A DNA stretch of 64,000 nt. It comes from Dactylosporangium siamense (lineage in GTDB: Bacteria > Actinomycetota > Actinomycetes > Mycobacteriales > Micromonosporaceae). Positions 1 through 64,000 of the stretch are shown here, piece by piece. The position numbers and the translations under genes are program-made. The first letter of the stretch is position 1; each line of letters starts with the position of its first letter. The notes beneath the pieces are model-generated. The model had not been told where the DNA came from, ran no database searches, and saw only the letters and a program-made list of their open reading frames with translations. The stretch spans positions 1 to 64,000 of the forward strand of contig NZ_BONQ01000087.1 of the NCBI RefSeq assembly GCF_016862795.1, read 5' to 3'.

Positions 1-388
1 GCCTGGAGCTGAATATTTGAAGGTCTGGACAACCAGCAAAACCCCCGCGGACCGCAACGCATCCAGCAGGCCGCCAGCCGCTTCGCCGCGCCGCGACGGG
101 TTTGAGCAGGAGCCCGGTAGCGCCACACCATCGAACGATCTTGCGCGCTTGATCAAAGGACGGCACCGGTCGCACAGGCGACCAGACGGCTCCCTCGATC
201 AGGCACATCGGATGCCGAGCGGTGGACCAGCAGGCCGTGCACCCCGGCGGACTCAGCGCGATGCATGCCCGCCGCGAACCCAGGCGACACCTACAGCCGC
301 CACCACCGGTCGACCATGACGAGTCCGGCAGCTCGGACCGCGCCGGCGTGTCCGAGCGCGGGACGAGGCGGCTGTCGGATCGGTCGGG
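1..388. other. No recognisable gene
   Basis: Reading frames exist on both strands but none shows a ribosome-binding site, a known motif or convincing protein composition. The stretch lies downstream of mqnP. It may hold the decayed end of an unseen neighbour; nothing more can be supported. Confidence 0.5.
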
Positions 389-1291
389 TCAGGGGCGCAG
401 GCCGCCCAGGATGGTCAGGTCGAGCAGGGCGAACACGAACAAGGCGATCCCCACGAACCCGTTCGCCGTGAAGAACGCGCGGTTCACGCGGGACAGGTCG
501 TCAGGCCGGACGATGGCGTGCTCGTAGATGAAAGCGGCCACCGTGACGGCGAGGCCGATCCACCACAGCCAGCCGAGGTCGACGAGCTGGCCGAACCAGA
601 CGAACAGGCCGAAGGTCACCACGTGGGCGGCGGTCGACAGGCGCAGGGCGAACGGGATGCCGTAGCGGGACGGGACGGAGTGGACGCCGATCTCGCGGTC
701 GACGGTGGCGTCCTGGCAGGCGTAGATGAGGTCGAAGCCGCCGATCCACAGGCCGACGGCGGCGCCGAGGACCCAGGCCGCGCCAGAGCCGCGCAGGTCG
801 CCCGTGACGGCGAGCCAGGCGCCGACCGGGCCGACCATCTGAGCGACGCCGAGCAGGGCGTGCGGCCAGTTGGTGAAGCGCTTGCCATACGGGTAGAGCA
901 CCAGCGGGACCACGGCGAGCGGGGCGAGCAACAGGCAGAGCCAGTTGAGCAGGGCGGCGGCGCCGAGGAACACGACCAGCGCGACCGCGGCGCCGGTCCA
1001 CGCGGTGCGGACGCTGACGGCGCCGGTGACGAGCTCGCGCTGGGAGGTGCGCGGGTTGCGGGCGTCGATGTGGCGGTCGATGATCCGGTTGGCGGCCATG
1101 GCAAAGGTGCGGGCACCGACCATCGCGACCGTCACCAACAACAGGTCGGTCCAGTTGACGCGGCCGCCGTGCACGGTCATCGCGGTCAGCGCCGACAGGT
1201 AGGCGAACGGCAGCGCGAACACCGAGTGCTCGATCGCGACGAGCCGCAGGAATGCCTTGACCCGGCTCCGGGGTGCCTCAACGAGCGTCAC
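389..1291 (-). CDS. mqnP: MqnP-like UbiA-family prenyltransferase
   Basis: 300-residue integral membrane prenyltransferase of the UbiA superfamily. It should attach the polyprenyl chain to the 1,4-dihydroxy-6-naphthoate-type intermediate of the futalosine menaquinone pathway. The first Asp motif NRIIDRHID (N68, D72, D76) and the second, DATVD in YACQDATVDREIG, bind the Mg-diphosphate. Several hydrophobic helices surround them. Its start overlaps the end of mqnL by 4 bp, so the two are translationally coupled. The MqnP name rests on linkage to a UbiD/UbiX pair and on mqnA, mqnC and mqnE nearby. MenA or UbiA would look similar, but no men or ubi partners are seen. Confidence 0.88.
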   Translation of the reverse strand: MTLVEAPRSRVKAFLRLVAIEHSVFALPFAYLSALTAMTVHGGRVNWTDLLLVTVAMVGARTFAMAANRIIDRHIDARNPRTSQRELVTGAVSVRTAWTGAAVALVVFLGAAALLNWLCLLLAPLAVVPLVLYPYGKRFTNWPHALLGVAQMVGPVGAWLAVTGDLRGSGAAWVLGAAVGLWIGGFDLIYACQDATVDREIGVHSVPSRYGIPFALRLSTAAHVVTFGLFVWFGQLVDLGWLWWIGLAVTVAAFIYEHAIVRPDDLSRVNRAFFTANGFVGIALFVFALLDLTILGGLRP

Positions 1292-2748
1292 TTGAACCCA
1301 TACTCTCTCCAGCGTTTGTCGACCCGCGCCACGACGTCGGGGGACATGACCATCTCTTCCGGCCAGCCGCGATGGTAGCCCTCCGTGGGACCCTTACGCG
1401 TCGCGTCCAGGCCCGCCTTGCCGCCCCAGAACTGCTGATAGGACGCGTGGTCGAGGTGGTCGACGGGGCCTTCGGTGAGCAGCAGGTCGTGCTTGTAGTC
1501 GACGTTGCCGAAGGCGCGGAAGGCGACCTCGGCGTAGTCGTGCACGTCGCAGTCGTCGTCGACGATCACGATGAGCTTCGACAGCGACAGCAGGTGGGCG
1601 CCCCAGATGGCGCTCATCACCTTCTGCGCGTGCTTCGGGTAGCGCTTGCGGATCGACACGATCACGCAGTTGTGGAAGACGCCGGCCGCCGGCAGGTCGT
1701 AGTCGACGATGTCCGGGATCATGATCTTCAGCAGCGGCAGGAAGATCCGCTCGGTCGCCTTGCCGAGGCCGAGGTCCTCCTGGGGCGGCTTCGACGTGAT
1801 GATCGAGTGGTAGATCGGCTGCTTGCGGGTGGTCATGCACTCCACGTGCAGCACCGGGAAGTCCTCGACCGGCGTGTAGAAGCCGGTGTGGTCGCCGAAC
1901 GGCCCCTCGGGCAGGCGCTCGCCGGGCTCCAGATAGCCCTCGAGGACGATCTGCGCGTTGGCCGGCACCTGCAGCGGCACCGTGAGGCAGTCGACCATCT
2001 CGACCCGCTCACCGCGCAGGAACCCGGCGAACAGGTATTCGTCGATGTCGGAGGGGAGCGGGGCGCTCGCCGAATACGAGACGACCGGGTCGGCGCCGAT
2101 GGCGATCGCGACCGGCAGGCGCTGCCCGAGCCGCTCGGCCACGGCGTGGTGCGCGGTCGAGTCCTTGTGGATCTGCCAGTGCATGCCGAGCGTGTTGTGG
2201 GAGTGCTGCTGCAGGCGGTAGAGCCCGAGGTTGCGCTTGCCGGTCTCGGGGTGCTTGGTGTGGGTCAGGCCGAAGTTGTGGTAGATCCCGCCGTCGTCCG
2301 GCCAGATCTGCAGGCCGGGCAGCCGGTTGAGGTCCACCTGGTCGCCCTTGTAGACGACCTCCTGGCACGGCGCGGTCTTCACGTGCTTCGGGGGCACCGC
2401 CTTGAGCTGGAGCAGCTTGCCGATGCCGTCGCGGATGCCGGCCCAGCCGACCGGGAGCTCCGGCTTGACCAGCGCCCCGATGCGCTCGCCGACCTCGTCG
2501 AGGTGGGCGACGCCGAGCGCCATCGCCATGCGCTTCTCGGTGCCGAACAGGTTGATCGCGACCGGCATGTCCCCGCGGGTCGGGCGGTCGAACACCAGCG
2601 CCGGGCCGCCGGCCCGGACCGTCCTGGTGACGATCTCGCTGATCTCCAGGTGCGGGTCCACAGGCGCGGACACGCGATGCAGCTCACCCGCCCGCTGCAG
2701 GGCGGCGAGGAACTCGTTGAGGTCTGCGTATGGAAAGCCGCGTGCCAT
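1288..2748 (-). CDS. mqnL: UbiD-family prenyl-naphthoate decarboxylase (MqnL-like)
   Basis: UbiD-family decarboxylase that uses prenylated FMN, predicted to remove the ring carboxylate in the late futalosine pathway. Family features are clear: LPEGPFGDHTGFYTP in the middle, the H-rich ECMTTRKQPIYHS segment and the ITSKPPQEDLGLGKATE stretch. An in-frame ATG lies at 2757, but I prefer the ATG at 2748 (protein MARGFPYADLNEF, 486 aa). It has CAGGAT exactly 7 nt upstream, readable as a leaderless -10 or as an AGGA ribosome-binding site; the 2757 codon touches that element. It is the first gene of the mqnL-mqnP unit and divergent from mqnM, the flavin prenyltransferase that makes its cofactor. Confidence 0.9.
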   Translation of the reverse strand: MARGFPYADLNEFLAALQRAGELHRVSAPVDPHLEISEIVTRTVRAGGPALVFDRPTRGDMPVAINLFGTEKRMAMALGVAHLDEVGERIGALVKPELPVGWAGIRDGIGKLLQLKAVPPKHVKTAPCQEVVYKGDQVDLNRLPGLQIWPDDGGIYHNFGLTHTKHPETGKRNLGLYRLQQHSHNTLGMHWQIHKDSTAHHAVAERLGQRLPVAIAIGADPVVSYSASAPLPSDIDEYLFAGFLRGERVEMVDCLTVPLQVPANAQIVLEGYLEPGERLPEGPFGDHTGFYTPVEDFPVLHVECMTTRKQPIYHSIITSKPPQEDLGLGKATERIFLPLLKIMIPDIVDYDLPAAGVFHNCVIVSIRKRYPKHAQKVMSAIWGAHLLSLSKLIVIVDDDCDVHDYAEVAFRAFGNVDYKHDLLLTEGPVDHLDHASYQQFWGGKAGLDATRKGPTEGYHRGWPEEMVMSPDVVARVDKRWREYGFK

Positions 2749-2817
2749 GGACACCATCCTGCCAACCCGGTATGACAGTTCCCGAGCGGGCTGGTCAGTT
2801 GTGGCAGAGTTGACGGC
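2749..2817. promoter_or_regulatory. Divergent mqnL/mqnM promoter region
   Basis: Between the starts of mqnL and mqnM each gene has a (C)ANNNT hexamer 7 nt from its start: CAGGAT on the minus strand (2761 to 2756) and CAGAGT on the plus strand (2805-2810). mqnM has no Shine-Dalgarno. Both look like -10 boxes of leaderless promoters. No good -35 boxes were seen. Confidence 0.4.
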
Positions 2818-3447
2818 GTGGTTGATCAGCGCAGGCCGTGGGTCGTCGGGGTGTCCGGGGCGTCCGGCACGCCGTATGCGGCCGCGGTGATCCGGGCCCT
2901 GTTCGACGCCGGCGAGGCGGTCGACCTGGTCGTGTCACGCGCCGCCCGGCTCACGATCCTCGACGAGACCGGCGCACCCTTCCGCGACGCGCACTGGAAG
3001 GACGACCTGGCGACCTGGCTGGGAAGCCCCATACACGACGTCACCTACTGGCCCGCCGGGGATCTCGCCGCCGGTCCGAGCAGTGGCTCGTATCAGGTCA
3101 AGGGCATGCTCGTCGTGCCGGCGAGCACCGCTGCCTGTGCCGGCATCGCGATCGGCCTGTCCAAGGACCTGCTGCAGCGCGCCGCCGAGGTCAACCTCAA
3201 GGAGCGCCGACCGGTGGTCGTCGTCCCACGGGAGACCCCGGTGACCCGCAGTCACCTGGAGCACCTCATCGCCCTGCACGACGCCGGCGCCGTGGTCCTC
3301 CCCGCCAGCCCCGGCTTCTACTCGGCCGGAGCGGCGGCCACGGCCGCCCAACTCGTCGACTTCATCGCCGGCAAAGTCCTCGACGCTGCCGGCGTGTCTC
3401 ATACCTTGTTCACTCGTTGGTCGGGTGAACTCGGCCATTCCCGTTAG
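2818..3447 (+). CDS. mqnM: UbiX-family flavin prenyltransferase (MqnM-like)
   Basis: 209-residue flavoprotein that would prenylate FMN to give the prFMN cofactor of the UbiD-type decarboxylase encoded divergently. The N-terminal VVGVSGASGTPYA is the UbiX FMN-binding loop, and VVVVPRETPVTRSHLEHL is the conserved dimethylallyl-phosphate-binding region near residue 140. Length matches the family. The GTG start has no ribosome-binding site but has CAGAGT 7 nt upstream. The last 38 bp overlap the 3' end of the convergent bldC-like gene. Confidence 0.9.
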   Translation: MVDQRRPWVVGVSGASGTPYAAAVIRALFDAGEAVDLVVSRAARLTILDETGAPFRDAHWKDDLATWLGSPIHDVTYWPAGDLAAGPSSGSYQVKGMLVVPASTAACAGIAIGLSKDLLQRAAEVNLKERRPVVVVPRETPVTRSHLEHLIALHDAGAVVLPASPGFYSAGAAATAAQLVDFIAGKVLDAAGVSHTLFTRWSGELGHSR

Positions 3448-3637
3448 AGGTGTCGTCGAGCGCGTCGTCTCCTTCGAGCAGCGCCCGCACCTCGGATTCC
3501 CGGAACCGCCGGTGTCCTCCCGGGGTTCGGATGCTGCTGATCCGGCCGGCCGCCGCCCAGCGTGTCACCGTTTTAGGATCCACACGAAACAAGGCAGCGA
3601 CCTCGCCGGGCGTCAGCAGACGATCTCCCGTCTCCAC
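3410..3637 (-). CDS. bldC: BldC-like small MerR-type DNA-binding protein
   Basis: 75-residue protein consisting almost entirely of a winged-helix MerR/excisionase-type domain: LLTPGEVAALFRVDPKTVTR is the helix-turn-helix and GGHRRFRESEVRALL the wing and second helix. It closely resembles my memory of Streptomyces BldC, a developmental regulator that binds head-to-tail arrays on direct repeats. The GTG start has a strong AAGGAGG. The 3' end overlaps mqnM by 38 bp, convergently. The BldC assignment is by resemblance; other small family members exist, so the cellular role is not proven. Confidence 0.8.
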   Translation of the reverse strand: METGDRLLTPGEVAALFRVDPKTVTRWAAAGRISSIRTPGGHRRFRESEVRALLEGDDALDDTSNGNGRVHPTNE

Positions 3638-3811
3638 GGCCCCTCCTTAACCCATGGGTGGCTCGATCGGGCCCGCGCACCCCCATGCGGCAAGCTGAAA
3701 GCACGAGTCATCCTGGGATGTACGCCCATTACAGCACCGCTAGCGTGCCGTGTCCGGGAAACGAGGAAATCGCACGTGTTGGGCAATTAGCCGTGCTAAA
3801 ACCCCGACCAT

Positions 3812-3824
3812 TAGGCTGGACGCG
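3812..3824 (+). promoter_or_regulatory. Leaderless -10 element of the Lrp gene
   Basis: TAGGCT at 3812-3817 lies 7 nt before the ATG at 3825, and no Shine-Dalgarno is present. This is the spacing expected when transcription starts at the initiation codon. Confidence 0.45.
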
Positions 3825-4304
3825 ATGGACGCGATCGATCGACAACTCATCGACCTTCTTCGAGACAACGCCCGCCTTCCATATGCGGAGCTGGCCCGGC
3901 AGGTCGGCCTGTCCGCGCCGGCCGTGCACGAACGGGTCGGCAAACTGGAGTCCTCCGGCGTCATCCAGGGCTACCGGGCCGAGATCCACCCGGAGGCCGT
4001 GGGGCTGCCGCTGACCGCGGTCATCGGCATCGTGCACGACAGCAGCGGCGACACCGACGGCATCCTCGAAGCCCTGCGCGAGCATCGAGAGATCGAGTCG
4101 TGCTACTTCATGGCGGGTGAGGAATCGTTTCTGTGCAAGGCGCGGGTGAAGACCATCAGCGACCTCGAACGGCTCATCATCGAACTCAACCGGGTCAAAG
4201 GCGTCGCCCGCACGCGCACCGCCATCGCCCTTTCCACCAAGTGGGAAGGCCGCTCACAGTCCGCCTCGATGGAACGTCAGGCGAGCGCCGCCAGCCCCGG
4301 ATAA
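3825..4304 (+). CDS. Lrp/AsnC-family transcriptional regulator
   Basis: 159-residue regulator. An N-terminal helix-turn-helix (MDAIDRQLIDLLRDNARLPY, then ELARQVGLSAPAVHERVGKL) is followed by a RAM/AsnC ligand-binding domain with VIGIVHD and GEESFLCKARVK strands. Such proteins form dimers to octamers and sense amino acids or related metabolites. An earlier in-frame start at 3750 gives a non-family extension; the ATG at 3825 matches the family N-terminus and has a leaderless -10. The 3' end overlaps the convergent glycolipid-binding-like gene by 28 bp. The ligand is unknown, and no amino-acid transport or metabolism gene is adjacent. Confidence 0.9.
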   Translation: MDAIDRQLIDLLRDNARLPYAELARQVGLSAPAVHERVGKLESSGVIQGYRAEIHPEAVGLPLTAVIGIVHDSSGDTDGILEALREHREIESCYFMAGEESFLCKARVKTISDLERLIIELNRVKGVARTRTAIALSTKWEGRSQSASMERQASAASPG

Positions 4305-4882
4305 TCCACGACATAGCCCTCCGCGTCGAGCTGCAGCACCGCCGTGAAACCCTCCGAGGAATAGCGGACCCGTCGGTCGGGCAGCACCTCGTATACCTGC
4401 TGGACGGGGATCACGGCCAGGCTCGGCAGCAACACCCAGGCCGCCTCGATCGTCGAGACCGTGCCGGGCTCCGCGCGGTGCAGGCCCAGCCGGCGCACCG
4501 GCAGCGTGTTGGTCAGCGGGGAGTTATACAGGTCGACGTCGAGCACCTGGTGTAAGCGGTCGGGATCCTCGATGCCGGAGAACGGTGCCGTCGGCAGCAC
4601 CCGCTCGAGGTCGCCCTGCTCGCCGGTGGTGACCCGCCAGCGGCCCGCGGCCCGCTCCATCCGCAGCGTCCGCCGCCAGCCCGCGCCCTCGGCCGTCACC
4701 TCGAGCCGCGTGCTGGCCCAGCCGTCGTCGGTGTGCAGGTCATACCGGCAGGAATACAGCGCATTGTCGGCGGCGAACGCCGTGCCCTTGGCATACAGCC
4801 CCCGGCGGTCGTCGAGGGTGACGAACTCACCGCCGGTCGTGTCAGTCCGCTGCCAGGCGAACGCCCGTGGAAGCACCGTCAT
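4277..4882 (-). CDS. Putative glycolipid-binding domain protein
   Basis: 201-residue protein resembling the putative glycolipid-binding family (PF06475 type): the N-terminal FAWQRTDTTGGEF, the central YSCRYDLHTDDGW strand and the PVRRLGLH region fit members I know. These are predicted single-domain beta-rich proteins. I see no signal peptide or membrane segment, so it is probably cytoplasmic. It ends within the 3' end of the convergent Lrp gene. The substrate is not established for the family in general, and the name is only a structural hint. Confidence 0.72.
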   Translation of the reverse strand: MTVLPRAFAWQRTDTTGGEFVTLDDRRGLYAKGTAFAADNALYSCRYDLHTDDGWASTRLEVTAEGAGWRRTLRMERAAGRWRVTTGEQGDLERVLPTAPFSGIEDPDRLHQVLDVDLYNSPLTNTLPVRRLGLHRAEPGTVSTIEAAWVLLPSLAVIPVQQVYEVLPDRRVRYSSEGFTAVLQLDAEGYVVDYPGLAALA

Positions 4883-4925
4883 GCATCGAAGTTAGCCCAC
4901 GGGTACGACAAAAACCGGGGCCGAC

Positions 4926-4958
4926 AAAAAGGCGGTCCGCACCATTCTGCGGACCGCC
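4926..4958 (-). terminator. Rho-independent terminator of the helicase gene
   Basis: On the minus strand a perfect 10-bp stem (GGCGGTCCGC / GCGGACCGCC, 8-nt loop) is followed directly by five T residues. It lies 11 nt beyond the helicase stop codon. Confidence 0.88.
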
Positions 4959-4968
4959 CTGTCGTCAC

Positions 4969-6414
4969 CTAACGCCGTGGACGACGATCATGTTCGTGCT
5001 GCGGCCGCCGACCGGGCCGGCCGTGATGCGCCGAGCCGCCGTGCGACGAGCCGCCATGCGAAGGCGCGCTGCGCTGGATCCGCACCGGCACGCCGCTGGG
5101 CTGCCGAGCGCCAGTGACCTCGGCCAACGCCGGGTCGCCGGCCCGCACCCGGAGCTCGGTCGGGGTGACCCCGGCCTTCGCGAGCAGTGCCGTCGCCCGC
5201 CGACGCTGCCGTGGCAGCACCAACGTCACGACCGTGCCCGTTGCCCCGGCCCGCGCGGTCCGACCGGCGCGGTGCAGGTAGTCCTTCTGGTCTCTCGGGA
5301 GATCGACGTGCACGACCAGCGAAACGTCGTCGATGTGGATACCGCGAGCGGCGACATCGGTCGCCACCAGCACGTCGCACGTGCCCTCTTTGAACTCCGC
5401 GAGGGTGCGCGTGCGCACCCGCTGCGTCTTGCCGCCGTGGAGGGCACCGGCCCGCACGCCGACGGCAGCGAACTGGTCGACCAGTTCGTCGACGGCCAGC
5501 TGCGTCTTCACGAAGAGGATCGTGCGGCCCTTACGGGCAGCGATCGACGCCGCGATGGCGAACTTGTCGTTCGGCGGAACCAGCAACATGTGATGGTCCA
5601 TGGACTCCACCGAGGCCGTCGCCGGCTCGATCGAGTGCGTGGACGGGTCGACCAGGAACCGCTTGACCAGCGAGTCGACGTCCTTGTCGAGGGTCGCGGA
5701 GAACAGCAGGCGCTGACCGGTGGCCGGCGTCTGTCCGAGGATCTCCGTGACCTCCGGGAGGAAGCCCATGTCGGCCATCTGGTCGGCCTCGTCGAGCACG
5801 GTGATCTCCACCGAGTCGAGCCGGCAGACGCCGCGCTTGATCAGGTCACCGAGGCGGCCGGGCGTCGCGACGAGCACGTCGACCCCCCGCTCGAGGGACC
5901 AGATCTGCCGGTCATACGGCACACCGCCGACGGCGGTCTTGCAGAACAGGCCAAGCGTCTTCGCCAGCGGGGTCAACGCGTCGTTGACCTGCATGGCGAG
6001 CTCGCGCGTCGGCACGAGAATCAAGGCCTTGGGCGCATGCGGACGGGACCGTCCGCTCGCCGCGAGCCGGGCAAGCATCGGCAGCCCGAAGGCGAGCGTC
6101 TTGCCCGAGCCGGTGCGTCCCCGGCCCAGCACGTCACGGCCCGCGAGCACATCGGGGATCGTGGCGGCCTGGATCGGGAACGGGTCATTGATGCCCTGGT
6201 TGGCAAGTGCACGCACCAACTTGTTGGGCAGGCCGAGCCCGGCGAAACCGGGCCCTTGGATTTCCTCTGCGGCTTCGAACTCGTCGGTAGCTTCGAAGAT
6301 GGAGGGGTACGAACTGGGGTCAGCGAGCAGCAAGGAGCTGGGACCTTCCGATTGGAGACCCTTCAGCTTATCCGATCTCGCCCGCTGACCCCGCGCCGAG
6401 GTGTCGCGGTTCAC
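4969..6414 (-). CDS. DEAD-box ATP-dependent RNA helicase
   Basis: 481-residue RNA helicase. All core motifs are present in order: Q-motif FAGLGLPNKLVRAL, motif I GRTGSGKT, PTRELA, TPGRLGD, DEAD in VLDEADQM, SAT, then the second RecA lobe with ATDVAARGIHIDDV and HRAGRTARAG. A short Gly/His/Arg-rich tail with SHGGSSHGGSAHHG follows and probably helps bind RNA. I chose the GTG at 6414: it overlaps the upstream stop by one base (TAGTG), there is no ribosome-binding site and no Met codon until well inside the fold. Translation probably depends on reinitiation after the proline-rich gene. A canonical terminator follows. Confidence 0.92.
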   Translation of the reverse strand: MNRDTSARGQRARSDKLKGLQSEGPSSLLLADPSSYPSIFEATDEFEAAEEIQGPGFAGLGLPNKLVRALANQGINDPFPIQAATIPDVLAGRDVLGRGRTGSGKTLAFGLPMLARLAASGRSRPHAPKALILVPTRELAMQVNDALTPLAKTLGLFCKTAVGGVPYDRQIWSLERGVDVLVATPGRLGDLIKRGVCRLDSVEITVLDEADQMADMGFLPEVTEILGQTPATGQRLLFSATLDKDVDSLVKRFLVDPSTHSIEPATASVESMDHHMLLVPPNDKFAIAASIAARKGRTILFVKTQLAVDELVDQFAAVGVRAGALHGGKTQRVRTRTLAEFKEGTCDVLVATDVAARGIHIDDVSLVVHVDLPRDQKDYLHRAGRTARAGATGTVVTLVLPRQRRRATALLAKAGVTPTELRVRAGDPALAEVTGARQPSGVPVRIQRSAPSHGGSSHGGSAHHGRPGRRPQHEHDRRPRR

Positions 6415-9400
6415 TATTTCTGTGGTACGCCGCTGAACATGTCCTCGATGAACGCCTTTGAGAACGTGACGGCGAGGTAGCCACCCACCAGAAGCACCAC
6501 CACGATGATCGCGATGATGATCATCACTTTCAGATTGCTGGACTTGGCCGGCTCTTCCTCGTCGTCCTCGTCCGCTTCCTGCGTGCCTTGACTCAAGATG
6601 TGCCCGGTCAGTGAGCCGGAGTTCTCCAGAGGGCTGCTGCCGCCGTCGGCCGAGACCGTCGCCACCGGAGTGACGCGTTGCCCGCCATAGACTGTGCCCG
6701 CAGAGCTGCGCTGGTTCCGTGCCCAATTTCCGTAGCTTTCGGCCGCGGGCGAAGGACCCGCGTCGTCGACCACCTCATCCTCATCCTCCCCGGGCGGAGG
6801 GATCGCGGGCGGCTGCTGATGCGCCGGAGGAGCCGGGTTGGCGGGCGCCCCGCTCGACGGATACACCGTCCCGGGCGCCCTGTCGCTGGCCGGCCGGTCG
6901 TCCCGTGCCGGCCCCGCTGACGGCGGCTCCGGGGCTCCCCACGCCGGCGCACCCCACCCCGCCTGCTGCACCGGCGGCAGGTCGGACTGCGCGGTCGGCA
7001 CCGAGTACATCGGCTGCTGCCCCTCTGCCGGCTGCTCCGGCTCCGCCGCGGGCTCCGCGGCCGGCGCCGCCGCCCAGCTCGGCGCGAACGGTGCCGACAC
7101 CGACTCACCGGCCGGCGACGGCTGGGCCCAACTCGGCGCGCCGGGCGCCGACACCTGGCTGTCGGCAGGCTGTGCCCACGCGGGCGGAGCCGAGGCCTGC
7201 CCGGCCGGCGCCCAGCTCGGTGGCGCGAAGGCAGGCGGCGGCGAGACGGGCGGCATCGACTCCGACGGACTCGCCGACGGAATGGAAAACGCCGGAGGGG
7301 CCGAGACTGGTGGCGTCGACTCCGACGGTGTCGCATTCGGCATGGTGTACGCCGGTGCCCCCGCACCCGGCCCCCCAACCGCCGATGGCCCGGAGGCGGG
7401 AGGTGCGAACGCGGGCGGCCCGGAGACCGGTGGCGTGGACTCCGACGGCGTGGCGGCCGGCACGGTGTACGAAGGCGGCCCCGCAGGCGGCGGCGCGAAC
7501 GCCGGCGGCCCGGAGGCGGGCGGCGCGAACGCGGGCGGCCCGGAGGCGGGAGGTGCGAACGCCGGTGGCCCGGAGGCTGGCGGCGCCGACGACGGCGGTG
7601 CGAACGCCGGACCGCCCGCGGCCGGAGGTGCGAACGCCGGACCACCCGACACCGGCGGTGCCGACGCGGGCGGGGCGAACGCCGGCCCACCCGACACGGG
7701 GGGCGCCGACGCGGGCGGGGCAAAGGCCGGCCCACCTGACGCTGGCGGTGCCGACGCGGGCGGTGCGAACGCCGGGCCGCCCGAAACCGGCGGAGACGAC
7801 GCGGGTGGCGCGGAGGCGGGCGGCGGGGCCCAGCCCTGACCAGGCGTGCTGGCCCAGCCCTGCTCGCCCGGCGTGGCGGCGGGCGGCTGCTGCCAACTGG
7901 GCTGTGCGGGCGCCGGCGGCGCGGCCCAACCCTGCTGAGCGGGCGGCGTGGACACCGGCTGGCCGGGCGGTGGCGCCCAACCCTGCTGCCCCGGTGCGCC
8001 CTGGCCCGGCGGAGGAGCCCAGCCCGGCTGTCCCGGCGCGGAGTACTGCCCCGGCTGCGGCCCAGGCGTCCCGTACGTGCCCGGCGCCTGCTGCCCAGCC
8101 GGCGTGCCGTACTGGCCGGCGGGTGCCTGACCGGGCGGCGTGCCGTACTGGCCGGCGGGTGGCGTGCCGTACTGACCGGGCGGCTGCTGACCGGGTGCCG
8201 TGCCGTGCTGGCCGGGCGGCTGCTGACCGGCCGGGCCGTACTGCCCTGGCTGCTGTCCCGGCGTGCCGTATTGAACCGGCGTGCCGTGCTGCCCCGGAGC
8301 GCCGTACACCCCGGGCTGCCCAGGGGTGCCGTACTGCCCCTGCGCCGGCTGGCCGGGCGTGCCGTACTGCCCCGGCTGCCCCTGTGCGGGTTGGCCGTAC
8401 TGCCCTGGCTGCCCCTGTGCGGGCTGGCCGTACTGCCCTGGCTGCCCCTGTGCGGGCTGGCCGTACTGGCCCGGCTGGCCCTGTGCCGGCTGGCCGTACT
8501 GCGCCGGTGGCTGTTGGGCTGGGGTGCCGTACACGCCAGGGGTGGGGTTCGGCTGGCCAGGAGCCGGCCACTGCTGCGGCGCGGGCGGCTGGTTCCATCC
8601 CTGCGCGGGCGGCGTCGACACAGGCTGCTGACCGACCGACGGCCACTGCTGCGGCGTGGCGGGGGGCTGTGGCACCCCGGCCGGCGGCTGCTGCGGGCCG
8701 GCGGGAGGCGGAGCCCACCCCTGCGCGGCCGGCTGAGCCCAGCTGGGAGCGGCGCCCTGCCCACCGGCGGCCGCCGCGGCCTGGCCGGAGTCGCCGGTGC
8801 CCCACGGATGCTGCGAGGACGGCGTTGTGTACGGCGTCGGCGCCTGGAACGGCGCCGGAGCCGGCGGCACCGGCGGCTGCGGCACAGGTGGCTGCGGGAC
8901 GGGCGGCTGCGGGAACGGCGGCGGCTCCGGGGTCGGCACGGGAGCGGGTGGTGCCGGCGCCGGTGGGTACGGCGTCGGGATCGGCTCAGGCTCCGGCGCC
9001 GGCGGGAACGGCATCGGCTCGGGCGCCGGCACCGGCTCCGGGCTCGGGAACGGCGAGGGCTCAGGGCTCGGGAACGGCTCGACGGGAGCGGCCGGCTCGA
9101 TGGGTGCGACCGCCGGCTCGACGGGTGCGACCGCCGGCTCGAGAGGTGCGGCCGGAGCGGGCTCGACGTCGGAGTCCGCGGCACCGGCGGCCGGGAGGCC
9201 GACCGAGGCGGAGCCGGTGGCCATCGAGTGCGGCAGGGCCATGGAGGTGCGGTACACGGTCGGGGTCGGCGTCGTGGTGGCGCGGGCGGCCTGCTCGGCC
9301 TCCTCGGCGCTCACCGAGTGGATGCCGGGCACGGAAGCGCTCGCCCGGGCCGCGACCACGGCGGCGGCGAACGCCCCGGCGACCGGCAGCACGACCGGCG

Positions 9401-10610
9401 GCGTCGAAGCGGCCGGGGCCATCAAGGGCTCGGCCGGCACGTCGACGACACGCCGGTCGATCGGCGCCAGGACGGGCTCGGCGGCATCACCAGCGGGCCG
9501 GCCCTGCACCGCGAACGGGTGCACCACCGCCGGCTCCGAAGCCGGCGAGGCGGCGGGCGGCGCGAACGCCGGCGGGGCCGAGGAGGCGGGTTCGACCGGG
9601 GGCGGTGCGAACGCCGGCGGGGAGGACGAGCTGGCCGACGCCGGCTCCACGTCCGCCGCGGGCGTCTCCGGCGCGCTCCACGGCCGTGCGAACGCGTCCC
9701 ACGACGACTCCGGCAGCTGCCGGGGCGCCCGGGCCCGGCTCGGCAGCGGCGGCAGCGCCTCGTCGACCGGAGGCGGCGAGACCGGCGGCACAGCAGGAGG
9801 CGACGAGACCGGCGGCACGGCAGGCGGCGACGAGACCGGCGGCGGCGAAACCGGAGCTGAGGAGACCTGCTCGCCGAACCCCGCAACCGGGATCGGCGCG
9901 AACGGAGGCGCCGCCACATCGGAGGACACCGGCTCGGCGGGGTGGATGCCGGAGTACGGCGTGGACTCCCCGGGCGGAGGACCGTAGGTCCCGGCGACGG
10001 AGTCGAAGTTCGGCAGCTGGTACGCCGGTGTCGGGCTGGCCAGTGCGGCCGCGATGACGTCCGCCTCGGGCTCGGCTCGGCGGCGCGGCCCGTCAGGACC
10101 GGGGGCCGGCTGATCGGGCGCCTCGCTCAGCCCGCTCGTGGCGGCGGGGGTACCGCCACCCGCGGCGCTCACCCCGGAATCCAGCCCGGAAGGCGTTGCG
10201 GTGCTCACGCCCGCGTCCACACCGAAGGGAGCTTCGGCAAGACCGGACGAGTCGCCGCTGGGAGCTGCTCCGGTGTCGGTCGAGTTGAACGCCGCGACCA
10301 TCGCCGCGACCTCCGGGTCGTCCTCGCCGTCGTCGTCGGAGTCCGCGAACGGGTCGCCGCCGGGCCAGAGGGCGCCGTCGGTGGGCGTCGGCGGGAGCTC
10401 GTAGGCCTGGTCCGGGACAACCTCCTGCGGCGTGTCCGGAGGCAGCTCGGCGCCGACCGGTGGCGGTGGCGGCAGCGGCGGCAGATCGCCGTCGAGCGCG
10501 TCGGGCTCCGGACTGGTCGCCTGTGGCTGCACGCCGGGCGTGAACCCGAATGGGGAGTCGGGTCGCACCCCCTCGTTGCGTGCGCCGTCCCGTGTCTCCC
10601 GCTCGTCCAT
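6414..10610 (-). CDS. Giant proline-rich tail-anchored protein
   Basis: 1398 residues, unrecognised. About the first 1330 residues are low complexity (Pro, Ala, Gly, Gln, Ser) with several nested repeat families: an 11-residue [11 protein letters not shown] unit, a 10-residue [10 protein letters not shown]-type unit and PEPxP-rich stretches. An acidic patch ([14 protein letters not shown]) precedes one hydrophobic helix near the C-terminus ([20 protein letters not shown]), then a short tail ending DMFSGVPQK. There is no signal peptide, so I infer a cytoplasmic disordered protein anchored by its C-terminus. The start has GGAGGG 6 nt upstream. Its stop overlaps the helicase start by one base. 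A scaffold or cell-envelope role is conceivable, but nothing shows it. Confidence 0.85.
7486..7830 (-). repeat. 30-bp coding repeats (10-residue Pro/Ala units)
   Basis: Imperfect tandem units of about 30 bp encode [10 protein letters not shown]-like decapeptides, with variants carrying APPVSGG. Third-position changes show the units are diverging while keeping frame. They lie inside the proline-rich gene. Confidence 0.7.
8361..8500 (-). repeat. 33-bp tandem repeat encoding [11 protein letters not shown]
   Basis: The string GCCGTACTG recurs at 8361, 8394, 8427, 8460 and 8493 on the plus strand, an exact 33-bp period. The units encode the 11-residue repeat of the proline-rich protein and are nearly identical, which suggests recent expansion or homogenisation. 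Confidence 0.85.
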
Positions 10611-10735
10611 TGCTGCCCTCCATGACTGTGCCCTGCCTGGGCGTCACCGCGTTCCCGGCGTGCCCCCTCCGCCAGTCACGGCTCCACGGTGCCACATCGA
10701 GTCACGGAACGCTGGACCGGACTGCGTCGGGTTTT

Positions 10736-10779
10736 GGATCACCGCGCAGGATCACGTCCGGTATCACGTCCAGGATCAC
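10736..10779. promoter_or_regulatory. Four phased GGATCAC direct repeats
   Basis: GGATCAC at 10736 and 10749, the variant GTATCAC at 10761 and GGATCAC at 10773 are spaced 13, 12 and 12 bp apart. They lie between the NlpC/P60 stop and the proline-rich gene start, 126-169 bp upstream of the latter. The layout suits a regulator binding direct repeats, but no binding protein can be named. Confidence 0.4.
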
Positions 10780-10810
10780 CGCCGGGCGAAGATCCTCCGG
10801 GAACGAACGA

Positions 10811-10840
10811 ACCGGCCCGCGGGCTACCCCGCGAGCCGGT
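10811..10840 (-). terminator. Hairpin after the NlpC/P60 gene
   Basis: ACCGGC-C-CGCGGG pairs with CCCGCG-A-GCCGGT across a short loop, one mismatch in the stem. It lies 15 bp past the NlpC/P60 stop. No T-run follows, as is usual in high-GC actinobacteria. Confidence 0.6.
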
Positions 10841-10854
10841 CCGGTGAACCGACG

Positions 10855-12492
10855 TCAGTCGCCCGACGGTGTCGCCGTGGTCTGTGCGGCCGTGCTCGCC
10901 CCGGTGGTCGTGGGCTCGACGGCCGGCTTCGTCGTTGCCGCGGCCGACGCCGGCTTGCTCGGCGCCTTCGACTCCTCTTCCGCGGGCTTCGACGCCGGTG
11001 CTGACGACTCTCCCGCCGGCGCCGATGACGATCCACCCGCCGGTGCTGACGAGGACCCACCCGCCGGTGCCGAGGATGACGACCCACCCGCCGGAGCGGA
11101 GGTCGACGTCGACGCGGAAGCCGAGGCGGAAGCGCTGGCCGAAGCCGAAGCCGAAGCCGACGGCGACGCGGTGGACGACGCCGACGCGGTGGCCGTCGCG
11201 GTGGGTGTGGCGGTGGCGGTCGAGTTCGGTGCCTTCACGGCCGGGAAGATCCGCGTCGCGCCGAAGAACCGCGACCACTTCACCTGCCCGATCTTCACCT
11301 TCTCGCCGGTGGTCGGCGCGTGCACCATCTGGCCGCCGCCCAGGTAGATGCCCATGTGGTAGATCGAACGCCAGTCGCTGGAGTCGCTGGCGAAGAAGAC
11401 CAGGTCGCCGGGGAGCAGCTGGTCGCCGAGGCGGAGCTTGGTGGCCTGGATGGCGGGGGTGCCGTGGTACATGTCGTTGGCGACCCGCGGCACGCGGACC
11501 CCGACCTGCCCATAGGACCAGTACGCCAGGCCTGAGCAGTCGAAGGTGTTCGGGCCTTCGTCGCCCCACACGTACCAGCTGCCGATCTTGCCCATGGCGA
11601 AGTTCAGCGCCTGGACGGCCTTCGGGTTGGCGACCATGCCGTCGACCGGCACGTTGGAGACGGTGCCGCGGCTCTGCTCGGCGGCCGCCTCCTGCGCGGC
11701 GATCTGCAGGACCGCCTGCTCGTTGTCGGCCTTGAGCTTCTGGAACGCGGCGTCCTGGACCTTGAAGTCCGCGTCGATCGGGGTGAACACGCTCTGCGCG
11801 CTGAGATAGGTCGACTGGGCCAGCTCGTACTGCTGCTTGGCGGCCGCCTCCTCCTGCTCCGCGCGCAGCAGGTCACGGGCGTCCTGCTGGCTGCCCGGCT
11901 GCTGACCGAGGCCCGGCGCGAGCAGGCCGAACTGGTGCAGGTCGTGCGCATACCCGTCGAGCGGCCCCAGGCCGGTCGCCCGCTTGTATGCCTCCGCGGC
12001 GGCCGTGTCGGCCCGGTCGCGCAGCTCCGCGACCTGGGCGGTGGCGGCGCGCAGCTTGTCCTGGGCGTCGGACGCCGCGGCCTGTGCCGTCTCCAGGTTG
12101 ATCTGCGCCTGGAGGCGTTTCTGCCCCAGTGTGCTGACGGTGACCTCGAGCGAGGCGAGCTGCGTCGCGAGCGGGCCACGCAGTGTGGCGGTGCTCCCGC
12201 CGACGGACGCGGGCGCGGTGGTGCCGCTCTGGCCGGGCATGAGCAGTGTGCCGGACGCGATGGGCCGGGAGCCGGTGTCGGGGATCGCGCCACCCGGGTC
12301 GGCGTACGCCGGGCGGGGAACCAACGAGCACAGCAAGGTGCAGACGACGGCCGCGACGAACATCGGCCCACGCCTGTGCCTTCCCCGCTGCCGGGGGATC
12401 ATCGCCGCGACCTGCGCGGATGCCTCAGCTTCGGCAGGCGGGACCCAGCTGTCGCCGGGATAACTCGCCGCCCTCAGTACCAGTCCGTCCAT
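10855..12492 (-). CDS. Secreted NlpC/P60 peptidoglycan hydrolase (RipA-like)
   Basis: 545 residues. A hydrophobic signal segment (MFVAAVVCTLLCSLVPRPAYA) precedes a coiled-coil of roughly residues 95-270, then an NlpC/P60 domain with catalytic Cys319 (TFDCSGLAYWSYGQ), His379 (YHMGIYLGGG) and His391 (MVHAP). It should cleave peptide stems of peptidoglycan outside the cell, with the coiled-coil as autoinhibitor or partner-binding region, as in RipA-type enzymes. The tail is Ser/Ala-rich with SASASAS and SSSAPAGG repeats. The ATG at 12492 has GGGGA 7 nt upstream; an ATG at 12402 would give a more typical signal peptide with an Arg-rich start and remains possible. Confidence 0.9.
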   Translation of the reverse strand: MDGLVLRAASYPGDSWVPPAEAEASAQVAAMIPRQRGRHRRGPMFVAAVVCTLLCSLVPRPAYADPGGAIPDTGSRPIASGTLLMPGQSGTTAPASVGGSTATLRGPLATQLASLEVTVSTLGQKRLQAQINLETAQAAASDAQDKLRAATAQVAELRDRADTAAAEAYKRATGLGPLDGYAHDLHQFGLLAPGLGQQPGSQQDARDLLRAEQEEAAAKQQYELAQSTYLSAQSVFTPIDADFKVQDAAFQKLKADNEQAVLQIAAQEAAAEQSRGTVSNVPVDGMVANPKAVQALNFAMGKIGSWYVWGDEGPNTFDCSGLAYWSYGQVGVRVPRVANDMYHGTPAIQATKLRLGDQLLPGDLVFFASDSSDWRSIYHMGIYLGGGQMVHAPTTGEKVKIGQVKWSRFFGATRIFPAVKAPNSTATATPTATATASASSTASPSASASASASASASASASTSTSAPAGGSSSSAPAGGSSSAPAGGSSSAPAGESSAPASKPAEEESKAPSKPASAAATTKPAVEPTTTGASTAAQTTATPSGD

Positions 12493-12707
12493 GCCACCGT
12501 CCCCAGTCGGTAAGCCCCGCCAATGGTCGATCGCGATCGATCGATCAGTCGGTCTGCCGCCCGACCGTGTTTCTGCCCACTTTTGTTTACCTCACGGAAG
12601 CAATCGACGTCGAGAGCTGATCAATGTCAGTCTGCTCGCAAAGAGGTGAACAGGGAGATGAACACCGCACTCGCGCGGGGGCCGGTGAGGCCGGGCCGGG
12701 CCCGACG

Positions 12708-12719
12708 TACGCTGGCGAC
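12708..12719 (+). promoter_or_regulatory. Leaderless -10 element of mqnE
   Basis: TACGCT at 12708-12713 lies 6 nt before the GTG at 12720. There is no Shine-Dalgarno, and upstream in-frame starts give a non-family extension. Confidence 0.5.
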
Positions 12720-13889
12720 GTGGATGCAGGTGTGAAGCGTGAACTCGAGGCCAAGGTCGTTGCCGGCGAGCGGCTGAGCAGGGAAGACGGCGTAGCTCTG
12801 TACGAGAGCGACGACCTGGTCTGGCTCGGCAGGCTGGCCCACCACAAGCGCACCGAGCTCAACGGCGACCGGGTGATGTTCAACGTCAACCGGCACCTCA
12901 ATCTCACGAATGTCTGTTCCGCCAGCTGCGCATATTGCTCATTCCAGCGCAAGCCGGGCGAGAAGGACGCATACACGATGCGCATCCACGAGGCGGTCGC
13001 CAAGGCCAAGGAGATGGAGGACGAGCAGCTCACCGAGCTGCACATCGTCAACGGCCTGCACCCGACCCTGCCGTGGAAGTACTACCCGAAGGTCCTCCGC
13101 GAGCTGAAGGGCGCCCTGCCCAACGTCAAGCTCAAGGCGTTCACGGCCACGGAGATCCAGTGGTTCGAGAAGATCAGCGGCCTGCCCGCCGACGAGATCT
13201 TCGACGAGCTGATGGACGCCGGTCTGGAGTCGCTCACCGGCGGCGGCGCGGAGATCTTCGACTGGGAGGTCCGCCAGCACATCGTCGACCACGCCTGCCA
13301 CTGGGAGGACTGGTCGCGCATCCACCGGCTCGCGCACAGCAAGGGCCTGCGGACCCCGTCGACGATGCTCTACGGCCACATCGAGGAGCCCCGCCACCGC
13401 GTCGACCACGTCATGCGGCTGCGCGAGCTGCAGGACGAGACCGGCGGCTTCACCGTCTTCATCCCGCTGCGCTACCAGCACGACTTCGTCGACTCCGCCG
13501 ACGGCAAGATCCGCAACAAGCTGCAGGCGCGCACGAAGATGGCCTCGCCCGCGGAGTCGCTCAAGACGTTCGCCGTGTCCCGGCTGATGTTCGACAACGT
13601 GCCCCACGTCAAGTGCTTCTGGGTCATGCACGGCCTGTCCGTCGCCCAGCTGTCCCTCAACTTCGGCGTCGACGACCTCGACGGCTCGGTCGTCGAGTAC
13701 AAGATCACTCACGACGCCGACAGCTACGGCACGCCCAACACGATGCACCGCGAGGACCTGCTCCACCTGATCTGGGACGCCGGCTTCCAGCCCGTCGAGC
13801 GCAACACCCGCTACGAGGTCGTCAGGGAATACGACAAGCCCACCCCCCTCGCCGAGCGTCGCGCCGAGCCGCAGCAGGTCTGGGCCTGA
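12720..13889 (+). CDS. mqnE: Aminofutalosine synthase MqnE (radical SAM)
   Basis: 389-residue radical SAM enzyme of the futalosine pathway. It adds the adenosyl radical to the product of MqnA to give aminofutalosine. The cluster motif is CSASCAYC (CX3CX2C) in NVCSASCAYCSFQRKPGEKD, followed by the family stretches IVNGLHPTLPW and TGGGAEIFD. The GTG start at 12720 yields a protein of usual length and sits 6 nt after a TANNNT box. It is transcribed divergently from the NlpC/P60 gene and stands alone rather than with mqnA or mqnC. Confidence 0.93.
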   Translation: MDAGVKRELEAKVVAGERLSREDGVALYESDDLVWLGRLAHHKRTELNGDRVMFNVNRHLNLTNVCSASCAYCSFQRKPGEKDAYTMRIHEAVAKAKEMEDEQLTELHIVNGLHPTLPWKYYPKVLRELKGALPNVKLKAFTATEIQWFEKISGLPADEIFDELMDAGLESLTGGGAEIFDWEVRQHIVDHACHWEDWSRIHRLAHSKGLRTPSTMLYGHIEEPRHRVDHVMRLRELQDETGGFTVFIPLRYQHDFVDSADGKIRNKLQARTKMASPAESLKTFAVSRLMFDNVPHVKCFWVMHGLSVAQLSLNFGVDDLDGSVVEYKITHDADSYGTPNTMHREDLLHLIWDAGFQPVERNTRYEVVREYDKPTPLAERRAEPQQVWA

Positions 13890-13938
13890 CCCTCATCGCG
13901 GCGCCAGGCGCCCGACCGCCGCGCCGCGGTGGGCGGCT

Positions 13939-13968
13939 TTGAGTGGTCCGTGCGGGCGGCGATATCCT
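13939..13968 (+). promoter_or_regulatory. Promoter of the DUF4229 gene
   Basis: TTGAGT (13939-13944) and TATCCT (13963-13968) are separated by 18 bp and lie 9 nt upstream of the ATG, giving a very short leader or none. Confidence 0.5.
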
Positions 13969-13977
13969 GGCCAGACC

Positions 13978-14259
13978 ATGTCTGCGCTGTTGAAGTACAC
14001 GCTCGCCCGGCTCGGGCTCTTCGTTCTCGCGGCCGGTGCGATGTTCGCCGTCCCGCTCGACATCAGCGTCCTGCTGAAGCTGATGATCGCCGTGGTGATC
14101 TCCGCCGCGCTGGCCTTCTTCCTGCTGAAAGGCCTCCGGGAGGAGGCCTCCGTGCAGGCGGTCGGCGCCGCCACGCGTCGCACCGAAAAGCGTGAACGAC
14201 TGCGCGCCGCGCTCAACGGGGATGATGATGGGGGTGAAAGCACCACCAAAGCGGACTAA
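13978..14259 (+). CDS. DUF4229 small membrane protein
   Basis: 93 residues with two predicted transmembrane helices (LARLGLFVLAAGAMFAVPL and LLKLMIAVVISAALAFFLL) and a charged C-terminal tail ending in DDDGGESTTKAD. It matches the actinobacterial DUF4229 architecture; function unknown. The ATG at 13978 is preferred over an upstream start because the hydrophobic domain begins right after it. In many actinobacteria such a gene sits near menaquinone genes, as here 88 bp after mqnE, so a link to the quinone pathway or membrane is worth noting but unproven. Confidence 0.8.
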   Translation: MSALLKYTLARLGLFVLAAGAMFAVPLDISVLLKLMIAVVISAALAFFLLKGLREEASVQAVGAATRRTEKRERLRAALNGDDDGGESTTKAD

Positions 14260-14270
14260 TAGCGCTTAAA

Positions 14271-14297
14271 CCTTGGATGGTGCAAGACCACCCAAGG
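14271..14297 (+). promoter_or_regulatory. Hairpin covering part of the carboxypeptidase ribosome-binding site
   Basis: CCTTGGATGGT (14271-14281) pairs with ACCACCCAAGG (14287-14297) over a 5-nt loop, with one mismatch. The 3' arm includes the first four bases of the AAGGAGG ribosome-binding site of the next gene, so folding could limit its translation. Confidence 0.45.
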
Positions 14298-14304
14298 AGG
14301 CTCG

Positions 14305-16104
14305 ATGGGCCGCAGGCTCTCCGTATCGCTCACGCTCGCCGGTGTCGGCCTGCTGATGCTCGTGGGGATCAATCCCGCCAGTGCCGTGCCCGCCGAGAAG
14401 TCCGGCCGATACGTGGTCGAGGGTGTGCGCACCCTGGACGACCGCAACCGGGTCGCCCGCAGCGGGGCCGCCATCGACACGATCGACCACGGCCGGGCCG
14501 AGATCACCGCGCTGCCGTCCGAGGTCCGCGCGCTCCGCGACCAGGGATTTGTCGTGGAAGGGCAGCGGGCGGAGGACTTCCCGGCCGCCGACAAGGCGTA
14601 CCACAACTACGCGGAGATGATCGCCGAGCTCGACAAGGCGGTCGCCGCCCACCCGGCGATCATCCGCAAGACCAGCCTCGGCAAGTCGTATGAGGGTCGC
14701 GACCTGCCGCTGATCAAGATCTCGGACAACGTCGCGGTCGACGAGGACGAGCCGGAGGTCCTCTACGGCGCCCACCAGCACGCCCGCGAACACCTCACGG
14801 TCGAGATGGCGCTGTACCTGGTGAAGCTGTACACCGACGGCTACGGCAAGGACGCCCGCATCACGAAGCTGGTCGATGGCCGCGAACTGTGGATCGTGCC
14901 CGACCTGAACCCCGACGGCGGCGAATACGACGTGGCCACCGGCTCCTACCGCAACTGGCGGAAGAACCGGCAGCCCAACGCCGGGTCGGGCAGCGTCGGC
15001 ACCGACCTCAACCGCAACTGGAGCTACCGGTTCGCCTGCTGCGGCGGCTCCTCGGACAGCCCGTCGTCGGAGACGTACCACGGCCCGTCGGCGTTCTCCG
15101 CGCCCGAGATCCAGCGCCTGCGGGACTTCGTGCTCAGCCGCCGCGTCGGCGGGGTGCAGCAGATCAGGACGAGCATCGACTTCCACACGTTCAGCGAGCT
15201 GATCCTCTGGCCGTTCGGCTACACGACCGCCGACACGGCGGCCGGGCTGAACGCCGACCAGCAGGCAGTGTTCCAGAGCCTCGGCACCCGGATGGCCAAC
15301 TCCAACGGCTACACGCCCGAGCAGTCCAGCGACCTGTACATCACCGACGGCTCGATCATCGACTGGCTGTGGGCGACGCAGGGGATCTTCGCGTACACGT
15401 TCGAGATGTACCCCGGCTCCAACCCCAGCGGCAACGGCTTCTACCCGCCGGCGAGCGTGATCACCGCGCAGACCGCCCGCAACAAGGAGGCCAGCCTGCA
15501 GCTCGCGGAGTTCGCCGACTGCGTGTATCGGATCATCGGCAAGCAGGCCCAGTACTGCAAGGGCGGCACCGCGAACGCGGTCTGGTCCGACGACTTCGAG
15601 AGCGCCAAGGGCTGGACGGTCACCAAGGGCACCGCGACCGGCGGGCTCTGGGAGCGCGGCAATCCCGAGGCGACCACGCAGAACGGCCCGAAGCAGCTCG
15701 GCGGGGCCGTCAGCGGCGACAACGACCTGGTGACCGGCCGCAAGGCCGGTTCGTCGGCGGGCAGCTACGACGTCGACGGCGGCACCACGGCGGTGCGATC
15801 ACCGTCGATCGCGCTGCCGGCCGCCGATACGCTGACCCTCGACTGGTCCTGGTACTTCGCCCACGCCGCCAACGCGTCCGCCAGCGATCTGTTCAAGGTC
15901 AGCGTGCTGCACGGCGGCACGAAGACGGCGGTGTTCGCCCAGGCCGGCGCGGCGAGCGACCGCGACGCGGCCTGGGCCGAGGCCAGCGCGGACCTGACCG
16001 CCTACGCCGGCAAGACGATCCAACTGGTGATCGAGGCGACGGACGCCGGCGGGGCCAGCCTCGTGGAGGCGGCCGTGGACAACGTCATGATCATTAAGTC
16101 TTAA
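14305..16104 (+). CDS. Secreted zinc carboxypeptidase, M14 family
   Basis: 599 residues. A Sec signal peptide (cleavage near PASA-VP) is followed by an M14 metallocarboxypeptidase domain: zinc ligands His159 and Glu162 in HAREH, the conserved NPDGGEYD and TDLNRNW stretches, third zinc ligand His294 in SIDFHTFSE, and catalytic Glu367 in YTFEMYP. After about residue 430 comes a beta-rich C-terminal domain ([11 protein letters not shown]) of jelly-roll or carbohydrate-binding appearance. It should trim C-terminal residues from peptides outside the cell. The AAGGAGG site 7 nt from the ATG is partly inside a hairpin. It ends 4 bp into the convergent VOC gene. Confidence 0.92.
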
Positions 16105-16850
16105 AAGCGATATTCGTCGGAAATCTCGATCAGCGCGAAATGTGCGCCCGCCGGGTCGGCGACGCGGGCGTACCAACCCGCCGACGACGGCATCGGCTTG
16201 CGCGCGACGCTGCCACCCAGTGAAGTCACCCGCTCGCATGCCGTGACGGCGTCGTCGACCATGAAGCACGCAGTCCAGTGCTCCGGCAGGCCGGCGGGGA
16301 ACCGGTCGTCGATCGGCAGGAGCCCACCGACGGCGTCGTTGTGGTGGTGCAGCTCGAAGTAGGGCTCCGGGTTTTCCGTCTCCACGGAGTGCCAGCCGAA
16401 CACCTCGCCGTAGAAGGCGCTGGTGCGGGCCAGGTCGTGGGACGCCAGTTCGTACCAGCAGATCGCCCCGGGCTCGAAGGACACCTGCGCGCCGCCGAAC
16501 CGGCTGCGTTGCCACGTGGCGAAGACCGCGCCGCCCGCGTCGGCGACCACGGACAGCGTGCCGAGGTCCCGCACGCTGGTTGGGGGCACCTTGACGGTCC
16601 CGCCCGCGCGCTGGACTGCGTCCGCGGTGCCGGCTGGATCGTCGGTGGAGATCGAGATCAGCCAGGCGGCCGGTCCGCGGCCGGTCGCAGTGCGCAGACC
16701 GGCCACCGCACGACCGTTCAGCGTGAAGTGCCCGTCATCGTTGAACTGCCAGCCGAAGAGGCCGCCGTAGAACGCGCGCGCGGCAACAGGGTCGGGACTT
16801 GCGACCTCGGCCCAGCACGGTGTGCCCGGTGCGTAACCCCGTACTCGCAT
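16101..16850 (-). CDS. Two-domain VOC (glyoxalase/bleomycin-resistance) protein
   Basis: 249 residues with two vicinal-oxygen-chelate modules: an N-terminal one from [20 protein letters not shown] and a C-terminal one from [20 protein letters not shown]. It resembles actinobacterial CFP-30B-like proteins whose substrates are not known. It is a paralogue of the gene at 28296-29066: both begin [12 protein letters not shown] and share [17 protein letters not shown] site precedes the ATG. Confidence 0.85.
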
Positions 16851-16904
16851 TCCGCGTCCCTCCGGTTGTCACAGTGTTTCGAGATAGTGACATCCGGACA
16901 GTGA

Positions 16905-18851
16905 TCACGAAACCCTATCCAAGGGCGGAGGAAGCGGACGTTCGTGGAGGACGTCCAACCGCGAGACGGCCCGCGTCAAAACCACGAACAACCGATTGAG
17001 TCCGCGGGGTTCGGCGTCCACAATGTCCGCCGGTTCCACCACGATCACGTGGTCGTACTCGAGACCCTTGGCGAGACTGGCCGGCAGGACCGTGACCCGC
17101 TCGCTCTCAATGCCGGCGGCAACGATCTGCGGCACTGTCGCGTCAGCCGCGATCACGCCGATGGAGCCTTCGAAGGCGAGCGCCCGCTGTACCACCTCCG
17201 CCAACGGAAAGGCACCGATGGTGAGCGCCCCGTCGGTCCTCAGCGACCGCGCCTCCGGCACGTCGACCCCCAGTGCGGGCAGCAGCCGGTTGGCCAGCGC
17301 CACGACCACGGCCGGCACGCGGAACCCGGTCGTCAACGGCACGACCCGTGCGCCCGGCTTGCCGAGATGCCCCAGCAGCGTCCGCCACTCCCGGGCCGCC
17401 CACGGCGCCGTGCCCTGCGCCAGGTCGCCGAGCAGCGTGATCGACCCGTGCTCGGAGCGCCGGGCGATCACCCGCGCCTGCATCGGTGACAGGTCCTGCG
17501 CCTCGTCCAGCACCACGTGGCCGAACGACGGCACCCGGTCGATCAAACCGGCGGCCTCGTCGATCAGCACCGCATCCGCCACGGTCCATCGCGCGGACTT
17601 CGCGGTCTTCGGCGGTTTCGCCCAGGCGATCGCCGCCTGCTCATGCGGCTCCAGCACCTCGTCGGCCGGGTCGCTGAGGACCTCGAACACCAGCTGCTCC
17701 GGCGTCACCGCCGGCCACGCGTGATCCAGCACCTCGAGCACCGGCTGCGAGCGACCCATCCGGCGCTGCCACCCCTCGCTCGGCGAGTCGCCGCGCCGCG
17801 CCTCCGACTGCCGCATCAGCAGCGACACGATCCGCGCCCGGACCCGCTCCCGGCCGATCCCGTACGGCGGCGCCTCCCGCCGCACGTCGTCCACGATCCG
17901 GCGCAGCGCCTCCGTCGACACCCGCCACCGGTAGGACCCGTCCGACACGGTCAGCGGCTCCTCCGGCCGCTTGATCTTGGCGTTGAGCCGCCGCGCGAGC
18001 ACCGTGGCCATCCTCGGGTCGTGCTTCACCTCGGCCGCGGCATCCGCGTCGACGCCTTTCACCGGGGTGCCGAGCAGCCCGTCGATCGTGGACTGCTGCA
18101 CCTCGATCTCACCCAGCGCCGGCAGCACGCTGGCGATGTAGCTCAGGAACGCGCTGTTCGGCCCGACGATGAGCACCCCCGACCGGCGCAGCCGCTCCCG
18201 GTGCAGATACAGCAGGTACGCCGCCCGGTGCAGCCCCACCGCGGTCTTCCCGGTGCCGGGGGCGCCCTGCACGCAGATCGACTCGTCCAGCTCGGCGCGC
18301 ACCAGCTCGTCCTGCTCGGGCTGGATGGTGGCGACGATGTCGCGCATCGGCCCGACGCGCGGCCGCTCGATCTCCTCGAGCAGGATCCGGCTGGTCCCGA
18401 GCTCCTCCCCGGCCCGCAGGTGCTCGTCCTCGAAGCTGGTCAGCTCGCCCCTGACGAAGCCGAACCGGCGCCGGGTGCTGACGTCCTGCGGGTCCTTGAC
18501 GCTCGCCTGGTAGAACTTCCGGCTCATCGGCGCCCGCCAGTCGAGCACCATCGGCTCCCCGGCCACGTCGGTGACGTGCCGCCGCCCGACGTGGAACCTG
18601 CCGCCCTCGTCGTCGTCGACCGCGGCGACGTCCAGCTTGCCGAAGAACAGTGGGGTGTCGGGACTGTCGGCCAGCTCGGCGATCCGCCGGGCCAGGTGCC
18701 GGCCGAGCGTCTCGGCGGCGAACGGGTCCCCGGCGACCTGATTGCCGGTGGCGAAGAGGTCCTCGGCATGCTCCCGCATCCTGCGCAGGGCCTTGCGTGA
18801 GGCTTCCAGGTGCGCTCGCTCGGCGGCGAGCTCGTCTTGCAGTGCGGGCAC
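16905..18851 (-). CDS. HelD/HelR-type RNA polymerase-associated helicase
   Basis: 648-residue superfamily-1 (UvrD/Rep-like) ATPase. The N-terminal Ala/Glu/Arg-rich helix (about residues 1-60) and the FGKLD and VGRRHVTD segments are typical of actinobacterial HelD proteins, which insert into RNA polymerase and release it from stalled complexes. Walker A is GAPGTGKT near residue 200; DEAQDLSPMQARVI is motif II and TTGFRVP follows. HelR members displace rifampicin. The expected rifamycin-associated inverted repeat was not found upstream, so I call the family, not the resistance role. The GTG start has AAGGA 8 nt upstream. A decayed relative of its 5' end lies at 23669-23780. Confidence 0.8.
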   Translation of the reverse strand: MPALQDELAAERAHLEASRKALRRMREHAEDLFATGNQVAGDPFAAETLGRHLARRIAELADSPDTPLFFGKLDVAAVDDDEGGRFHVGRRHVTDVAGEPMVLDWRAPMSRKFYQASVKDPQDVSTRRRFGFVRGELTSFEDEHLRAGEELGTSRILLEEIERPRVGPMRDIVATIQPEQDELVRAELDESICVQGAPGTGKTAVGLHRAAYLLYLHRERLRRSGVLIVGPNSAFLSYIASVLPALGEIEVQQSTIDGLLGTPVKGVDADAAAEVKHDPRMATVLARRLNAKIKRPEEPLTVSDGSYRWRVSTEALRRIVDDVRREAPPYGIGRERVRARIVSLLMRQSEARRGDSPSEGWQRRMGRSQPVLEVLDHAWPAVTPEQLVFEVLSDPADEVLEPHEQAAIAWAKPPKTAKSARWTVADAVLIDEAAGLIDRVPSFGHVVLDEAQDLSPMQARVIARRSEHGSITLLGDLAQGTAPWAAREWRTLLGHLGKPGARVVPLTTGFRVPAVVVALANRLLPALGVDVPEARSLRTDGALTIGAFPLAEVVQRALAFEGSIGVIAADATVPQIVAAGIESERVTVLPASLAKGLEYDHVIVVEPADIVDAEPRGLNRLFVVLTRAVSRLDVLHERPLPPPLDRVS

Positions 18852-19029
18852 GTTGATTTCCTTCAGGGGAATCTCAGCTGCTGCTCGCTCGCGTATCCGG
18901 GGGCTGCCCGGCGCGTCGGGACGTCCGCTGCGGTGCCTACCTCACCGCGGCCGTCAAGCGGTCATTCACATTACGCGCGGCGCGTCCACCACTCCACCGA
19001 ATATCGCAGCGTTCCATCAGATCCGGGCA

Positions 19030-19956
19030 TCACGCGGTGCGGGCCGCGTGGCGGCAGGACTCGGCGAGGAAGCAGCGTCGGCAGTCCGGGGTGCTCACGG
19101 TGCATGTGTCGTAGGCGACCTGCTGGATCAGCGGGTGAACGCGCGCCAGGTCCGGGCCGTAGGCGAGCAGGTCCGCGGCGACTCGGCGGCAACCCGGGTT
19201 GGTGAGGCCGCCGTCGTAGTCGGTGAGACCGAGCCGGTAGGCGACCCGCATCAGGTGCTGATCGATCGGCACCGTGTCCGCGGCGTCGTTGACGATCGTC
19301 ATCACGACGGCGGCGGTATGTGTGCCGACACCGGGCAGCGACGTCAGGAGGTTGTTCAGTGCGCCCGAGTCGGAGCCGCCGATCAGCTGATCGAAGAGCG
19401 TCGTGCCGCGCCTGGTGAGGATCGCCGCGGTGGCGTGCAGGCGGGCGGCCTTGACCGCGCCGAGCGGTCTGACCAACTGGGTCAGTCTGGGCAACGGCAG
19501 GGCGAGAAGTCGTTGAGGGGTGAGTCCACCGCATTCGGCGGCGAGTCGGGGGAACACCTTCCGTACGGCCGCGGCGGGTCGGGTCTGGGCCAGGACGGCC
19601 AGCACGAGCGTCTCGAACGGCGATCCTGCCAGCAGGATCATGCCCTGGTGATGTCGGCGCAGCGCGCTCAATGCCGGGTGGCCCGCAAGGGCCATGGCAC
19701 CGACCTGTTCACCGTTACGGAACGTGGCCGTCAGCAGATTCCGCAACAGCTCTTCTTCCGGGCCGGTCCGGAACGAGAACCGCAGCCCGCCACGGTCGCT
19801 CTCGACTCGGACCCGGATGCCCTGCCCGTGCAGGTGGAAGGTGCGTTGCCAGGCGCCGGCCCCGATCATCTGCCAGGCCAGGGCAGGGAGCTGCAGTTGC
19901 ATGGTGGCCGCGAGATCGGGAGTGTTTTCGCAGGCCAGGCTCAATGTGGTAGGCAT
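19030..19956 (-). CDS. HhH-GPD DNA glycosylase with an iron-sulfur cluster
   Basis: 308-residue base-excision-repair glycosylase. After an about 110-residue N-terminal beta domain (AlkA/OGG-like layout) comes an HhH-GPD fold with hairpin LPGVGTHTAAVV and catalytic Asp in VPIDQHLMR. The C-terminal cysteines follow C-X6-C-X2-C-X5-C, exactly the endonuclease III [4Fe-4S] loop. The Lys that gives endonuclease III its lyase activity is His here (GVGTHTA), so I predict a monofunctional glycosylase. The lesion is unknown. The GCCACTTC repeats at 20065-20097 lie upstream. Confidence 0.82.
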   Translation of the reverse strand: MPTTLSLACENTPDLAATMQLQLPALAWQMIGAGAWQRTFHLHGQGIRVRVESDRGGLRFSFRTGPEEELLRNLLTATFRNGEQVGAMALAGHPALSALRRHHQGMILLAGSPFETLVLAVLAQTRPAAAVRKVFPRLAAECGGLTPQRLLALPLPRLTQLVRPLGAVKAARLHATAAILTRRGTTLFDQLIGGSDSGALNNLLTSLPGVGTHTAAVVMTIVNDAADTVPIDQHLMRVAYRLGLTDYDGGLTNPGCRRVAADLLAYGPDLARVHPLIQQVAYDTCTVSTPDCRRCFLAESCRHAARTA

Positions 19957-20064
19957 CGGTGCACCTCATCGGCGGATCTGGGACGGCGAGGACGGCCGAG
20001 ATGCCATCGGGTCCGCCCCGCGTCGCCGCGAGCGCCATTCGGCGCTGGACGCGCCGATGCCGAT

Positions 20065-20097
20065 GCCACTTCGGAGGTGTGCCACTTCCGAAGTGGC
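20065..20097. promoter_or_regulatory. GCCACTTC triple repeat upstream of the glycosylase
   Basis: GCCACTTC occurs directly at 20065-20072 and 20081-20088 and inverted (GAAGTGGC) at 20090-20097. The last two form a palindrome with one central base; the outer copies form an 11-bp stem. It could be an operator or an RNA hairpin, about 110 bp before the gene. Confidence 0.45.
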
Positions 20098-20158
20098 GCT
20101 CTACGTGCCCGCCGCGTTACACGTGGTGCGACAGGGGCTCTGCGTGCTGGTGCTCAAG

Positions 20159-20196
20159 AACGGTGGTTGATCGGTGTACCCCGACCAACCACCGTT
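20159..20196 (-). terminator. Terminator of the glycosyltransferase-microprotein operon
   Basis: AACGGTGGTTG (20159-20169) and CAACCACCGTT (20186-20196) form a perfect 11-bp stem. It lies 34 bp past the microprotein stop on the minus strand. There is no T-run. Confidence 0.65.
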
Positions 20197-20230
20197 GTGG
20201 TCCATGAGCACGGCGCCGGCCCGGCGACCG

Positions 20231-20389
20231 TCAGTGCTGCCGCCGGACCCGGGGCACCAACCGGAGCAGCGCGAAGCCGCCCATGATCAACGTGGCGGCG
20301 AGCACCACCTGCCAGCCGATCGACAGTCCGGTCACCGGCAGTGTCGCAACACCGGCGCCCGTTCCACCGGCGACACTTCCTCCGTACAT
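20231..20389 (-). CDS. 52-residue membrane microprotein with LPVTG motif
   Basis: Small gene directly behind the glycosyltransferase (12 bp gap) with a strong GAAGGAG ribosome-binding site. The protein starts MYGGSVAGGTGAGVAT, followed by LPVTG, a hydrophobic helix (WQVVLAATLIMGGFALL) and a basic end RLVPRVRRQH. That is the exact order of a sortase sorting signal: LPXTG, hydrophobic span, positive tail. Yet there is no signal peptide and only 16 residues precede the motif, so it is not an ordinary surface protein. It may be a small membrane partner of the glycosyltransferase or a minimal sortase substrate. A perfect-stem terminator follows, which supports a two-gene operon. Confidence 0.75.
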   Translation of the reverse strand: MYGGSVAGGTGAGVATLPVTGLSIGWQVVLAATLIMGGFALLRLVPRVRRQH

Positions 20390-20401
20390 GTGCACTCCTT
20401 C

Positions 20402-21601
20402 TCAGTGATTGATCCATTCGCGGTCAGCACCACGAACCGTCTTCCACGCCGCCAGCCAATACACGCCGGCGCGCCATTGTTCGAACAGCCACTCGGGCAG
20501 CATCGACGCCGCCAGCGCGATGTCACCGGGACGACCCGACCGGACCGTCCAGACCCGCTCGAGGAAGAAAAGACCCGTCAACGGCAGCCAGCGCGGGTCG
20601 AACGGCAGGCTGCCCGTCACGGCGAGGAACAGGGCCAGGAACGCGAGATACGCCGGCACCAGCAGCGACCCGGTGTAGATCGCGATCTGGCGGACCCAGG
20701 TGCCGAACGTGCGCCGGTTCATCCCGTACAGGCGGAGGCTGTCCAGCATGCCCCGCTGCCAGCGGACCCGCTGATCCTTCAGCGCCTTCCAGGTCGGCAT
20801 CGACTCCGTGATCGCGGTGGCTTTCGACGGCGCCATCGGCCGGTAGCCGAGCGCCCGCACCGCGAACGTCAACTCGATGTCCTCGGTGGCGGTGTCGCGG
20901 TGGTACAGCTCACCGCGGTAGCCCGGGAGCCGGCCCTGACCGCGGGCGATGAGCACATCCCGGATCACGCGGACCTGGAGCAGGGTGGCGACACCGGACA
21001 GCACGAGCGCCTTGTCCATGCGCCGGGCGACCTGCCGCGCGAACCGGGCGTACTCGTTGCGCTGCAGCCGATCGAGCAGGGTGGTGCCGTTGCGCGACGT
21101 GTGGAAGCTGGCGCAGGCGGCGCCGACGGGTCGCCGCCCACGGCGTCCGGTGCGGGGCCGGGTGAGCGCCCTGACGGCATGCTGCGTGAAGTCCGGGTGC
21201 AGGACGCTGTCCGCGTCGGTGACGAGCAGGAAGTCGTCGTCGGCGAGGTCGGGCAACAGGTTGATGACGGCCCAGTTCAGCGCGCCGGCCTTCTTGTGGG
21301 GGTTGTGACCGGGGAACTCGAACACCTCGGCGCCGGCGGTGGCGGCGATCTGGGCGGTGTTGTCGGTGCAGTTGTTCGGCACGACAACGATCCGGTCGAC
21401 CGGCGGGGACCATTGCCGTCGCAGCGCCCGGATGGTGTCGGTGATGGTCTCGGATTCGTTGTATGCGGGAACCAGCGCGACGATCTTCGCGGTGGGCCGG
21501 TCATGGCGGGAGCGCTGCCGCGGGAATGCGCGGACGGCGACAGTGGGGTCGCCGTCGGTCTTCTGGCCGGATCCGGATGCGTCGCGCTCGACGTCAATCA
21601 T
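20402..21601 (-). CDS. Family 2 glycosyltransferase, membrane-bound processive type
   Basis: 399 residues. The GT-A domain starts with KIVALVPAYNESETI, then VTDADS (metal-binding DxD), TEDIEL (catalytic region) and QRVRWQRG (the Q-x-x-RW motif of cellulose, chitin and hyaluronan synthases). About two transmembrane helices follow near residues 300-360 (LVPAYLAFLALFLAVTG). It should add sugars from a nucleotide donor to a growing polymer or lipid-linked acceptor at the membrane; the sugar is not predictable. It is co-transcribed with the LPVTG microprotein and divergent, across 466 bp, from a membrane-anchored protein of unknown function. Confidence 0.88.
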   Translation of the reverse strand: MIDVERDASGSGQKTDGDPTVAVRAFPRQRSRHDRPTAKIVALVPAYNESETITDTIRALRRQWSPPVDRIVVVPNNCTDNTAQIAATAGAEVFEFPGHNPHKKAGALNWAVINLLPDLADDDFLLVTDADSVLHPDFTQHAVRALTRPRTGRRGRRPVGAACASFHTSRNGTTLLDRLQRNEYARFARQVARRMDKALVLSGVATLLQVRVIRDVLIARGQGRLPGYRGELYHRDTATEDIELTFAVRALGYRPMAPSKATAITESMPTWKALKDQRVRWQRGMLDSLRLYGMNRRTFGTWVRQIAIYTGSLLVPAYLAFLALFLAVTGSLPFDPRWLPLTGLFFLERVWTVRSGRPGDIALAASMLPEWLFEQWRAGVYWLAAWKTVRGADREWINH

Positions 21602-22067
21602 CTACGTCAATCATGTTGTCGGTCAGGCTGAAGCGCACGGCTGCATTGCCCTTCGGTTTTCATGCCTCTTGGTTTCAGGGGTCTCCGCTGGCTCGCGTGA
21701 CCGATCAACCGTCGACTCGGGACGGGACGCGGCACGACGGACGCGAATTCATGACGGTTGCGGAGCCGACTTTGCTGGAAGCCGTTGTGGGGTCGCAGGG
21801 CAATCGGTGCCGCTTCACCCGGGTGAAATCGCTTGAATGAATCATTGGTCGGCGGGGGGTACGGCGGGGCAATGGCAATGCGTCACTCGCGAACTCATAC
21901 GGCGACCGGTCCGCGGGTGAAGGCACAGTCACCGCAACGTCGGTGGTTTGGTGCGGTGCGTAACGGGGAGTCGACGCCGGCATCTCGAGGCCGGACTGGA
22001 GCGGACGCACGTCGGATTCGCAGACCGCGGTCCGGGTGCGACTTCAGAAACAAAGGACACCTGTTCC
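21602..22067. other. Intergenic region with a palindrome
   Basis: 466 bp between the divergent glycosyltransferase and the gene at 22068. No convincing gene. At 21814-21827 there is a perfect 14-bp palindrome, TTCACCCGGGTGAA, a likely operator between two divergent genes. Composition is more A/T-rich than in the flanking genes. Confidence 0.55.
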
Positions 22068-23120
22068 ATGATCGATGCACCGTCGCAATTTCAAACACCG
22101 AAACCACGCCGCCTGATTCAACCGATCATGATTGTGCCGGCGGTGCTCGCGCTCGTCACGATCGTGTCGATCACCACGTACGTCATGAACGCCGGTAGCG
22201 ACAAGACCCACGCCGTCTCGGCGCCGGTTGCCACGCCGACCGCGTCGCCGCCGCCGCGGTTCGATCCCGACGCCGGTGCGGCGCTGCCGCGCAACCGCGT
22301 CGTCGCCTTCTATGCGGTGCCCGACGCCGCCGTCACCGGCCCGGCACATGAGCTCACCGGGGCGATGCTCGCCCGGCTCAGGCAACAGGCGTCGGTGTAT
22401 CAGCGGCTCGACCCGGCACATCCCGTGCTGGCCGGAATCGATCTCGTCGTCAGCGTGCCGGACCGGAAGCCGGGGCCGGCCGGCACGTACAGCCATCATG
22501 TGCCCGCGGCCACGATCGACGAGTACGTCGAATTCTGTCGCAAGAACAACCTGCTGCTGTTTCTGGACCTCAATTTCGGCTGGTCCGACCCGGTGGCGGA
22601 ATTGAACTTCTTCCGGCCGTATCTCAAGTTGCCGTTCGTGCACGTCGCCGTCGATCCGGAGTGGATGTTCCCGCGGCACAACGGCGTCCCGGGCGTCAAT
22701 CTGTCCAACGTGCGCGCCGCTGACCTCAACCCGCTCATCAGCGCGGTCGCGCGGATGCCGAAGGAATACCAGGTGCCGCGCAAGATGTTCATGATCCACC
22801 AGTACCGGCCCGACGGCGACGACCTGCCCGATCCCTACAACCCGGGCGCGGCGATCATCGCCGACAAGCGGAACCTGATCAACGACAGCCGGGTGGACGT
22901 GGTGATCCACGTCGACTCGGTGGGCGGCTGGCCCGGCGACATCGAGATGAAGACCGGGCAGTACGCCAAATGGGTCGACCAGGGCATGCAGCGGTTCCAG
23001 AACTTCAGGTACGGCGGATTCAAGATCTTCTACCAGCTGGAGTCCAAGAACAAGCTGATGACCGAGGAACAGGTCATGGCGCTCCAGCCGGCGCCGATGG
23101 TCATCACCTACGGCAACTGA
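22068..23120 (+). CDS. Membrane-anchored protein, possible (beta/alpha)8 fold
   Basis: 350 residues, not recognised. A signal-anchor helix (IQPIMIVPAVLALVTIVSIT) near residue 20 and a Pro/Thr linker (TPTASPPPR) place the rest outside the membrane. The body alternates hydrophobic strands with helices: VVAFYAVP, GIDLVVSVP, LLLFLDLNFGW, VHVAVDPEWMF, KMFMIHQY, VDVVIHVDSVG and FKIFYQLE. This resembles a TIM barrel as in glycoside hydrolases; E and D near strand ends (DPEW, LNFGWSD) could be catalytic. The start at 22068 has AAAGGA 10 nt upstream; an earlier frame lacks such a site. It is divergent from the glycosyltransferase, so a shared polysaccharide role is plausible. Confidence 0.65.
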   Translation: MIDAPSQFQTPKPRRLIQPIMIVPAVLALVTIVSITTYVMNAGSDKTHAVSAPVATPTASPPPRFDPDAGAALPRNRVVAFYAVPDAAVTGPAHELTGAMLARLRQQASVYQRLDPAHPVLAGIDLVVSVPDRKPGPAGTYSHHVPAATIDEYVEFCRKNNLLLFLDLNFGWSDPVAELNFFRPYLKLPFVHVAVDPEWMFPRHNGVPGVNLSNVRAADLNPLISAVARMPKEYQVPRKMFMIHQYRPDGDDLPDPYNPGAAIIADKRNLINDSRVDVVIHVDSVGGWPGDIEMKTGQYAKWVDQGMQRFQNFRYGGFKIFYQLESKNKLMTEEQVMALQPAPMVITYGN

Positions 23121-23134
23121 CCCGGGCGGTGGAC

Positions 23135-23176
23135 GGCAGGGCTCGTGCGCCACGGGGGCACACGAGCCCTGCTGCC
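23135..23176 (+). terminator. Terminator between convergent genes
   Basis: GCAGGGCTCGTG (23136-23147) pairs perfectly with CACGAGCCCTGC (23161-23172) over a 13-nt loop. It lies 15 bp after the stop of the gene at 22068. It is symmetric and can serve both sides. Confidence 0.7.
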
Positions 23177-23219
23177 TGTTCCTCTGAGTTCCTTTGAGCT
23201 CGACCCGATCAACGGCGCA

Positions 23220-23507
23220 TTACACGCGGGTGGTGCCGGCAGGCCGCCCGTGTCCGCTCGTCACCCGGGCGGCGATGTAGACGCCGACAACCGCGAGCGC
23301 AATTTGAATGCCGTGCCGGATCCAGTCGACGCCCGAGGTCTGCCCGACCCCGAGCCAGGTGGCGATAAGACCTCCGATCAGCGCGGCGACGATGCCGACC
23401 GCGACAGTGAGCGCGACCGATATGTTCTGCCGGCCGGGCAGGATCAGTCGCGCAAGAACACCGATGATGGCGCCGCCGATAATTGCCCACAAGATCGTCC
23501 CGATCAT
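23220..23507 (-). CDS. GlsB/YeaQ/YmgE-family stress membrane protein
   Basis: 95 residues with three hydrophobic helices: TILWAIIGGAIIGVLARLIL, VALTVAVGIVAALIGGLIAT and IQIALAVVGVYIAARV. This is the compact transglycosylase-associated (PF04226) membrane family linked to general stress. The start at 23507 has a GGAAGGGGG site; a longer upstream frame is non-family. On its minus strand, upstream, GGGTAC and GGGTAG occur near 23551-23564, similar to SigB-type -10 boxes, but no clear -35 was seen. Confidence 0.85.
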   Translation of the reverse strand: MIGTILWAIIGGAIIGVLARLILPGRQNISVALTVAVGIVAALIGGLIATWLGVGQTSGVDWIRHGIQIALAVVGVYIAARVTSGHGRPAGTTRV

Positions 23508-23668
23508 GTCGGCCCCCTTCCTCGTGGCTCGCCCGCAACGCACCCTCCCTACCCACGCGTACCCACATGTCACCTGTCCCACGCGCCGGGCTCGCCTTCG
23601 AGCTTTCGCAGCACTCGTGGCGACTTGACCAGGCCCGTTGTGGCCACTCGCCGGCAACCATCGACGTC

Positions 23669-23780
23669 CTGCGCAGGTTCCTTGTGTGTGGCTTCCAGGT
23701 GCGTTCGCCGGCAGCGTCCTCGCCTTCCCGTGCCGGCAACGCTGCGGTGCCTACTCACCGCGGCGGGCAAGCGGACACCG
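23669..23780 (-). pseudogene. Relic of a HelD-type helicase 5' end
   Basis: This stretch is nearly collinear with the start of the helicase gene at 18781-18850 and with its upstream region at 18926-18961. Shared strings include CTGCGCAGG, GGCTTCCAGGTGCG and CGCTGCGGTGCCTAC. Translated on the minus strand, residues MPA...AGERTWKPHTRNLRRT mirror MPALQDELAAERAHLEASRKALRRM, with gaps. About 76 bp present between the two blocks in the intact gene are missing here, and nothing of the helicase motor remains. It is a truncated duplicate or a remnant of a second HelD gene. Confidence 0.6.
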
Positions 23781-23836
23781 GCATCTTCCGCCGCCATCCC
23801 TGCACCGATTCCCTGTCGTGCGCTACGGTGCTTGAT

Positions 23837-23854
23837 GTTAATAATATTGTTAAC
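23837..23854. promoter_or_regulatory. Operator-like palindrome before higBA
   Basis: GTTAATAATATTGTTAAC is an 18-bp palindrome, 8 of 9 positions symmetric, in an A/T-rich island 15 bp before the toxin start. It is the natural binding site for the HigA-type antitoxin and overlaps the likely promoter. Confidence 0.6.
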
Positions 23855-23869
23855 CGTGGAGGTGCGGCT

Positions 23870-24253
23870 GTGGAGTGGGAGATCCTGATGACCGCGCAGG
23901 TTGAGGAGTTCCTCGACGCGCTTCATGAAGCCGACCGTGACACTCACCGGCTTGTGAATTAGGCAATTCTCGTCCTGGAGCAGAACGGTCCGGCCGAGGG
24001 CAGGCCGTTGGTCGACAGCATCGCTGCGTCGCGGATCACCAACATGAAGGAACTTCGACCGCCGTCCGGCGGTCGAAGCGAGGTCAGGATCTTGTTCGTG
24101 TTCGACCCGTGGCGATCGGCCGTCCTGCTCGTCGCTGGAGACAAGTCCGGACAGTGGAGTCGCTGGTATCGCGAGGCCATACCTGAGGCGGAGCAGCTCT
24201 ACGCCACATACTTGAAGGAGCGAGAAGGGGAGATCGGCGATGGGCAGCGTTAA
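23870..24253 (+). pseudogene. higB: HigB-family (Gp49-like) toxin broken by an amber codon
   Basis: The reading frame is a complete RelE/HigB-like toxin (DUF891, Gp49 type): GTG start with GGAGG, N-terminal MEWEILMTAQVEEFLDAL, and the strongly conserved C-terminal part NMKELRPPSGGRSEVR, DPWRSAVLLVAGDKSGQWSR and YREAIPEAEQLY. Codon 31 is TAG (23960-23962) where a sense codon, probably CAG, is expected; reading resumes in frame to the TAA at 24251. The last 14 bp overlap higA. As sequenced, full toxin cannot be made unless the stop is suppressed or translation restarts downstream, for example at the TTG at 24008. Confidence 0.85.
24053..24078. promoter_or_regulatory. 26-bp palindrome inside the toxin gene
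   Basis: CTTCGACCGCCG and CGGCGGTCGAAG flank only two bases (TC), a 12-bp perfect inverted repeat within the codons for LRPPSGGRSEV. It could form an RNA hairpin or a second operator before higA, or simply reflect codon constraint. Confidence 0.4.
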
Positions 24254-24560
24254 GCGGTGGCGGGACACGGATCACCTCGAGCGTGCGGTCGACACCGCCG
24301 GTGGTCAGGAGGCATTCGACGCCGCGGTCGGTGCCATGGTGGACGAGGCTCGGGGCTGGCGGTTGGCTGAGCTGCGGAAGCGGCGAGAGATGACCCAGGA
24401 GCAGGTTGCGACCCGGATGGGTGTGTCGGTGGCGCGGGTGTCGCAGATCGAGGCCGGCAGTGTCTCCACACAGGACGTGCTGGGCCGCTACATCGCGGCG
24501 CTCGGCGGCACCCTGAAGTTGATCGCAGATTTCGGCGACGAGCAGCTCAAGGTGGCTTGA
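24240..24560 (+). CDS. higA: HigA-like XRE-family antitoxin
   Basis: 106 residues. An N-terminal segment of about 45 residues precedes a classic helix-turn-helix: RREMTQEQVATRMGVSVARV, then SQIEAGSVSTQDVLGRYIAAL. Antitoxins of this type bind the toxin and repress their own operon through the upstream palindrome. It overlaps the toxin frame by 14 bp and appears intact, so it is a surviving antitoxin beside a broken toxin. Confidence 0.85.
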   Translation: MGSVKRWRDTDHLERAVDTAGGQEAFDAAVGAMVDEARGWRLAELRKRREMTQEQVATRMGVSVARVSQIEAGSVSTQDVLGRYIAALGGTLKLIADFGDEQLKVA

Positions 24561-24842
24561 CCACGCTGCTCCGGCCGCGCGTCGTCGTGCGCTTCGACCT
24601 TGTCGACGAGCGCCGGCCCAACCGCTTCTGGCTCGTCCTCGACCGTGGCGGCAGCGAGGTCGGCGTGCAGCCGCCCGGTTTCGCCGAGGACGGCGTCGTC
24701 ACCACCGACACGGTTTCGCTGATTCGTTGGTACGCCGGCGAGCGCTCGCTCGGCATGACCCAGCGGACCGGCCGGATGACCGTCAGAGTTCCCCCGATGG
24801 TTCACCCGCGAGCTGAGCCGGTGGGGTCGCCTCAACCCATAG
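24557..24842 (+). pseudogene. C-terminal fragment of an HxlR-type regulator, frameshifted
   Basis: A TTG-started frame overlapping the HigA stop encodes only the SCP2-like C-terminal domain found in some HxlR-type regulators: VVVRFDLVDERRPNRFWLVL and EVGVQPPGFAEDGVVTTDT. The N-terminal winged helix is absent. Near 24791 a run of five C is one base too long: in the shifted frame the codons read WFTRELSRWGRLNP and a stop at 24840-24842, the expected family ending. So this is a truncated, frameshifted relic, probably left by the rearrangement that brought in higBA. Confidence 0.7.
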
Positions 24843-24931
24843 CTGGGTGTTGTCAACGCCCGGAGGTCGTGGGCGACGTGGTGTGTGGACCCGATCGCTC
24901 GCCATGATGCCGTCTCTTGGACCTGCTGAAA

Positions 24932-25561
24932 TTAAGCGCGGGCGAGCATGGCGCGGACCTCTGTGGCGTCGACGGCGGCGCCGAAGAGTTCGGTGCCCGG
25001 TTCGAAGTGTCTGCCCTCGGGGAGGGGGCCGGCGATCACCGGGTCGAAGCCGAGCTCGTCGATGAGGTCGGCGACGGTCTTGAGGTCGACCGGGTCATCG
25101 CCGGCGATCGCGATGGCCGTGCGGTCGTCTGCACCGGCGAGCTTGGCCCGCTCTTCCAGGTCGTGATAGCCGAGGTGGTTGAACGCCTTGACCACCCGGG
25201 CGCCGGGCAGGAACGCCTGGACGGTCTCGCTCGACGAGGTGCTCGGATCGGTGAGGTCGGGGCGGTGGCCGTCGACCTCCCACCAGTAGTTCATGGCGTC
25301 GATGACGAGCTTGCCGCGGAGCGCGTCCGCGGGGATGGTGCGGTGCTTGCCGAGCGGCAGCGCCAGGATGACCACGTCGGCGCGGGTGGCGGCGTCGTGG
25401 GCGGTGGTGGCGACCGCTCCCGGGGTCAGCACCTCGATCGTGAGCGCGATCTGCGCCGGATCGCCGGACCCGGCGATGAGCACCTGGTGGCCGGCGGCGA
25501 CGGCGAGCCGGGCGAGCACGGTGCCCACCTTGCCCGCGCCGAGGATCCCGATGACGGTCAT
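24932..25561 (-). CDS. NADPH-dependent F420 reductase-like protein
   Basis: 209 residues with one Rossmann domain: [20 protein letters not shown] binds the dinucleotide, [11 protein letters not shown] is a core strand, and VIDAMNYWW and [10 protein letters not shown] are family signatures of the F420-oxidoreductase-like NAD(P)-binding group. It may supply reduced cofactor to the two LLM oxidoreductases encoded upstream on the same strand (85 bp gap). Related proteins also act on other substrates, so F420 use is inferred. GGAGG precedes the ATG. Confidence 0.78.
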
Positions 25562-25646
25562 GCCGCCACCTCCGCTGCGCTCCGGCGTCGGCCTGACCCA
25601 AAGGCTGCACCCATGATGACCGGCTCGTCGCTCCGCTGCGGGGCGG

Positions 25647-26675
25647 TCATGACAGGAGGTCCTTGACCATCGGGATCACCTTGGTGCCGTAGAGCTCGAC
25701 GGCTCGCAGGCGGGCGCTGATCGGCTGGGCGCCGGCGGTGTAGATGAGGTCGAAGCGGCCGACGTCGACGGTGCCGAGCGTCCGGGCGATCTTGCGGGCG
25801 ACGGTCTCCGGTGCGCCGATGTAGAGGGAGCCGTGCTCGATCTCGGCGTCGAACTCCTGGCGGCGGATCGGCGGCCAGCCGCGCAGGGCGCCGATCCGGT
25901 CGCGGATGACTCGGTAGTGCGGCCAGAACACCTCCTTGGCCTCTTCGTCGGTGTCGGCGACGAAGCCCGGCGAGTGCATGCCGACGGGGTGCGCGGTGGT
26001 GCCGAGCTGGTCGGCGGCTCGGCGGTACAGCTCGATGTACGGGCCGAAGCGCGAAGGCTGGCCGCCAATGACGGCGAGCATGAGGGGCAGACCGTGCCGG
26101 GCGGTCCGCACGACCGACTGCGGCGAGCCGCCGACGCCGACCCAGGTGGCGAGGCGGCCGGACTCGGTCTTCGGGAAGACGTCGGCGTCCACGAGCGGGG
26201 CGCGCGTCGTGCCGCTCCAGGTGACCGGCCGCTCGTCGAGGAGCCGCACGAAGAGGTCGATCTTCTCCTCGAAGAGCACGTCGTAGTCGGCCAGGTCGTA
26301 GCCGAACAGCGGGAAGGACTCGGTGAAGGAGCCGCGGCCGAGGATGACCTCGGCCCGGCCGTGCGACAGCGCGTCGACCGTGGCGAAGCGCTGGTGCACC
26401 CGGACCGGGTCGTCCGAGCTGAGCACGGTCACGCCGGACGCGAGCCGGATGCGCGACGTCCGGGTGGCGATGCCGGCGAGCACGGTCTCGGGGGTCGACA
26501 CGGAGTACTCCGGCCGGTGGTGCTCGCCGAGCGCGATGACGTCGACGCCGAGCTGGTCGGCCAGCACCGCCTCGTCCACGACCTGCCGGATCGCGGCGGC
26601 GTAGGAGACCGGTCGGCCGTTGTCGTCGGACGGCACGTCGCCGAAGGTGTCGAGGCCGAACTCGAGATCAGACAT
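25647..26675 (-). CDS. LLM-class flavin/F420-dependent oxidoreductase
   Basis: 342-residue luciferase-like monooxygenase fold. Family features are [40 protein letters not shown] and [17 protein letters not shown]. It is a tandem paralogue of the next gene upstream, with which it overlaps by 8 bp. Cofactor (FMN or F420) and substrate cannot be told from sequence. The promoter is that of the upstream gene, under the divergent MarR regulator. Confidence 0.88.
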
Positions 26676-27711
26676 GGCTGGGCTCCATCGTGAGCAGTTC
26701 CTGGACCCGCGGGGCGACCTCGCGACCGAGCAGTTCGATCGTGCGGGCGCGGGCCTGCAGTGGCAGGTGCATGACGTCGTACTTGAGGTCGAAGCGGCTC
26801 AGTCGCAGGTCGCGGGCGGTTGCGGCGATCTTGCGGGCGACGGTCTCGGGGGAGCCGACGAACAGGGCCCCGTGGTCGATCTCGGCCTGATACCGCTCGC
26901 GGGTCGGCGCGTAGAAGCCGCGCTCGCGGGCCAGCGCGGTCACCACCGGCTGCCAGTGGCGCCACCAGGTCTCCGCGGCCTCCTCGTCGGTGTCGGCGAC
27001 CAGGCCGAGCGAGTGCTGCCCGACCGGCAGGGTGGCGTGCCCGAACTGGGCCAGCGCGCGCTGGTGCAGCTCGACGTGGCCGGCGAAGCGTTGCGGCCGG
27101 CCGCCGATGATGGCGAGCATGAGCGGCAGTCCGTAGCGGGCGGCGCGGATCACCGAGTTCGGGCTGCCGCCGACGCCGATCCAGGTCGGGATGCCGCCCG
27201 GGCGCATGCGCGGGTGCAGCCGCTGCTCGACGAGCGGGGCGCGGACGGTGCCGGACCAGGTGACCGGATCTTCCCGCTGCAGCCGCACGAAGAGGTCGAG
27301 CTTCTCCTCGAACAACTGCTCGTAGTCGGCCAGGTCGTAGCCGAACAGCGGGAACGACTCGGTCGCCGACGCGCGGCCGAGGACGATCTGCGCCCGGCCG
27401 TTCGACACCGCGTCCAGGGTCGAGAACTCGTGATACAGCCGCACGGGGTCGTTGGTGCTGAGCACCGTGACCGACGTGCCGAGGCCGATCCGCTCGGTGG
27501 CCGTGGCGACCGCCGCGAGCAGCACGGGTGTCGCCGAGTCGTTGTGGCCGGCACGGTAGTGCTCGCCCACGCTGAACACGTCGAGGCCGACCGACTCCGC
27601 GAGCCGCGCCTCCTCGACCAGCAGTCGCAGGGTCTCGGCGTCGCTCAGGACGCGGTCACCGTCGGTGGCCACCTCGCCGAACGAGTTCAGACCCAGCTGG
27701 AAGGTCGTCAT
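26668..27711 (-). CDS. LLM-class flavin/F420-dependent oxidoreductase
   Basis: 347 residues, first gene of a three-gene unit. Key stretches are [51 protein letters not shown] and TWIGVGGSPNSV. It resembles the neighbouring LLM gene along its length, so the pair arose by duplication. The AGGAGGAG site lies directly before the ATG. The divergent MarR operator controls the start region. Confidence 0.88.
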   Translation of the reverse strand: MTTFQLGLNSFGEVATDGDRVLSDAETLRLLVEEARLAESVGLDVFSVGEHYRAGHNDSATPVLLAAVATATERIGLGTSVTVLSTNDPVRLYHEFSTLDAVSNGRAQIVLGRASATESFPLFGYDLADYEQLFEEKLDLFVRLQREDPVTWSGTVRAPLVEQRLHPRMRPGGIPTWIGVGGSPNSVIRAARYGLPLMLAIIGGRPQRFAGHVELHQRALAQFGHATLPVGQHSLGLVADTDEEAAETWWRHWQPVVTALARERGFYAPTRERYQAEIDHGALFVGSPETVARKIAATARDLRLSRFDLKYDVMHLPLQARARTIELLGREVAPRVQELLTMEPSHV

Positions 27712-27738
27712 GTCTCCTCCTGCCCGGGATCCCCGGTG

Positions 27739-27781
27739 ATTGACGTGTCAATTATTGGCACGATATGATTGACACGTCAAT
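27739..27781. promoter_or_regulatory. Divergent promoters and two MarR operators
   Basis: ATTGACGTGTCAAT (27739-27752) and its reverse complement ATTGACACGTCAAT (27768-27781) are each perfect 6+6 palindromes around two bases. Rightward, TTGACG (27740-27745) and TATGAT (27764-27769) are 18 bp apart. Leftward, TTGACG (27780-27775) and AATAAT (27756-27751) are also 18 bp apart. So each operator covers the -35 of one promoter and the -10 side of the other. The regulator should silence both units together. Confidence 0.8.
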
Positions 27782-27791
27782 TGGAGGGGTC

Positions 27792-28271
27792 ATGACGGAC
27801 GACACACCGCGGCAGCGGCGGGGGCGCCAGCTGCCGACCGTCGATGAGCTGCGGATCTGGCGGGAGTTCATCGAGACCGCGGACACGCTCCGGGCGGAGC
27901 TGGCGTCCCGGTTGCAGAGCGAGACCTCGCTGTCGACAGGGGATTATTCGGTACTCCTGGCGCTGAGCGAAGCGCCGGATCAGCGGATGCGTTCGTCGGA
28001 GCTGGCCGCGGGCGTCGGCTGGGAGCGCAGCCGGCTGTCCCACCACCTGGCCCGCATGGAGAAGCGCGGCCTCATCCGTCGCGAGGAGTGCGCCACCGAC
28101 AACCGCGGCGCCGAGGTCGTGCTGGCACCCGCGGGCGCGACGGCGTTCCGGGGCGCGACGGTGCCACACCTGCGCGCGATCCGGGAGCTGTTCGTCGACG
28201 CGCTCACCCCGGAGCAGCTGGCGGCCGCGGGCGACCTCGCCACCGCGCTGCGGGCCCGCCTGGCGCAGTGA
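27792..28271 (+). CDS. MarR-family transcriptional regulator
   Basis: 159 residues with a winged helix: SSELAAGVGWERSRLSHHL is the recognition region and MEKRGLIRREECATDNRGAE the wing. It is divergent from the LLM pair, and the two palindromes between them are the evident targets. The ATG at 27792 with GGAGGGG is chosen over an upstream in-frame ATG at 27765, which lies within the second operator. MarR proteins usually release DNA on binding a phenolic or similar ligand; none is known here. Confidence 0.9.
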   Translation: MTDDTPRQRRGRQLPTVDELRIWREFIETADTLRAELASRLQSETSLSTGDYSVLLALSEAPDQRMRSSELAAGVGWERSRLSHHLARMEKRGLIRREECATDNRGAEVVLAPAGATAFRGATVPHLRAIRELFVDALTPEQLAAAGDLATALRARLAQ

Positions 28272-28298
28272 CGCGGAGTCGCGCGAAGCGGTGCGTCA
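28269..28298. terminator. Possible bidirectional terminator
   Basis: TGACGC (28269-28274) and GCGTCA (28293-28298) form a 6-bp inverted repeat spanning the stop codons of the convergent marR and VOC genes. Weak; a hairpin is possible only if inner bases also pair. Confidence 0.3.
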
Positions 28299-29066
28299 GA
28301 AGTGCTCGCGCAGCTCGGGCAGCAGTTCGAAGGCGAGGAACGCGGCGCCGGTCGGATCCAGCAGGAAGGCGCCCAGGCCGATGCCCGCGTCGACCGGCCC
28401 GGCCATCAGCCGCCCGCCCAGCTCGGCGGCCCTGGCCGCGGTGGCCGCGCAGTCGTCGACCAGGAAGATCGTGCGCCAGTGCGCGGGCGTCCCCGGCGGA
28501 TAGTGCTCGCCCATCGGGCTCATGCCGCCGACCACCCGGTTCGTGGCCACCCACTCGTGATACTCCTGGTGGGCGCCCGCCGAGCCGGCGCGCTCGGTCC
28601 AGCCGAAGACCTTGCCGTAGAAGCTGACCGCGGCGGGCACGTCGGGCGTGACGACCTCGCTCCAGCAGATCGTGTCGGACTCGTTGACGACCTGGGTGCC
28701 GGTGAACGTCCCGCGCTGCCACGCGCCGAAGACCGCCCCGGACGCGTCGGCGAAGAGCGCGCTGCGCCCCCGCGCGCCGGCCTGCACCGGCGGCATCAGC
28801 ACGGTGCCGCCGGCGTCGCCGACCAGGCCCGCGGTCGCCTCGATGTCCTCGGTCGAGATGTAGCTCAGCCAGGCCGAGGGCCGGCCGGGTGCCGGAGCGA
28901 GCCCGGCGACGGCCAGGTCGCGCAGCAGGAACGTGGTGGTTCCGTCGTCGGCCGCGGTGGCCGTCCAGCCGAAAAGGCCGCCGTAGAAGGCCGCGGAGGC
29001 AGCGGGATCGGCGCTGGTCAGCACCGTCCAGCACGGTGTCGCGGGGGCGTAGCCACGTACTCGCAC
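28296..29066 (-). CDS. Two-domain VOC protein, paralogue of 16101-16850
   Basis: 256 residues in two vicinal-oxygen-chelate modules: RGYAPATPCWTVLTSADPAAS and CWSEVVTPDVPAAVSFYGKV begin the halves. GTG start with GAGGAG 7 nt upstream. It is divergent from an ArsR-like regulator with an operator-like palindrome in the gap, so the regulator may also control it. Substrate unknown. Confidence 0.85.
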   Translation of the reverse strand: MRVRGYAPATPCWTVLTSADPAASAAFYGGLFGWTATAADDGTTTFLLRDLAVAGLAPAPGRPSAWLSYISTEDIEATAGLVGDAGGTVLMPPVQAGARGRSALFADASGAVFGAWQRGTFTGTQVVNESDTICWSEVVTPDVPAAVSFYGKVFGWTERAGSAGAHQEYHEWVATNRVVGGMSPMGEHYPPGTPAHWRTIFLVDDCAATAARAAELGGRLMAGPVDAGIGLGAFLLDPTGAAFLAFELLPELREHF

Positions 29067-29108
29067 CGACAGCTCCTCATCGAGAAATGATCACTCACGA
29101 TAAGAAAA

Positions 29109-29149
29109 AAGGTCTGACCTTAGATCATCCGAAGAGCCATGAATACCCT
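29109..29149 (+). promoter_or_regulatory. ArsR-like gene promoter with palindrome
   Basis: AAGGTCTGACCTT (29109-29121) has perfect 6-bp arms. It overlaps TTAGAT (29120-29125), which is 18 bp before TACCCT (29144-29149). TACCCT lies 6 nt from the GTG, so the transcript is probably leaderless. Autoregulation is likely. Confidence 0.55.
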
Positions 29150-29155
29150 GGTTGC

Positions 29156-29758
29156 GTGGCTGATGAGACGGCTGATGAGATTCCGGTCAGGCTGGAGCCG
29201 GGCCGCGCGCAGATCCGGGACGCGGCGACCATGCGCGCGCTGGCGCATCCGGCGAGGATCGCGATCCTCGATCGGCTCTTCGACGGGGGTGAACCGGCGA
29301 CGGCGACGGAGCTGGCTGAGGTCTGCGGGCTGTCGCCCAGCGCGACCAGCTACCACCTGCGAGAGCTGGCCAAGGTCAAGCTCATCGAGCAGGCGCCGAG
29401 CCGCGGCGACGGGCGGGAGCGGGTCTGGCGCAGCCAGCTGCAGGGGCTCACCATCGAGGCCGGCCCGGAGGGCGGGGCGGCGGAGAAGGCCGCCGACCGC
29501 GAGCTGTCGGCGATGTTCCTGGAGATCGAGGACGCCCGGGCCCGGTCGTGGCTGGCCCGTCGCGATCAGGAGTCGTACGAGTGGTACACGGCCGCGACCT
29601 CGGCCGACATGCAGATCCAGGTGACCGCGGCCGAGCTGCAGGAGCTCAACGACCAGGTGCTCGCACTGTTCGACCGGTACGCCAGATCGCGCCGCGTCGA
29701 TCCGCCGGAGGGGTCTCGCCAGGTGAACGTGACGTACCGGACCTTTCCCCGTACATAG
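29156..29758 (+). CDS. ArsR-like winged-helix regulator
   Basis: 200 residues. MRALAHPARIAILDRLFDGG and AEVCGLSPSATSYHLRELAK are the ArsR-type helix-turn-helix; the C-terminal 110 residues are helical and typical of longer ArsR/HTH_20-type regulators. No metal-binding Cys pair is evident. It is followed 45 bp later by an MFS transporter, with which it may form an operon, suggesting control of export of an unknown compound. The GTG start at 29156 fits the leaderless TACCCT box. Confidence 0.82.
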   Translation: MADETADEIPVRLEPGRAQIRDAATMRALAHPARIAILDRLFDGGEPATATELAEVCGLSPSATSYHLRELAKVKLIEQAPSRGDGRERVWRSQLQGLTIEAGPEGGAAEKAADRELSAMFLEIEDARARSWLARRDQESYEWYTAATSADMQIQVTAAELQELNDQVLALFDRYARSRRVDPPEGSRQVNVTYRTFPRT

Positions 29759-29803
29759 GGCGGCGTCTGGCGATCAAGAGATGTGAAGGACTATTTTCGA
29801 AGC

Positions 29804-31054
29804 ATGTCCTTCACATCTGCTCGTGACGTGTACCTGCTCGCGGCCGCGCGGGGTGTCTCGTTCCTCGGGGACTTCACGGCCGCGACCGCGATCCTGCTGG
29901 CGTTGCAGGAGCGCGGGGCGGGCGGACCGGCGGTCGCCGCTGTCCTCATCGCCTCCGTGCTGCCGGTCGTCGTGCTCGCGCCGCTGGTCGGGCGGCTCGT
30001 GGACCGGGTCGACAGCCGGGTGCTGCTGACCACCGTCGGCCTCGGCCAGGCCGCCTGCTGCGCCGCGATGGCGCTCACCACCAGCACCTGGCTGCTCATC
30101 GCGCTGGTCGCGCTGCTCGCCGCGGGGGTGGCGGTCACGACGCCGACGTTCAACGCGCTACTGCCCGACATGGCAGGCCCCGACGGCGTCGGCAGGGCGA
30201 TGGCGATCGGACAGACCGCCAACTCCATCGGCGCGCTCGCCGGGCCGGCACTGGCGGGGGTGCTCGTCGGCGCGTTCGGCCTGCGGGTGCCGCTGCTGAT
30301 CGATGCCGGCACCTACCTGGCGGTGGTCGTCGCGGGGCTGCTGCTGCACACCCGCCGGAAGGCGGCGGCACTCCAGGCGCCGGGCGCTGGTCGTACACCA
30401 TGGAAAATCCGGGATGACAGATTCCTGTTGGCGCTGGTGTGCCTGGTCGGGGCCATCGTGCTCGCGCTCAACGTCAACATGGTCGTCGGGGTGTTCTACA
30501 TCCGCGGGACGCTCGGCGGCAGTCCGGCCGAGTATGGGCTGGTCGAGGCCGCGTGGATGGGTGGCATGCTGGCCGGCGGGTGGCTCGCCGCGGCCCGCAC
30601 CCGCGACGACGGCCAGCTCGGGCGCATCATGGTCCTGCTCCACCTGACGACGGCCGCGGTCGTGCTGCTGTCGGGGTTCGCCGGCACGATGCTGATGCTC
30701 TATCCGCTGTGGCTGCTCGGCGGGGCGATGAACGGCGCGGAGAACAACTTCCTCGGCGTCATCTCCGCCCGGCGCGTCCCCGCCGCGGTGCGCGGAGCGT
30801 TCTTCGCCCGCATCGGCGCCGTGGTCAACGCCGCCAACCTGATCGGCTACGCCGCCGGCGGTGTCCTCGTCGACCGCTTCGAGCCCCGGCACATCATCAT
30901 CGCCTGCGGCGTGGCCGGCCTGCTCTCCGTCGCGACCTTCGGCGGCTGGATGTGGCGGGTCAGCTCGGCGGCTGGGTCAGCAGTTGTTTCGTCACTTCCC
31001 GGCACGTCTTCGTCCCGTAGTCCTTCCCCAGCGTGCTCGGGTAGTGCGCCATGA
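29804..31054 (+). CDS. MFS drug/metabolite exporter
   Basis: 416 residues (from ATG 29804), 12 predicted helices. GVSFLGDFTAATAILL and the loop LVGRLVDRVDSRVLL with the MFS-type R/D pattern mark the N-half; the C-half ends at GGWMWRV. A GTG at 29783 is an alternative start. The last roughly 30 residues (SSAAGSAVVSSLPG onward) are low complexity and encoded antisense to the serine hydrolase at 30960, so the original stop may be lost. It follows an ArsR-like regulator. Confidence 0.85.
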   Translation: MSFTSARDVYLLAAARGVSFLGDFTAATAILLALQERGAGGPAVAAVLIASVLPVVVLAPLVGRLVDRVDSRVLLTTVGLGQAACCAAMALTTSTWLLIALVALLAAGVAVTTPTFNALLPDMAGPDGVGRAMAIGQTANSIGALAGPALAGVLVGAFGLRVPLLIDAGTYLAVVVAGLLLHTRRKAAALQAPGAGRTPWKIRDDRFLLALVCLVGAIVLALNVNMVVGVFYIRGTLGGSPAEYGLVEAAWMGGMLAGGWLAAARTRDDGQLGRIMVLLHLTTAAVVLLSGFAGTMLMLYPLWLLGGAMNGAENNFLGVISARRVPAAVRGAFFARIGAVVNAANLIGYAAGGVLVDRFEPRHIIIACGVAGLLSVATFGGWMWRVSSAAGSAVVSSLPGTSSSRSPSPACSGSAP

Positions 31055-31817
31055 TCCCGATCGTCCAGCCGTCGCCGACGGCCATGCACGCGATGTGCCA
31101 CTGGCCGTCGTCCCGGGCCAGCCAGCCGTTCTTGATCGCGGTCGTCTTCTGCACCTCCGCCGGCAGCACCTCGATCGGCCCGAACCGCCCCGGCCCGCGC
31201 ACGTTGCGCATCTCGTTGAGCAGCCAGCCGGTCCACTTGGGCCCGGCCGCCCGGCCGTCGCCGATGCACTTCGCCAGCCGCGCCACGTCCCGCGCCGACA
31301 TCTGCGTGAGGCTCCACGAGTTCTGCGTCCCCTTGGTCTCCGTGAGCCCGCAGGTCGTGATCATCCGCTTGATCGAGGTCAGGTTGCCGTTCTGGACGTG
31401 ATACTTGAACGTGTTCTCCGTCTCGGAGTCACGGATCATGCGCGATAGTTCCTGCAACGCGGCGGCCGCGGGCTGCTTGTTCTGCTCCGCCTGCCGCCGC
31501 AGCCAGTCCGCCGCCACCCACGCCTTGGCCATGCTCGCGGTGTCGCTCGTCGTGTACGGCGTCGACCCGTACAGCTTGTCTTCCTTCAGGTCGTAATACG
31601 CCCAGGACCAGAAGCCCTTGACGCTCATCGTCACCGGCTGCGTCGGCGTGAACAGCGGACCGCTGGCGCTCGGGCTCGCCGCCGGGCTCGGGCCGTCCGC
31701 GGCCTCGCTGGTCGCCGCCGCCGGTTGCTGCTGGGCGTTTTGCGGCTTCTGTTCCGAAGGCGTGCTGCAGCCGGCCAGGACGATGGCGCAGACCAGCACT
31801 GCGAGGGGGCGTCGCAC
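30960..31817 (-). CDS. Serine hydrolase lipoprotein, beta-lactamase-like fold
   Basis: 285 residues from GTG 31817. The signal peptide ends in a lipobox, LAGC (Cys17), followed by a Pro/Ala/Ser linker, so it is a cell-surface lipoprotein. The catalytic-type motif SMAK (Ser about 95) fits SxxK; the equivalents of SxN and KTG are TEN (in SETENTFKYH) and KNG. The paralogue at 32832-33710 has SDN. It resembles class A beta-lactamase/penicillin-binding proteins, but the changed motifs make activity uncertain. TACTCT sits 6 nt before the GTG. Its 3' end overlaps the MFS gene by 95 bp. Confidence 0.75.
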   Translation of the reverse strand: MRRPLAVLVCAIVLAGCSTPSEQKPQNAQQQPAAATSEAADGPSPAASPSASGPLFTPTQPVTMSVKGFWSWAYYDLKEDKLYGSTPYTTSDTASMAKAWVAADWLRRQAEQNKQPAAAALQELSRMIRDSETENTFKYHVQNGNLTSIKRMITTCGLTETKGTQNSWSLTQMSARDVARLAKCIGDGRAAGPKWTGWLLNEMRNVRGPGRFGPIEVLPAEVQKTTAIKNGWLARDDGQWHIACMAVGDGWTIGIMAHYPSTLGKDYGTKTCREVTKQLLTQPPS

Positions 31818-31890
31818 CCCACGAGAGTACGCGCTGTGACAATGGCCGCCCCGCCCGCTTGAGCGACGGATCCTGGGGCACCATGGCGGT
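31818..31890. promoter_or_regulatory. Divergent serine hydrolase/mqnA promoter region
   Basis: TACTCT lies 6 nt before the hydrolase GTG on the minus strand (31829 to 31824); CACCAT (31879-31884) lies 6 nt before the mqnA GTG. mqnA has no ribosome-binding site. Both starts therefore look leaderless, mqnA with a weaker box. Confidence 0.4.
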
Positions 31891-32739
31891 GTGCCTGCAC
31901 TGCAGCGGCCCCGCGTCGGCCACATCCAGTTCCTGAACTGCCTGCCGCTCTACTGGGGCCTGATGCGCTCGGGCGCGCTGATCGACGTCGACCTGCACAA
32001 GGATTCCCCCGAGCGGCTGAGCGCCGCGCTCGTCGCCGGCGACCTCGACGTCGGCCCGATCACGCTGGTCGAATACCTGCGCAACGCCGCCGACCTGCTG
32101 CTCCTGCCGGACATCGCGGTCGGCAGCGACGGACCCGTCCTCTCGGTCAACCTGGTCTCGACGGTGCCACTGTCGTCGCTGTCCGGCCGTCGCGTCGCCC
32201 TGGGCGCCACGTCGCGGACCGGGGTCATGCTCGCGCAGATGTACCTGGAGTCGAAGGTCGGCGTCACGCCCACGTACTTCCAGAGCCCGCCCGACCTGGC
32301 CCGCATGCTCGACGAGGCCGACGCCGCCGTGATCATCGGCGACGTGGCGCTGCGGGCCCTGCACGACGCCCCGCAGCACGGCTGGACCGTCACGGATCTC
32401 GGGCAGGCCTGGCGGGACTGGACCGGGCTGCCGATGGTCTTCGCGGCGTGGGGGGTCCGGCGGTCCTTCGCCGAGGCCCATCCCGGCCTGGTCAAGGACG
32501 TGCACCAGGCGTTCCTGCGGTCGAAGGATCTCTGCCTGACGGAGCTGGACGAGGTCGCCGAGGCGGCGGCGCGATGGGAGACGCTGTCGGCTGCGGCGCT
32601 GGCGCACTACTTCCGGGTGCTGGACTTCTCGCTCGGGGATCGCCAGGTCGAGGGGATCCGCGAGTTCGCTCGCCGGGCGGCTGAGCGGGGTGCTGTGCCG
32701 GCGCTGCCGTTGGGTGGGCCTGAGTTCTTCGTGGGTTGA
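31891..32739 (+). CDS. mqnA: Chorismate dehydratase MqnA
   Basis: 282 residues, first enzyme of the futalosine pathway: it converts chorismate to 3-enolpyruvylbenzoate. The start GHIQFLNCLPLYWGL is the MqnA signature, followed by DVGPITLVEYLRN and the TSRTGVMLAQMYLE segment of the periplasmic-binding-protein-like fold. Length is normal. It is flanked by two serine hydrolases instead of other mqn genes. GTG start. Confidence 0.93.
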   Translation: MPALQRPRVGHIQFLNCLPLYWGLMRSGALIDVDLHKDSPERLSAALVAGDLDVGPITLVEYLRNAADLLLLPDIAVGSDGPVLSVNLVSTVPLSSLSGRRVALGATSRTGVMLAQMYLESKVGVTPTYFQSPPDLARMLDEADAAVIIGDVALRALHDAPQHGWTVTDLGQAWRDWTGLPMVFAAWGVRRSFAEAHPGLVKDVHQAFLRSKDLCLTELDEVAEAAARWETLSAAALAHYFRVLDFSLGDRQVEGIREFARRAAERGAVPALPLGGPEFFVG

Positions 32740-32745
32740 CGCTCA

Positions 32746-32765
32746 CCGAAAGATTACTTTTTCGG
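32746..32765. terminator. AT-rich hairpin between convergent genes
   Basis: CCGAAA (32746-32751) pairs with TTTCGG (32760-32765) around an A/T-rich loop, in a conspicuously A/T-rich spot between the mqnA and serine hydrolase ends. Confidence 0.4.
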
Positions 32766-32831
32766 ATGTGCTAGTGTCAGGGAAGCGGGGCGAGGACACG
32801 ACGTCGGTGCTGTGCCAGTTGGACGCGACTC

Positions 32832-33710
32832 CTACGCCTGCAACTGCCGGGTCACGCTGGAGCAGATGTCGGCGCCGTAGTTCATGCCCTTCGACGTCGG
32901 GTACACGGTCAACACGCTGAGCACCCACTCGGTGCCGATGGCCATGCAGTTGACGTGCCACTTGCCGTCGCTGCGGGCGATCCAGCCGTTCTTCACCGCC
33001 GTTGACTCCTTCTCCGTGGCCGGCAGTGCGGGCACGACCCCGAACTCCTGGCTGCCACTGACGTTGCGCATCTCGGTGAGGACCCAGTCGGTCCACTTGG
33101 CGCCGGCCGCGCGACCGTCGCCGATGCAGGCTCCCATGCGGGCGGCGTCGCGGGCCGAGACCATGGTGCTGGCCCAGTCGATGAAGGCCTTGCTGTCGGT
33201 GAGCCCGCACATCTGCACCAGCCGCGTGATGCTGGCCGAGCGCCCGTTGAGCCCCCAGAAGTACGAGGCCGCCGTGTTGTCGCTGTTGCGGATCATCGAG
33301 GTGAGCTGGCGGAGGTTCGAGGTGCTGGGGTTCGGGGTGCGGCGGAGGTAGTCCGCGGCCAGCCAGGCCTTGATCATCGAGGCGGTGCGCTGGGTGGTGG
33401 CGGCGTTGGTGGAGCCGGCCATCGCGCCGGTGCGCCGGTCGAGCACGGTCCAGGACCAGAAGCCGGTGGCGTTGACGGTGACCGCGGCGGGATGCAGCAG
33501 CGCCGGCGGGAGGCTCGGGGCGGCGGGCGCCGCCGGTGCGGCCTTGCGGGTGGCTTCCGTCTGCGGCGACGCGGGTGCACTGACGGCGGCCGGGGCGGCC
33601 GCGCTGGAGCCGTGATCGTCCAGCATCTCGCTGCCCCACACGTACGGCACGCCGACCATCACTGCGACGGCGAACAATATGAACACGGTGAATCCGACGC
33701 GCTTGCGCAT
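32832..33710 (-). CDS. Membrane-anchored serine hydrolase, beta-lactamase-like
   Basis: 292 residues. A signal anchor (FTVFILFAVAVMVGVPYVWG) and an Ala/Pro linker precede a penicillin-recognising-like domain with SMIK (Ser111), SDN in RNSDNTAASYFWG and KNG in AVKNGWIARSDG. SxxK and SxN are intact; only KTG is altered to KNG. Sequence parallels the gene at 30960: GFWSW, MIKAWLAADYLR, EMRNVSG, CIGDGRAAG-KWT. Likely an extracytoplasmic peptidase-like protein. The ATG has GGGAGGGA about 11 nt upstream. Confidence 0.8.
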   Translation of the reverse strand: MRKRVGFTVFILFAVAVMVGVPYVWGSEMLDDHGSSAAAPAAVSAPASPQTEATRKAAPAAPAAPSLPPALLHPAAVTVNATGFWSWTVLDRRTGAMAGSTNAATTQRTASMIKAWLAADYLRRTPNPSTSNLRQLTSMIRNSDNTAASYFWGLNGRSASITRLVQMCGLTDSKAFIDWASTMVSARDAARMGACIGDGRAAGAKWTDWVLTEMRNVSGSQEFGVVPALPATEKESTAVKNGWIARSDGKWHVNCMAIGTEWVLSVLTVYPTSKGMNYGADICSSVTRQLQA

Positions 33711-33912
33711 GGGTCGGTGGTCCCTCCCTGGCGGTCGCACCCATTGCATCGACCGCTGGTCATGAGCAGGTATTGCCGGTGTTACCACCACGTAAGCGAT
33801 CAGGGGTGACGCCTCGTGATGATCCCGGACAGTCTCTCCTTCCAACGCATTCGCCGCAGCCCGGACGCGCTCAAAAGTCGCTGGTAGTTGCCTCGACGGT
33901 TGTGACACCTTC

Positions 33913-33940
33913 TTGCAGGGAAGGTTGGATGCTGTAACAC
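33913..33940 (+). promoter_or_regulatory. Possible paaA promoter
   Basis: TTGCAG (33913-33918) and TAACAC (33935-33940), 16 bp apart, the second 7 nt before the GTG. The last base of the -10 is atypical. The rest of 33711-33947 shows no gene. Confidence 0.3.
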
Positions 33941-33947
33941 TGAGAGG

Positions 33948-34967
33948 GTGTACGGCAACGACTTCGCCCCGCTCCTCGAGCAGGTGGACAGCGCCGAGCG
34001 GGACCTTCAACAGGCCGCCGGCCGTGACGTGGCGGCCGGAGCCGACCTTCAGGGCTACTTCGACACGATCGTCGCGGCCGACCAGAAGATCGAGCCACGT
34101 GACTGGATGCCGGAGGCGTACCGCAAGACGCTGATCCGGCAGATCGCGCAGCACGCGCACTCGGAGATCATCGGCATGCAGCCGGAGGGCAACTGGATCT
34201 CGCGCGCGCCCTCGCTGAAGCGCAAGGCGATCCTGCTCGCCAAGGTCCAGGACGAGGCCGGGCACGGGCTGTATCTCTACGCCGCCGCCGAGACGCTCGG
34301 CATCTCCCGCGACGAGCTGGTCGAGATGCTGATCGACGGCCGGCAGAAATACAGCTCGATCTTCAACTACCCGACGCTGACCTGGGCGGACGTCGGCGCG
34401 ATCGGGTGGCTGGTCGACGGCGCCGCGATCGTCAACCAGGTGCCGCTGTGCCGGTGCTCCTACGGGCCGTATGCGCGGGCGATGATCCGCGTGTGCAAGG
34501 AGGAGTCGTTCCACCAGCGGCAGGGGTTCGAGATCCTGCACACGCTGTCGCACGGCACCCCGGAGCAGAAGGCGATGGCGCAGGACGCCGTCGACCGGTG
34601 GTGGTATCCGTCGCTGGCGATGTTCGGGCCGCCCGACGGCGACTCGACGCACTCCGAGCGGTCGATGGCCTGGAAGATCAAGCGGTTCACCAACGACGAG
34701 CTGCGGCAGCGGTTCGTCGACATGTGCGTGCAGCAGGCCGGCATCCTCGACCTGCGGATTCCCGACCCCGACCTGCGTTGGGACGAGGCGCGTGGGCAGC
34801 ACGACTACACCCAGCCCGACTATGACGAGCTGATGCGCGTGATCAAGGGCGACGGCCCGTGCAACCAGGAGCGGATGGAGCACCGGCGGCGGGCGCACTC
34901 GGACGGTGCCTGGGTGCGTGCGGCGGCTCGTACCTACGCCGAAAAAAGGGCAAAAAATGCTGTTTGA
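33948..34967 (+). CDS. paaA: Phenylacetyl-CoA epoxidase subunit PaaA
   Basis: 339-residue catalytic subunit of the ring-1,2-phenylacetyl-CoA epoxidase, a diiron oxygenase. Iron ligands lie in [25 protein letters not shown] (E-x-x-H) and [12 protein letters not shown]. It acts with PaaB, PaaC, PaaD and PaaE, all encoded behind it. GTG start; the stop lies 11 bp into paaB. Confidence 0.95.
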
Positions 34968-35226
34968 GGTATTCATCCGGCCGCGTCGTGGACTGTCGCA
35001 CGCCCACGTCGGCAGCCTCCACGCGCCCGACGCCGAGATGGCGCTGCGCAACGCCCGTGACGTCTACACCCGCCGCCAGGAGGGCGTGTCGATCTGGGTC
35101 GTCCCGGCCACGGAGATCACCGCCAGCAGCCCCGACGAGAAGGACGCGTTCTTCGCTCCCGCCGCCGACAAGGTCTACCGGCACCCGACGTTCTACGACG
35201 TGCCGGAAGGCGCGGCACACATATGA
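34957..35226 (+). CDS. paaB: Phenylacetyl-CoA epoxidase subunit PaaB
   Basis: 89 residues, small structural subunit. [20 protein letters not shown] is characteristic, and [18 protein letters not shown] is the conserved end. Overlaps paaA by 11 bp and paaC by 4 bp. AAAGGG lies before the ATG. Confidence 0.95.
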
Positions 35227-35966
35227 GCCACGTCGGTTACGTGCTGGGCCTCGCCGACGACGCGCTGGTCGCCGCGCAGCGGCTCGGCGAGTGGTGCTCC
35301 CGCGCGCCGGAGATGGAAGAGGACATCGCCCTGGCGAACATCGCCCTCGACCAGCTCGGCGTGGCCAGGATGCTGCTGACCTACGCCGGCGAGCTCGAAG
35401 GTGCCGGCCGCACCGAGGACGACCTGGCGTATCTGCGCTCCGCGCACGAGTTCCGCAACGTGCGGCTGGTCGAGCTCGACAACGGCGACTTCGCGGTCAC
35501 CATGGCCAAGCTGCTGTTCCTGTCGGTGTATCAGCGGCTGCTCTACGACCGTTCGATCGGCGTCGGCGACGAGCGGGTCGCCGCCGTCGCCGCGAAGGCG
35601 CGCAAGGAGTCGGCGTATCACGTCGACCACAGCTCCCGGTGGGTCGTGCGGCTCGGCGACGGCACCGAGGAGTCGAACGAGCGCATGCAGGCCGCGGTCG
35701 ACCTGGTGTGGCCGTACACGGACCAGCTGTTCGAGGTGGATCCGGACGTGCACGCACTGAGCGTCGCGGGGGTCATCGTCGACCCGTCGACGCTGCGGCC
35801 GGCGTGGCTGGCGGCGGTCGACGCCGTCCTCGCCGAGGCGACGCTGACCAGACCTCTGGATTCCGATTCGTCGGTTGTCCGCAGGGGTGAACACACCGAG
35901 GCGCTGGCGAAGCTGCTCGCCGAGATGCAGGTGCTGCACCGCGCACACCCGGGAGCCCGCTGGTGA
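35223..35966 (+). CDS. paaC: Phenylacetyl-CoA epoxidase subunit PaaC
   Basis: 247 residues, the second large subunit, ferritin-like and without complete iron ligands. LGLADDALVAAQRLGEWCSR and the ARKESAYHVDHSSRWVVRLG region are typical. ATGA overlap with paaB and GTGA with paaD indicate coupled translation. Confidence 0.94.
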   Translation: MSHVGYVLGLADDALVAAQRLGEWCSRAPEMEEDIALANIALDQLGVARMLLTYAGELEGAGRTEDDLAYLRSAHEFRNVRLVELDNGDFAVTMAKLLFLSVYQRLLYDRSIGVGDERVAAVAAKARKESAYHVDHSSRWVVRLGDGTEESNERMQAAVDLVWPYTDQLFEVDPDVHALSVAGVIVDPSTLRPAWLAAVDAVLAEATLTRPLDSDSSVVRRGEHTEALAKLLAEMQVLHRAHPGARW

Positions 35967-36412
35967 CGCTCTTCGACGTGGTCGCCGCCGTCAAGGACCC
36001 GGAGCTGCGGGTGCTCAACCTCGCTGAGCTCGGCATCCTCCGCGACGTCTCGGTCGACGGTGACGCCGTCACGGTAACGATCACCCCGACCTATTCCGGC
36101 TGCCCCGCCATGGACCTGATCCGCGCCGACATCGAGTCCGCCCTCCACGAGGCGGGTGTGTCCGAGATCTCCGTCAAGACCGTCCTCGACCCGCCGTGGT
36201 CGACCGACATGATCACGGAAGAGGGCCGGTCGAAGCTGGCCGCGGCCGGGATCGCACCACCGGGCCGCGTCTTCGTCACACTGTCGGTGCGCTGCCCCCG
36301 CTGCGGGTCGCCGGCGACCGAGCAGCTGTCCCGGTTCGGCTCGACCGCGTGCAAGTCCCTGTGGCGCTGCACGTCCTGCCTCGAGCCCTTCGACGCGGTG
36401 AAGGCGATATGA
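35963..36412 (+). CDS. paaD: Phenylacetyl-CoA epoxidase maturation protein PaaD
   Basis: 149 residues. An N-terminal MIP18-like domain (VKDPELRVLNLAELGILRDV) and a C-terminal Cys-rich zinc-finger-like end (CPRCGSPATEQ and CKSLWRCTSC). It is linked to iron-sulfur assembly or maturation of PaaE. GTG start; ends in an ATGA overlap with paaE. Confidence 0.93.
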   Translation: MTLFDVVAAVKDPELRVLNLAELGILRDVSVDGDAVTVTITPTYSGCPAMDLIRADIESALHEAGVSEISVKTVLDPPWSTDMITEEGRSKLAAAGIAPPGRVFVTLSVRCPRCGSPATEQLSRFGSTACKSLWRCTSCLEPFDAVKAI

Positions 36413-37503
36413 CCACCCCGCTCAAGCTGCGCCGCCCCACGTTTCAGCGACTGGCCGTCGTGGACGTCGAGGCCCTCACCGACGACTCGGTCGTGGTGAC
36501 CTTCGACGTGCCGGCCGGGCAGCGCGCCGCGTTCGCGTTTCAGGCCGGGCAGCACCTCACCGTCCGGCGCTGGGACGGCGACACCGAGATCCGCCGCTCG
36601 TATTCGATCTGCTCGACCCCGTCGCGGCTGGCCGCCGAGGGGGTCCTGCGGGTCGGGATCAGGGCGGTGCCCGGCGGGGCGTTCTCGTCCTACGCCGTCG
36701 GCGGCCTCTGCCCCGGCGACGAGATCGACGTCATGCCCCCGCTGGGCCACTTCACCAGCGCGTTCGACCCGTCCCGGACCAGGCACTACGCCGCACTCGT
36801 GGCCGGCTCAGGGATCACGCCGGTCCTGTCGCTCGTCGGGACGGCCCTGGAGGTGGAGCCGTCGAGCCGCTTCACCGTCGTCTACGGCAACCGCGCCGCC
36901 GGCACCGTCATGTTCGCCGAGGAGCTCGCCGACCTCAAGGACCTGCACCGGGAGCGGCTGCACATCGTCCACGTGCTCTCCCGCGAGGCGCAGGAGTCCG
37001 CGCTGCTCTCCGGACGCCTCGACGAGCAGCGGGTCGGCGCGATCCTCGACACGCTGTTGCCGGCGGGCACCGTGGACGAGTGGTTCCTGTGCGGGCCGCA
37101 CGGCATGGTCCTGGACGCCCGGGTCGCGTTGAGCCTGCGGGGCGTGACGGACGACGCCGTGCACACTGAGTTGTTCCATGTGGCTGATGTACCGGCTTCA
37201 CCCGCTGCTCATTCTTCGGATATTTCGGGCGTTACGGTCGATATCATTCTCGACGGGCGGACGTCGCAGCTCTCGATGGCTCCTGACGAGCGGATCCTCG
37301 ACGCGGCGCTGCGGCAGCGGCCCGAGCTGCCGTACGCGTGCAAGGGCGGGGTCTGCTCGACCTGCCGGGCTCGCGTTGTGGAAGGTGAGGTCTCCATGGC
37401 GCGCAACTTCGCCCTGGAGCCCGACGAGGTCGCCGCCGGTTACGTGCTTACCTGCCAGGCTCTGCCGATCACGGACAAGGTCGTGGTGGACTACGACGCA
37501 TGA
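36409..37503 (+). CDS. paaE: Phenylacetyl-CoA epoxidase reductase PaaE
   Basis: 364-residue electron-transfer subunit. A FAD domain (RRSYSICSTPS), a NAD(P) domain (GSGITPVLSLVG and FLCGPHGM) and a C-terminal plant-type [2Fe-2S] domain with CKGGVCSTCRARVVEG and a distant Cys in LTCQA. It passes electrons from NADPH to PaaA. Last gene of the operon. No paa ring-opening enzymes follow. Confidence 0.94.
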   Translation: MTTPLKLRRPTFQRLAVVDVEALTDDSVVVTFDVPAGQRAAFAFQAGQHLTVRRWDGDTEIRRSYSICSTPSRLAAEGVLRVGIRAVPGGAFSSYAVGGLCPGDEIDVMPPLGHFTSAFDPSRTRHYAALVAGSGITPVLSLVGTALEVEPSSRFTVVYGNRAAGTVMFAEELADLKDLHRERLHIVHVLSREAQESALLSGRLDEQRVGAILDTLLPAGTVDEWFLCGPHGMVLDARVALSLRGVTDDAVHTELFHVADVPASPAAHSSDISGVTVDIILDGRTSQLSMAPDERILDAALRQRPELPYACKGGVCSTCRARVVEGEVSMARNFALEPDEVAAGYVLTCQALPITDKVVVDYDA

Positions 37504-37518
37504 GGCTTGGGGTTGGTC

Positions 37519-37545
37519 CAATCCAGGGCGGCGGCTGCTCCGAAT
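37519..37545 (+). promoter_or_regulatory. SigK-like promoter overlapping the sigma gene start
   Basis: CAATCC (37519-37524) and CCGAAT (37540-37545) resemble the mycobacterial SigK consensus CCATCC/CCGAAT as I recall it. The -10 covers the first ATG (37544) and ends 7 nt before a second in-frame ATG (37553). If used, transcription would start about the second ATG. The spacing (15 bp) is slightly short, so this is a proposal. Confidence 0.45.
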
Positions 37546-38161
37546 GAGCGATATGAGACCCGAATACGAGGAGCTGCCCACCCAGCGGCTCGTCGCCGTG
37601 CCGACCCCGCAGCGGCGCGTCGACGCCGACGAGCTGCTGAGCCGGGTGGCCCGGGGCGACGAGCGGGCCTTCGCCGAGCTCTACGACCTGCTGTCGCCGC
37701 GCGTGTACGGGCTGATCCGCCGGGTCCTGCGCGACCCCGCCCAGTCCGAGGAGGTCGCGCAGGAGGTCATGGTCGAGGTGTGGCGCAACGCCGGCCGCTT
37801 CGACGGCACCCGCGGCTCCGCGACGGCGTGGGTCTTCACGATCGCCCACCGCCGGGCCGTCGACCGGGTCCGGGCCGAGCAGGCCAGCAACGACCGCGCC
37901 CAGCGGGTGGCCGCGAGCAGCGTCGACACGCCGTATGACGACGTGGTCGAGGCCGCCACCGCCCGCATCGAGCAGCAGCAGGTCCGCCGCTGTCTCGACG
38001 GCCTCACCGACCTGCAGCGCGAGGCGATCACCCTCGCCTACTACAACGGCAACAGCTACCGCGAAGTCGCCGACCTGCTCGGCGCCGCCCTGCCGACCAT
38101 CAAGACACGCATGCGTGACGGGCTGATCCGGATGCGGGACTGCTTGGGGGTGGCGTTCTGA
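37544..38161 (+). CDS. sigK: ECF sigma factor, SigK-type
   Basis: 205 residues (202 if the ATG at 37553 is used). Region 2 (AFAELYDLLSPRVYGLIRRV and VMVEVWRNAGRF) and region 4 (LQREAITLAYYNGNSYREVA with LPTIKTRMRDGLIRM) are complete. The RskA-like partner directly behind identifies the group. No classical ribosome-binding site at either ATG. Its stop overlaps rskA by one base. Confidence 0.88.
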   Translation: MSDMRPEYEELPTQRLVAVPTPQRRVDADELLSRVARGDERAFAELYDLLSPRVYGLIRRVLRDPAQSEEVAQEVMVEVWRNAGRFDGTRGSATAWVFTIAHRRAVDRVRAEQASNDRAQRVAASSVDTPYDDVVEAATARIEQQQVRRCLDGLTDLQREAITLAYYNGNSYREVADLLGAALPTIKTRMRDGLIRMRDCLGVAF

Positions 38162-38859
38162 TGGCCGAGACGGTGGACATCCACGCGTTGGCGGGCGCTT
38201 ACGCGCTCGACGCGGTCGACGACCTGGAACGGGCCGCGTTCGACCGGCACCTGCGCGAGTGCGGCGCGTGCACGGTCGAGGTCGCCGAGCTGCGGGAGAC
38301 CGCGTCCTGGCTGACCCACGCGGTCGCCGCGCCACCGCCGCCACGGCTGCGGGATGCCGTGCTGGCGGAGATCGGGCGTACCGCTCAGGAACGACCCAAG
38401 CGCGGTGCCGTGGGTGGCGGGCGGTCGCAGCGTTCGCGGTTGTTGCGATGGACCGTCGGTGCGGTGGCGGCGGCCGTGTTGGCCGTCGGGGTGGGCGTCG
38501 GGACGTGGACGGTCGCGCAGAACGGGGTGCAGCAGGAGAACGCGCGGATCGACGCGGTGCTCGCCGCCTCGGACGCCCGCCTGGTCTCCTCCGAGATGGC
38601 GGGCGGCCGGGTGACGCTGATCGTGTCGCCGTCCCGGAACGCGGCGGTGGCAGTTCTGGACGGCCTGTCCGATCCGGGTGCCGACAAGGACTACCAGCTG
38701 TGGATGATCGGGGATACCGCGCGTGGCGTTGGCGTCATTCCGGGCGGGACGGGCCGTAAATACATCAACGGCCTCGCCCCTTCCTTCGGCGTCACCAAGG
38801 AGCGCGAGGGCGGCGCGGACAAGCCTACCGAGCCGCTCGTGGGTCAGATCAAGCTGTAA
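38161..38859 (+). CDS. rskA: Anti-sigma-K factor RskA
   Basis: 232 residues. An N-terminal anti-sigma domain with a zinc-type HLRECGAC motif binds the sigma factor; a helix LRWTVGAVAAAVLAVGVGVG crosses the membrane near residue 100; and the extracytoplasmic domain (DARLVSSEMAGGRVTLIVSP and DKDYQLWMIG) belongs to the RskA family. Regulated intramembrane proteolysis would free the sigma factor. Overlaps the convergent reductase gene by 11 bp. Confidence 0.92.
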   Translation: MAETVDIHALAGAYALDAVDDLERAAFDRHLRECGACTVEVAELRETASWLTHAVAAPPPPRLRDAVLAEIGRTAQERPKRGAVGGGRSQRSRLLRWTVGAVAAAVLAVGVGVGTWTVAQNGVQQENARIDAVLAASDARLVSSEMAGGRVTLIVSPSRNAAVAVLDGLSDPGADKDYQLWMIGDTARGVGVIPGGTGRKYINGLAPSFGVTKEREGGADKPTEPLVGQIKL

Positions 38860-39805
38860 GTGCTTGTTCGATGGCGGCCTGGTCCTCCTCGGTGGGGGTC
38901 CAGGTGCCGGCCGCGACGTTGGCACTGACCTGTTCGGCGCTGGTGGCACCGGCGATCACGCTGGCCACCGCCGGCCGGGCGGCCAGGCCACCGATGGCGA
39001 CCGCGAGGAGGTCGACGCCGCGCTCCTGGCCGACCGCCTCGAGGCGCTCGATCGTGTCCCAGGGCGCGCCGGCGAGGACCTTGTCGAAGCCGTCACGGGC
39101 CAGGCGGGTGCCCTTGGGGGCGGCCTCGCCGCGCTTGTACTTGCCGGTCAGCAGCCCGTGGGCGAGCGGGAAGAACGGCAGCAGCCCCACCCCGTAGTGC
39201 TCCAGGGCCGGCACCAGGTCCTTCTCGACGCTTCGCTCCAGCAGCGAGTAGGAGTTCTGGGCGCTGACGAACGGCGTCGTTCCGTGCGTCCGCGCGGTCC
39301 ACGCGGCGTCGGCGGCCTGCCAGCCGGCGAAGTTGGAGTGTCCGATATATCTGACTTTTCCGGCCTGTACCAGTGCGTTCAGGGCGTCGAGGGTTTCCTC
39401 GATCGGCGTCTGCGGGTCCGGGGCATGCAGCTGGTACAGGTCGATGTAGTCGGTCTTCAGGCGCCACAACGACGCCTCGACGGCCTTCGCGACGTACCGC
39501 CGGCCGCCCCTCGCGCCCCAGTCCGGACCGTTCGAGCCCCGCGCGTCCATCCCGAACTTGGTGGCGACGATGACCTCGTCGCGCCGCTTGCCGAGCGCCC
39601 TGCCCAGCGCCTCCTCCGAGGCGCCCGGGGTCGCGCCGTAGATGTCGGCCGTGTCGAAGAGGGTCACGCCGAGATCGATCGCGGCGTGGACGACCTCCGC
39701 CGCGCGGTCCGCGTCGATGCGGCCGCCGAAGTTGTTGCATCCGATGCCGACGACCGAGACGGTGAGGCCGGAGGCGCCGAGGCGCCGATAGCGCATGTCA
39801 GTCAC
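38849..39805 (-). CDS. Aldo/keto reductase
   Basis: 318-residue NADPH-dependent (beta/alpha)8 oxidoreductase. The catalytic tetrad is visible: Asp and Tyr in FDTADIYG, Lys in IVATKFGMD and His in YQLHAPDP. The cofactor loop has IAGATSAEQVSANV. GTG start with TAGGAT 6 nt upstream and no ribosome-binding site. Divergent from mqnC with a 71-bp gap. Confidence 0.9.
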   Translation of the reverse strand: MTDMRYRRLGASGLTVSVVGIGCNNFGGRIDADRAAEVVHAAIDLGVTLFDTADIYGATPGASEEALGRALGKRRDEVIVATKFGMDARGSNGPDWGARGGRRYVAKAVEASLWRLKTDYIDLYQLHAPDPQTPIEETLDALNALVQAGKVRYIGHSNFAGWQAADAAWTARTHGTTPFVSAQNSYSLLERSVEKDLVPALEHYGVGLLPFFPLAHGLLTGKYKRGEAAPKGTRLARDGFDKVLAGAPWDTIERLEAVGQERGVDLLAVAIGGLAARPAVASVIAGATSAEQVSANVAAGTWTPTEEDQAAIEQALTA

Positions 39806-39876
39806 TTGGTGATCCTAGGCACCAGAGATCGTGGGGCCCTGCCGCGTGCGGTGTGATCCCACGTAGTCTCGATGAC
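39806..39876. promoter_or_regulatory. Divergent leaderless promoters (aldo/keto reductase and mqnC)
   Basis: On the minus strand TAGGAT (39817 to 39812) is 6 nt from a GTG; on the plus strand TAGTCT (39864-39869) is 7 nt from the mqnC GTG. Both lack Shine-Dalgarno sites. Confidence 0.55.
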
Positions 39877-41115
39877 GTGACGGACACACCGGTGATCAGC
39901 GACATCCTGCAGCGGGCGGCCGACGGTGGGCGGATCAGCGCGGAAGAGGCGCTGCTGCTCTACACCGACGCCCCGTTCCACGCGCTGGGCGAGGCGGCGG
40001 ACACGGTGCGTCGCCGCCGGTATCCGGACAACATCGTCACGTACCTCATCGACCGCAACATCAACTACACGAACGTCTGCGTGACGGCGTGCAAGTTCTG
40101 CGCCTTCTACCGGGCGCCGAAGCACGCCGAGGGCTGGACCCACGGCACCGAGGAGATCCTGCACCGCTGCCAGGAGGCCGTCGACCTCGGCGCCACCCAG
40201 GTGATGCTGCAGGGTGGCCACCACCCGGACTACGGCGTCGAGTACTACGAGCAGCTGTTCTCCGCGGTCAAGCAGGCCTTCCCCACCCTGGTGATCCACT
40301 CGATCGGCCCGTCCGAGGTCCTGCACATGGCCAAGGTCTCCGGCGTCTCCATCGAGGAGGCGATCCTGCGGATCAAGGCCGCCGGCCTGGCCTCCATCGC
40401 CGGCGCCGGCGCCGAGATGCTGCCCGAGCGCCCCCGCAAGGCGATCGCCCCGCTCAAGGAGTCCGGCGAGCGCTGGCTGGAGGTCATGACCCAGGCGCAC
40501 CGCCTCGGCGTCTCCTCGACCGCGACGATGATGATGGGCACCGGCGAGACCAATTCTGAGCGTATCGAGCACCTGCGGATGATCCGCGACGTGCAGGACA
40601 AGGCCGTTGCCAACGGCTACACCGCCTCAGCGGATCTCGAGGGCACGGTCGGTGGCTTCCGGTCGTTCATCCCGTGGACGTATCAGCCGGAGAACAACCA
40701 CCTGAAGGGCCGCACCCAGGCGACCAGCCTCGAATACCTGCGGATCGTCGCGGTCGCCCGGCTGTTCTTCGACAACATCGCCCACCTGCAGTCCTCGTGG
40801 CTCACCACGGGCAAGGACGTCGGCCAGGTGTCACTGCACCTCGGCGTCGACGACCTCGGCTCGATCATGCTGGAGGAGAACGTCATCTCCTCCGCCGGCG
40901 CCCGCCACCGCTCCCGCCTCACCGAGCTGGTCCAGATGATCCGCGACTCGGACCGCATCCCGGCGCAGCGGGACACCCAGTACCGCCACCTGCAGGTCCA
41001 CTGGACCCCCGCCGACGACCCCACGGACGACCGCGTGCAGTCACACTTCTCCTCGATCGCCATCCCCGGCGGCGGCGCCGGCCGCTCCATCCCGCTGACC
41101 CCCGTGTCGTCATGA
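39877..41115 (+). CDS. mqnC: Dehypoxanthine futalosine cyclase MqnC (radical SAM)
   Basis: 412 residues. MqnC cyclises dehypoxanthine futalosine in the third part of the futalosine pathway. The radical SAM motif is CVTACKFC (CX3CX2C) in [18 protein letters not shown], and [11 protein letters not shown] is diagnostic. The start is GTG 39877, not the in-frame GTG at 39853: it fits the TAGTCT box. Overlaps menG by 4 bp. Confidence 0.93.
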
Positions 41116-41804
41116 GCCGCGCCTCGCTGGACAAGCAGCCGCACGAGGTAGCCGCGATGTTCGACGGCGTGGCCAAGCGGTACGACCTCACCAACACGGT
41201 CATCTCGGGCGGCCAGGACCGCATCTGGCGCCGAGAGACCAGGCTCGCCCTCGGCCTCAAGCCCGGCGAACGCGTCCTCGACCTCGGCGCCGGCACCGGC
41301 GTCTCCACCGAGGAGCTCGCCAAGTCCGGCGCCCAGGCCGTCGGCCTCGACCTCTCCATCGGCATGCTCCAGGCCGGCCACGCGAAGCGCCCCGCGGTCC
41401 CGCTGATCGCCGGCGACGCCCTCGCCCTGCCCTTCGCCGACGAAACCTTCGACGCGATCACCATCTCCTTCGCCCTGCGCAACATCGTCGACACCGACGC
41501 CGCGCTCCGCGAGATGGCCCGCGTCACGAAGCCCGGCGGCCGCCTGGTCATCTGTGAGTTCAGCCACCCGACCTGGCGACCCTTCCGCGGTGCCTACCTC
41601 GGTTACCTGGTCAAGGCCATTCCCCAGGTCGCGAAGCGCGTCTCCAGCAACCCCGACGCCTACGTGTACCTGGCCGAATCCATCCGCGCCTGGCCCGACC
41701 AGGAGGGCCTGGCCGCCCGCGTCACCGCCAACGGCTGGCGCAAGGTCGCCTGGCGCAACCTCACCGGCGGCGTGGTGGCCCTGCACCGAGGCTTCCGCAT
41801 CTGA
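41112..41804 (+). CDS. menG: Demethylmenaquinone methyltransferase (MenG/UbiE)
   Basis: 230-residue SAM-dependent methyltransferase for the last step of menaquinone synthesis. [20 protein letters not shown] is the family start, [15 protein letters not shown] is the SAM-binding motif, and [20 protein letters not shown] is near the end. It overlaps mqnC by ATGA, so the two are co-translated. Confidence 0.93.
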
Positions 41805-42054
41805 CCGTCCGCTCCTCGCACCATGCTCGGTCGGTGACCTTCCAGATGCCCGGCCGAGGACGCTGCGCCGAGCACGCCGAACCGAACGGCGTGCCGATGT
41901 GGCCCACCCGACCGTGATCCCGTGCGGTCTCGGCCGGGCTGCCGGAACCGTTCGGGATCACGACGAGCGCCGGCCGCCCAGCGCCGTCTGAGCGGTGCCG
42001 TCTGGGCGGGTCCTCTGGGCGGTGCCGTCAGCCCTGTCCCGTTCGGCCAGCGCA

Positions 42055-42347
42055 GTCTGGGCTGTGTCCTTTGGCGGTGCCGTCCGAGCGGTGCTGTCGG
42101 CCCTGTGTCGCCTGACCAGCGCTCGTCCGGCCAGCGCCCGTCCGATCAGCGCCCGTCCGATCAGCGCCGTCTGGGCTGTGTCCTTTGGCGGTGCCGTCCG
42201 AGCGGTGCTGTCAGTGCTGCGTCGCCTGACCAGCGCCTTCGGCCCGCGCCGTCCGACCAGTGCCCGTCCGACCAGCGCCGTCCGGGCTGTGTCCTTGGGC
42301 GGTGCCGTCCCAGCGGTGCTGTCAGCGCTGCGTCGCCTGACCAGTGC
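42055..42347. repeat. Tandem repeat of about 113 bp with 15-bp sub-units
   Basis: Three related copies begin at 42055, 42169 and 42280 (periods 114 and 111 bp). Each shares GTCTGGGCTGTGTCC or close variants and ends in CGTCGCCTGACCAG. Between copies lie CAGCGCCCGTCCGAT 15-mers (42132, 42147 and a variant at 42117). The stretch from 41805 to 42054 shows no clear gene. Confidence 0.8.
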
Positions 42348-42556
42348 CGTCCGACGGGCCCGCCGGGCCCGTCGGGGCGCCGGGGTGCGGTCGGGGGTGG
42401 GCGGGGCGCCGGGTGCGGCCTTCGGTGGAGCGACGCCCGCCAGAGCGACGCCTCCCAAAACGACGGCAGCCGGACCGACGGCACCTGGACCGACGCCTGC
42501 CAGGGCAGCGCCCGCCGGAGTGACGCTCGGGAGTGTGGCGACAGCATCGTGGTCAC
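42161..42556 (-). CDS. Uncertain ORF with pentapeptide-like repeats
   Basis: 131 codons, GTG start overlapping the stop of the AbiEi/DUF559 gene as GTGA, which is a typical coupling arrangement but could be chance. Residues 11-45 have a 5-residue period: ASLRR, ALPWQ, ASVQV, PSVRL, PSFWE, ASLWR, ASLHR, resembling degenerate A(D/N)LxX pentapeptide repeats. The rest is Arg/Pro-rich and low complexity. The other frames are also open here, so it may be noncoding repeat or a decayed pentapeptide-repeat gene. Confidence 0.25.
   Translation of the reverse strand: MTTMLSPHSRASLRRALPWQASVQVPSVRLPSFWEASLWRASLHRRPHPAPRPPPTAPRRPDGPGGPVGRHWSGDAALTAPLGRHRPRTQPGRRWSDGHWSDGAGRRRWSGDAALTAPLGRHRQRTQPRRR
42428..42532. 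repeat. Seven 15-bp tandem repeats
   Basis: Units starting at 42428, 42443, 42458, 42473, 42488, 42503 and 42518 share the GACCGACGCCTGCCA-like pattern. The period equals five codons. Confidence 0.8.
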
Positions 42557-43455
42557 CAGCGGACCGGGGTCAAGCGGTCCAGGTGTTGCCGCAGCTCCGC
42601 CACCAGGTCAGAGGGCCGGGTCGTCAGGTCGTTCCAGGTGTAGCTGACGACCGTCCAGCCTGCGGCGGCGAGGCGGGTGTGCCGGTTTCGCAGTGGCGTG
42701 GACGGCTCCAGCTCCTCGATGCCGAGCTCGATCACCAGTTTCGCCTCGGGGAACACCATGTCACCGAGGCCGATCAGCCCCCACCGGTCGCTGATCGGCT
42801 CCTGTGGGGACCAGCCCCAGATCCCCGCCCGCTGCAGGAGCCGGCCGGCCAGTTGCTGGGCGGAGGTGCGGTTGCCCATGGCAACGGACCGGATCAGGCG
42901 CACCAGCCGTGGGGTGCCGTGCCGGCCGGTGGCGTCGCGGATGCGGGTGGCCAGGTCGGGCATGGTCGTCCAGCACTCCTGCAGCGCGGTGGCGAGCAGA
43001 GCGGTGGCCGTGCCGTCGGGCAGGAGGCGGGCGCAGTCGTAGACGGTGCGCTCGGCTGTCGTGACGCGCCTGTCGTCAACGACGCAGATGTCGGTCTCCG
43101 GCACTTCCCGCGTCAGGACGTGCACGTGCCGGATGCGGGGCCTGCGGGCCTCGAACGCCACGAAGGTTTCGGTGCTCGGCACGTCCCAGCCGTGCCAGCG
43201 GGCGGCGGAAGGGCCGGCGAGCACGGCGCTTGGAAGGGCGAGTTGGGCGGCGACGTCGCGCAGGCGTGGGGTGACCGGCAGTCCGCGGTCGGCGAAGACG
43301 TCGCGGAGGATCGGAGCCCAGTCGCCGGTCTGCAGTTTCGTCCTGATTCGCGGACTCGTATATCCGCAGCTCAGCGCCTGTGCACGAGTAAAAAGTCCGC
43401 GTTGGTCCGAGGCGTGTGCGTCGAGCCGGTCACGGTCCGGCTGCCCGGGGTTCAT
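42553..43455 (-). CDS. AbiEi-like/DUF559 endonuclease-fold protein
   Basis: 300 residues. The N-terminal part (QRGLFTRAQALSCGYTSPRI) resembles the winged helix of AbiEi-type antitoxins common in actinobacterial DUF559 proteins; the C-terminal part (GDMVFPEAKLVIELG and TRLAAAGWTVVSYTWNDLT) is the DUF559 endonuclease-like fold, with the D and E core present but the usual E-x-D-G replaced by ELGIE. No toxin partner is beside it. Function unproven. Confidence 0.72.
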   Translation of the reverse strand: MNPGQPDRDRLDAHASDQRGLFTRAQALSCGYTSPRIRTKLQTGDWAPILRDVFADRGLPVTPRLRDVAAQLALPSAVLAGPSAARWHGWDVPSTETFVAFEARRPRIRHVHVLTREVPETDICVVDDRRVTTAERTVYDCARLLPDGTATALLATALQECWTTMPDLATRIRDATGRHGTPRLVRLIRSVAMGNRTSAQQLAGRLLQRAGIWGWSPQEPISDRWGLIGLGDMVFPEAKLVIELGIEELEPSTPLRNRHTRLAAAGWTVVSYTWNDLTTRPSDLVAELRQHLDRLTPVRW

Positions 43456-43589
43456 GATGTCCGAGGATTGTCATGCCCGACCTGACTGTCGACGCACAAC
43501 AATTTTCTGTGGATAACCCAGCGCCATGATCACTGCTTGTCGAGCGTCGGAGCCGACCGACCGCTGCCCTGTCGTCCGATTTGCCGATC

Positions 43590-43625
43590 TAGGTGACCGC
43601 TCGGGTGACAACTTAGGGTCACCTA
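43590..43625. promoter_or_regulatory. Inverted repeat upstream of the MenJ-like gene
   Basis: TAGGTGACC (43590-43598) and GGTCACCTA (43617-43625) are perfect 9-bp arms with an 18-bp spacer that also holds GGTGAC. The spacing puts the half-sites 27 bp apart. TAGACT at 43651-43656 may be a -10. A regulator site is likely. Confidence 0.5.
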
Positions 43626-43737
43626 ACCGACAGACGACCTCTGAACGGTTCTAGACTCGCACCAGAGTGACTTTGTGAAGACTTTCACGAGCCGGAAACC
43701 ACCGGTCAGCGTGACGAAAGGGCAGGAGGTGACGGCT

Positions 43738-45012
43738 GTGACCGACACTCAAAACGATGCGGATGTCATCGTCGTCGGCGCGGGCCCCGGCGGGTCGTCG
43801 GCCGCGTTCCACCTGGCCCGGCACGGGCTGCGGGTGCTGTTGCTGGAGAAGACCGAGTTCCCCCGGGAAAAGGTCTGCGGCGACGGTCTGACCCCCCGCG
43901 CGGTCAAGCAGCTGATCAAGATGGGCATCGACACCACCGAGGACAAGGGCTGGCTGCACAACCGTGGCCTGCGGGTCATCGGCGGCGGCATCCGGCTCGA
44001 GCTCGACTGGCCCGACCTCGCGAGCTACCCCGACTACGGGCTGACCCGCACCCGCATGGACTTCGACGACATGCTGGCGACCGCGGCGACCGCCGCCGGC
44101 GCGACCCTGCGCACGGGCACGCCGGTCACGGGCCCGATCCTCGACCGCACGGGCCGGGTGGTCGGCGTGACCGCGACCGGACCCGACAAGGAGCCGCTGG
44201 AGTTCCGGGCGCCGCTGGTCATCGCGGCCGACGGGGTCTCCGGCCGGTTCGCGCTCGCGCTGGGCATCGCCAAGCGCGAGGACCGGCCGATGGGCGTCGC
44301 GGTCCGGCAATACTTCCGCAGCGAGTTCCGGCACGACGACGACTACCTGGAGTCGTGGCTGGAGCTGCGCAGCCGGGAGTCCGGCGACAAGCTGCTGCCC
44401 GGTTATGGTTGGATCTTCGGGCTCGGCGACGGCCGGGTCAACGTGGGCCTCGGCGTGCTCAACAGCAGCGTGGCGTATGGCAAGACCAACTACAAGACGC
44501 TGCTGTCCGACTGGGTCGACAACACGCCGGCGGAGTGGGGTCTGTCGGACCCCGCCAACGCCGAAGGCAAGCCGCAGGGCGCCGCGCTGCCGATGGGCTT
44601 CAACCGGGTGCCGCACTACACCCGGGGTGTCCTCCTGGTGGGCGACACCGGTGGCATGGTCAACCCGTTCAACGGTGAGGGCATCGCCTACGCCATGGAG
44701 TCCGGCGAGCTGGCGGCGGAGATCGCCATCCAGGCCCTCGCCCGCCCGCAGGGCACCTCGCGGGAGCGGGTGCTCGCCAACTACCCCGCCGAGCTCAAGG
44801 CGCGCTACGGCGGTTACTACCGGCTCGGCAACATCTTCGTGAAGCTCATCGGCAATCCGCAGGTGATGCGGATGGCCACCAAGCACGGCATGCCGCACCC
44901 GATGCTCATGCGGTTCGTGCTGAAGCTCCTCGCCAACCTCACGGACCCGCGTGGCGGCGACGCCATGGACCGTGTGATCAACGCGATGACCCGCATAGCA
45001 CCCGCGGCCTGA
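43738..45012 (+). CDS. Geranylgeranyl/menaquinone reductase (MenJ-like)
   Basis: 424-residue FAD-dependent reductase. DVIVVGAGPGGSSAAFHLAR binds FAD, CGDGLTPRAVKQL is the substrate-loop region, and VGDTGGMVNPFNGEGIAYAM is the second FAD motif. Mycobacterial MenJ saturates one isoprene unit of menaquinone; this gene sits just before nuo. GTG at 43738 has AGGAGG 8 nt upstream, better than a start at 43675. Confidence 0.85.
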   Translation: MTDTQNDADVIVVGAGPGGSSAAFHLARHGLRVLLLEKTEFPREKVCGDGLTPRAVKQLIKMGIDTTEDKGWLHNRGLRVIGGGIRLELDWPDLASYPDYGLTRTRMDFDDMLATAATAAGATLRTGTPVTGPILDRTGRVVGVTATGPDKEPLEFRAPLVIAADGVSGRFALALGIAKREDRPMGVAVRQYFRSEFRHDDDYLESWLELRSRESGDKLLPGYGWIFGLGDGRVNVGLGVLNSSVAYGKTNYKTLLSDWVDNTPAEWGLSDPANAEGKPQGAALPMGFNRVPHYTRGVLLVGDTGGMVNPFNGEGIAYAMESGELAAEIAIQALARPQGTSRERVLANYPAELKARYGGYYRLGNIFVKLIGNPQVMRMATKHGMPHPMLMRFVLKLLANLTDPRGGDAMDRVINAMTRIAPAA

Positions 45013-45173
45013 CAAACACGGGCATAACCCGGAAAGCGCAACTGACCAGCCAAAAGCACAGCCCCGGACGAAGTGGTCCGGACCTCACCGAATAGTGTTT
45101 AAACCGCATACAGCTTGAGTGGTCCCCAGGGGCGGCAGCCCCGCCGGGCTCGCCGAAAGGACGGAGCAGCACA
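45013..45173 (+). promoter_or_regulatory. nuo operon leader
   Basis: 161 bp before nuoA. It holds the perfect palindromes GGTCCGGACC (45075-45084) and GTTTAAAC (45097-45104). CCGGAC with GTCCGG nearby may form a short hairpin ending the previous gene. A -10/-35 pair was not identified with confidence. Confidence 0.35.
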
Positions 45174-45539
45174 GTGTCGCTCGCGCCGTACGTACCTATC
45201 CTCGGACTCTTCGCCCTCGCCGCAGGCTTCGCGCTGTTCTCGGTGGCGGCGGCGCCGTTCGTCGGGCCGCGCCGCTTCAACAAGGCGAAGCTCGACGCCT
45301 ACGAGTGCGGCATCGAGCCCACTCCGCAGCCCGTCGGCGGTGGTCGCTTCCCGGTCAAGTTCTATCTGACCGCAATGCTCTTCATCGTCTTCGACATCGA
45401 GATCATCTTCCTGTACCCGTGGGCCGTGAACTTCGGCATGCTCGGGGTGTTCGGGTTCGTGGAGATGGTCCTGTTCATCGTCACGGTGTTCGTCGCGTTC
45501 GCCTACGTGTGGCGGCGCGGCGGGCTGGATTGGGACTGA
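45174..45539 (+). CDS. nuoA: NADH-quinone oxidoreductase subunit A
   Basis: 121 residues, three membrane helices. The conserved loop [11 protein letters not shown] and [20 protein letters not shown] identify NuoA. GTG start with GGAG 8 nt upstream. First gene of the nuo operon. Confidence 0.96.
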
Positions 45540-45542
45540 GCC

Positions 45543-46210
<668 letters not shown>

Positions 46211-46214
<4 letters not shown>

Positions 46215-46909
46215 CTGAGGTAGAACCGGCCGGTGCCGAGCTCGGCGCCCCGGCGCAGCTTCCGCCGTCCAGCGGCGCCGGGCGGGGCATGTTCGGCGTG
46301 CAGGGCACGGGTGACACCTCCGGCTTCGGCGGTCTGCGCCGGCGCCGGGAGGTCGAGCTGGACTCCCCGCGCCCGTTCGGCGGCTACTTCGACGAGGTCG
46401 TCGACGGGTTGGAGGAGGCGTATCCCGGCTTCGCCGACGCGATCGAGCGGGTCGTCGTGGACCGCGGCGAGCTGACGCTGCACGTGGTGCCCGAGCGCAT
46501 CGCCGAGGTCGCGCAGACCATGCGGGACGACCCGGCGCTGCGCTTCGAGCTGCTCTCGTCGGTGTCCGGGGTCGACTACCTGGGCTCCGACGGCCGGCGG
46601 CTGCACGCCGTCTACCACCTGACCTCGATGACGTTCCGCCGCCGGATCCGGTTGGAGGCCGCGGTCACCGCCGAGGACCCGCACCTGCCGAGCGTCACGC
46701 AGATCTACCCGACCGCCGACTGGCAGGAGCGGGAGACGTACGACATGTTCGGCATCGTCTTCGACGGCCACCCCAACCTGACCCGCATTCTCATGCCCGA
46801 CGACTGGGAGGGCTTCCCGCAGCGGAAGGACTACCCGCTCGGCGGCGTGCCGGTCGAGTACAAGGGCGCCGAGATCCCACCGCCGGACCAGCGGAGGAGT
46901 TACCAGTGA
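46211..46909 (+). CDS. nuoC: NADH-quinone oxidoreductase subunit C
   Basis: 232 residues. [20 protein letters not shown] and the [20 protein letters not shown] signature define the NuoC/30-kDa subunit. The N-terminal 45 residues are a Pro/Gly-rich extension. GTG start overlapping nuoB. Confidence 0.95.
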
Positions 46910-48222
46910 GCACCGATTACGCCAGCGCCCGGGAGACCACGGAAGGCAAGGTCTTCACCGTCACCGGCGGCGACTGGGACACGGTCGTCAACGAGGCGGG
47001 CTCCGAAGAGCGCATCGTCGTCAACATGGGCCCGCAGCACCCGTCGACCCACGGCGTGCTCCGCCTGGTCCTGGAGCTCGAGGGCGAGACGGTCATCGAG
47101 GCCCGCACCGTCGTCGGCTACCTGCACACCGGCATCGAGAAGAACCTGGAGTTCCGCAACTGGACCCAGGGCACCACGTTCGTCACCCGCATGGACTATC
47201 TGGCGCCGATCTTCAACGAGACCGGCTACTGCATGGCGGTGGAGAAGCTCCTCGGCATCGAGGACCAGATCACGCCCCGCGCCACGACGATCCGCGTGCT
47301 GATGATGGAGCTCAACCGGGTCGCGTCCCACCTCGTGTGGCTCGCGACGACCGGCATGGAGCTCGGTGCGCTGTCGATGATGATCTACGGGTTCCGCGAG
47401 CGGGAGTACATCCTCGACATCTTCGAGATGATCTCCGGGCTGCGGATGAACATGGCCTACGTCCGGCCGGGCGGCGTCTCCCAGGACGTGCCCGAGGAGG
47501 CGCTCGCCAAGATCCGTGAGTTCCTCGGCTGGATGCCCGACCGCATCAACATGTACGAGGACCTGCTCTCGGGCAACACCATCTGGCGCGAGCGCACCCA
47601 GGGCGTGGCGGTGTTGGACGTGACGGGCTGCCTGGCGCTGGGCATCACCGGCCCGGTGCTGCGCTCCGCCGGTCTGGGCTGGGACGTCCGCAAGCAGCAG
47701 CCGTATCTCGGCTACGAGACCTACGACTTCGAGGTCCCCACCGAGCCGACCGGCGACGCGTGGGGTCGATACATGGTGCGGCTCAACGAGATGCGCCAGT
47801 CGGTGCGGATCATCCAGCAGGCCATGGACCGTCTCGAGCCCGGCCCGATCATGGTGGCGGACAAGAAGATCGCGTGGCCGGCGCAGCTCGCGATCGGCGG
47901 CGACGGCCTCGGCAACTCCCTCGACCACGTGGCGAAGATCATGGGCCAGTCGATGGAGGCCCTGATCCACCACTTCAAGCTGGTCACCGAGGGCTTCCGG
48001 GTGCCGGCCGGTCAGGTGTACGTGCCGATCGAGGCACCCCGCGGCGAGCTCGGCGTGCACGCGGTCTCCGACGGCGGCACCCGGCCCTACCGGGTGCACT
48101 ACCGCGAGCCCAGCTTCATCAATCTGCAGGCGATTCCGGCGATGGCCGAGGGCGGGCTGCTCGCCGACGTCATCGTGGGCGGCGCCTCGCTCGACCCCGT
48201 CATGGGTGGGTGTGATCGTTAA
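46906..48222 (+). CDS. nuoD: NADH-quinone oxidoreductase subunit D
   Basis: 438 residues, 49-kDa subunit lining the quinone pocket. [20 protein letters not shown] and [12 protein letters not shown] are the family start, and [16 protein letters not shown] the end. GTG start overlaps nuoC by 4 bp. Confidence 0.97.
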
Positions 48223-49010
48223 TGGCGTTCAGTGAGGTCACGCGCGAACGCGCGCGGCAGATCATCGCGCGGTACCCGGAAGGCCGGTCGCGCTCGGCAC
48301 TGCTGCCGCTGCTGCACCTGGTGCAGTCGGAGCAGGGTTACGTCTCGCCGGAGGGCATCGCCTTCTGCGCCGAGGTCCTGGACATCACCAAGGCGCAGGT
48401 CGGCGCGGTGGCGACGTTCTACACCATGTACAAGCGCAAGCCCACCGGCGACTACCTCGTCAGCGTCTGCACCAACACCATGTGCGGCGTGCTCGGCGGC
48501 GACAAGGCGTTCGAGGCGCTGCGCGACTACCTGGGCGTCGACCACGACGAGACGTCGTCGGACGGCAAGATCACGCTCGAGCACGCCGAGTGCCTCGCCG
48601 CGTGTGACTACGCGCCAGTGATGACGGTCAACTACGAGTTCTTCGACCAGATCACCGAGGACAGCGCGCTCACCCTGGTCAAGCAGCTGCAGAACGGTGA
48701 GCGGCCGCAGCCGACCCGCGGCACGCGGCTGTGCACGCTCAAGGAGATGGCGGTCCAGCTGGCCGGCTTCGCCGACGACCGGGGCGACGACGTCATCGCC
48801 GACGGCCCCGCGGGCGAGCCGACCCTGGCCGGCAACCGGCTCGCGGAGCGGTTCGGCATCGCCGTCCCCGGCTTCGACCCGGAAACGCCGATCACCAAGA
48901 AGGCCGAAGAAGCACCGAAGCCGACCGAGACGTTGCCGAAGGCCGCCTCGGACGGAAAGCCGGCCGGTGACGGCCCGCTGCCTCAGAAGAAAGAGGAGGC
49001 GAAGCCGTGA
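48222..49010 (+). CDS. nuoE: NADH-quinone oxidoreductase subunit E
   Basis: 262 residues, 24-kDa subunit with one [2Fe-2S] cluster: CTNTMC (Cys-X4-Cys) and CLAAC. After about residue 165 comes a long extension rich in Lys/Glu/Pro (EEAPKPTETLPKAASDG), absent from typical NuoE. Overlaps nuoD by 1 bp and nuoF by 4 bp. Confidence 0.95.
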   Translation: MAFSEVTRERARQIIARYPEGRSRSALLPLLHLVQSEQGYVSPEGIAFCAEVLDITKAQVGAVATFYTMYKRKPTGDYLVSVCTNTMCGVLGGDKAFEALRDYLGVDHDETSSDGKITLEHAECLAACDYAPVMTVNYEFFDQITEDSALTLVKQLQNGERPQPTRGTRLCTLKEMAVQLAGFADDRGDDVIADGPAGEPTLAGNRLAERFGIAVPGFDPETPITKKAEEAPKPTETLPKAASDGKPAGDGPLPQKKEEAKP

Positions 49011-50329
49011 CCCTCGACTACCAGCCCTCGCAGGAGTCGCTGTCGAAGCTGACGCCGGTGCTCACCAAGCGCTGGCTGTCGCCCGACGCGTGGAAGATCG
49101 ACGTCTACGAGCGGCTCGACGGATACACCGCGCTGCGCAAAGCGTTCAAGGCCCACCCTGACGAGCTGATCCAGCTGGTCAAGGACTCGGGCCTGCGCGG
49201 CCGTGGCGGCGCCGGCTTCCCCACCGGCATGAAGTGGGGCTTCATCCCGCAGAACGACGGCAAGCCGCACTACCTCGTGGTCAACGCCGACGAGGGCGAG
49301 CCGGGCACCTGCAAGGACCTGCCGCTCATGATGGCCGACCCGCACTCGCTGGTGGAGGGCGTCATCATCGCCTCCTACGCGATCCGGGCCAACTTCGCCG
49401 CGATCTACATCCGCGGCGAGGCCGTCCACTCCGCCCGCCGGCTGCGGGCCGCGGTCGAGCAGGCGTACGCCAAGGGGTACCTGGGCAAGAACATCCTGGG
49501 CAGCGGCTTCGACCTGGACCTGGTCGTCCACAGTGGAGCGGGCGCCTACATCTGCGGCGAGGAGACGGCGCTGCTCGACTCGCTGGAGGGCTACCGCGGC
49601 CAGCCCCGGCTGCGCCCGCCGTTCCCGGCCACGCACGGGCTCTACGCGTCGCCGACGGTCGTCAACAACGTCGAGACGATCGCCAGCGTGCCGTACATCG
49701 TCCTCGGCGGCTCGGCCTGGTTCCGCAGCATGGGCACCGAGAAGTCGCCCGGCCCGAAGATCTACTCGATCTCGGGGCGGGTCAACAACCCCGGCCAGTT
49801 CGAATGCGGTCTCGGCGTCACACTGCGGCAGCTCATCGACCTGGCCGGCGGCATGCAGGCCGGCCACGAGCTCAAGTTCTGGACGCCGGGCGGGTCGTCG
49901 ACGCCGATGCTCACCGACGAGCACCTCGACGTGCCGATGGACTTCGAGGGCATGGCGGGCGTCGGCACGATGCTCGGCACGACCGCCGTCCAGGTGTTCT
50001 CCAACCAGGACGACATCGTGTATGCCACGTACCGGTGGATCGCCTTCTACCACCACGAGTCCTGCGGCAAGTGCACCCCGTGCCGGGAGGGCAACTACTG
50101 GATGGTGCGGATCCTGCACCGCATCCTCGCCGGTCAGGGCACCGTCCTGGATCTGGACACCCTGCTGGACGCCTGCGACAACCTCCTCGGGCGCTCGTTC
50201 TGCGCGCTCGGTGACGGTGCGACCAGCCCGGTGACGTCCTCGATCAAGTACTTCAAGCAGGACTACCTGGACTACATCGAGGGCCGCAAGACCCCGATGT
50301 TCAAGGGCGAACTGGTAGGAGCCCACTGA
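49007..50329 (+). CDS. nuoF: NADH-quinone oxidoreductase subunit F
   Basis: 440 residues, the NADH/FMN-binding subunit. FMN motif [18 protein letters not shown] site [12 protein letters not shown], and the [4Fe-4S] cysteines [11 protein letters not shown] with a later Cys in [12 protein letters not shown]. It starts with GTG. Confidence 0.97.
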
Positions 50330-52788
50330 TGACGGACGTCGTTCCGAAGGTCGACACGGTCAAGCTGACCATCGACGGCATCGAGGTCGAGGCACCCAAG
50401 GGCGCCCTCGTCATCCGGGCCGCCGAGCAGATCGGCATCTCCATCCCCCGCTTCTGCGACCACCCGCTGCTGGCCCCGGCCGGCGCGTGCCGCCAGTGTC
50501 TGGTCGACGTGGAGGGCCAGCGCAAGCCGGTGGCCTCGTGCACGCAGCCGGTGGCCGAGGGCATGGTGGTCCGCACCCAGATGACCTCCGAGGTGGCCAA
50601 GAAGGCCCAAGAGGGCATCATGGAGTTCCTCCTGATCAACCACCCGCTGGACTGCCCGGTCTGCGACAAGGGCGGCGAGTGCCCCCTGCAGAACCAGGCG
50701 ATGAGCAACGGCCAGTCCGAGAGCCGGTTCGTCGAGCACAAGCGGGAGTACCCGAAGCCGCTGCCGATCAGCACCCAGGTGCTGCTCGACCGTGAGCGGT
50801 GCGTGCTGTGCCAGCGCTGCACCCGGTTCTCCGACGAGATCGCCGGCGACAAGTTCATCGACCTCATGGAGCGCTCGTCCAACGAGCAGATCGGCGTCTT
50901 CCGGGGCAACCCGGAGTCGCCCGAGGACGACGCGCCGTTCAACTCGTACTACTCCGGCAACACGATCCAGATCTGCCCGGTCGGCGCGCTGACCAGCGCG
51001 CAGTACCGCTTCCGGGCCCGGCCGTTCGACCTGGTCTCCACGCCGAACGCGTGCGAGCACTGCGCCGCCGGCTGCGACCAGCGGGCCGACCACCGCCGCG
51101 GCAAGGTCATGCGCCGCCTGGCGGGCGACGACGCGGCGGTCAACGAGGAGTGGAACTGCGACAAGGGTCGCTTCGCGTTCCAGTACACCCAGGCCACCGA
51201 CCGGCTGACCAAGCCGCTGGTCCGCGACCGCAAGACCGGTGAGCTGCGCGAGGCGAGCTGGCCCGAGGCGCTCACGGTCGCGGCCGCTGGGCTCGCCGCC
51301 GCGAAGGACAACGGCGGCGTCGGCGTCCTGACCGGTGGCCGGCTGACGGTCGAGGACGCGTTCGCGTACTCGAAGTTCGCCCGGGTCGCGCTCGGCACCA
51401 ACGACATCGACTTCCGGGCCCGTCCGCTGTCGGGCGAGGAGACCGAGTTCCTCGGCTCGTCGGTCGCGGGTCGGGTCGACGTCACGTACGCCGACATCGA
51501 GCGGGCCGGCGCGGTCGTCTTCGTCGGGCTCGAGCCCGAGGAGGAGTGCCCGATCATCTTCCTGCGGGCCCGCAAGACCTACCTGAAGCGGGGGCTGGCC
51601 AGCTACGCGGTCGCCCCGTTCGTCAGCCGCGGGTTCGAGAAGCTCGGCGCGACCGTCATCCTCACCACGCCCGGTGCCGAGGCGGAGGTGCTCGGCGAGT
51701 CCGAGCAGCTGCGCGAGGCGCTGTCGGCCGACGGCGCGATCCTGTTCGTCGGCGAGCGGCTGGCGAGCGTCGAGGGCGGCCTGTCCACCGCGGCGCGGAT
51801 CGCCGAGGAGACCGGCGCCAAGCTCGCCTGGGTGCCGCGTCGCGCGGGTGACCGCGGTGCGGTCGAGGCCGGCGCGCTGCCGACCCTGCTGCCCGGTGGC
51901 CGCCCGGTCTACGACCCGGCCGCCCGCAGCGAGGTCGCGGCCGCGTGGCAGCTCGACGCGGGTGTCCTGCCCAGCGCCTCGGGCCGCGACACCGACGCGA
52001 TCATCGCCGCCGCCAAGGCCGGCCAGCTCGGCGCGCTGCTCGTCGGCGGCGTCGACCCGGCCGACCTGGCCGACCCGCAGGCCGCCGAGCAGGCGCTGGA
52101 CGCGGTCGGTTTCGTCGTCAGCCTGGAGCTGCGGCTCAGCGTCGTCGCGAAGCGCGCCGACGTGGTCCTGCCGATCGCCCCGGCGGTCGAGAAGACCGGC
52201 TCGTATGTCAACTGGGAAGGTCGGGTCCGCCCGTTCGGCACGGTGCTCAAGACCGCCGCGATGAGCGACGCCCGCGTCCTGGACGCGCTCGGCCGCGAGC
52301 TCGGCCTCGAGCTGGGAGTCGGCGACGTCGCCGCCGCGCGGACGCAGCTCGCCGCGCTGGCGGAGCTGCCGCTGCCCGGAACCGCCGAGGCGGGCACCGC
52401 GCTGCGCGGCAGTGTCCGGGTCGCGGTGCCGACGGTGGCCGCCGGCGCGGCCGCCGCGCCCACCAGCGGCCAGGCGGTCCTCGCGTCCTGGCACCACCTG
52501 CTCGACAACGGTTCGCTGCAGGACGGCGACGGCCACCTGGCCGGCACCGCCCGCACGCCGGTCGCGCGGATCTCCAAGAGCACCGCGGCCGACCTCGGGG
52601 TCGCCGACGGTGACGCGGTGACGGTCGGCACCGGGCGGGGCGCGATCACCCTGCCGGCGCTGGTCACCGACATGGTCGACGGGGTCGTTTGGGTCCCGAC
52701 GAACTCACCCGGCTCGACCCTGCGCCGCACGCTCGGCGTCGCCGAAGGTGCGCTGGTCGAGATCAGCACTGGGGGTACCAAATCATGA
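50329..52788 (+). CDS. nuoG: NADH-quinone oxidoreductase subunit G
   Basis: 819 residues, holds the chain of iron-sulfur clusters. Near the start are the [2Fe-2S] cysteines ([16 protein letters not shown]), then [14 protein letters not shown] and [10 protein letters not shown], and CEHCAAGC. The C-half is molybdopterin-enzyme-like without a cofactor. Overlaps nuoF by 1 bp. Confidence 0.96.
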
Positions 52789-54134
52789 TCCTCGCCGAGA
52801 ACCTCGACCAGTTCGGCAAAGACCCCTGGTGGCTGGTGCTCGCCAAGGTCGTCGTGATCTTCGCGTTCCTGGTCGTCATGACGCTCTTCGCCATCTGGTA
52901 CGAGCGCAAGGTCGTGGCCCGGATGCAGGTCCGGCCCGGCCCGAACCGCAACGGCCCGTTCGGCCTGCTGCAGTCCCTCGCGGACGGCCTGAAGCTGGCG
53001 TTCAAGGAAGACATCATGCCGCGCCTCGCGGACAAGGTCGTCTTCTTCTTCGCCCCGGTGATCTCCACGATCTGCGCGTTCACCGCGTTCTCGGTGATCC
53101 CGTTCGGCCCGACGGTCTCGATCTTCGGCACGCACAGCCCGCTGCAGCTCACCGACATCCCGGTGGCCGTCCTGCTGGTGCTGGCCTGCTCGTCGATGGG
53201 CATCTACGGCGTCGTGCTCGGTGGCTGGGCCTCCGGCTCGACCTACCCGCTGCTCGGCGGCCTGCGCTCCAGCGCCCAGATGATCTCGTACGAGGTCGCG
53301 ATGGGCCTGTCGATCGTCTCGGTCTTCCTGGTCTCGGGCACGATGTCGACCTCCCAGATCGTGGAGGGGCAGGCCGGCAACGGCACCGTCAACATCGGCG
53401 GCTGGCACGCCGACCTGCCCGCCTGGTACGGCATCCTGCTCATCCCGAGCTTCCTGATCTACTTCACCGCCGCGGTCGGCGAGACCAACCGGGCCCCGTT
53501 CGACCTTCCCGAGGCCGAGTCGGAGCTGGTCGGTGGTTTCCACACCGAGTACTCCTCGCTGAAGTTCGCGCTGTTCTTCCTCGCCGAGTACGTCAACATG
53601 GTCACCGTCTCCGGCCTGTGCACGACGCTGTTCCTCGGCGGCTGGCGGGCGCCGTGGCCGATCTCGCTGTGGGACGGCGCCAACCAGGGCTGGTGGCCGG
53701 TCCTCTGGTTCACCATCAAGGTCCTGCTGCTGCTGTTCGTCTTCGTGTGGCTGCGCGGCACGCTGCCCCGCCTGCGCTACGACCAGTTCATGCGGTTCGG
53801 CTGGAAGGTCCTGATCCCGGCCAACCTGATCTGGATCCTGTCGCTCGCCGGCATCCTGCTGACGATCAACAGCGACAGCCTCAGCGGACCCGGCAAGTTC
53901 GGCGTCTCCGTCGCGATCATCGTCGCGGCCCTGGCGCTCGGCTTCGTCGCGATCGCAATGTCGCGCCGCAACGTCACGGTCGTCGAGATCCCGAAGGCGC
54001 ATCCGGGCGGCCGGGTCGGTGGTAGCAAGGGCTTCCCGCTGCCGCCCATGAACCTCGAGGTGCCGCCCAGCCCGCGGGCCAAACTTGTGATCGCCGAGCG
54101 CGAGCCTGTCTCGACCGGCAAGGAGAAAGCATGA
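52785..54134 (+). CDS. nuoH: NADH-quinone oxidoreductase subunit H
   Basis: 449 residues, eight-helix membrane subunit joining the arm to the membrane and forming the quinone chamber. [20 protein letters not shown] and [19 protein letters not shown] are signatures. ATG overlaps nuoG by 4 bp. A C-terminal extension of about 55 residues follows the last helix. Confidence 0.96.
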
Positions 54135-54164
54135 GCGACCAGCGGAGCGGCTCGGGTCGCTCAT
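54131..54164 (+). other. Intra-operon hairpin between nuoH and nuoI
   Basis: ATGAGCGACC (54131-54140) pairs perfectly with GGTCGCTCAT (54155-54164) over a 14-nt loop. It spans the nuoH stop in the only sizeable gap (82 bp) of the operon. It may adjust downstream expression or be an RNA-processing site. Confidence 0.5.
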
Positions 54165-54216
54165 CGGGATGGCAGGTTGGCTCAGGCCGACGCTGGAGCG
54201 AAGCGGAGGCGGCGGC

Positions 54217-54765
54217 ATGAGCATCGGCGGCACCCTGAAGGGGTTCGGCGTCACCTTCTCGCACATGTTCAAGCCGGTGGTCACCGAGGAGTACCCGGAG
54301 CAGCGCAAGCCTCCGGCCCCGCGGTACCACGGCCGGCACATCCTCAACCGGTGGCCGGACGGCCTGGAGAAGTGCATCGGCTGCGAGCTGTGCGCGTGGG
54401 CCTGCCCCGCGGACGCGATCTTCGTCGAGGGTGCCGACAACACCGAGGACGAGCGCTTCTCGCCGGGTGAGCGCTACGCCCAGACGTACCAGATCAACTA
54501 CGCCCGCTGCATCTTCTGCGGTCTGTGCATCGAGGCCTGCCCGACGCGTTCGCTGACCATGAGCAACGAGTACGAGCTGGCCCGCGACAACCGGCGCGAC
54601 CTGATCTTCACCAAGGAGATGCTGCTCGCGCCGCTGCTGCCCGGCATGGAGCGCCCGCCGCACGACATGCGTCTCGGCGAGACGGAGAAGGACTACTACG
54701 TCGGCGCGCTCGAGAACCCCGGCACGTCCGCGGGTGCCGAGCACTACAAGGGGGGTCAGGCATGA
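54217..54765 (+). CDS. nuoI: NADH-quinone oxidoreductase subunit I
   Basis: 182 residues, two [4Fe-4S] clusters: [12 protein letters not shown] and [12 protein letters not shown]. The start at ATG 54217 follows a GGAGG; an earlier in-frame ATG at 54169 is less likely. It passes electrons towards N2. Confidence 0.96.
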
Positions 54766-55535
54766 ACCTCTCCCTGGAGCTGCTGGCCGCCGCCGGAGAC
54801 GTGAAGGGAGGCGAGGCCGCCACCTTCTGGATCCTCGCCCCGATCGCGGTCCTCGGCGCCCTCGGCATGGTCTGGGCCCGTAACGCGGTGCACTCCGCGC
54901 TGTTCCTGGTGATCTCGATGCTGTGCCTGGGCGTGTTCTACGTCCTGCAGGCCGGGCCGTTCATCGGCATGGTGCAGATCATCGTCTACACCGGCGCCAT
55001 CATGATGCTGTTCCTGTTCGTGCTGATGCTGGTCGGTCGCGACTCCTCGGACTCGCTGATCGAGACGCTGCGCGGCCAGCGGATGGTGGCGATCCTGCTC
55101 GGCGTCGGGCTGTCGCTGCTGATGGGCATCGCGCTGTACCGCGCGCTCGGCGACAGCGACCCGAAGGGCCTGACCGAGGCGAACGCCGCCGGCAACGTGA
55201 CCGGCCTGGCCAGGCTGATCTTCACCAAGTACGTGTACGTGTTCGAGGTGACCTCGGCGCTGCTGATCACGGCGGCGGTGGGCGCGATGATCCTGGCCCA
55301 CATCCAGAAGAGCCCCGAAGAAAAGATCAGCCAGCCGGAGCGGATGCTCAAGCGGTTCCTGCCGGGCAACTACCCCGCGCCGAAGCCCGGCCCGGGCGTG
55401 TTCTCCACCTCCGACTCGGTGGCGACGCCCGCGCGGCTGCCCGACGGCACGCCGTCGGACCGCAGCATCTCCAAGATCCTCCCGACCCGGGAGTTGACGT
55501 CGGCAGACGTCGCACCGAAGGGGACCGAGAAGTGA
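54762..55535 (+). CDS. nuoJ: NADH-quinone oxidoreductase subunit J
   Basis: 257 residues, five helices. [20 protein letters not shown] and [20 protein letters not shown] are characteristic. It has a cytoplasmic C-terminal tail of about 80 residues after the last helix. ATG overlaps nuoI by 4 bp. Confidence 0.95.
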
Positions 55536-55831
55536 CACCGACGTACTACATCGTCCTGGCGTCGATCCTGTTCACGATCGGCGCGGTGGGTGTGCTCATC
55601 CGGCGCAACGCGATCGTGCTGTTCATGTGCATCGAGCTCATGCTCAATGCGGCCAACCTCGCGCTCGTCACGTTCAGCCGGATCAACGGCACGCTCGACG
55701 GCCAGATCATGGCGTTCTTCGTCATGGTCGTCGCGGCGGCCGAGGTCGTCGTCGGCCTGGCGATCATCATGTCGATCTTCCGGACTCGACGCTCCGCAAG
55801 CGTCGACGACGCGAACCTGCTGAAGTACTAG
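55532..55831 (+). CDS. nuoK: NADH-quinone oxidoreductase subunit K
   Basis: 99 residues, three helices with the conserved glutamates in [14 protein letters not shown] and [13 protein letters not shown] that take part in proton movement. GTG start overlaps nuoJ by 4 bp. Confidence 0.96.
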
Positions 55832-55841
55832 GGAGCGGGTT

Positions 55842-57752
55842 GTGGAACCAATCGCCTACACGGCGGCGAACGGGTGGCTGGGCACGTTCTGGCTGCTGCC
55901 CGCGATCCCGCTGGCCAGCGCGGCAGTGCTGCTGCTGCTCGGCAAGCGCGCCGACCGCTGGGGACACTGGCTCGGCGTGCTCAGCGTCGCCACGTCCTTC
56001 GTGCTGGGGCTGACCTACTTCTTCACGCTCCGCGGGCTCGAGAACCGCAGCGGCGTCGAGCTGAAGCTGTGGGACTACATCGGCGTCGGGGACTTCAAGG
56101 TCGACCTGGGTCTGCTGTTCGACCCGCTGTCGGCGATGTTCGTCCTGCTGATCACGGGTGTCGGCTCACTGATCCACCTCTACGCGGTGGGTTACATGGA
56201 CCACGACCCGGGTCGCCGGAAGTTCTTCGGCTACTTCAATCTGTTCGTCGCGGCCATGCTGTTGCTGGTCCTCGGCAACAACTACGTGATGCTGTACTTC
56301 GGTTGGGAGGGCGTCGGTCTCGCCTCCTACCTGCTGATCTCCTTCTGGTACCTGAAGCCGAGCGCGGCGACCGCCGGTAAGAAGGCGTTCCTCATGAACC
56401 GCGTCGGTGACGCCGGGTTCGCGATCGCCATCTTCATGATGTTCGCCTACCTCGGCACGGTCGACTACGCCGAGGTCTTCAACGGCGTGCACAAGCTCAG
56501 CAGCGGCGTGGTCCTGGTGATGGCGCTCCTGCTGCTGCTCGGCGCGGCTGGCAAGTCCGGCCAGTTCCCGCTGCAGGCCTGGCTCCCGGACGCGATGGAG
56601 GGCCCGACCCCGGTGTCGGCGCTCATCCACGCCGCGACGATGGTCACCGCCGGCGTGTACCTCATCGCCCGCTCGCACCCGATCTTCGACGCCAACTCCA
56701 CGGCGCAGACGGTCGTCGTCGCGGTCGGCGCGCTGACGCTGCTGATGGGCTGCATCATCGGCGCCGCCAAGGACGACATCAAGCGGGTCCTCGCCTGGTC
56801 GACGGTCAGCCAGATCGGCTACATGTTCCTGGGTGTCGGGCTCGGCGGCGCCGCCTACGCGCTCGCGCTGATCCACCTCCTGGCGCACGGCTTCTTCAAG
56901 GCCGGCATGTTCCTCGGCGCCGGCTCGGTCATGCACGGTATGCACGACCAGGTCGACATCCGCCGCTTCGGCGGGCTCTGGAAGTACATGAAGATCACGT
57001 GGGTGACCTTCGGCCTGGGCTGGCTGGCCATCATCGGCTTCCCCGGCCTGTCCGGCTTCTTCTCCAAGGAGCCGATCATCGTCGCGGCGTTCGAGCGCGA
57101 GGGCTGGACCGCCTGGCTGTTCGGCGGCGCGGCGCTGCTGGGCGCCGGGCTGACCGCGTTCTACATGACCCGGCTGTTCTGGCTGACGTTCCACGGCCCG
57201 GAGCGCTGGACCGACGACATCCGGCACCCGCACGAGTCGCCGAAGATCATGACCATCCCGCTGATCCTGCTGGCGCTCGGCTCGGTCGGGGCGGGTTACC
57301 TGCTGTCGACCTCGGTGCCCGAGTGGCTGACCCCGGTCTACGGCAGCGAGCACACCGAGCACGAGCCGGTCATGAGCCACACGGTGATCACGATCCTGTC
57401 GCTGGTGATGACGTTCGCCGGTGCCGGTCTCGCCATCGCACTGTTCAACAAGGGCACCGCCCTGGCCGAGCAGCCGGCCGGCCCGCTGGTCGTCGCGGCC
57501 CGCAAGAACCTCTACACCGACTCGTTCAACGAGGCGGTCTTCGAGGCGCCCGGCCGCTACCTGACCCGGGCCCTGGTCTACATCGACAACCGCGGCATCG
57601 ACGGCCTGGTCAACGGGCTCGCCGCGGGTGTGGGCGGCGGCTCCGGCCGGCTCCGCCGGGCGCAGACCGGGTTCGTGCGCTCCTATGCCCTGTCCATCCT
57701 TGGAGGCGCGGTGCTCGTGGTGGCCGCCATGCTGGCGGTGACGTTCGGATGA
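55842..57752 (+). CDS. nuoL: NADH-quinone oxidoreductase subunit L
   Basis: 636 residues, largest antiporter-like subunit with about 16 helices and the lateral helix at the C-terminus. YFGWEGVGLASYLLI contains the conserved Glu, GKSGQFPLQAWLPDAMEGP the Lys and Asp region. GTG start 10 bp after nuoK. Overlaps nuoM by 4 bp. Confidence 0.96.
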   Translation: MEPIAYTAANGWLGTFWLLPAIPLASAAVLLLLGKRADRWGHWLGVLSVATSFVLGLTYFFTLRGLENRSGVELKLWDYIGVGDFKVDLGLLFDPLSAMFVLLITGVGSLIHLYAVGYMDHDPGRRKFFGYFNLFVAAMLLLVLGNNYVMLYFGWEGVGLASYLLISFWYLKPSAATAGKKAFLMNRVGDAGFAIAIFMMFAYLGTVDYAEVFNGVHKLSSGVVLVMALLLLLGAAGKSGQFPLQAWLPDAMEGPTPVSALIHAATMVTAGVYLIARSHPIFDANSTAQTVVVAVGALTLLMGCIIGAAKDDIKRVLAWSTVSQIGYMFLGVGLGGAAYALALIHLLAHGFFKAGMFLGAGSVMHGMHDQVDIRRFGGLWKYMKITWVTFGLGWLAIIGFPGLSGFFSKEPIIVAAFEREGWTAWLFGGAALLGAGLTAFYMTRLFWLTFHGPERWTDDIRHPHESPKIMTIPLILLALGSVGAGYLLSTSVPEWLTPVYGSEHTEHEPVMSHTVITILSLVMTFAGAGLAIALFNKGTALAEQPAGPLVVAARKNLYTDSFNEAVFEAPGRYLTRALVYIDNRGIDGLVNGLAAGVGGGSGRLRRAQTGFVRSYALSILGGAVLVVAAMLAVTFG

Positions 57753-59278
57753 GCTCCTTTCCGTATCTGACCGTGCTCACGGTGGCGCCGCTCGTCGGCG
57801 CGGCCGGGATCGCGTTCCTGCCCAAGGACAAACCGGAGCTGGCCAAACGCGCCGCCTTCGGCTGGTCGCTGCTGATCCTGGCGCTGACCGTCGGGTTGTG
57901 GCTGCAGTTCAAGCCGACCGGCGAGCGGTTCCAGTTCCGCGAGTCGTACACCTGGATCCCGCAGTGGGGCGCGAAGTTCACGTTCGCGGTCGACGGCATC
58001 GCGCTGGTGATGATCGCGCTGATCGCGCTGCTGGTGCCGCTGGTCGTGCTCGCGTCCTGGCACGACGCGGACAAGAGCAAGCGGTCGGTGCCGGCGTACT
58101 TCGCGCTGCTGCTGGCCCTCGAAGCCACGATGATCGGCGTCTTCGCCGCGCAGGACGTGTTCCTGTTCTACGTGTTCTTCGAGGTCATGCTCGTGCCGAT
58201 GTACTTCCTCATCGGCTCCTACGGCGGGCACCAGAAGCAGTACGCGGCGGTCAAGTTCTTCCTGTACTCGCTGGTCGGCGGGCTCTTCATGCTCGCCGCC
58301 GTGGTCGGGCTGTGGGTGCTCGGCGGGCACACCTTCGACTGGCCGACGCTGCTGTCCGCGGACTTCGGCGTCAACGCCGAGCGCTGGCTGTTCCTCGGCT
58401 TCTTCCTCGCCTTCGCGATCAAGGCGCCGTTCTTCCCGTTCCACACCTGGCTGCCCGACGCCGGTGGTGCGGCGCAGGCCGGTTCGGCGGCGCTGCTCGT
58501 CGGCGTCATGGACAAGGTCGGCACGTTCGGCATCCTGCGCTACTGCCTGCCGCTGTTCCCCAACGCCTCGAAGCACTTCGCCTGGCTCGGGCTGACGCTC
58601 GCGCTGGTCGGCATCGTGTACGGGGCACTGGTGGCCATCGGCCAGCAGGACCTGAAGCGGCTGGTCTCCTACACGTCGATCGCCCACTTCGGCTTCATCG
58701 GCATCGGCATCTTCGCCTTCACCACCCAGGCGGGCACCGGCGCGGTGCTGTACATGGTCAACCACGGCCTCGCGACCGGCCTGCTCTTCCTGGTCGTGGG
58801 CATGCTGGTGAGCCGCCGCGGCAGCGCGCTGGTGAGCGACTTCGGCGGCGCCGGCAAGCTCGTGCCGGTCCTCGCCGGGGTGTTCTTCATCGCCGGTCTC
58901 GCCTCGCTGGCCCTGCCCGGCACGTCGCCGTTCGTCTCGGAGTTCCTGGTCCTGATCGGCACGTTCACCGTGAACAAGACGGTGGCCGTCATCGCGACCG
59001 CCGGCATCATCCTGGCCGCCGGCTACGTGCTCTGGATGATCCAGCGCACCACGCAGGGCACCACGAACCCGAAGCTGCTCGAGATCAAGGCGATGAGCCG
59101 GGACCTGTCGCTGCGTGAGGCCGCCGTCGTCACCCCGCTGATCGCGCTGATCCTGGTGCTCGGCTTCTACCCGAAGCCAGTCATCGACGTGATCAACCCG
59201 GCGATCAAGGCGACGATGTCGGACATGCACGTCACCGACCCGAAAGCCACCGCAGGCACCGTGGAGGCCGGCAAGTGA
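57749..59278 (+). CDS. nuoM: NADH-quinone oxidoreductase subunit M
   Basis: 509 residues, antiporter-like subunit. FYVFFEVMLVPMYFLIGSYG contains the conserved Glu, AIKAPFFPFHTWLPDAGGAA the central region. GTG of nuoN overlaps its stop. Confidence 0.96.
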   Translation: MSSFPYLTVLTVAPLVGAAGIAFLPKDKPELAKRAAFGWSLLILALTVGLWLQFKPTGERFQFRESYTWIPQWGAKFTFAVDGIALVMIALIALLVPLVVLASWHDADKSKRSVPAYFALLLALEATMIGVFAAQDVFLFYVFFEVMLVPMYFLIGSYGGHQKQYAAVKFFLYSLVGGLFMLAAVVGLWVLGGHTFDWPTLLSADFGVNAERWLFLGFFLAFAIKAPFFPFHTWLPDAGGAAQAGSAALLVGVMDKVGTFGILRYCLPLFPNASKHFAWLGLTLALVGIVYGALVAIGQQDLKRLVSYTSIAHFGFIGIGIFAFTTQAGTGAVLYMVNHGLATGLLFLVVGMLVSRRGSALVSDFGGAGKLVPVLAGVFFIAGLASLALPGTSPFVSEFLVLIGTFTVNKTVAVIATAGIILAAGYVLWMIQRTTQGTTNPKLLEIKAMSRDLSLREAAVVTPLIALILVLGFYPKPVIDVINPAIKATMSDMHVTDPKATAGTVEAGK

Positions 59279-60816
59279 ACGACAAACTCCAACTGCCGAA
59301 CCTGGATTACGCGGCGCTCTCGCCGATGCTGATCCTGTTCGGGGTCGCGTGCATCGGCGTGCTCGTCGAGGGCTTCGTGCCGCGGCGGATCCGGCACGGC
59401 GTGCAGCTGTCCCTGTCGCTGCTCGGCCTCGTCGCCGCGCTGGTGATGGTGATCCGTCAGGGCAGCAAGGACGACGTGGTCACGGCGCAGACCGCGGTCG
59501 CGATCGACGGACCGGGCCTGTTCCTGTCCGCCGCGATCATCGTGCTGGGCATCGTGTCGCTGCTGCTGATCGGCGAGCGGTCCCTGGAGACCGGCGGCGC
59601 GTTCGTCGCGCAGGCCGCCGTCACCGCCAACACCGACGCCGACCGCGACCAGGCCGCGCGCACGACCGGCGCGACCGAGGTCTTCCCGCTGACGATGTTC
59701 GCGCTCGCCGGCATGCTGCTGTTCTGCACCGCGAACGACCTGCTGGTCATGTTCGTGGCGCTGGAGGTCTTCTCGCTGCCGCTCTACCTGCTGTGCGCGC
59801 TGGCCCGCCGCCGGCGGCTGCTGTCGCAGGAGGCCGCGCTCAAGTACTTCCTGCTCGGCTCGTTCGCCTCGGCGTTCTTCCTGTTCGGCATCGCGCTCAT
59901 CTACGGCTACGCCGGCCAGGTCGACTTCAAGGCGATCGACACCGCGATCCAGAACTCGGCCAACGACGACATCCTGCTCTACGTCGGCTTGGCGATGCTC
60001 GCGATCGGCCTGCTGTTCAAGGCCGCGGCGGTGCCGTTCCACGTGTGGACCCCCGACGTCTACCAGGGCGCGCCGACGCCGGTCACCGCGCTCATGGCGG
60101 CCTGCACGAAGGTCGCGGCGTTCGGTGGCCTGCTGCGGCTGGTCTACGTGGGCTTCCACCGCACCGAGTGGGAGTTGCAGCAGGTGCTCGGCACGGTGGC
60201 GGTCATCACCATGCTCGTCGGCGCGATCCTGGCCGTGACGCAGACCGACATCAAGCGGCTGCTGGCCTACTCCTCGATCGCCAACGCCGGCTACCTGCTC
60301 CTGGGCGTGCTGTCGGTGTCCGAGCGCGGGCTGTCCAGCTCGATGTTCTACCTGGTCGCCTACGGATTCACGGTCCTCGCCGCGTTCGCCGTGGTGACCC
60401 TGGTCCGCGACGCCGACGGCGAGGCGACCCACCTGTCCCGCTGGGCCGGGCTCGGGCGGCGCTCGCCGCTGTATGCCTCGCTGTTCACGTTCATCCTGCT
60501 GGCCTTCGCCGGTCTGCCGCTGACCAGCGGTTTCACCGCGAAGTTCGGCATCTTCGCGGCGGCGATCGACGCCGGCCAGACCTGGCTGGTGATCGCCGGC
60601 GTGGTGAGCAGCGCCATTCTGGCCTTCCCCTATCTGCGGGTGGTCGTCATGATGTGGCTGTCGGAGCCGGGCGAGACGACCCCTGCGGTATCTATCCCGG
60701 GCGCGATGACAGCAGCGGCGCTGGTCATCGGGACCGTCGCGACGCTGGTGCTCGGCGTTGCCCCGAGCGTCTTGATCGAGGCGACCGAACACGCGGGCAT
60801 ATTCGTCAGCAAATAA
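59275..60816 (+). CDS. nuoN: NADH-quinone oxidoreductase subunit N
   Basis: 513 residues, third antiporter-like subunit. FVALEVFSLPLYLLCALAR contains the key Glu, FKAAAVPFHVWTPDVYQGAP the central site and QTDIKRLLAYSSIANAGYLL a later helix. Last gene of the operon; a terminator-like hairpin follows. Confidence 0.96.
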   Translation: MNDKLQLPNLDYAALSPMLILFGVACIGVLVEGFVPRRIRHGVQLSLSLLGLVAALVMVIRQGSKDDVVTAQTAVAIDGPGLFLSAAIIVLGIVSLLLIGERSLETGGAFVAQAAVTANTDADRDQAARTTGATEVFPLTMFALAGMLLFCTANDLLVMFVALEVFSLPLYLLCALARRRRLLSQEAALKYFLLGSFASAFFLFGIALIYGYAGQVDFKAIDTAIQNSANDDILLYVGLAMLAIGLLFKAAAVPFHVWTPDVYQGAPTPVTALMAACTKVAAFGGLLRLVYVGFHRTEWELQQVLGTVAVITMLVGAILAVTQTDIKRLLAYSSIANAGYLLLGVLSVSERGLSSSMFYLVAYGFTVLAAFAVVTLVRDADGEATHLSRWAGLGRRSPLYASLFTFILLAFAGLPLTSGFTAKFGIFAAAIDAGQTWLVIAGVVSSAILAFPYLRVVVMMWLSEPGETTPAVSIPGAMTAAALVIGTVATLVLGVAPSVLIEATEHAGIFVSK

Positions 60817-60831
60817 GGGCTAGCGCGCCGT

Positions 60832-60864
60832 GACGTCCCCAGTGGTCCACCACGTGGGGACGTC
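60832..60864 (+). terminator. nuo operon terminator
   Basis: GACGTCCCCA (60832-60841) and TGGGGACGTC (60855-60864) form a perfect 10-bp stem; the loop has an inner GTGG/CCAC pair. No T-run follows. Confidence 0.75.
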
Positions 60865-60917
60865 GCTGTAAGAGGGCGCCGCTAGCCGATCGGACAGGCT
60901 ATGGCATCGTTGGAGCT

Positions 60918-61943
60918 GTGGTGAGTACGGGAACCGTGCAATCGGGTGCGTCTGTCGGCTTGACCTTCGCCGATCCGGCGTTGGAAAGCAGCGTCATGGC
61001 GATCCTCAAGGACGTCGAGACGGTGCTGGTCGATTCTGTCGACAGTGCCAACCCGCTGGTGACCGAGGCGGCCCGCCACCTGCTCAACGCGGGTGGCAAG
61101 CGGTTCCGGCCGATGCTGGTGGCGCTCGCCGCGCACTTCGGCGACCCGTCCGCGCGTGAGGTCGTGCTGGCCGGCGCGGTGGTCGAGCTGACCCACCTCG
61201 CCACGCTCTACCACGACGACGTCATGGACGAGGCCGCCGTGCGCCGTGGCGCGCCCAGCGCCAACTCGCGCTGGGGCAACTCCCTGGCGATCCTCATCGG
61301 CGACTACCTGTTCGCCCGCGCCGCCGCCGTCGCCACCGAGCTCGGGCTCGACGCGGTCAAGATCCAGTCGAGCACGTTCTCCCGGCTCGTGCACGGTCAG
61401 GTGGCCGAGACCGCCGGCCCGCTGCAGGGTGAGGACGCGATCTCGCACTACCTGCGGGTCATCTCGCAGAAGACCGGCTCGCTGATCTCGACCAGCGCCC
61501 GGTTCGGCGGCATGTTCGGCGGCTGCTCCGCCGAGGAGATCGAGGCCCTGGCCACGTTCGCCGAGACGTTCGGCATCGCGTTCCAGCTCTCCGACGACCT
61601 GATCGACATCGCCAGCGAGAGCACGCAGTCGGGCAAGACCCCCGGCACCGACCTCCGTGAGGGCGTGCCGACGCTGCCCGTGCTCTATGCACTTGCGTCC
61701 GGCGACGACGACGCCGCCTCGATCCGGCTCCGCGAGATCCTCTCGGCGGGCCCGGTCACCGACGACGCGCTGCACGCGGAGGCGCTGACGCTGCTGCGGG
61801 AGTCCGCGGCGCTGAAGCAGGCCCGTGAGACCGTCCGGGGCTACGCGGACCGCGCCAGGGCGTCCCTGGCCCCGCTGCCGCAGGTGCCCGCGAGGGTTGC
61901 CCTGGAGTCGCTCTGCGACTTCATCGCGGACCGCACCAACTGA
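60918..61943 (+). CDS. Polyprenyl diphosphate synthase
   Basis: 341 residues (one less if the next GTG at 60921 is used). Long-chain isoprenyl synthase making the menaquinone side chain. The two Asp-rich motifs YHDDVMD (DDxxD) and LSDDLIDI bind Mg-diphosphate; NAGGKRFRP and FGIAFQLSDD are typical. The start has CATCGT 7 nt upstream and a weak GGAG before the second GTG. Chain length cannot be told reliably. Confidence 0.9.
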   Translation: MVSTGTVQSGASVGLTFADPALESSVMAILKDVETVLVDSVDSANPLVTEAARHLLNAGGKRFRPMLVALAAHFGDPSAREVVLAGAVVELTHLATLYHDDVMDEAAVRRGAPSANSRWGNSLAILIGDYLFARAAAVATELGLDAVKIQSSTFSRLVHGQVAETAGPLQGEDAISHYLRVISQKTGSLISTSARFGGMFGGCSAEEIEALATFAETFGIAFQLSDDLIDIASESTQSGKTPGTDLREGVPTLPVLYALASGDDDAASIRLREILSAGPVTDDALHAEALTLLRESAALKQARETVRGYADRARASLAPLPQVPARVALESLCDFIADRTN

Positions 61944-61957
61944 TCATCTCCGCCTTC

Positions 61958-61984
61958 ACCGGTGCGGCGCGTCGCCGCACCGGT
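61958..61984 (+). terminator. Terminator after the polyprenyl synthase
   Basis: ACCGGTGCGGCG (61958-61969) and CGCCGCACCGGT (61973-61984) form a perfect 12-bp stem with a 3-nt loop, 15 nt after the stop codon. Confidence 0.82.
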
Positions 61985-62343
61985 TAGCGGTCTGTAGAGA
62001 CAGATTGCTCAGTGCCACCTGGCGCCGATACCTGCCCCGACGACGTCTCGCAACGGCGTGATGACAGCCAGGAGTGGCGGCGCAGCACTCGCCAGGAGGT
62101 TACTCAAGCGCGAGCCCTCTACTTACACAGATATGATGGGCTTGGATGGAGCAATACTTACGTCACTCGGCGTGTCGCCACCATGACTGCACATCACGGG
62201 TGTCCGGAATGAGCTATTCATCGCTATGTGTAGAGCGCTCGGATTCCCTCACCTCACGCCATAAATGATCAAACTGTTCCCTGGACCATCTCCAGTTTCA
62301 TATGGTGTGAATCCAGTTACTGCTGCGGCTGGGGAGGGCGGCG
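61985..62343. promoter_or_regulatory. Intergenic region upstream of the IclR gene
   Basis: 359 bp without a supported gene, more A/T-rich than the genes. It contains AAACTG (62271-62276) facing CAGTTT (62293-62298), and TCCAGTT repeated directly at 62291 and 62312 (21 bp, two turns). Such sites could bind the IclR-like regulator. TATGAT near 62132 may be a -10. Confidence 0.35.
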
Positions 62344-63120
62344 GTGCGGGATCCACAGGCCGAACCCTCGGACCTCATCCGGAGCGTGTCGAGGGCACTA
62401 CGAGTCTTGGAGGCCGTGGGTCAATCACCACGCGGCCTCACCGTGAAGCAGATCGCCCGGCGATGTGACTTCACGGTCGCTACTACCTACCACCTCGTGC
62501 GCACCCTTGCCTACGAGGGCTACGTCATCCGGCGTGAGAACGGCACCTACGTGGTCGGCCTGGAGATCGCCGACCGCTACCGGGAGCTGGTCCTCGCGTT
62601 CCGGGGGCCCAGCGCCGTCACGGACCGGCTGCGCCGGGCCGCTGCGGAGACGGGCTACAGCCACTACCTCGGACGCTTCATCGGCGGCAGGATCGCCGTT
62701 ACGGCGGCCGCGGAGGGGCCACGGACCCCGCCGCTCGACGAGCTGGTGCCGGGCTACGACGACGCCGCACACGCGACGGCGTTGGGCAAGGCGCTGCTCG
62801 CGACGATGAGCGCGGATCAGCGATGGCGTTTCCTGAAGGAGTACGGGATGCGCGCGTACACCTCGGCGACCCTGACGTCACCGGAGGCCCTGGACTCCGA
62901 TCTGGCCGCCGGCGACCGCCGGGGCATGCAGATCGAGATCGGCCAGTTCCGCCAGGGGCTCGCCTGCGCGGCCGTCATGGTGGTCAACGACCGGGACCCG
63001 GACCGCCGGGTCGTCCTGGCCTGCGCGCTGCCGCCGGCGGAGCTGATGTCCTCGGCCAAGGTGGTGCGGACCAGGTTGCTCGCCACCGCCCATCACCTGG
63101 CCACGGTGCTGGCCGAATAG
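62344..63120 (+). CDS. IclR-family transcriptional regulator
   Basis: 258 residues. The winged helix (TVKQIARRCDFTVATTYHLV, then RTLAYEGYVIRRENGTYVVG) is followed by the IclR effector-binding domain with HATALGKALLATMS and FRQGLACAAVMVV. Such regulators usually sense small organic acids or aromatics. GTG start with GGGAGG. The T-rich terminator follows. No target gene is adjacent. Confidence 0.9.
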   Translation: MRDPQAEPSDLIRSVSRALRVLEAVGQSPRGLTVKQIARRCDFTVATTYHLVRTLAYEGYVIRRENGTYVVGLEIADRYRELVLAFRGPSAVTDRLRRAAAETGYSHYLGRFIGGRIAVTAAAEGPRTPPLDELVPGYDDAAHATALGKALLATMSADQRWRFLKEYGMRAYTSATLTSPEALDSDLAAGDRRGMQIEIGQFRQGLACAAVMVVNDRDPDRRVVLACALPPAELMSSAKVVRTRLLATAHHLATVLAE

Positions 63121-63129
63121 GCTCTTCGC

Positions 63130-63162
63130 AAGGGCGCCCCCACGTGGTGGGGGCGCCCTTTT
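63130..63162 (+). terminator. Rho-independent terminator after the IclR gene
   Basis: GGGCGCCCCCAC (63132-63143) and GTGGGGGCGCCC (63147-63158) form a perfect 12-bp stem over GTG, followed by four T residues. Confidence 0.93.
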
Positions 63163-63203
63163 GCGCACCCTGGATGTCGGGTGGCTGACATGTGACGCGG
63201 CCT

Positions 63204-63229
63204 TGAACCGCTGTGCGTATTAGTGCGTA
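63204..63229 (+). promoter_or_regulatory. SigL-type promoter before the sigma gene
   Basis: TGAACC (63204-63209) and CGTA (63226-63229), 16 bp apart, match the -35 and the start of the -10 I recall for mycobacterial SigL. It implies autoregulation. Confidence 0.55.
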
Positions 63230-63264
63230 GAAGCCAGTGGAAGGGATGCGGATAGTGCCAAAGC

Positions 63265-63789
63265 GTGAGTACAGACGATGCTGACCTGCTGCTGAAGGCG
63301 CTCCACAAGGAGCACGGAGATGCGCTGTTCGCCCATGCGCTGCGACTGACCGGCGGAGACCGTCAACGGGCCGAGGACCTCGTGCAGGAAACCCTGCTGC
63401 GGGCCTGGCAACACCCGGAGGCGCTCGACCCGGCCCGCGGCTCGGTGCGGGCCTGGCTCTTCACCACCGCTCGGAACCTGGCCATCGACGCGTGGCGGCG
63501 ACGCTCCGCGCGGGTGGGCGAGGTCTTCACCGACCAGATGCCGGAGTCCCCGGTCGTGGTCGACGAGACCGAGCGCGCGGTGGAGTCCTGGGTCCTGGCG
63601 GAGGCGCTGACCCGACTTTCCCGACCGCACCGCGAGGTCCTGGTGGAGACGTTCTACCAGGGACGCTCGGTCGCCGAGGCGGCCGAACGGCTGGGCGTGC
63701 CCCCGGGCACCGTCAAGTCGCGGACCTACTACGCACTGCGTTCGCTGAAGGTCGTCCTGGAGGAGTTGGGGGTGAGCAATGAGGTGTGA
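63265..63789 (+). CDS. ECF sigma factor, SigL-type
   Basis: 174 residues. Region 2: HGDALFAHALRLTGGDRQRA and DLVQETLLRAW; region 4: LSRPHREVLVETFYQGRSVA and VPPGTVKSRTYYALRSL. Resembles the SigL branch, supported by the zinc-type anti-sigma gene behind it, with which it overlaps by 11 bp. GTG start; no clear ribosome-binding site. Confidence 0.85.
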   Translation: MSTDDADLLLKALHKEHGDALFAHALRLTGGDRQRAEDLVQETLLRAWQHPEALDPARGSVRAWLFTTARNLAIDAWRRRSARVGEVFTDQMPESPVVVDETERAVESWVLAEALTRLSRPHREVLVETFYQGRSVAEAAERLGVPPGTVKSRTYYALRSLKVVLEELGVSNEV

Positions 63790-64000
63790 GCACCTCCATG
63801 ACTCAGCGGTCTACGTGCTGGGGGCGCTGTCGCCGCCGGAGCGCGAGGCGTATGAGCGGCACCTCGTGGACTGCGAGGAGTGCCGGGCGGAAGTGGCCGA
63901 GTTCGGTGAGCTGCCGGAGCTGCTCGGCAAGCTGGACCCGGACGTCGCGCAGGCACTCGCCACCCCCGGCTGGGCCGGGCCGTCGGCCGCTTGGGCCGGT
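63779..64000 (+). CDS. Zinc-type anti-sigma factor, N-terminal part
   Basis: 74 codons, cut by the window end. MRCEHLHDSAVYVLGALSPP and ERHLVDCEECRAEVAEFGEL show the anti-sigma domain with the HX3CX2C zinc motif (HLVDCEEC). It should bind the SigL-like factor. A membrane helix would be expected beyond the window. Confidence 0.85.
   Translation, partial: MRCEHLHDSAVYVLGALSPPEREAYERHLVDCEECRAEVAEFGELPELLGKLDPDVAQALATPGWAGPSAAWAG

Follow-up and report, generated by a model that had tools for sequence, protein, structure and literature searches.

A GT2 glycosyltransferase that works as a polysaccharide synthase can depend on a small membrane protein, as passages of one report on PgaD describe (PMC8461298). 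In the actinobacterium A. oris, the sortase-anchored glycoprotein GspA is glycosylated by the genetically linked LcpA, according to excerpts of the study concerned (PMC7831098). In passages of a 2026 study of Actinoplanes missouriensis, a motif-based hunt for sortase substrates yielded, in addition to SspA, seven candidates with lengths of 219-762 aa, and what class F sortases do physiologically is still called unknown (PMC13251363).

The locus described here lies in the window, the whole 64,000-nt stretch of Dactylosporangium siamense DNA that was analysed. It consists of a membrane GT2 gene and, directly behind it, a microprotein gene that encodes little besides a sorting signal. Our literature search, with most subscription papers and all bioRxiv preprints outside its scope, returned no GT2-paired sorting microprotein among its top-ranked matches.

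The microprotein gene and its GT2 neighbour

An earlier note, made from the letters of this DNA, had described a small gene behind the GT2 gene. Such a gene is indeed found on the minus strand, as a 52-codon ORF with a good ribosome-binding site, 12 nt after the GT2 stop (Table 1). Translation and hydropathy also agree with the layout given at the time, with 16 residues ahead of LPVTG, then a single hydrophobic stretch and an end rich in Arg. The deduced sequence of 52 aa is MYGGSVAGGTGAGVATLPVTGLSIGWQVVLAATLIMGGFALLRLVPRVRRQH. An in-frame GTG two codons 5' of the ATG is a possible alternative start, and the ATG is favoured because the family starts with Met-Tyr. The net charge of the segment before the motif lies between -1 and +1 in 73/73 scored relatives. 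The C-terminal elements of a canonical LPXTG protein (the pentapeptide, a hydrophobic stretch and a basic tail) are all found, as LPVTG, a single stretch and the tail RVRRQH. No N-terminal signal peptide or exposed domain is seen in the microprotein, whose hydropathy profile holds a single hydrophobic stretch and which has 16 residues before the motif; it is therefore filed as sorting-signal-like and not as a canonical surface protein. A Pfam-A search returned no family for it up to an E of 1.

Table 1. Coordinates of the features discussed, as positions in the window
Feature	Position	Strand	Basis and remarks
Microprotein gene	20231..20389	-	52 codons + TGA; ATG at 20389, TGA at 20231-20233; ORF and translation, relatives, pooled pN/pS <0.5
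Ribosome-binding site AAGGAG	20395..20400	-	5 nt before the microprotein ATG
Codons 1-16, uncharged Met-Tyr and Gly/Ala-rich N-terminal segment, predicted outside	20342..20389	-	Relatives
LPVTG, predicted sorting motif, residues 17-21	20327..20341	-	Aligns with LAxTG; [AS]P[FW]xG in register
Predicted transmembrane helix, residues 23-44	20258..20323	-	Hydropathy; in the read-through model, helix 427-448
Basic C-terminal tail, predicted cytoplasmic	20234..20263	-	R43, P46 and R47 (nearly) invariant in 11 relatives
Membrane GT2 gene, 399 aa	20402..21601	-	Pfam PF13641, PF00535 and PF13632 above cut-off
Hairpin behind the pair, 15 pairs, 6-nt loop	20160..20195	-	No T-tract; probable terminator
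Near-perfect 15-nt inverted repeat, 3-nt gap	20065..20097		Upstream of the HhH-GPD gene
HhH-GPD gene	19030..19956	-	
390-aa ORF, divergent from the GT2 gene	21948..23120	+	No Pfam-A family up to E 1

The GT2 protein is predicted, from its sequence and its structure model, to be a processive membrane polysaccharide synthase of the hyaluronan synthase, BcsA and chitin synthase kind. Its catalytic motifs D129-A-D131, T239-E-D241 and Q277-R-x-R-W281 are invariant in 18 aligned rows. They correspond to the DxD/TED/Q(Q/R)xRW signature of processive synthases, and the catalytic domain is followed by interface and membrane helices as expected for such enzymes. The model fold matches hyaluronan, cellulose and chitin synthases with Z of about 17-24 in the matches listed; for the hyaluronan synthases, comparison with the model (pLDDT 83.7) gave Z of 20.8-22.9 over 319-335 residues with rmsd of 2.8-3.5. 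The best NCBIfam match is PgaC_IcaA, with an E of 8.2e-16 and a score of 57.9 against a cut-off of 422.3. In the tree, the window GT2 is placed beside that of D. aurantiacum.

A perfect-stem terminator had also been described behind the pair. The strong 15-pair hairpin is confirmed, with a folding energy of -39.7 kcal/mol (66 nt, z -6.2); it carries no T-tract and was not among the calls of a simple terminator scan. It is a probable terminator. Further downstream, the inverted repeat is a possible hairpin or operator. The divergent ORF on the other side of the GT2 gene was found by neighbour clustering at one other Dactylosporangium locus only.

Pairing of the GT2 with a small membrane ORF across genomes

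For a class-wide sample, 394 genomes were searched with the GT2 profile, and five candidates were scored in each. A clear GT2 subfamily of 52 places was obtained (E 1.6e-135 or better), followed by 4 places between 8.7e-72 and 1.9e-63. A small ORF lies directly behind the GT2 in 50/52 subfamily members. As to the remaining two, one sequence is masked by N after MYQGNPLNS; in the other, a tail is fused to the GT2 and a separate ORF is absent.

A second set, referred to as the named set, comprises the best 80 of 520 GT2 relatives in the public genome collection and spans 23 named genera; neighbour clustering of this set counts 26 labels, three of which are records without a genus name of their own. 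Directly behind the GT2, a small membrane ORF is found in 77/80 loci by filter and in 79/80 by eye, the two extra cases being L218, with a TTG start, and L230, cut by the contig end. At the exception, L212, an ORF start of the MADYTGAGTA type is found on the opposite strand together with a class E-like sortase, beyond another ORF. The gap between the two genes is at most 25 nt in 69/77 named loci. The ORF starts with Met-Tyr in 71/77, a count obtained with a filter that prefers such starts. It had been proposed earlier that short LPxTG ORFs be sought behind the GT2 genes of relatives. With a strict filter, a short L(P/A)xTG ORF was found at most 130 nt behind 36/76 GT2 genes, compared to 1/695 other genes at the same loci.

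The flanks, up to 6 kb long and in some cases cut by contig ends, were clustered using genes of at least 90 aa called by a GC-position rule. Across the 80 named loci and the window, the GT2 is present in 81/81; 30 loci have a sortase cluster and 11 an ABC-ATPase-like one, and all other clusters are found in 9 or fewer. A larger shared operon was rejected, as apart from the sortase cluster no neighbour is found in more than 11/81 loci. Since the GT2 alone is common to all 81 loci, the pair is regarded as a stand-alone cassette in many genomic settings. The idea that the microprotein is a small membrane partner of the GT2 is therefore well supported as a genetic partnership, which spans the 23 named genera and holds also at loci without the sorting motif. 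This assessment is drawn from sequence comparison.

It is noted that two genomes (G210 and G520; loci L123 and L124) each carry two GT2-microprotein pairs, with one pair directly before a class E-like sortase. A plasmid search gave one distant record.

Conservation and selection

Searches with the microprotein as query (151 genomes) and with the GT2 as query (101 genomes) converge on the same loci, in three other Dactylosporangium genomes and in several other genera. In these three genomes the microprotein copies lie behind the same gene and are 84, 71 and 69% identical to that of the window. Both genes are thus present in 4/7 Dactylosporangium genomes; in the other 3/7, neither gene was detected at the E thresholds applied (0.01 and 1e-40). 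An alignment of eleven microproteins has Met1, Tyr2, Leu17, Thr20, Gly21, Gly38, Ala40, Leu42 and Pro46 invariant. Pooled pN/pS values, given as uncorrected proportions, are 0.10-0.44 over 8 groups of close relatives, with Dactylosporangium the highest. From these sequence comparisons, the microprotein gene is conserved and under purifying selection. The earlier note had tied its reading to conservation of both the ORF and the LPxTG motif at orthologous loci; the ORF is conserved, and the LPxTG motif is conserved in only part of the family.

Motif variants and motif-less partners

Most of the named copies start with Met-Tyr, and about half carry LPxTG or LAxTG. Behind the 52 GT2s of the class sample, 23 small ORFs have L(P/A)x(T/S)G and 5 partners have a changed motif, three of them APFxG and two LTYAG. 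A further 22/52 places (L107-L111, L114-L116, L118-L119, L121, L127-L128, L130-L131, L133-L136 and L138-L140) hold longer partners, which loosely read LLPxS...FVAxNT and have one or two hydrophobic stretches, with neither LPxTG nor Met-Tyr. The longer partner in one genome (G521) has no clear start codon. No sortase was detected at an E of 1e-6 in G310 and G195, two genomes of the longer-partner branch. At three Pseudonocardia loci (L164, L169 and L218) the partner likewise lacks the motif, and no sortase is linked. Each of the four outgroup GT2s inspected is again directly followed by a small ORF with one or two hydrophobic stretches.

In Streptosporangiaceae and Thermomonosporaceae, the position of LPxTG reads [AS]P[FW]xG, with Pro and Gly in register and, as a rule, a Trp five residues further on. 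In the MANY-type Streptomyces copies (L191 and L231), the Tyr is at position 4, not 2. The view that LPxTG is an essential feature was rejected as a general claim, the motif being absent in 22/52 class places and at the three Pseudonocardia loci. As the partner is kept where the motif is absent, in outgroups too, the membrane partner appears to predate the sorting motif or to be the more general of the two. The LPxTG-like motif could be structural in some lineages.

Linkage to sortases

The D. siamense genome has 10 PF04203 sortase matches. Class E matches number 2 (1 above cut-off) and class F matches 6 (4 above cut-off); none of these lies on the contig of the window, and no sortase is linked to the pair in this genome. 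A sortase was found in 60/62 genomes examined. Such near-universal presence does not separate the motif classes, and linkage was therefore used instead.

The shifted-motif loci number 34, of which 31 were taken by strict pattern and three are near-variants (L195, L205 and L210). A sortase is found in the fetched flanks of 33/34 shifted-motif loci, compared to 3/40 loci with L(P/A)x(T/S)G, one of these three being about 3 kb away. It should be mentioned that the small Fisher value for motif versus linked sortase overstates independence, since the loci with the shifted motif fall within a single part of the tree, inside which the Yinghuangia locus L217 (LAMTG) also sits, unresolved. Of the 33 linked sortases, 15 are upstream and divergent, 16 are upstream with the same orientation as the pair and 2 (L210 and L200) are downstream; these varied positions suggest that the linkage has outlived rearrangement. 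All four linked sortases tested with NCBIfam NF033748 (L168, L193, L210 and L224) are class F, with 200-214 bits against a cut-off of 166, and the other 29 are class F-like by a home-made profile and a shared TCGG motif. GH(V/I)(D/N) and TCGG are kept in 34/34 class F-like sortase ORFs, L159 included.

A sortase gene also lies directly behind the pair in G489, G245, G520, G210 and at the Streptomyces loci L191 and L231. By NCBIfam, the two linked Streptomyces sortases are class E above cut-off; those of G210 and G520 are class E below cut-off. A same-strand sortase was further observed about 7-8 kb downstream of the pair in five genomes that belong to one family (G287:C53, G221:C410, G189:C74, G267:C1 and G317:C1), and these five were left out of the linkage counts.

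The suggestion of a minimal sortase substrate therefore gains from the motif, which is kept or shifted in register, and from the class E and F sortases linked in part of the family, and it loses from the lack of a linked sortase at the present locus. Sortase cleavage of the microprotein is a prediction that we regard, on these alignments and linkages, as fairly well supported.

Read-through models and fused tails

The gap of 12 nt is divisible by three, so the GT2 stop could be read as a residue and both proteins folded as one chain. The pair is in frame in 25 named loci, of which 21 were used; together with 21 GT2-only rows and the window, the alignment comprises 43 rows. Models headed by the window and by the Actinomadura locus L193 have pLDDT of 83.7 and 82.8 and pTM of 0.81 and 0.82, respectively. 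Among the 50 matches listed, the chitin synthases extend over the microprotein helix in 12/12 (window model) and 5/5 (L193 model), a count that includes 7xs6, titled only as a membrane-integrated glycosyltransferase. This gives a weak hint that the microprotein helix lies as if replacing a late synthase helix. Hyaluronan synthases, in the matches listed for both models, do not cover it. BcsA entries (4p00_A and 9b8v_E) partly cover it in the window model and none do so in the L193 model, in which the soluble enzymes 9omm_B, 9jn3_B and 6h4f_I also extend over the helix. The structural evidence is weak because a link of 5 residues tethers the two proteins and because both models rest on the same 43 rows, reordered. 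Structure comparison of these models yields ranges and not contacts, and physical contact of the microprotein helix with the GT2 is only hinted at by them.

A GT2 of the present subfamily with a fused hydrophobic C-terminal tail is found in 3/150 Streptomyces genomes (G402, G649 and G665; loci L144 and L238-L240), and in G402 no separate microprotein was found behind it. Compared to a profile of 98 microproteins (from which L177, L228, G177 and G320, the last a spurious match 314 nt away, had been dropped), all three tails beat 1000 whole-tail shuffles. The same tails come 2nd, 4th and 6th in a ranking of 872 real sequences, interspersed with other proteins. The query that found the fused GT2s also aligned through a TGA into the separate microprotein in G245 and G613. 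These sequence matches are a hint, and only that, of a natural fusion of GT2 and microprotein.

A second, separate pairing

Different short sorting-signal ORFs, likewise with no signal peptide, were observed at seven other loci (L149, at G000:C168:38000-52000, and L150-L155). At 7/7 loci fetched, the strand of the short ORF also carries a GT2-like ORF of a different kind, no more than about 0.7 kb away. This count is biased, as six of the seven were fetched after weak GT2 matches had been seen nearby. The example from the D. siamense genome reads MSGTKVTGVVVTGG...SLPVTGSPVF.... In two of the seven loci the GT2-like ORF is followed by an epimerase-like ORF, the start of which we take to resemble a UDP-GlcNAc 2-epimerase.

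Proposed role and alternative explanations

We propose that the microprotein is dedicated to the neighbouring GT2 polysaccharide synthase as its membrane partner and is also a sortase substrate, a reading that we hold with somewhat better than even confidence. By the positive-inside rule, basic segments are cytoplasmic; the uncharged N-terminus and the basic tail would thus place the N-terminus outside, with no need for a signal peptide. The single helix, predicted to be N-out/C-in, would pack against the membrane helices of the synthase. A sortase with its gene at another site of the genome would cut the 16-residue outer end with LPVTG between T and G; in D. siamense, a class E sortase is the candidate. 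Joining of the released outer end to peptidoglycan may then couple polymer export to the wall. The synthase partner would have come first, with its short outer end becoming a sortase substrate.

A permanent membrane subunit of the GT2, as PgaD is for PgaC, could explain the same pair if the motif were an uncleaved helix-cap or packing motif. Such a reading, which we consider rather unlikely, draws on the partners kept without the motif in 22/52 class places and in Pseudonocardia, on the two motif-less genomes with no detected sortase, on the four outgroup GT2s that also precede small ORFs with one or two hydrophobic stretches, and on the 3/150 Streptomyces genomes in which the fused GT2 tail weakly resembles the microprotein. 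It does not readily account for the invariance of L, T and G of the motif in 11 aligned rows, nor for the class E and F sortases linked in part of the family and the shift of the motif in the very clade with linked class F. The outer Met-Tyr peptide might also accept the polymer itself, for example on the conserved Tyr2, a sortase then linking peptide and polymer to peptidoglycan. The Met-Tyr start in 71/77 relatives (with the filter that prefers it), kept although much of the N-terminus varies, is consistent with a glycan anchor of this kind, as are the synthase fold and catalytic motifs of the GT2; a precedent is provided by A. oris GspA with LcpA, according to excerpts of that study (PMC7831098). 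However, Tyr is at position 4 in L191 and L231, and Met-Tyr is absent from the longer partners. Moreover, the active site of the GT2 is expected in the cytosol, from established knowledge of such enzymes, with the peptide predicted to be outside, and a glycan anchor appears quite improbable to us.

The bare sorting signal, with neither signal peptide nor domain, had also raised the idea of a sortase decoy. An inhibitor of this sort, or a degenerate stub of a former surface protein, is very improbable, as the whole length including the N-terminus is conserved under purifying selection and the gene is paired with a single GT2 subfamily in different lineages. A decoy is unlikely because nothing would bind it to one GT2 subfamily, and copies that lack LPxTG have the same GT2 partner. 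The ORF is short and its N-terminus is of low complexity, as would be expected of a chance ORF or an operon hitch-hiker unrelated to the GT2. But the same filter that finds 36/76 GT2 genes with such a neighbour finds 1/695 among other genes, and with the signs of selection this makes chance hardly credible. A chance ORF and a decayed surface protein were accordingly both rejected on conservation and selection.

The favoured reading of a synthase partner that is also a sortase substrate can be extended, tentatively and on balance doubtfully, to a system of GT2 synthase, peptide-sized sortase substrate and, in some lineages, dedicated sortase, which together would couple polysaccharide export to the wall by way of a short peptide retained at the synthase. 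For Streptosporangiaceae and Thermomonosporaceae this would mean that the dedicated enzyme is a class F sortase recognising a new motif, [AS]P[FW]xG. In the boldest form, which is speculation, the peptide itself bears the polymer.

The pairing, which is kept in many soil bacteria, suggests that a sorting signal can be encoded by bacteria as a microprotein of its own, in the service of a single polysaccharide synthase. It also suggests an unrecognised coupling of surface-polymer synthesis to the cell wall. If this is true, actinomycetes would have a direct path from polymer synthesis to wall anchoring, and a set of genes of fewer than 70 residues would gain a role. Class F sortases would gain a concrete candidate substrate and motif, and a role.

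Comparison with known systems

Among the closest described families is NCBIfam NF058583, LAXTG_small_WW ('LAXTG motif-containing small protein'), in which residues 1-50 of the window protein match model positions 1-51 of 54 with an E of 4.9e-7. Several other microprotein relatives tried are matched as well. The score of the window protein, however, is 29.3 compared to a curated cut-off of 65, and by that rule it is therefore not a member. The name and description of the family give neither a function nor a GT2 link.

Two GT2 families, the XrtG- and XrtP-associated glycosyltransferases (TIGR03111 and NF053846), are named for protein-sorting enzymes. They match the window GT2 distantly, with E of 2.4e-10 and 4.7e-6 and with scores far below their cut-offs. 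The XrtG and XrtP systems are of the exosortase type by name, whereas the linked enzymes described here are class E and F sortases. For GspA and LcpA, the modifying enzyme is an LCP protein; in the present pair, a GT2 synthase is linked to a substrate of 52 residues.

The likeness to PgaD, the accessory protein of the PNAG synthase PgaC, lies in a small integral membrane protein, assigned here by hydropathy, that is encoded with a GT2 synthase. The present protein differs in having a single hydrophobic stretch and a sorting motif. Finally, the window GT2 shares fold and catalytic motifs with the hyaluronan, cellulose and chitin synthases at 10-19% identity in the matches listed, and differs from them in that it comes with a separate small membrane protein.
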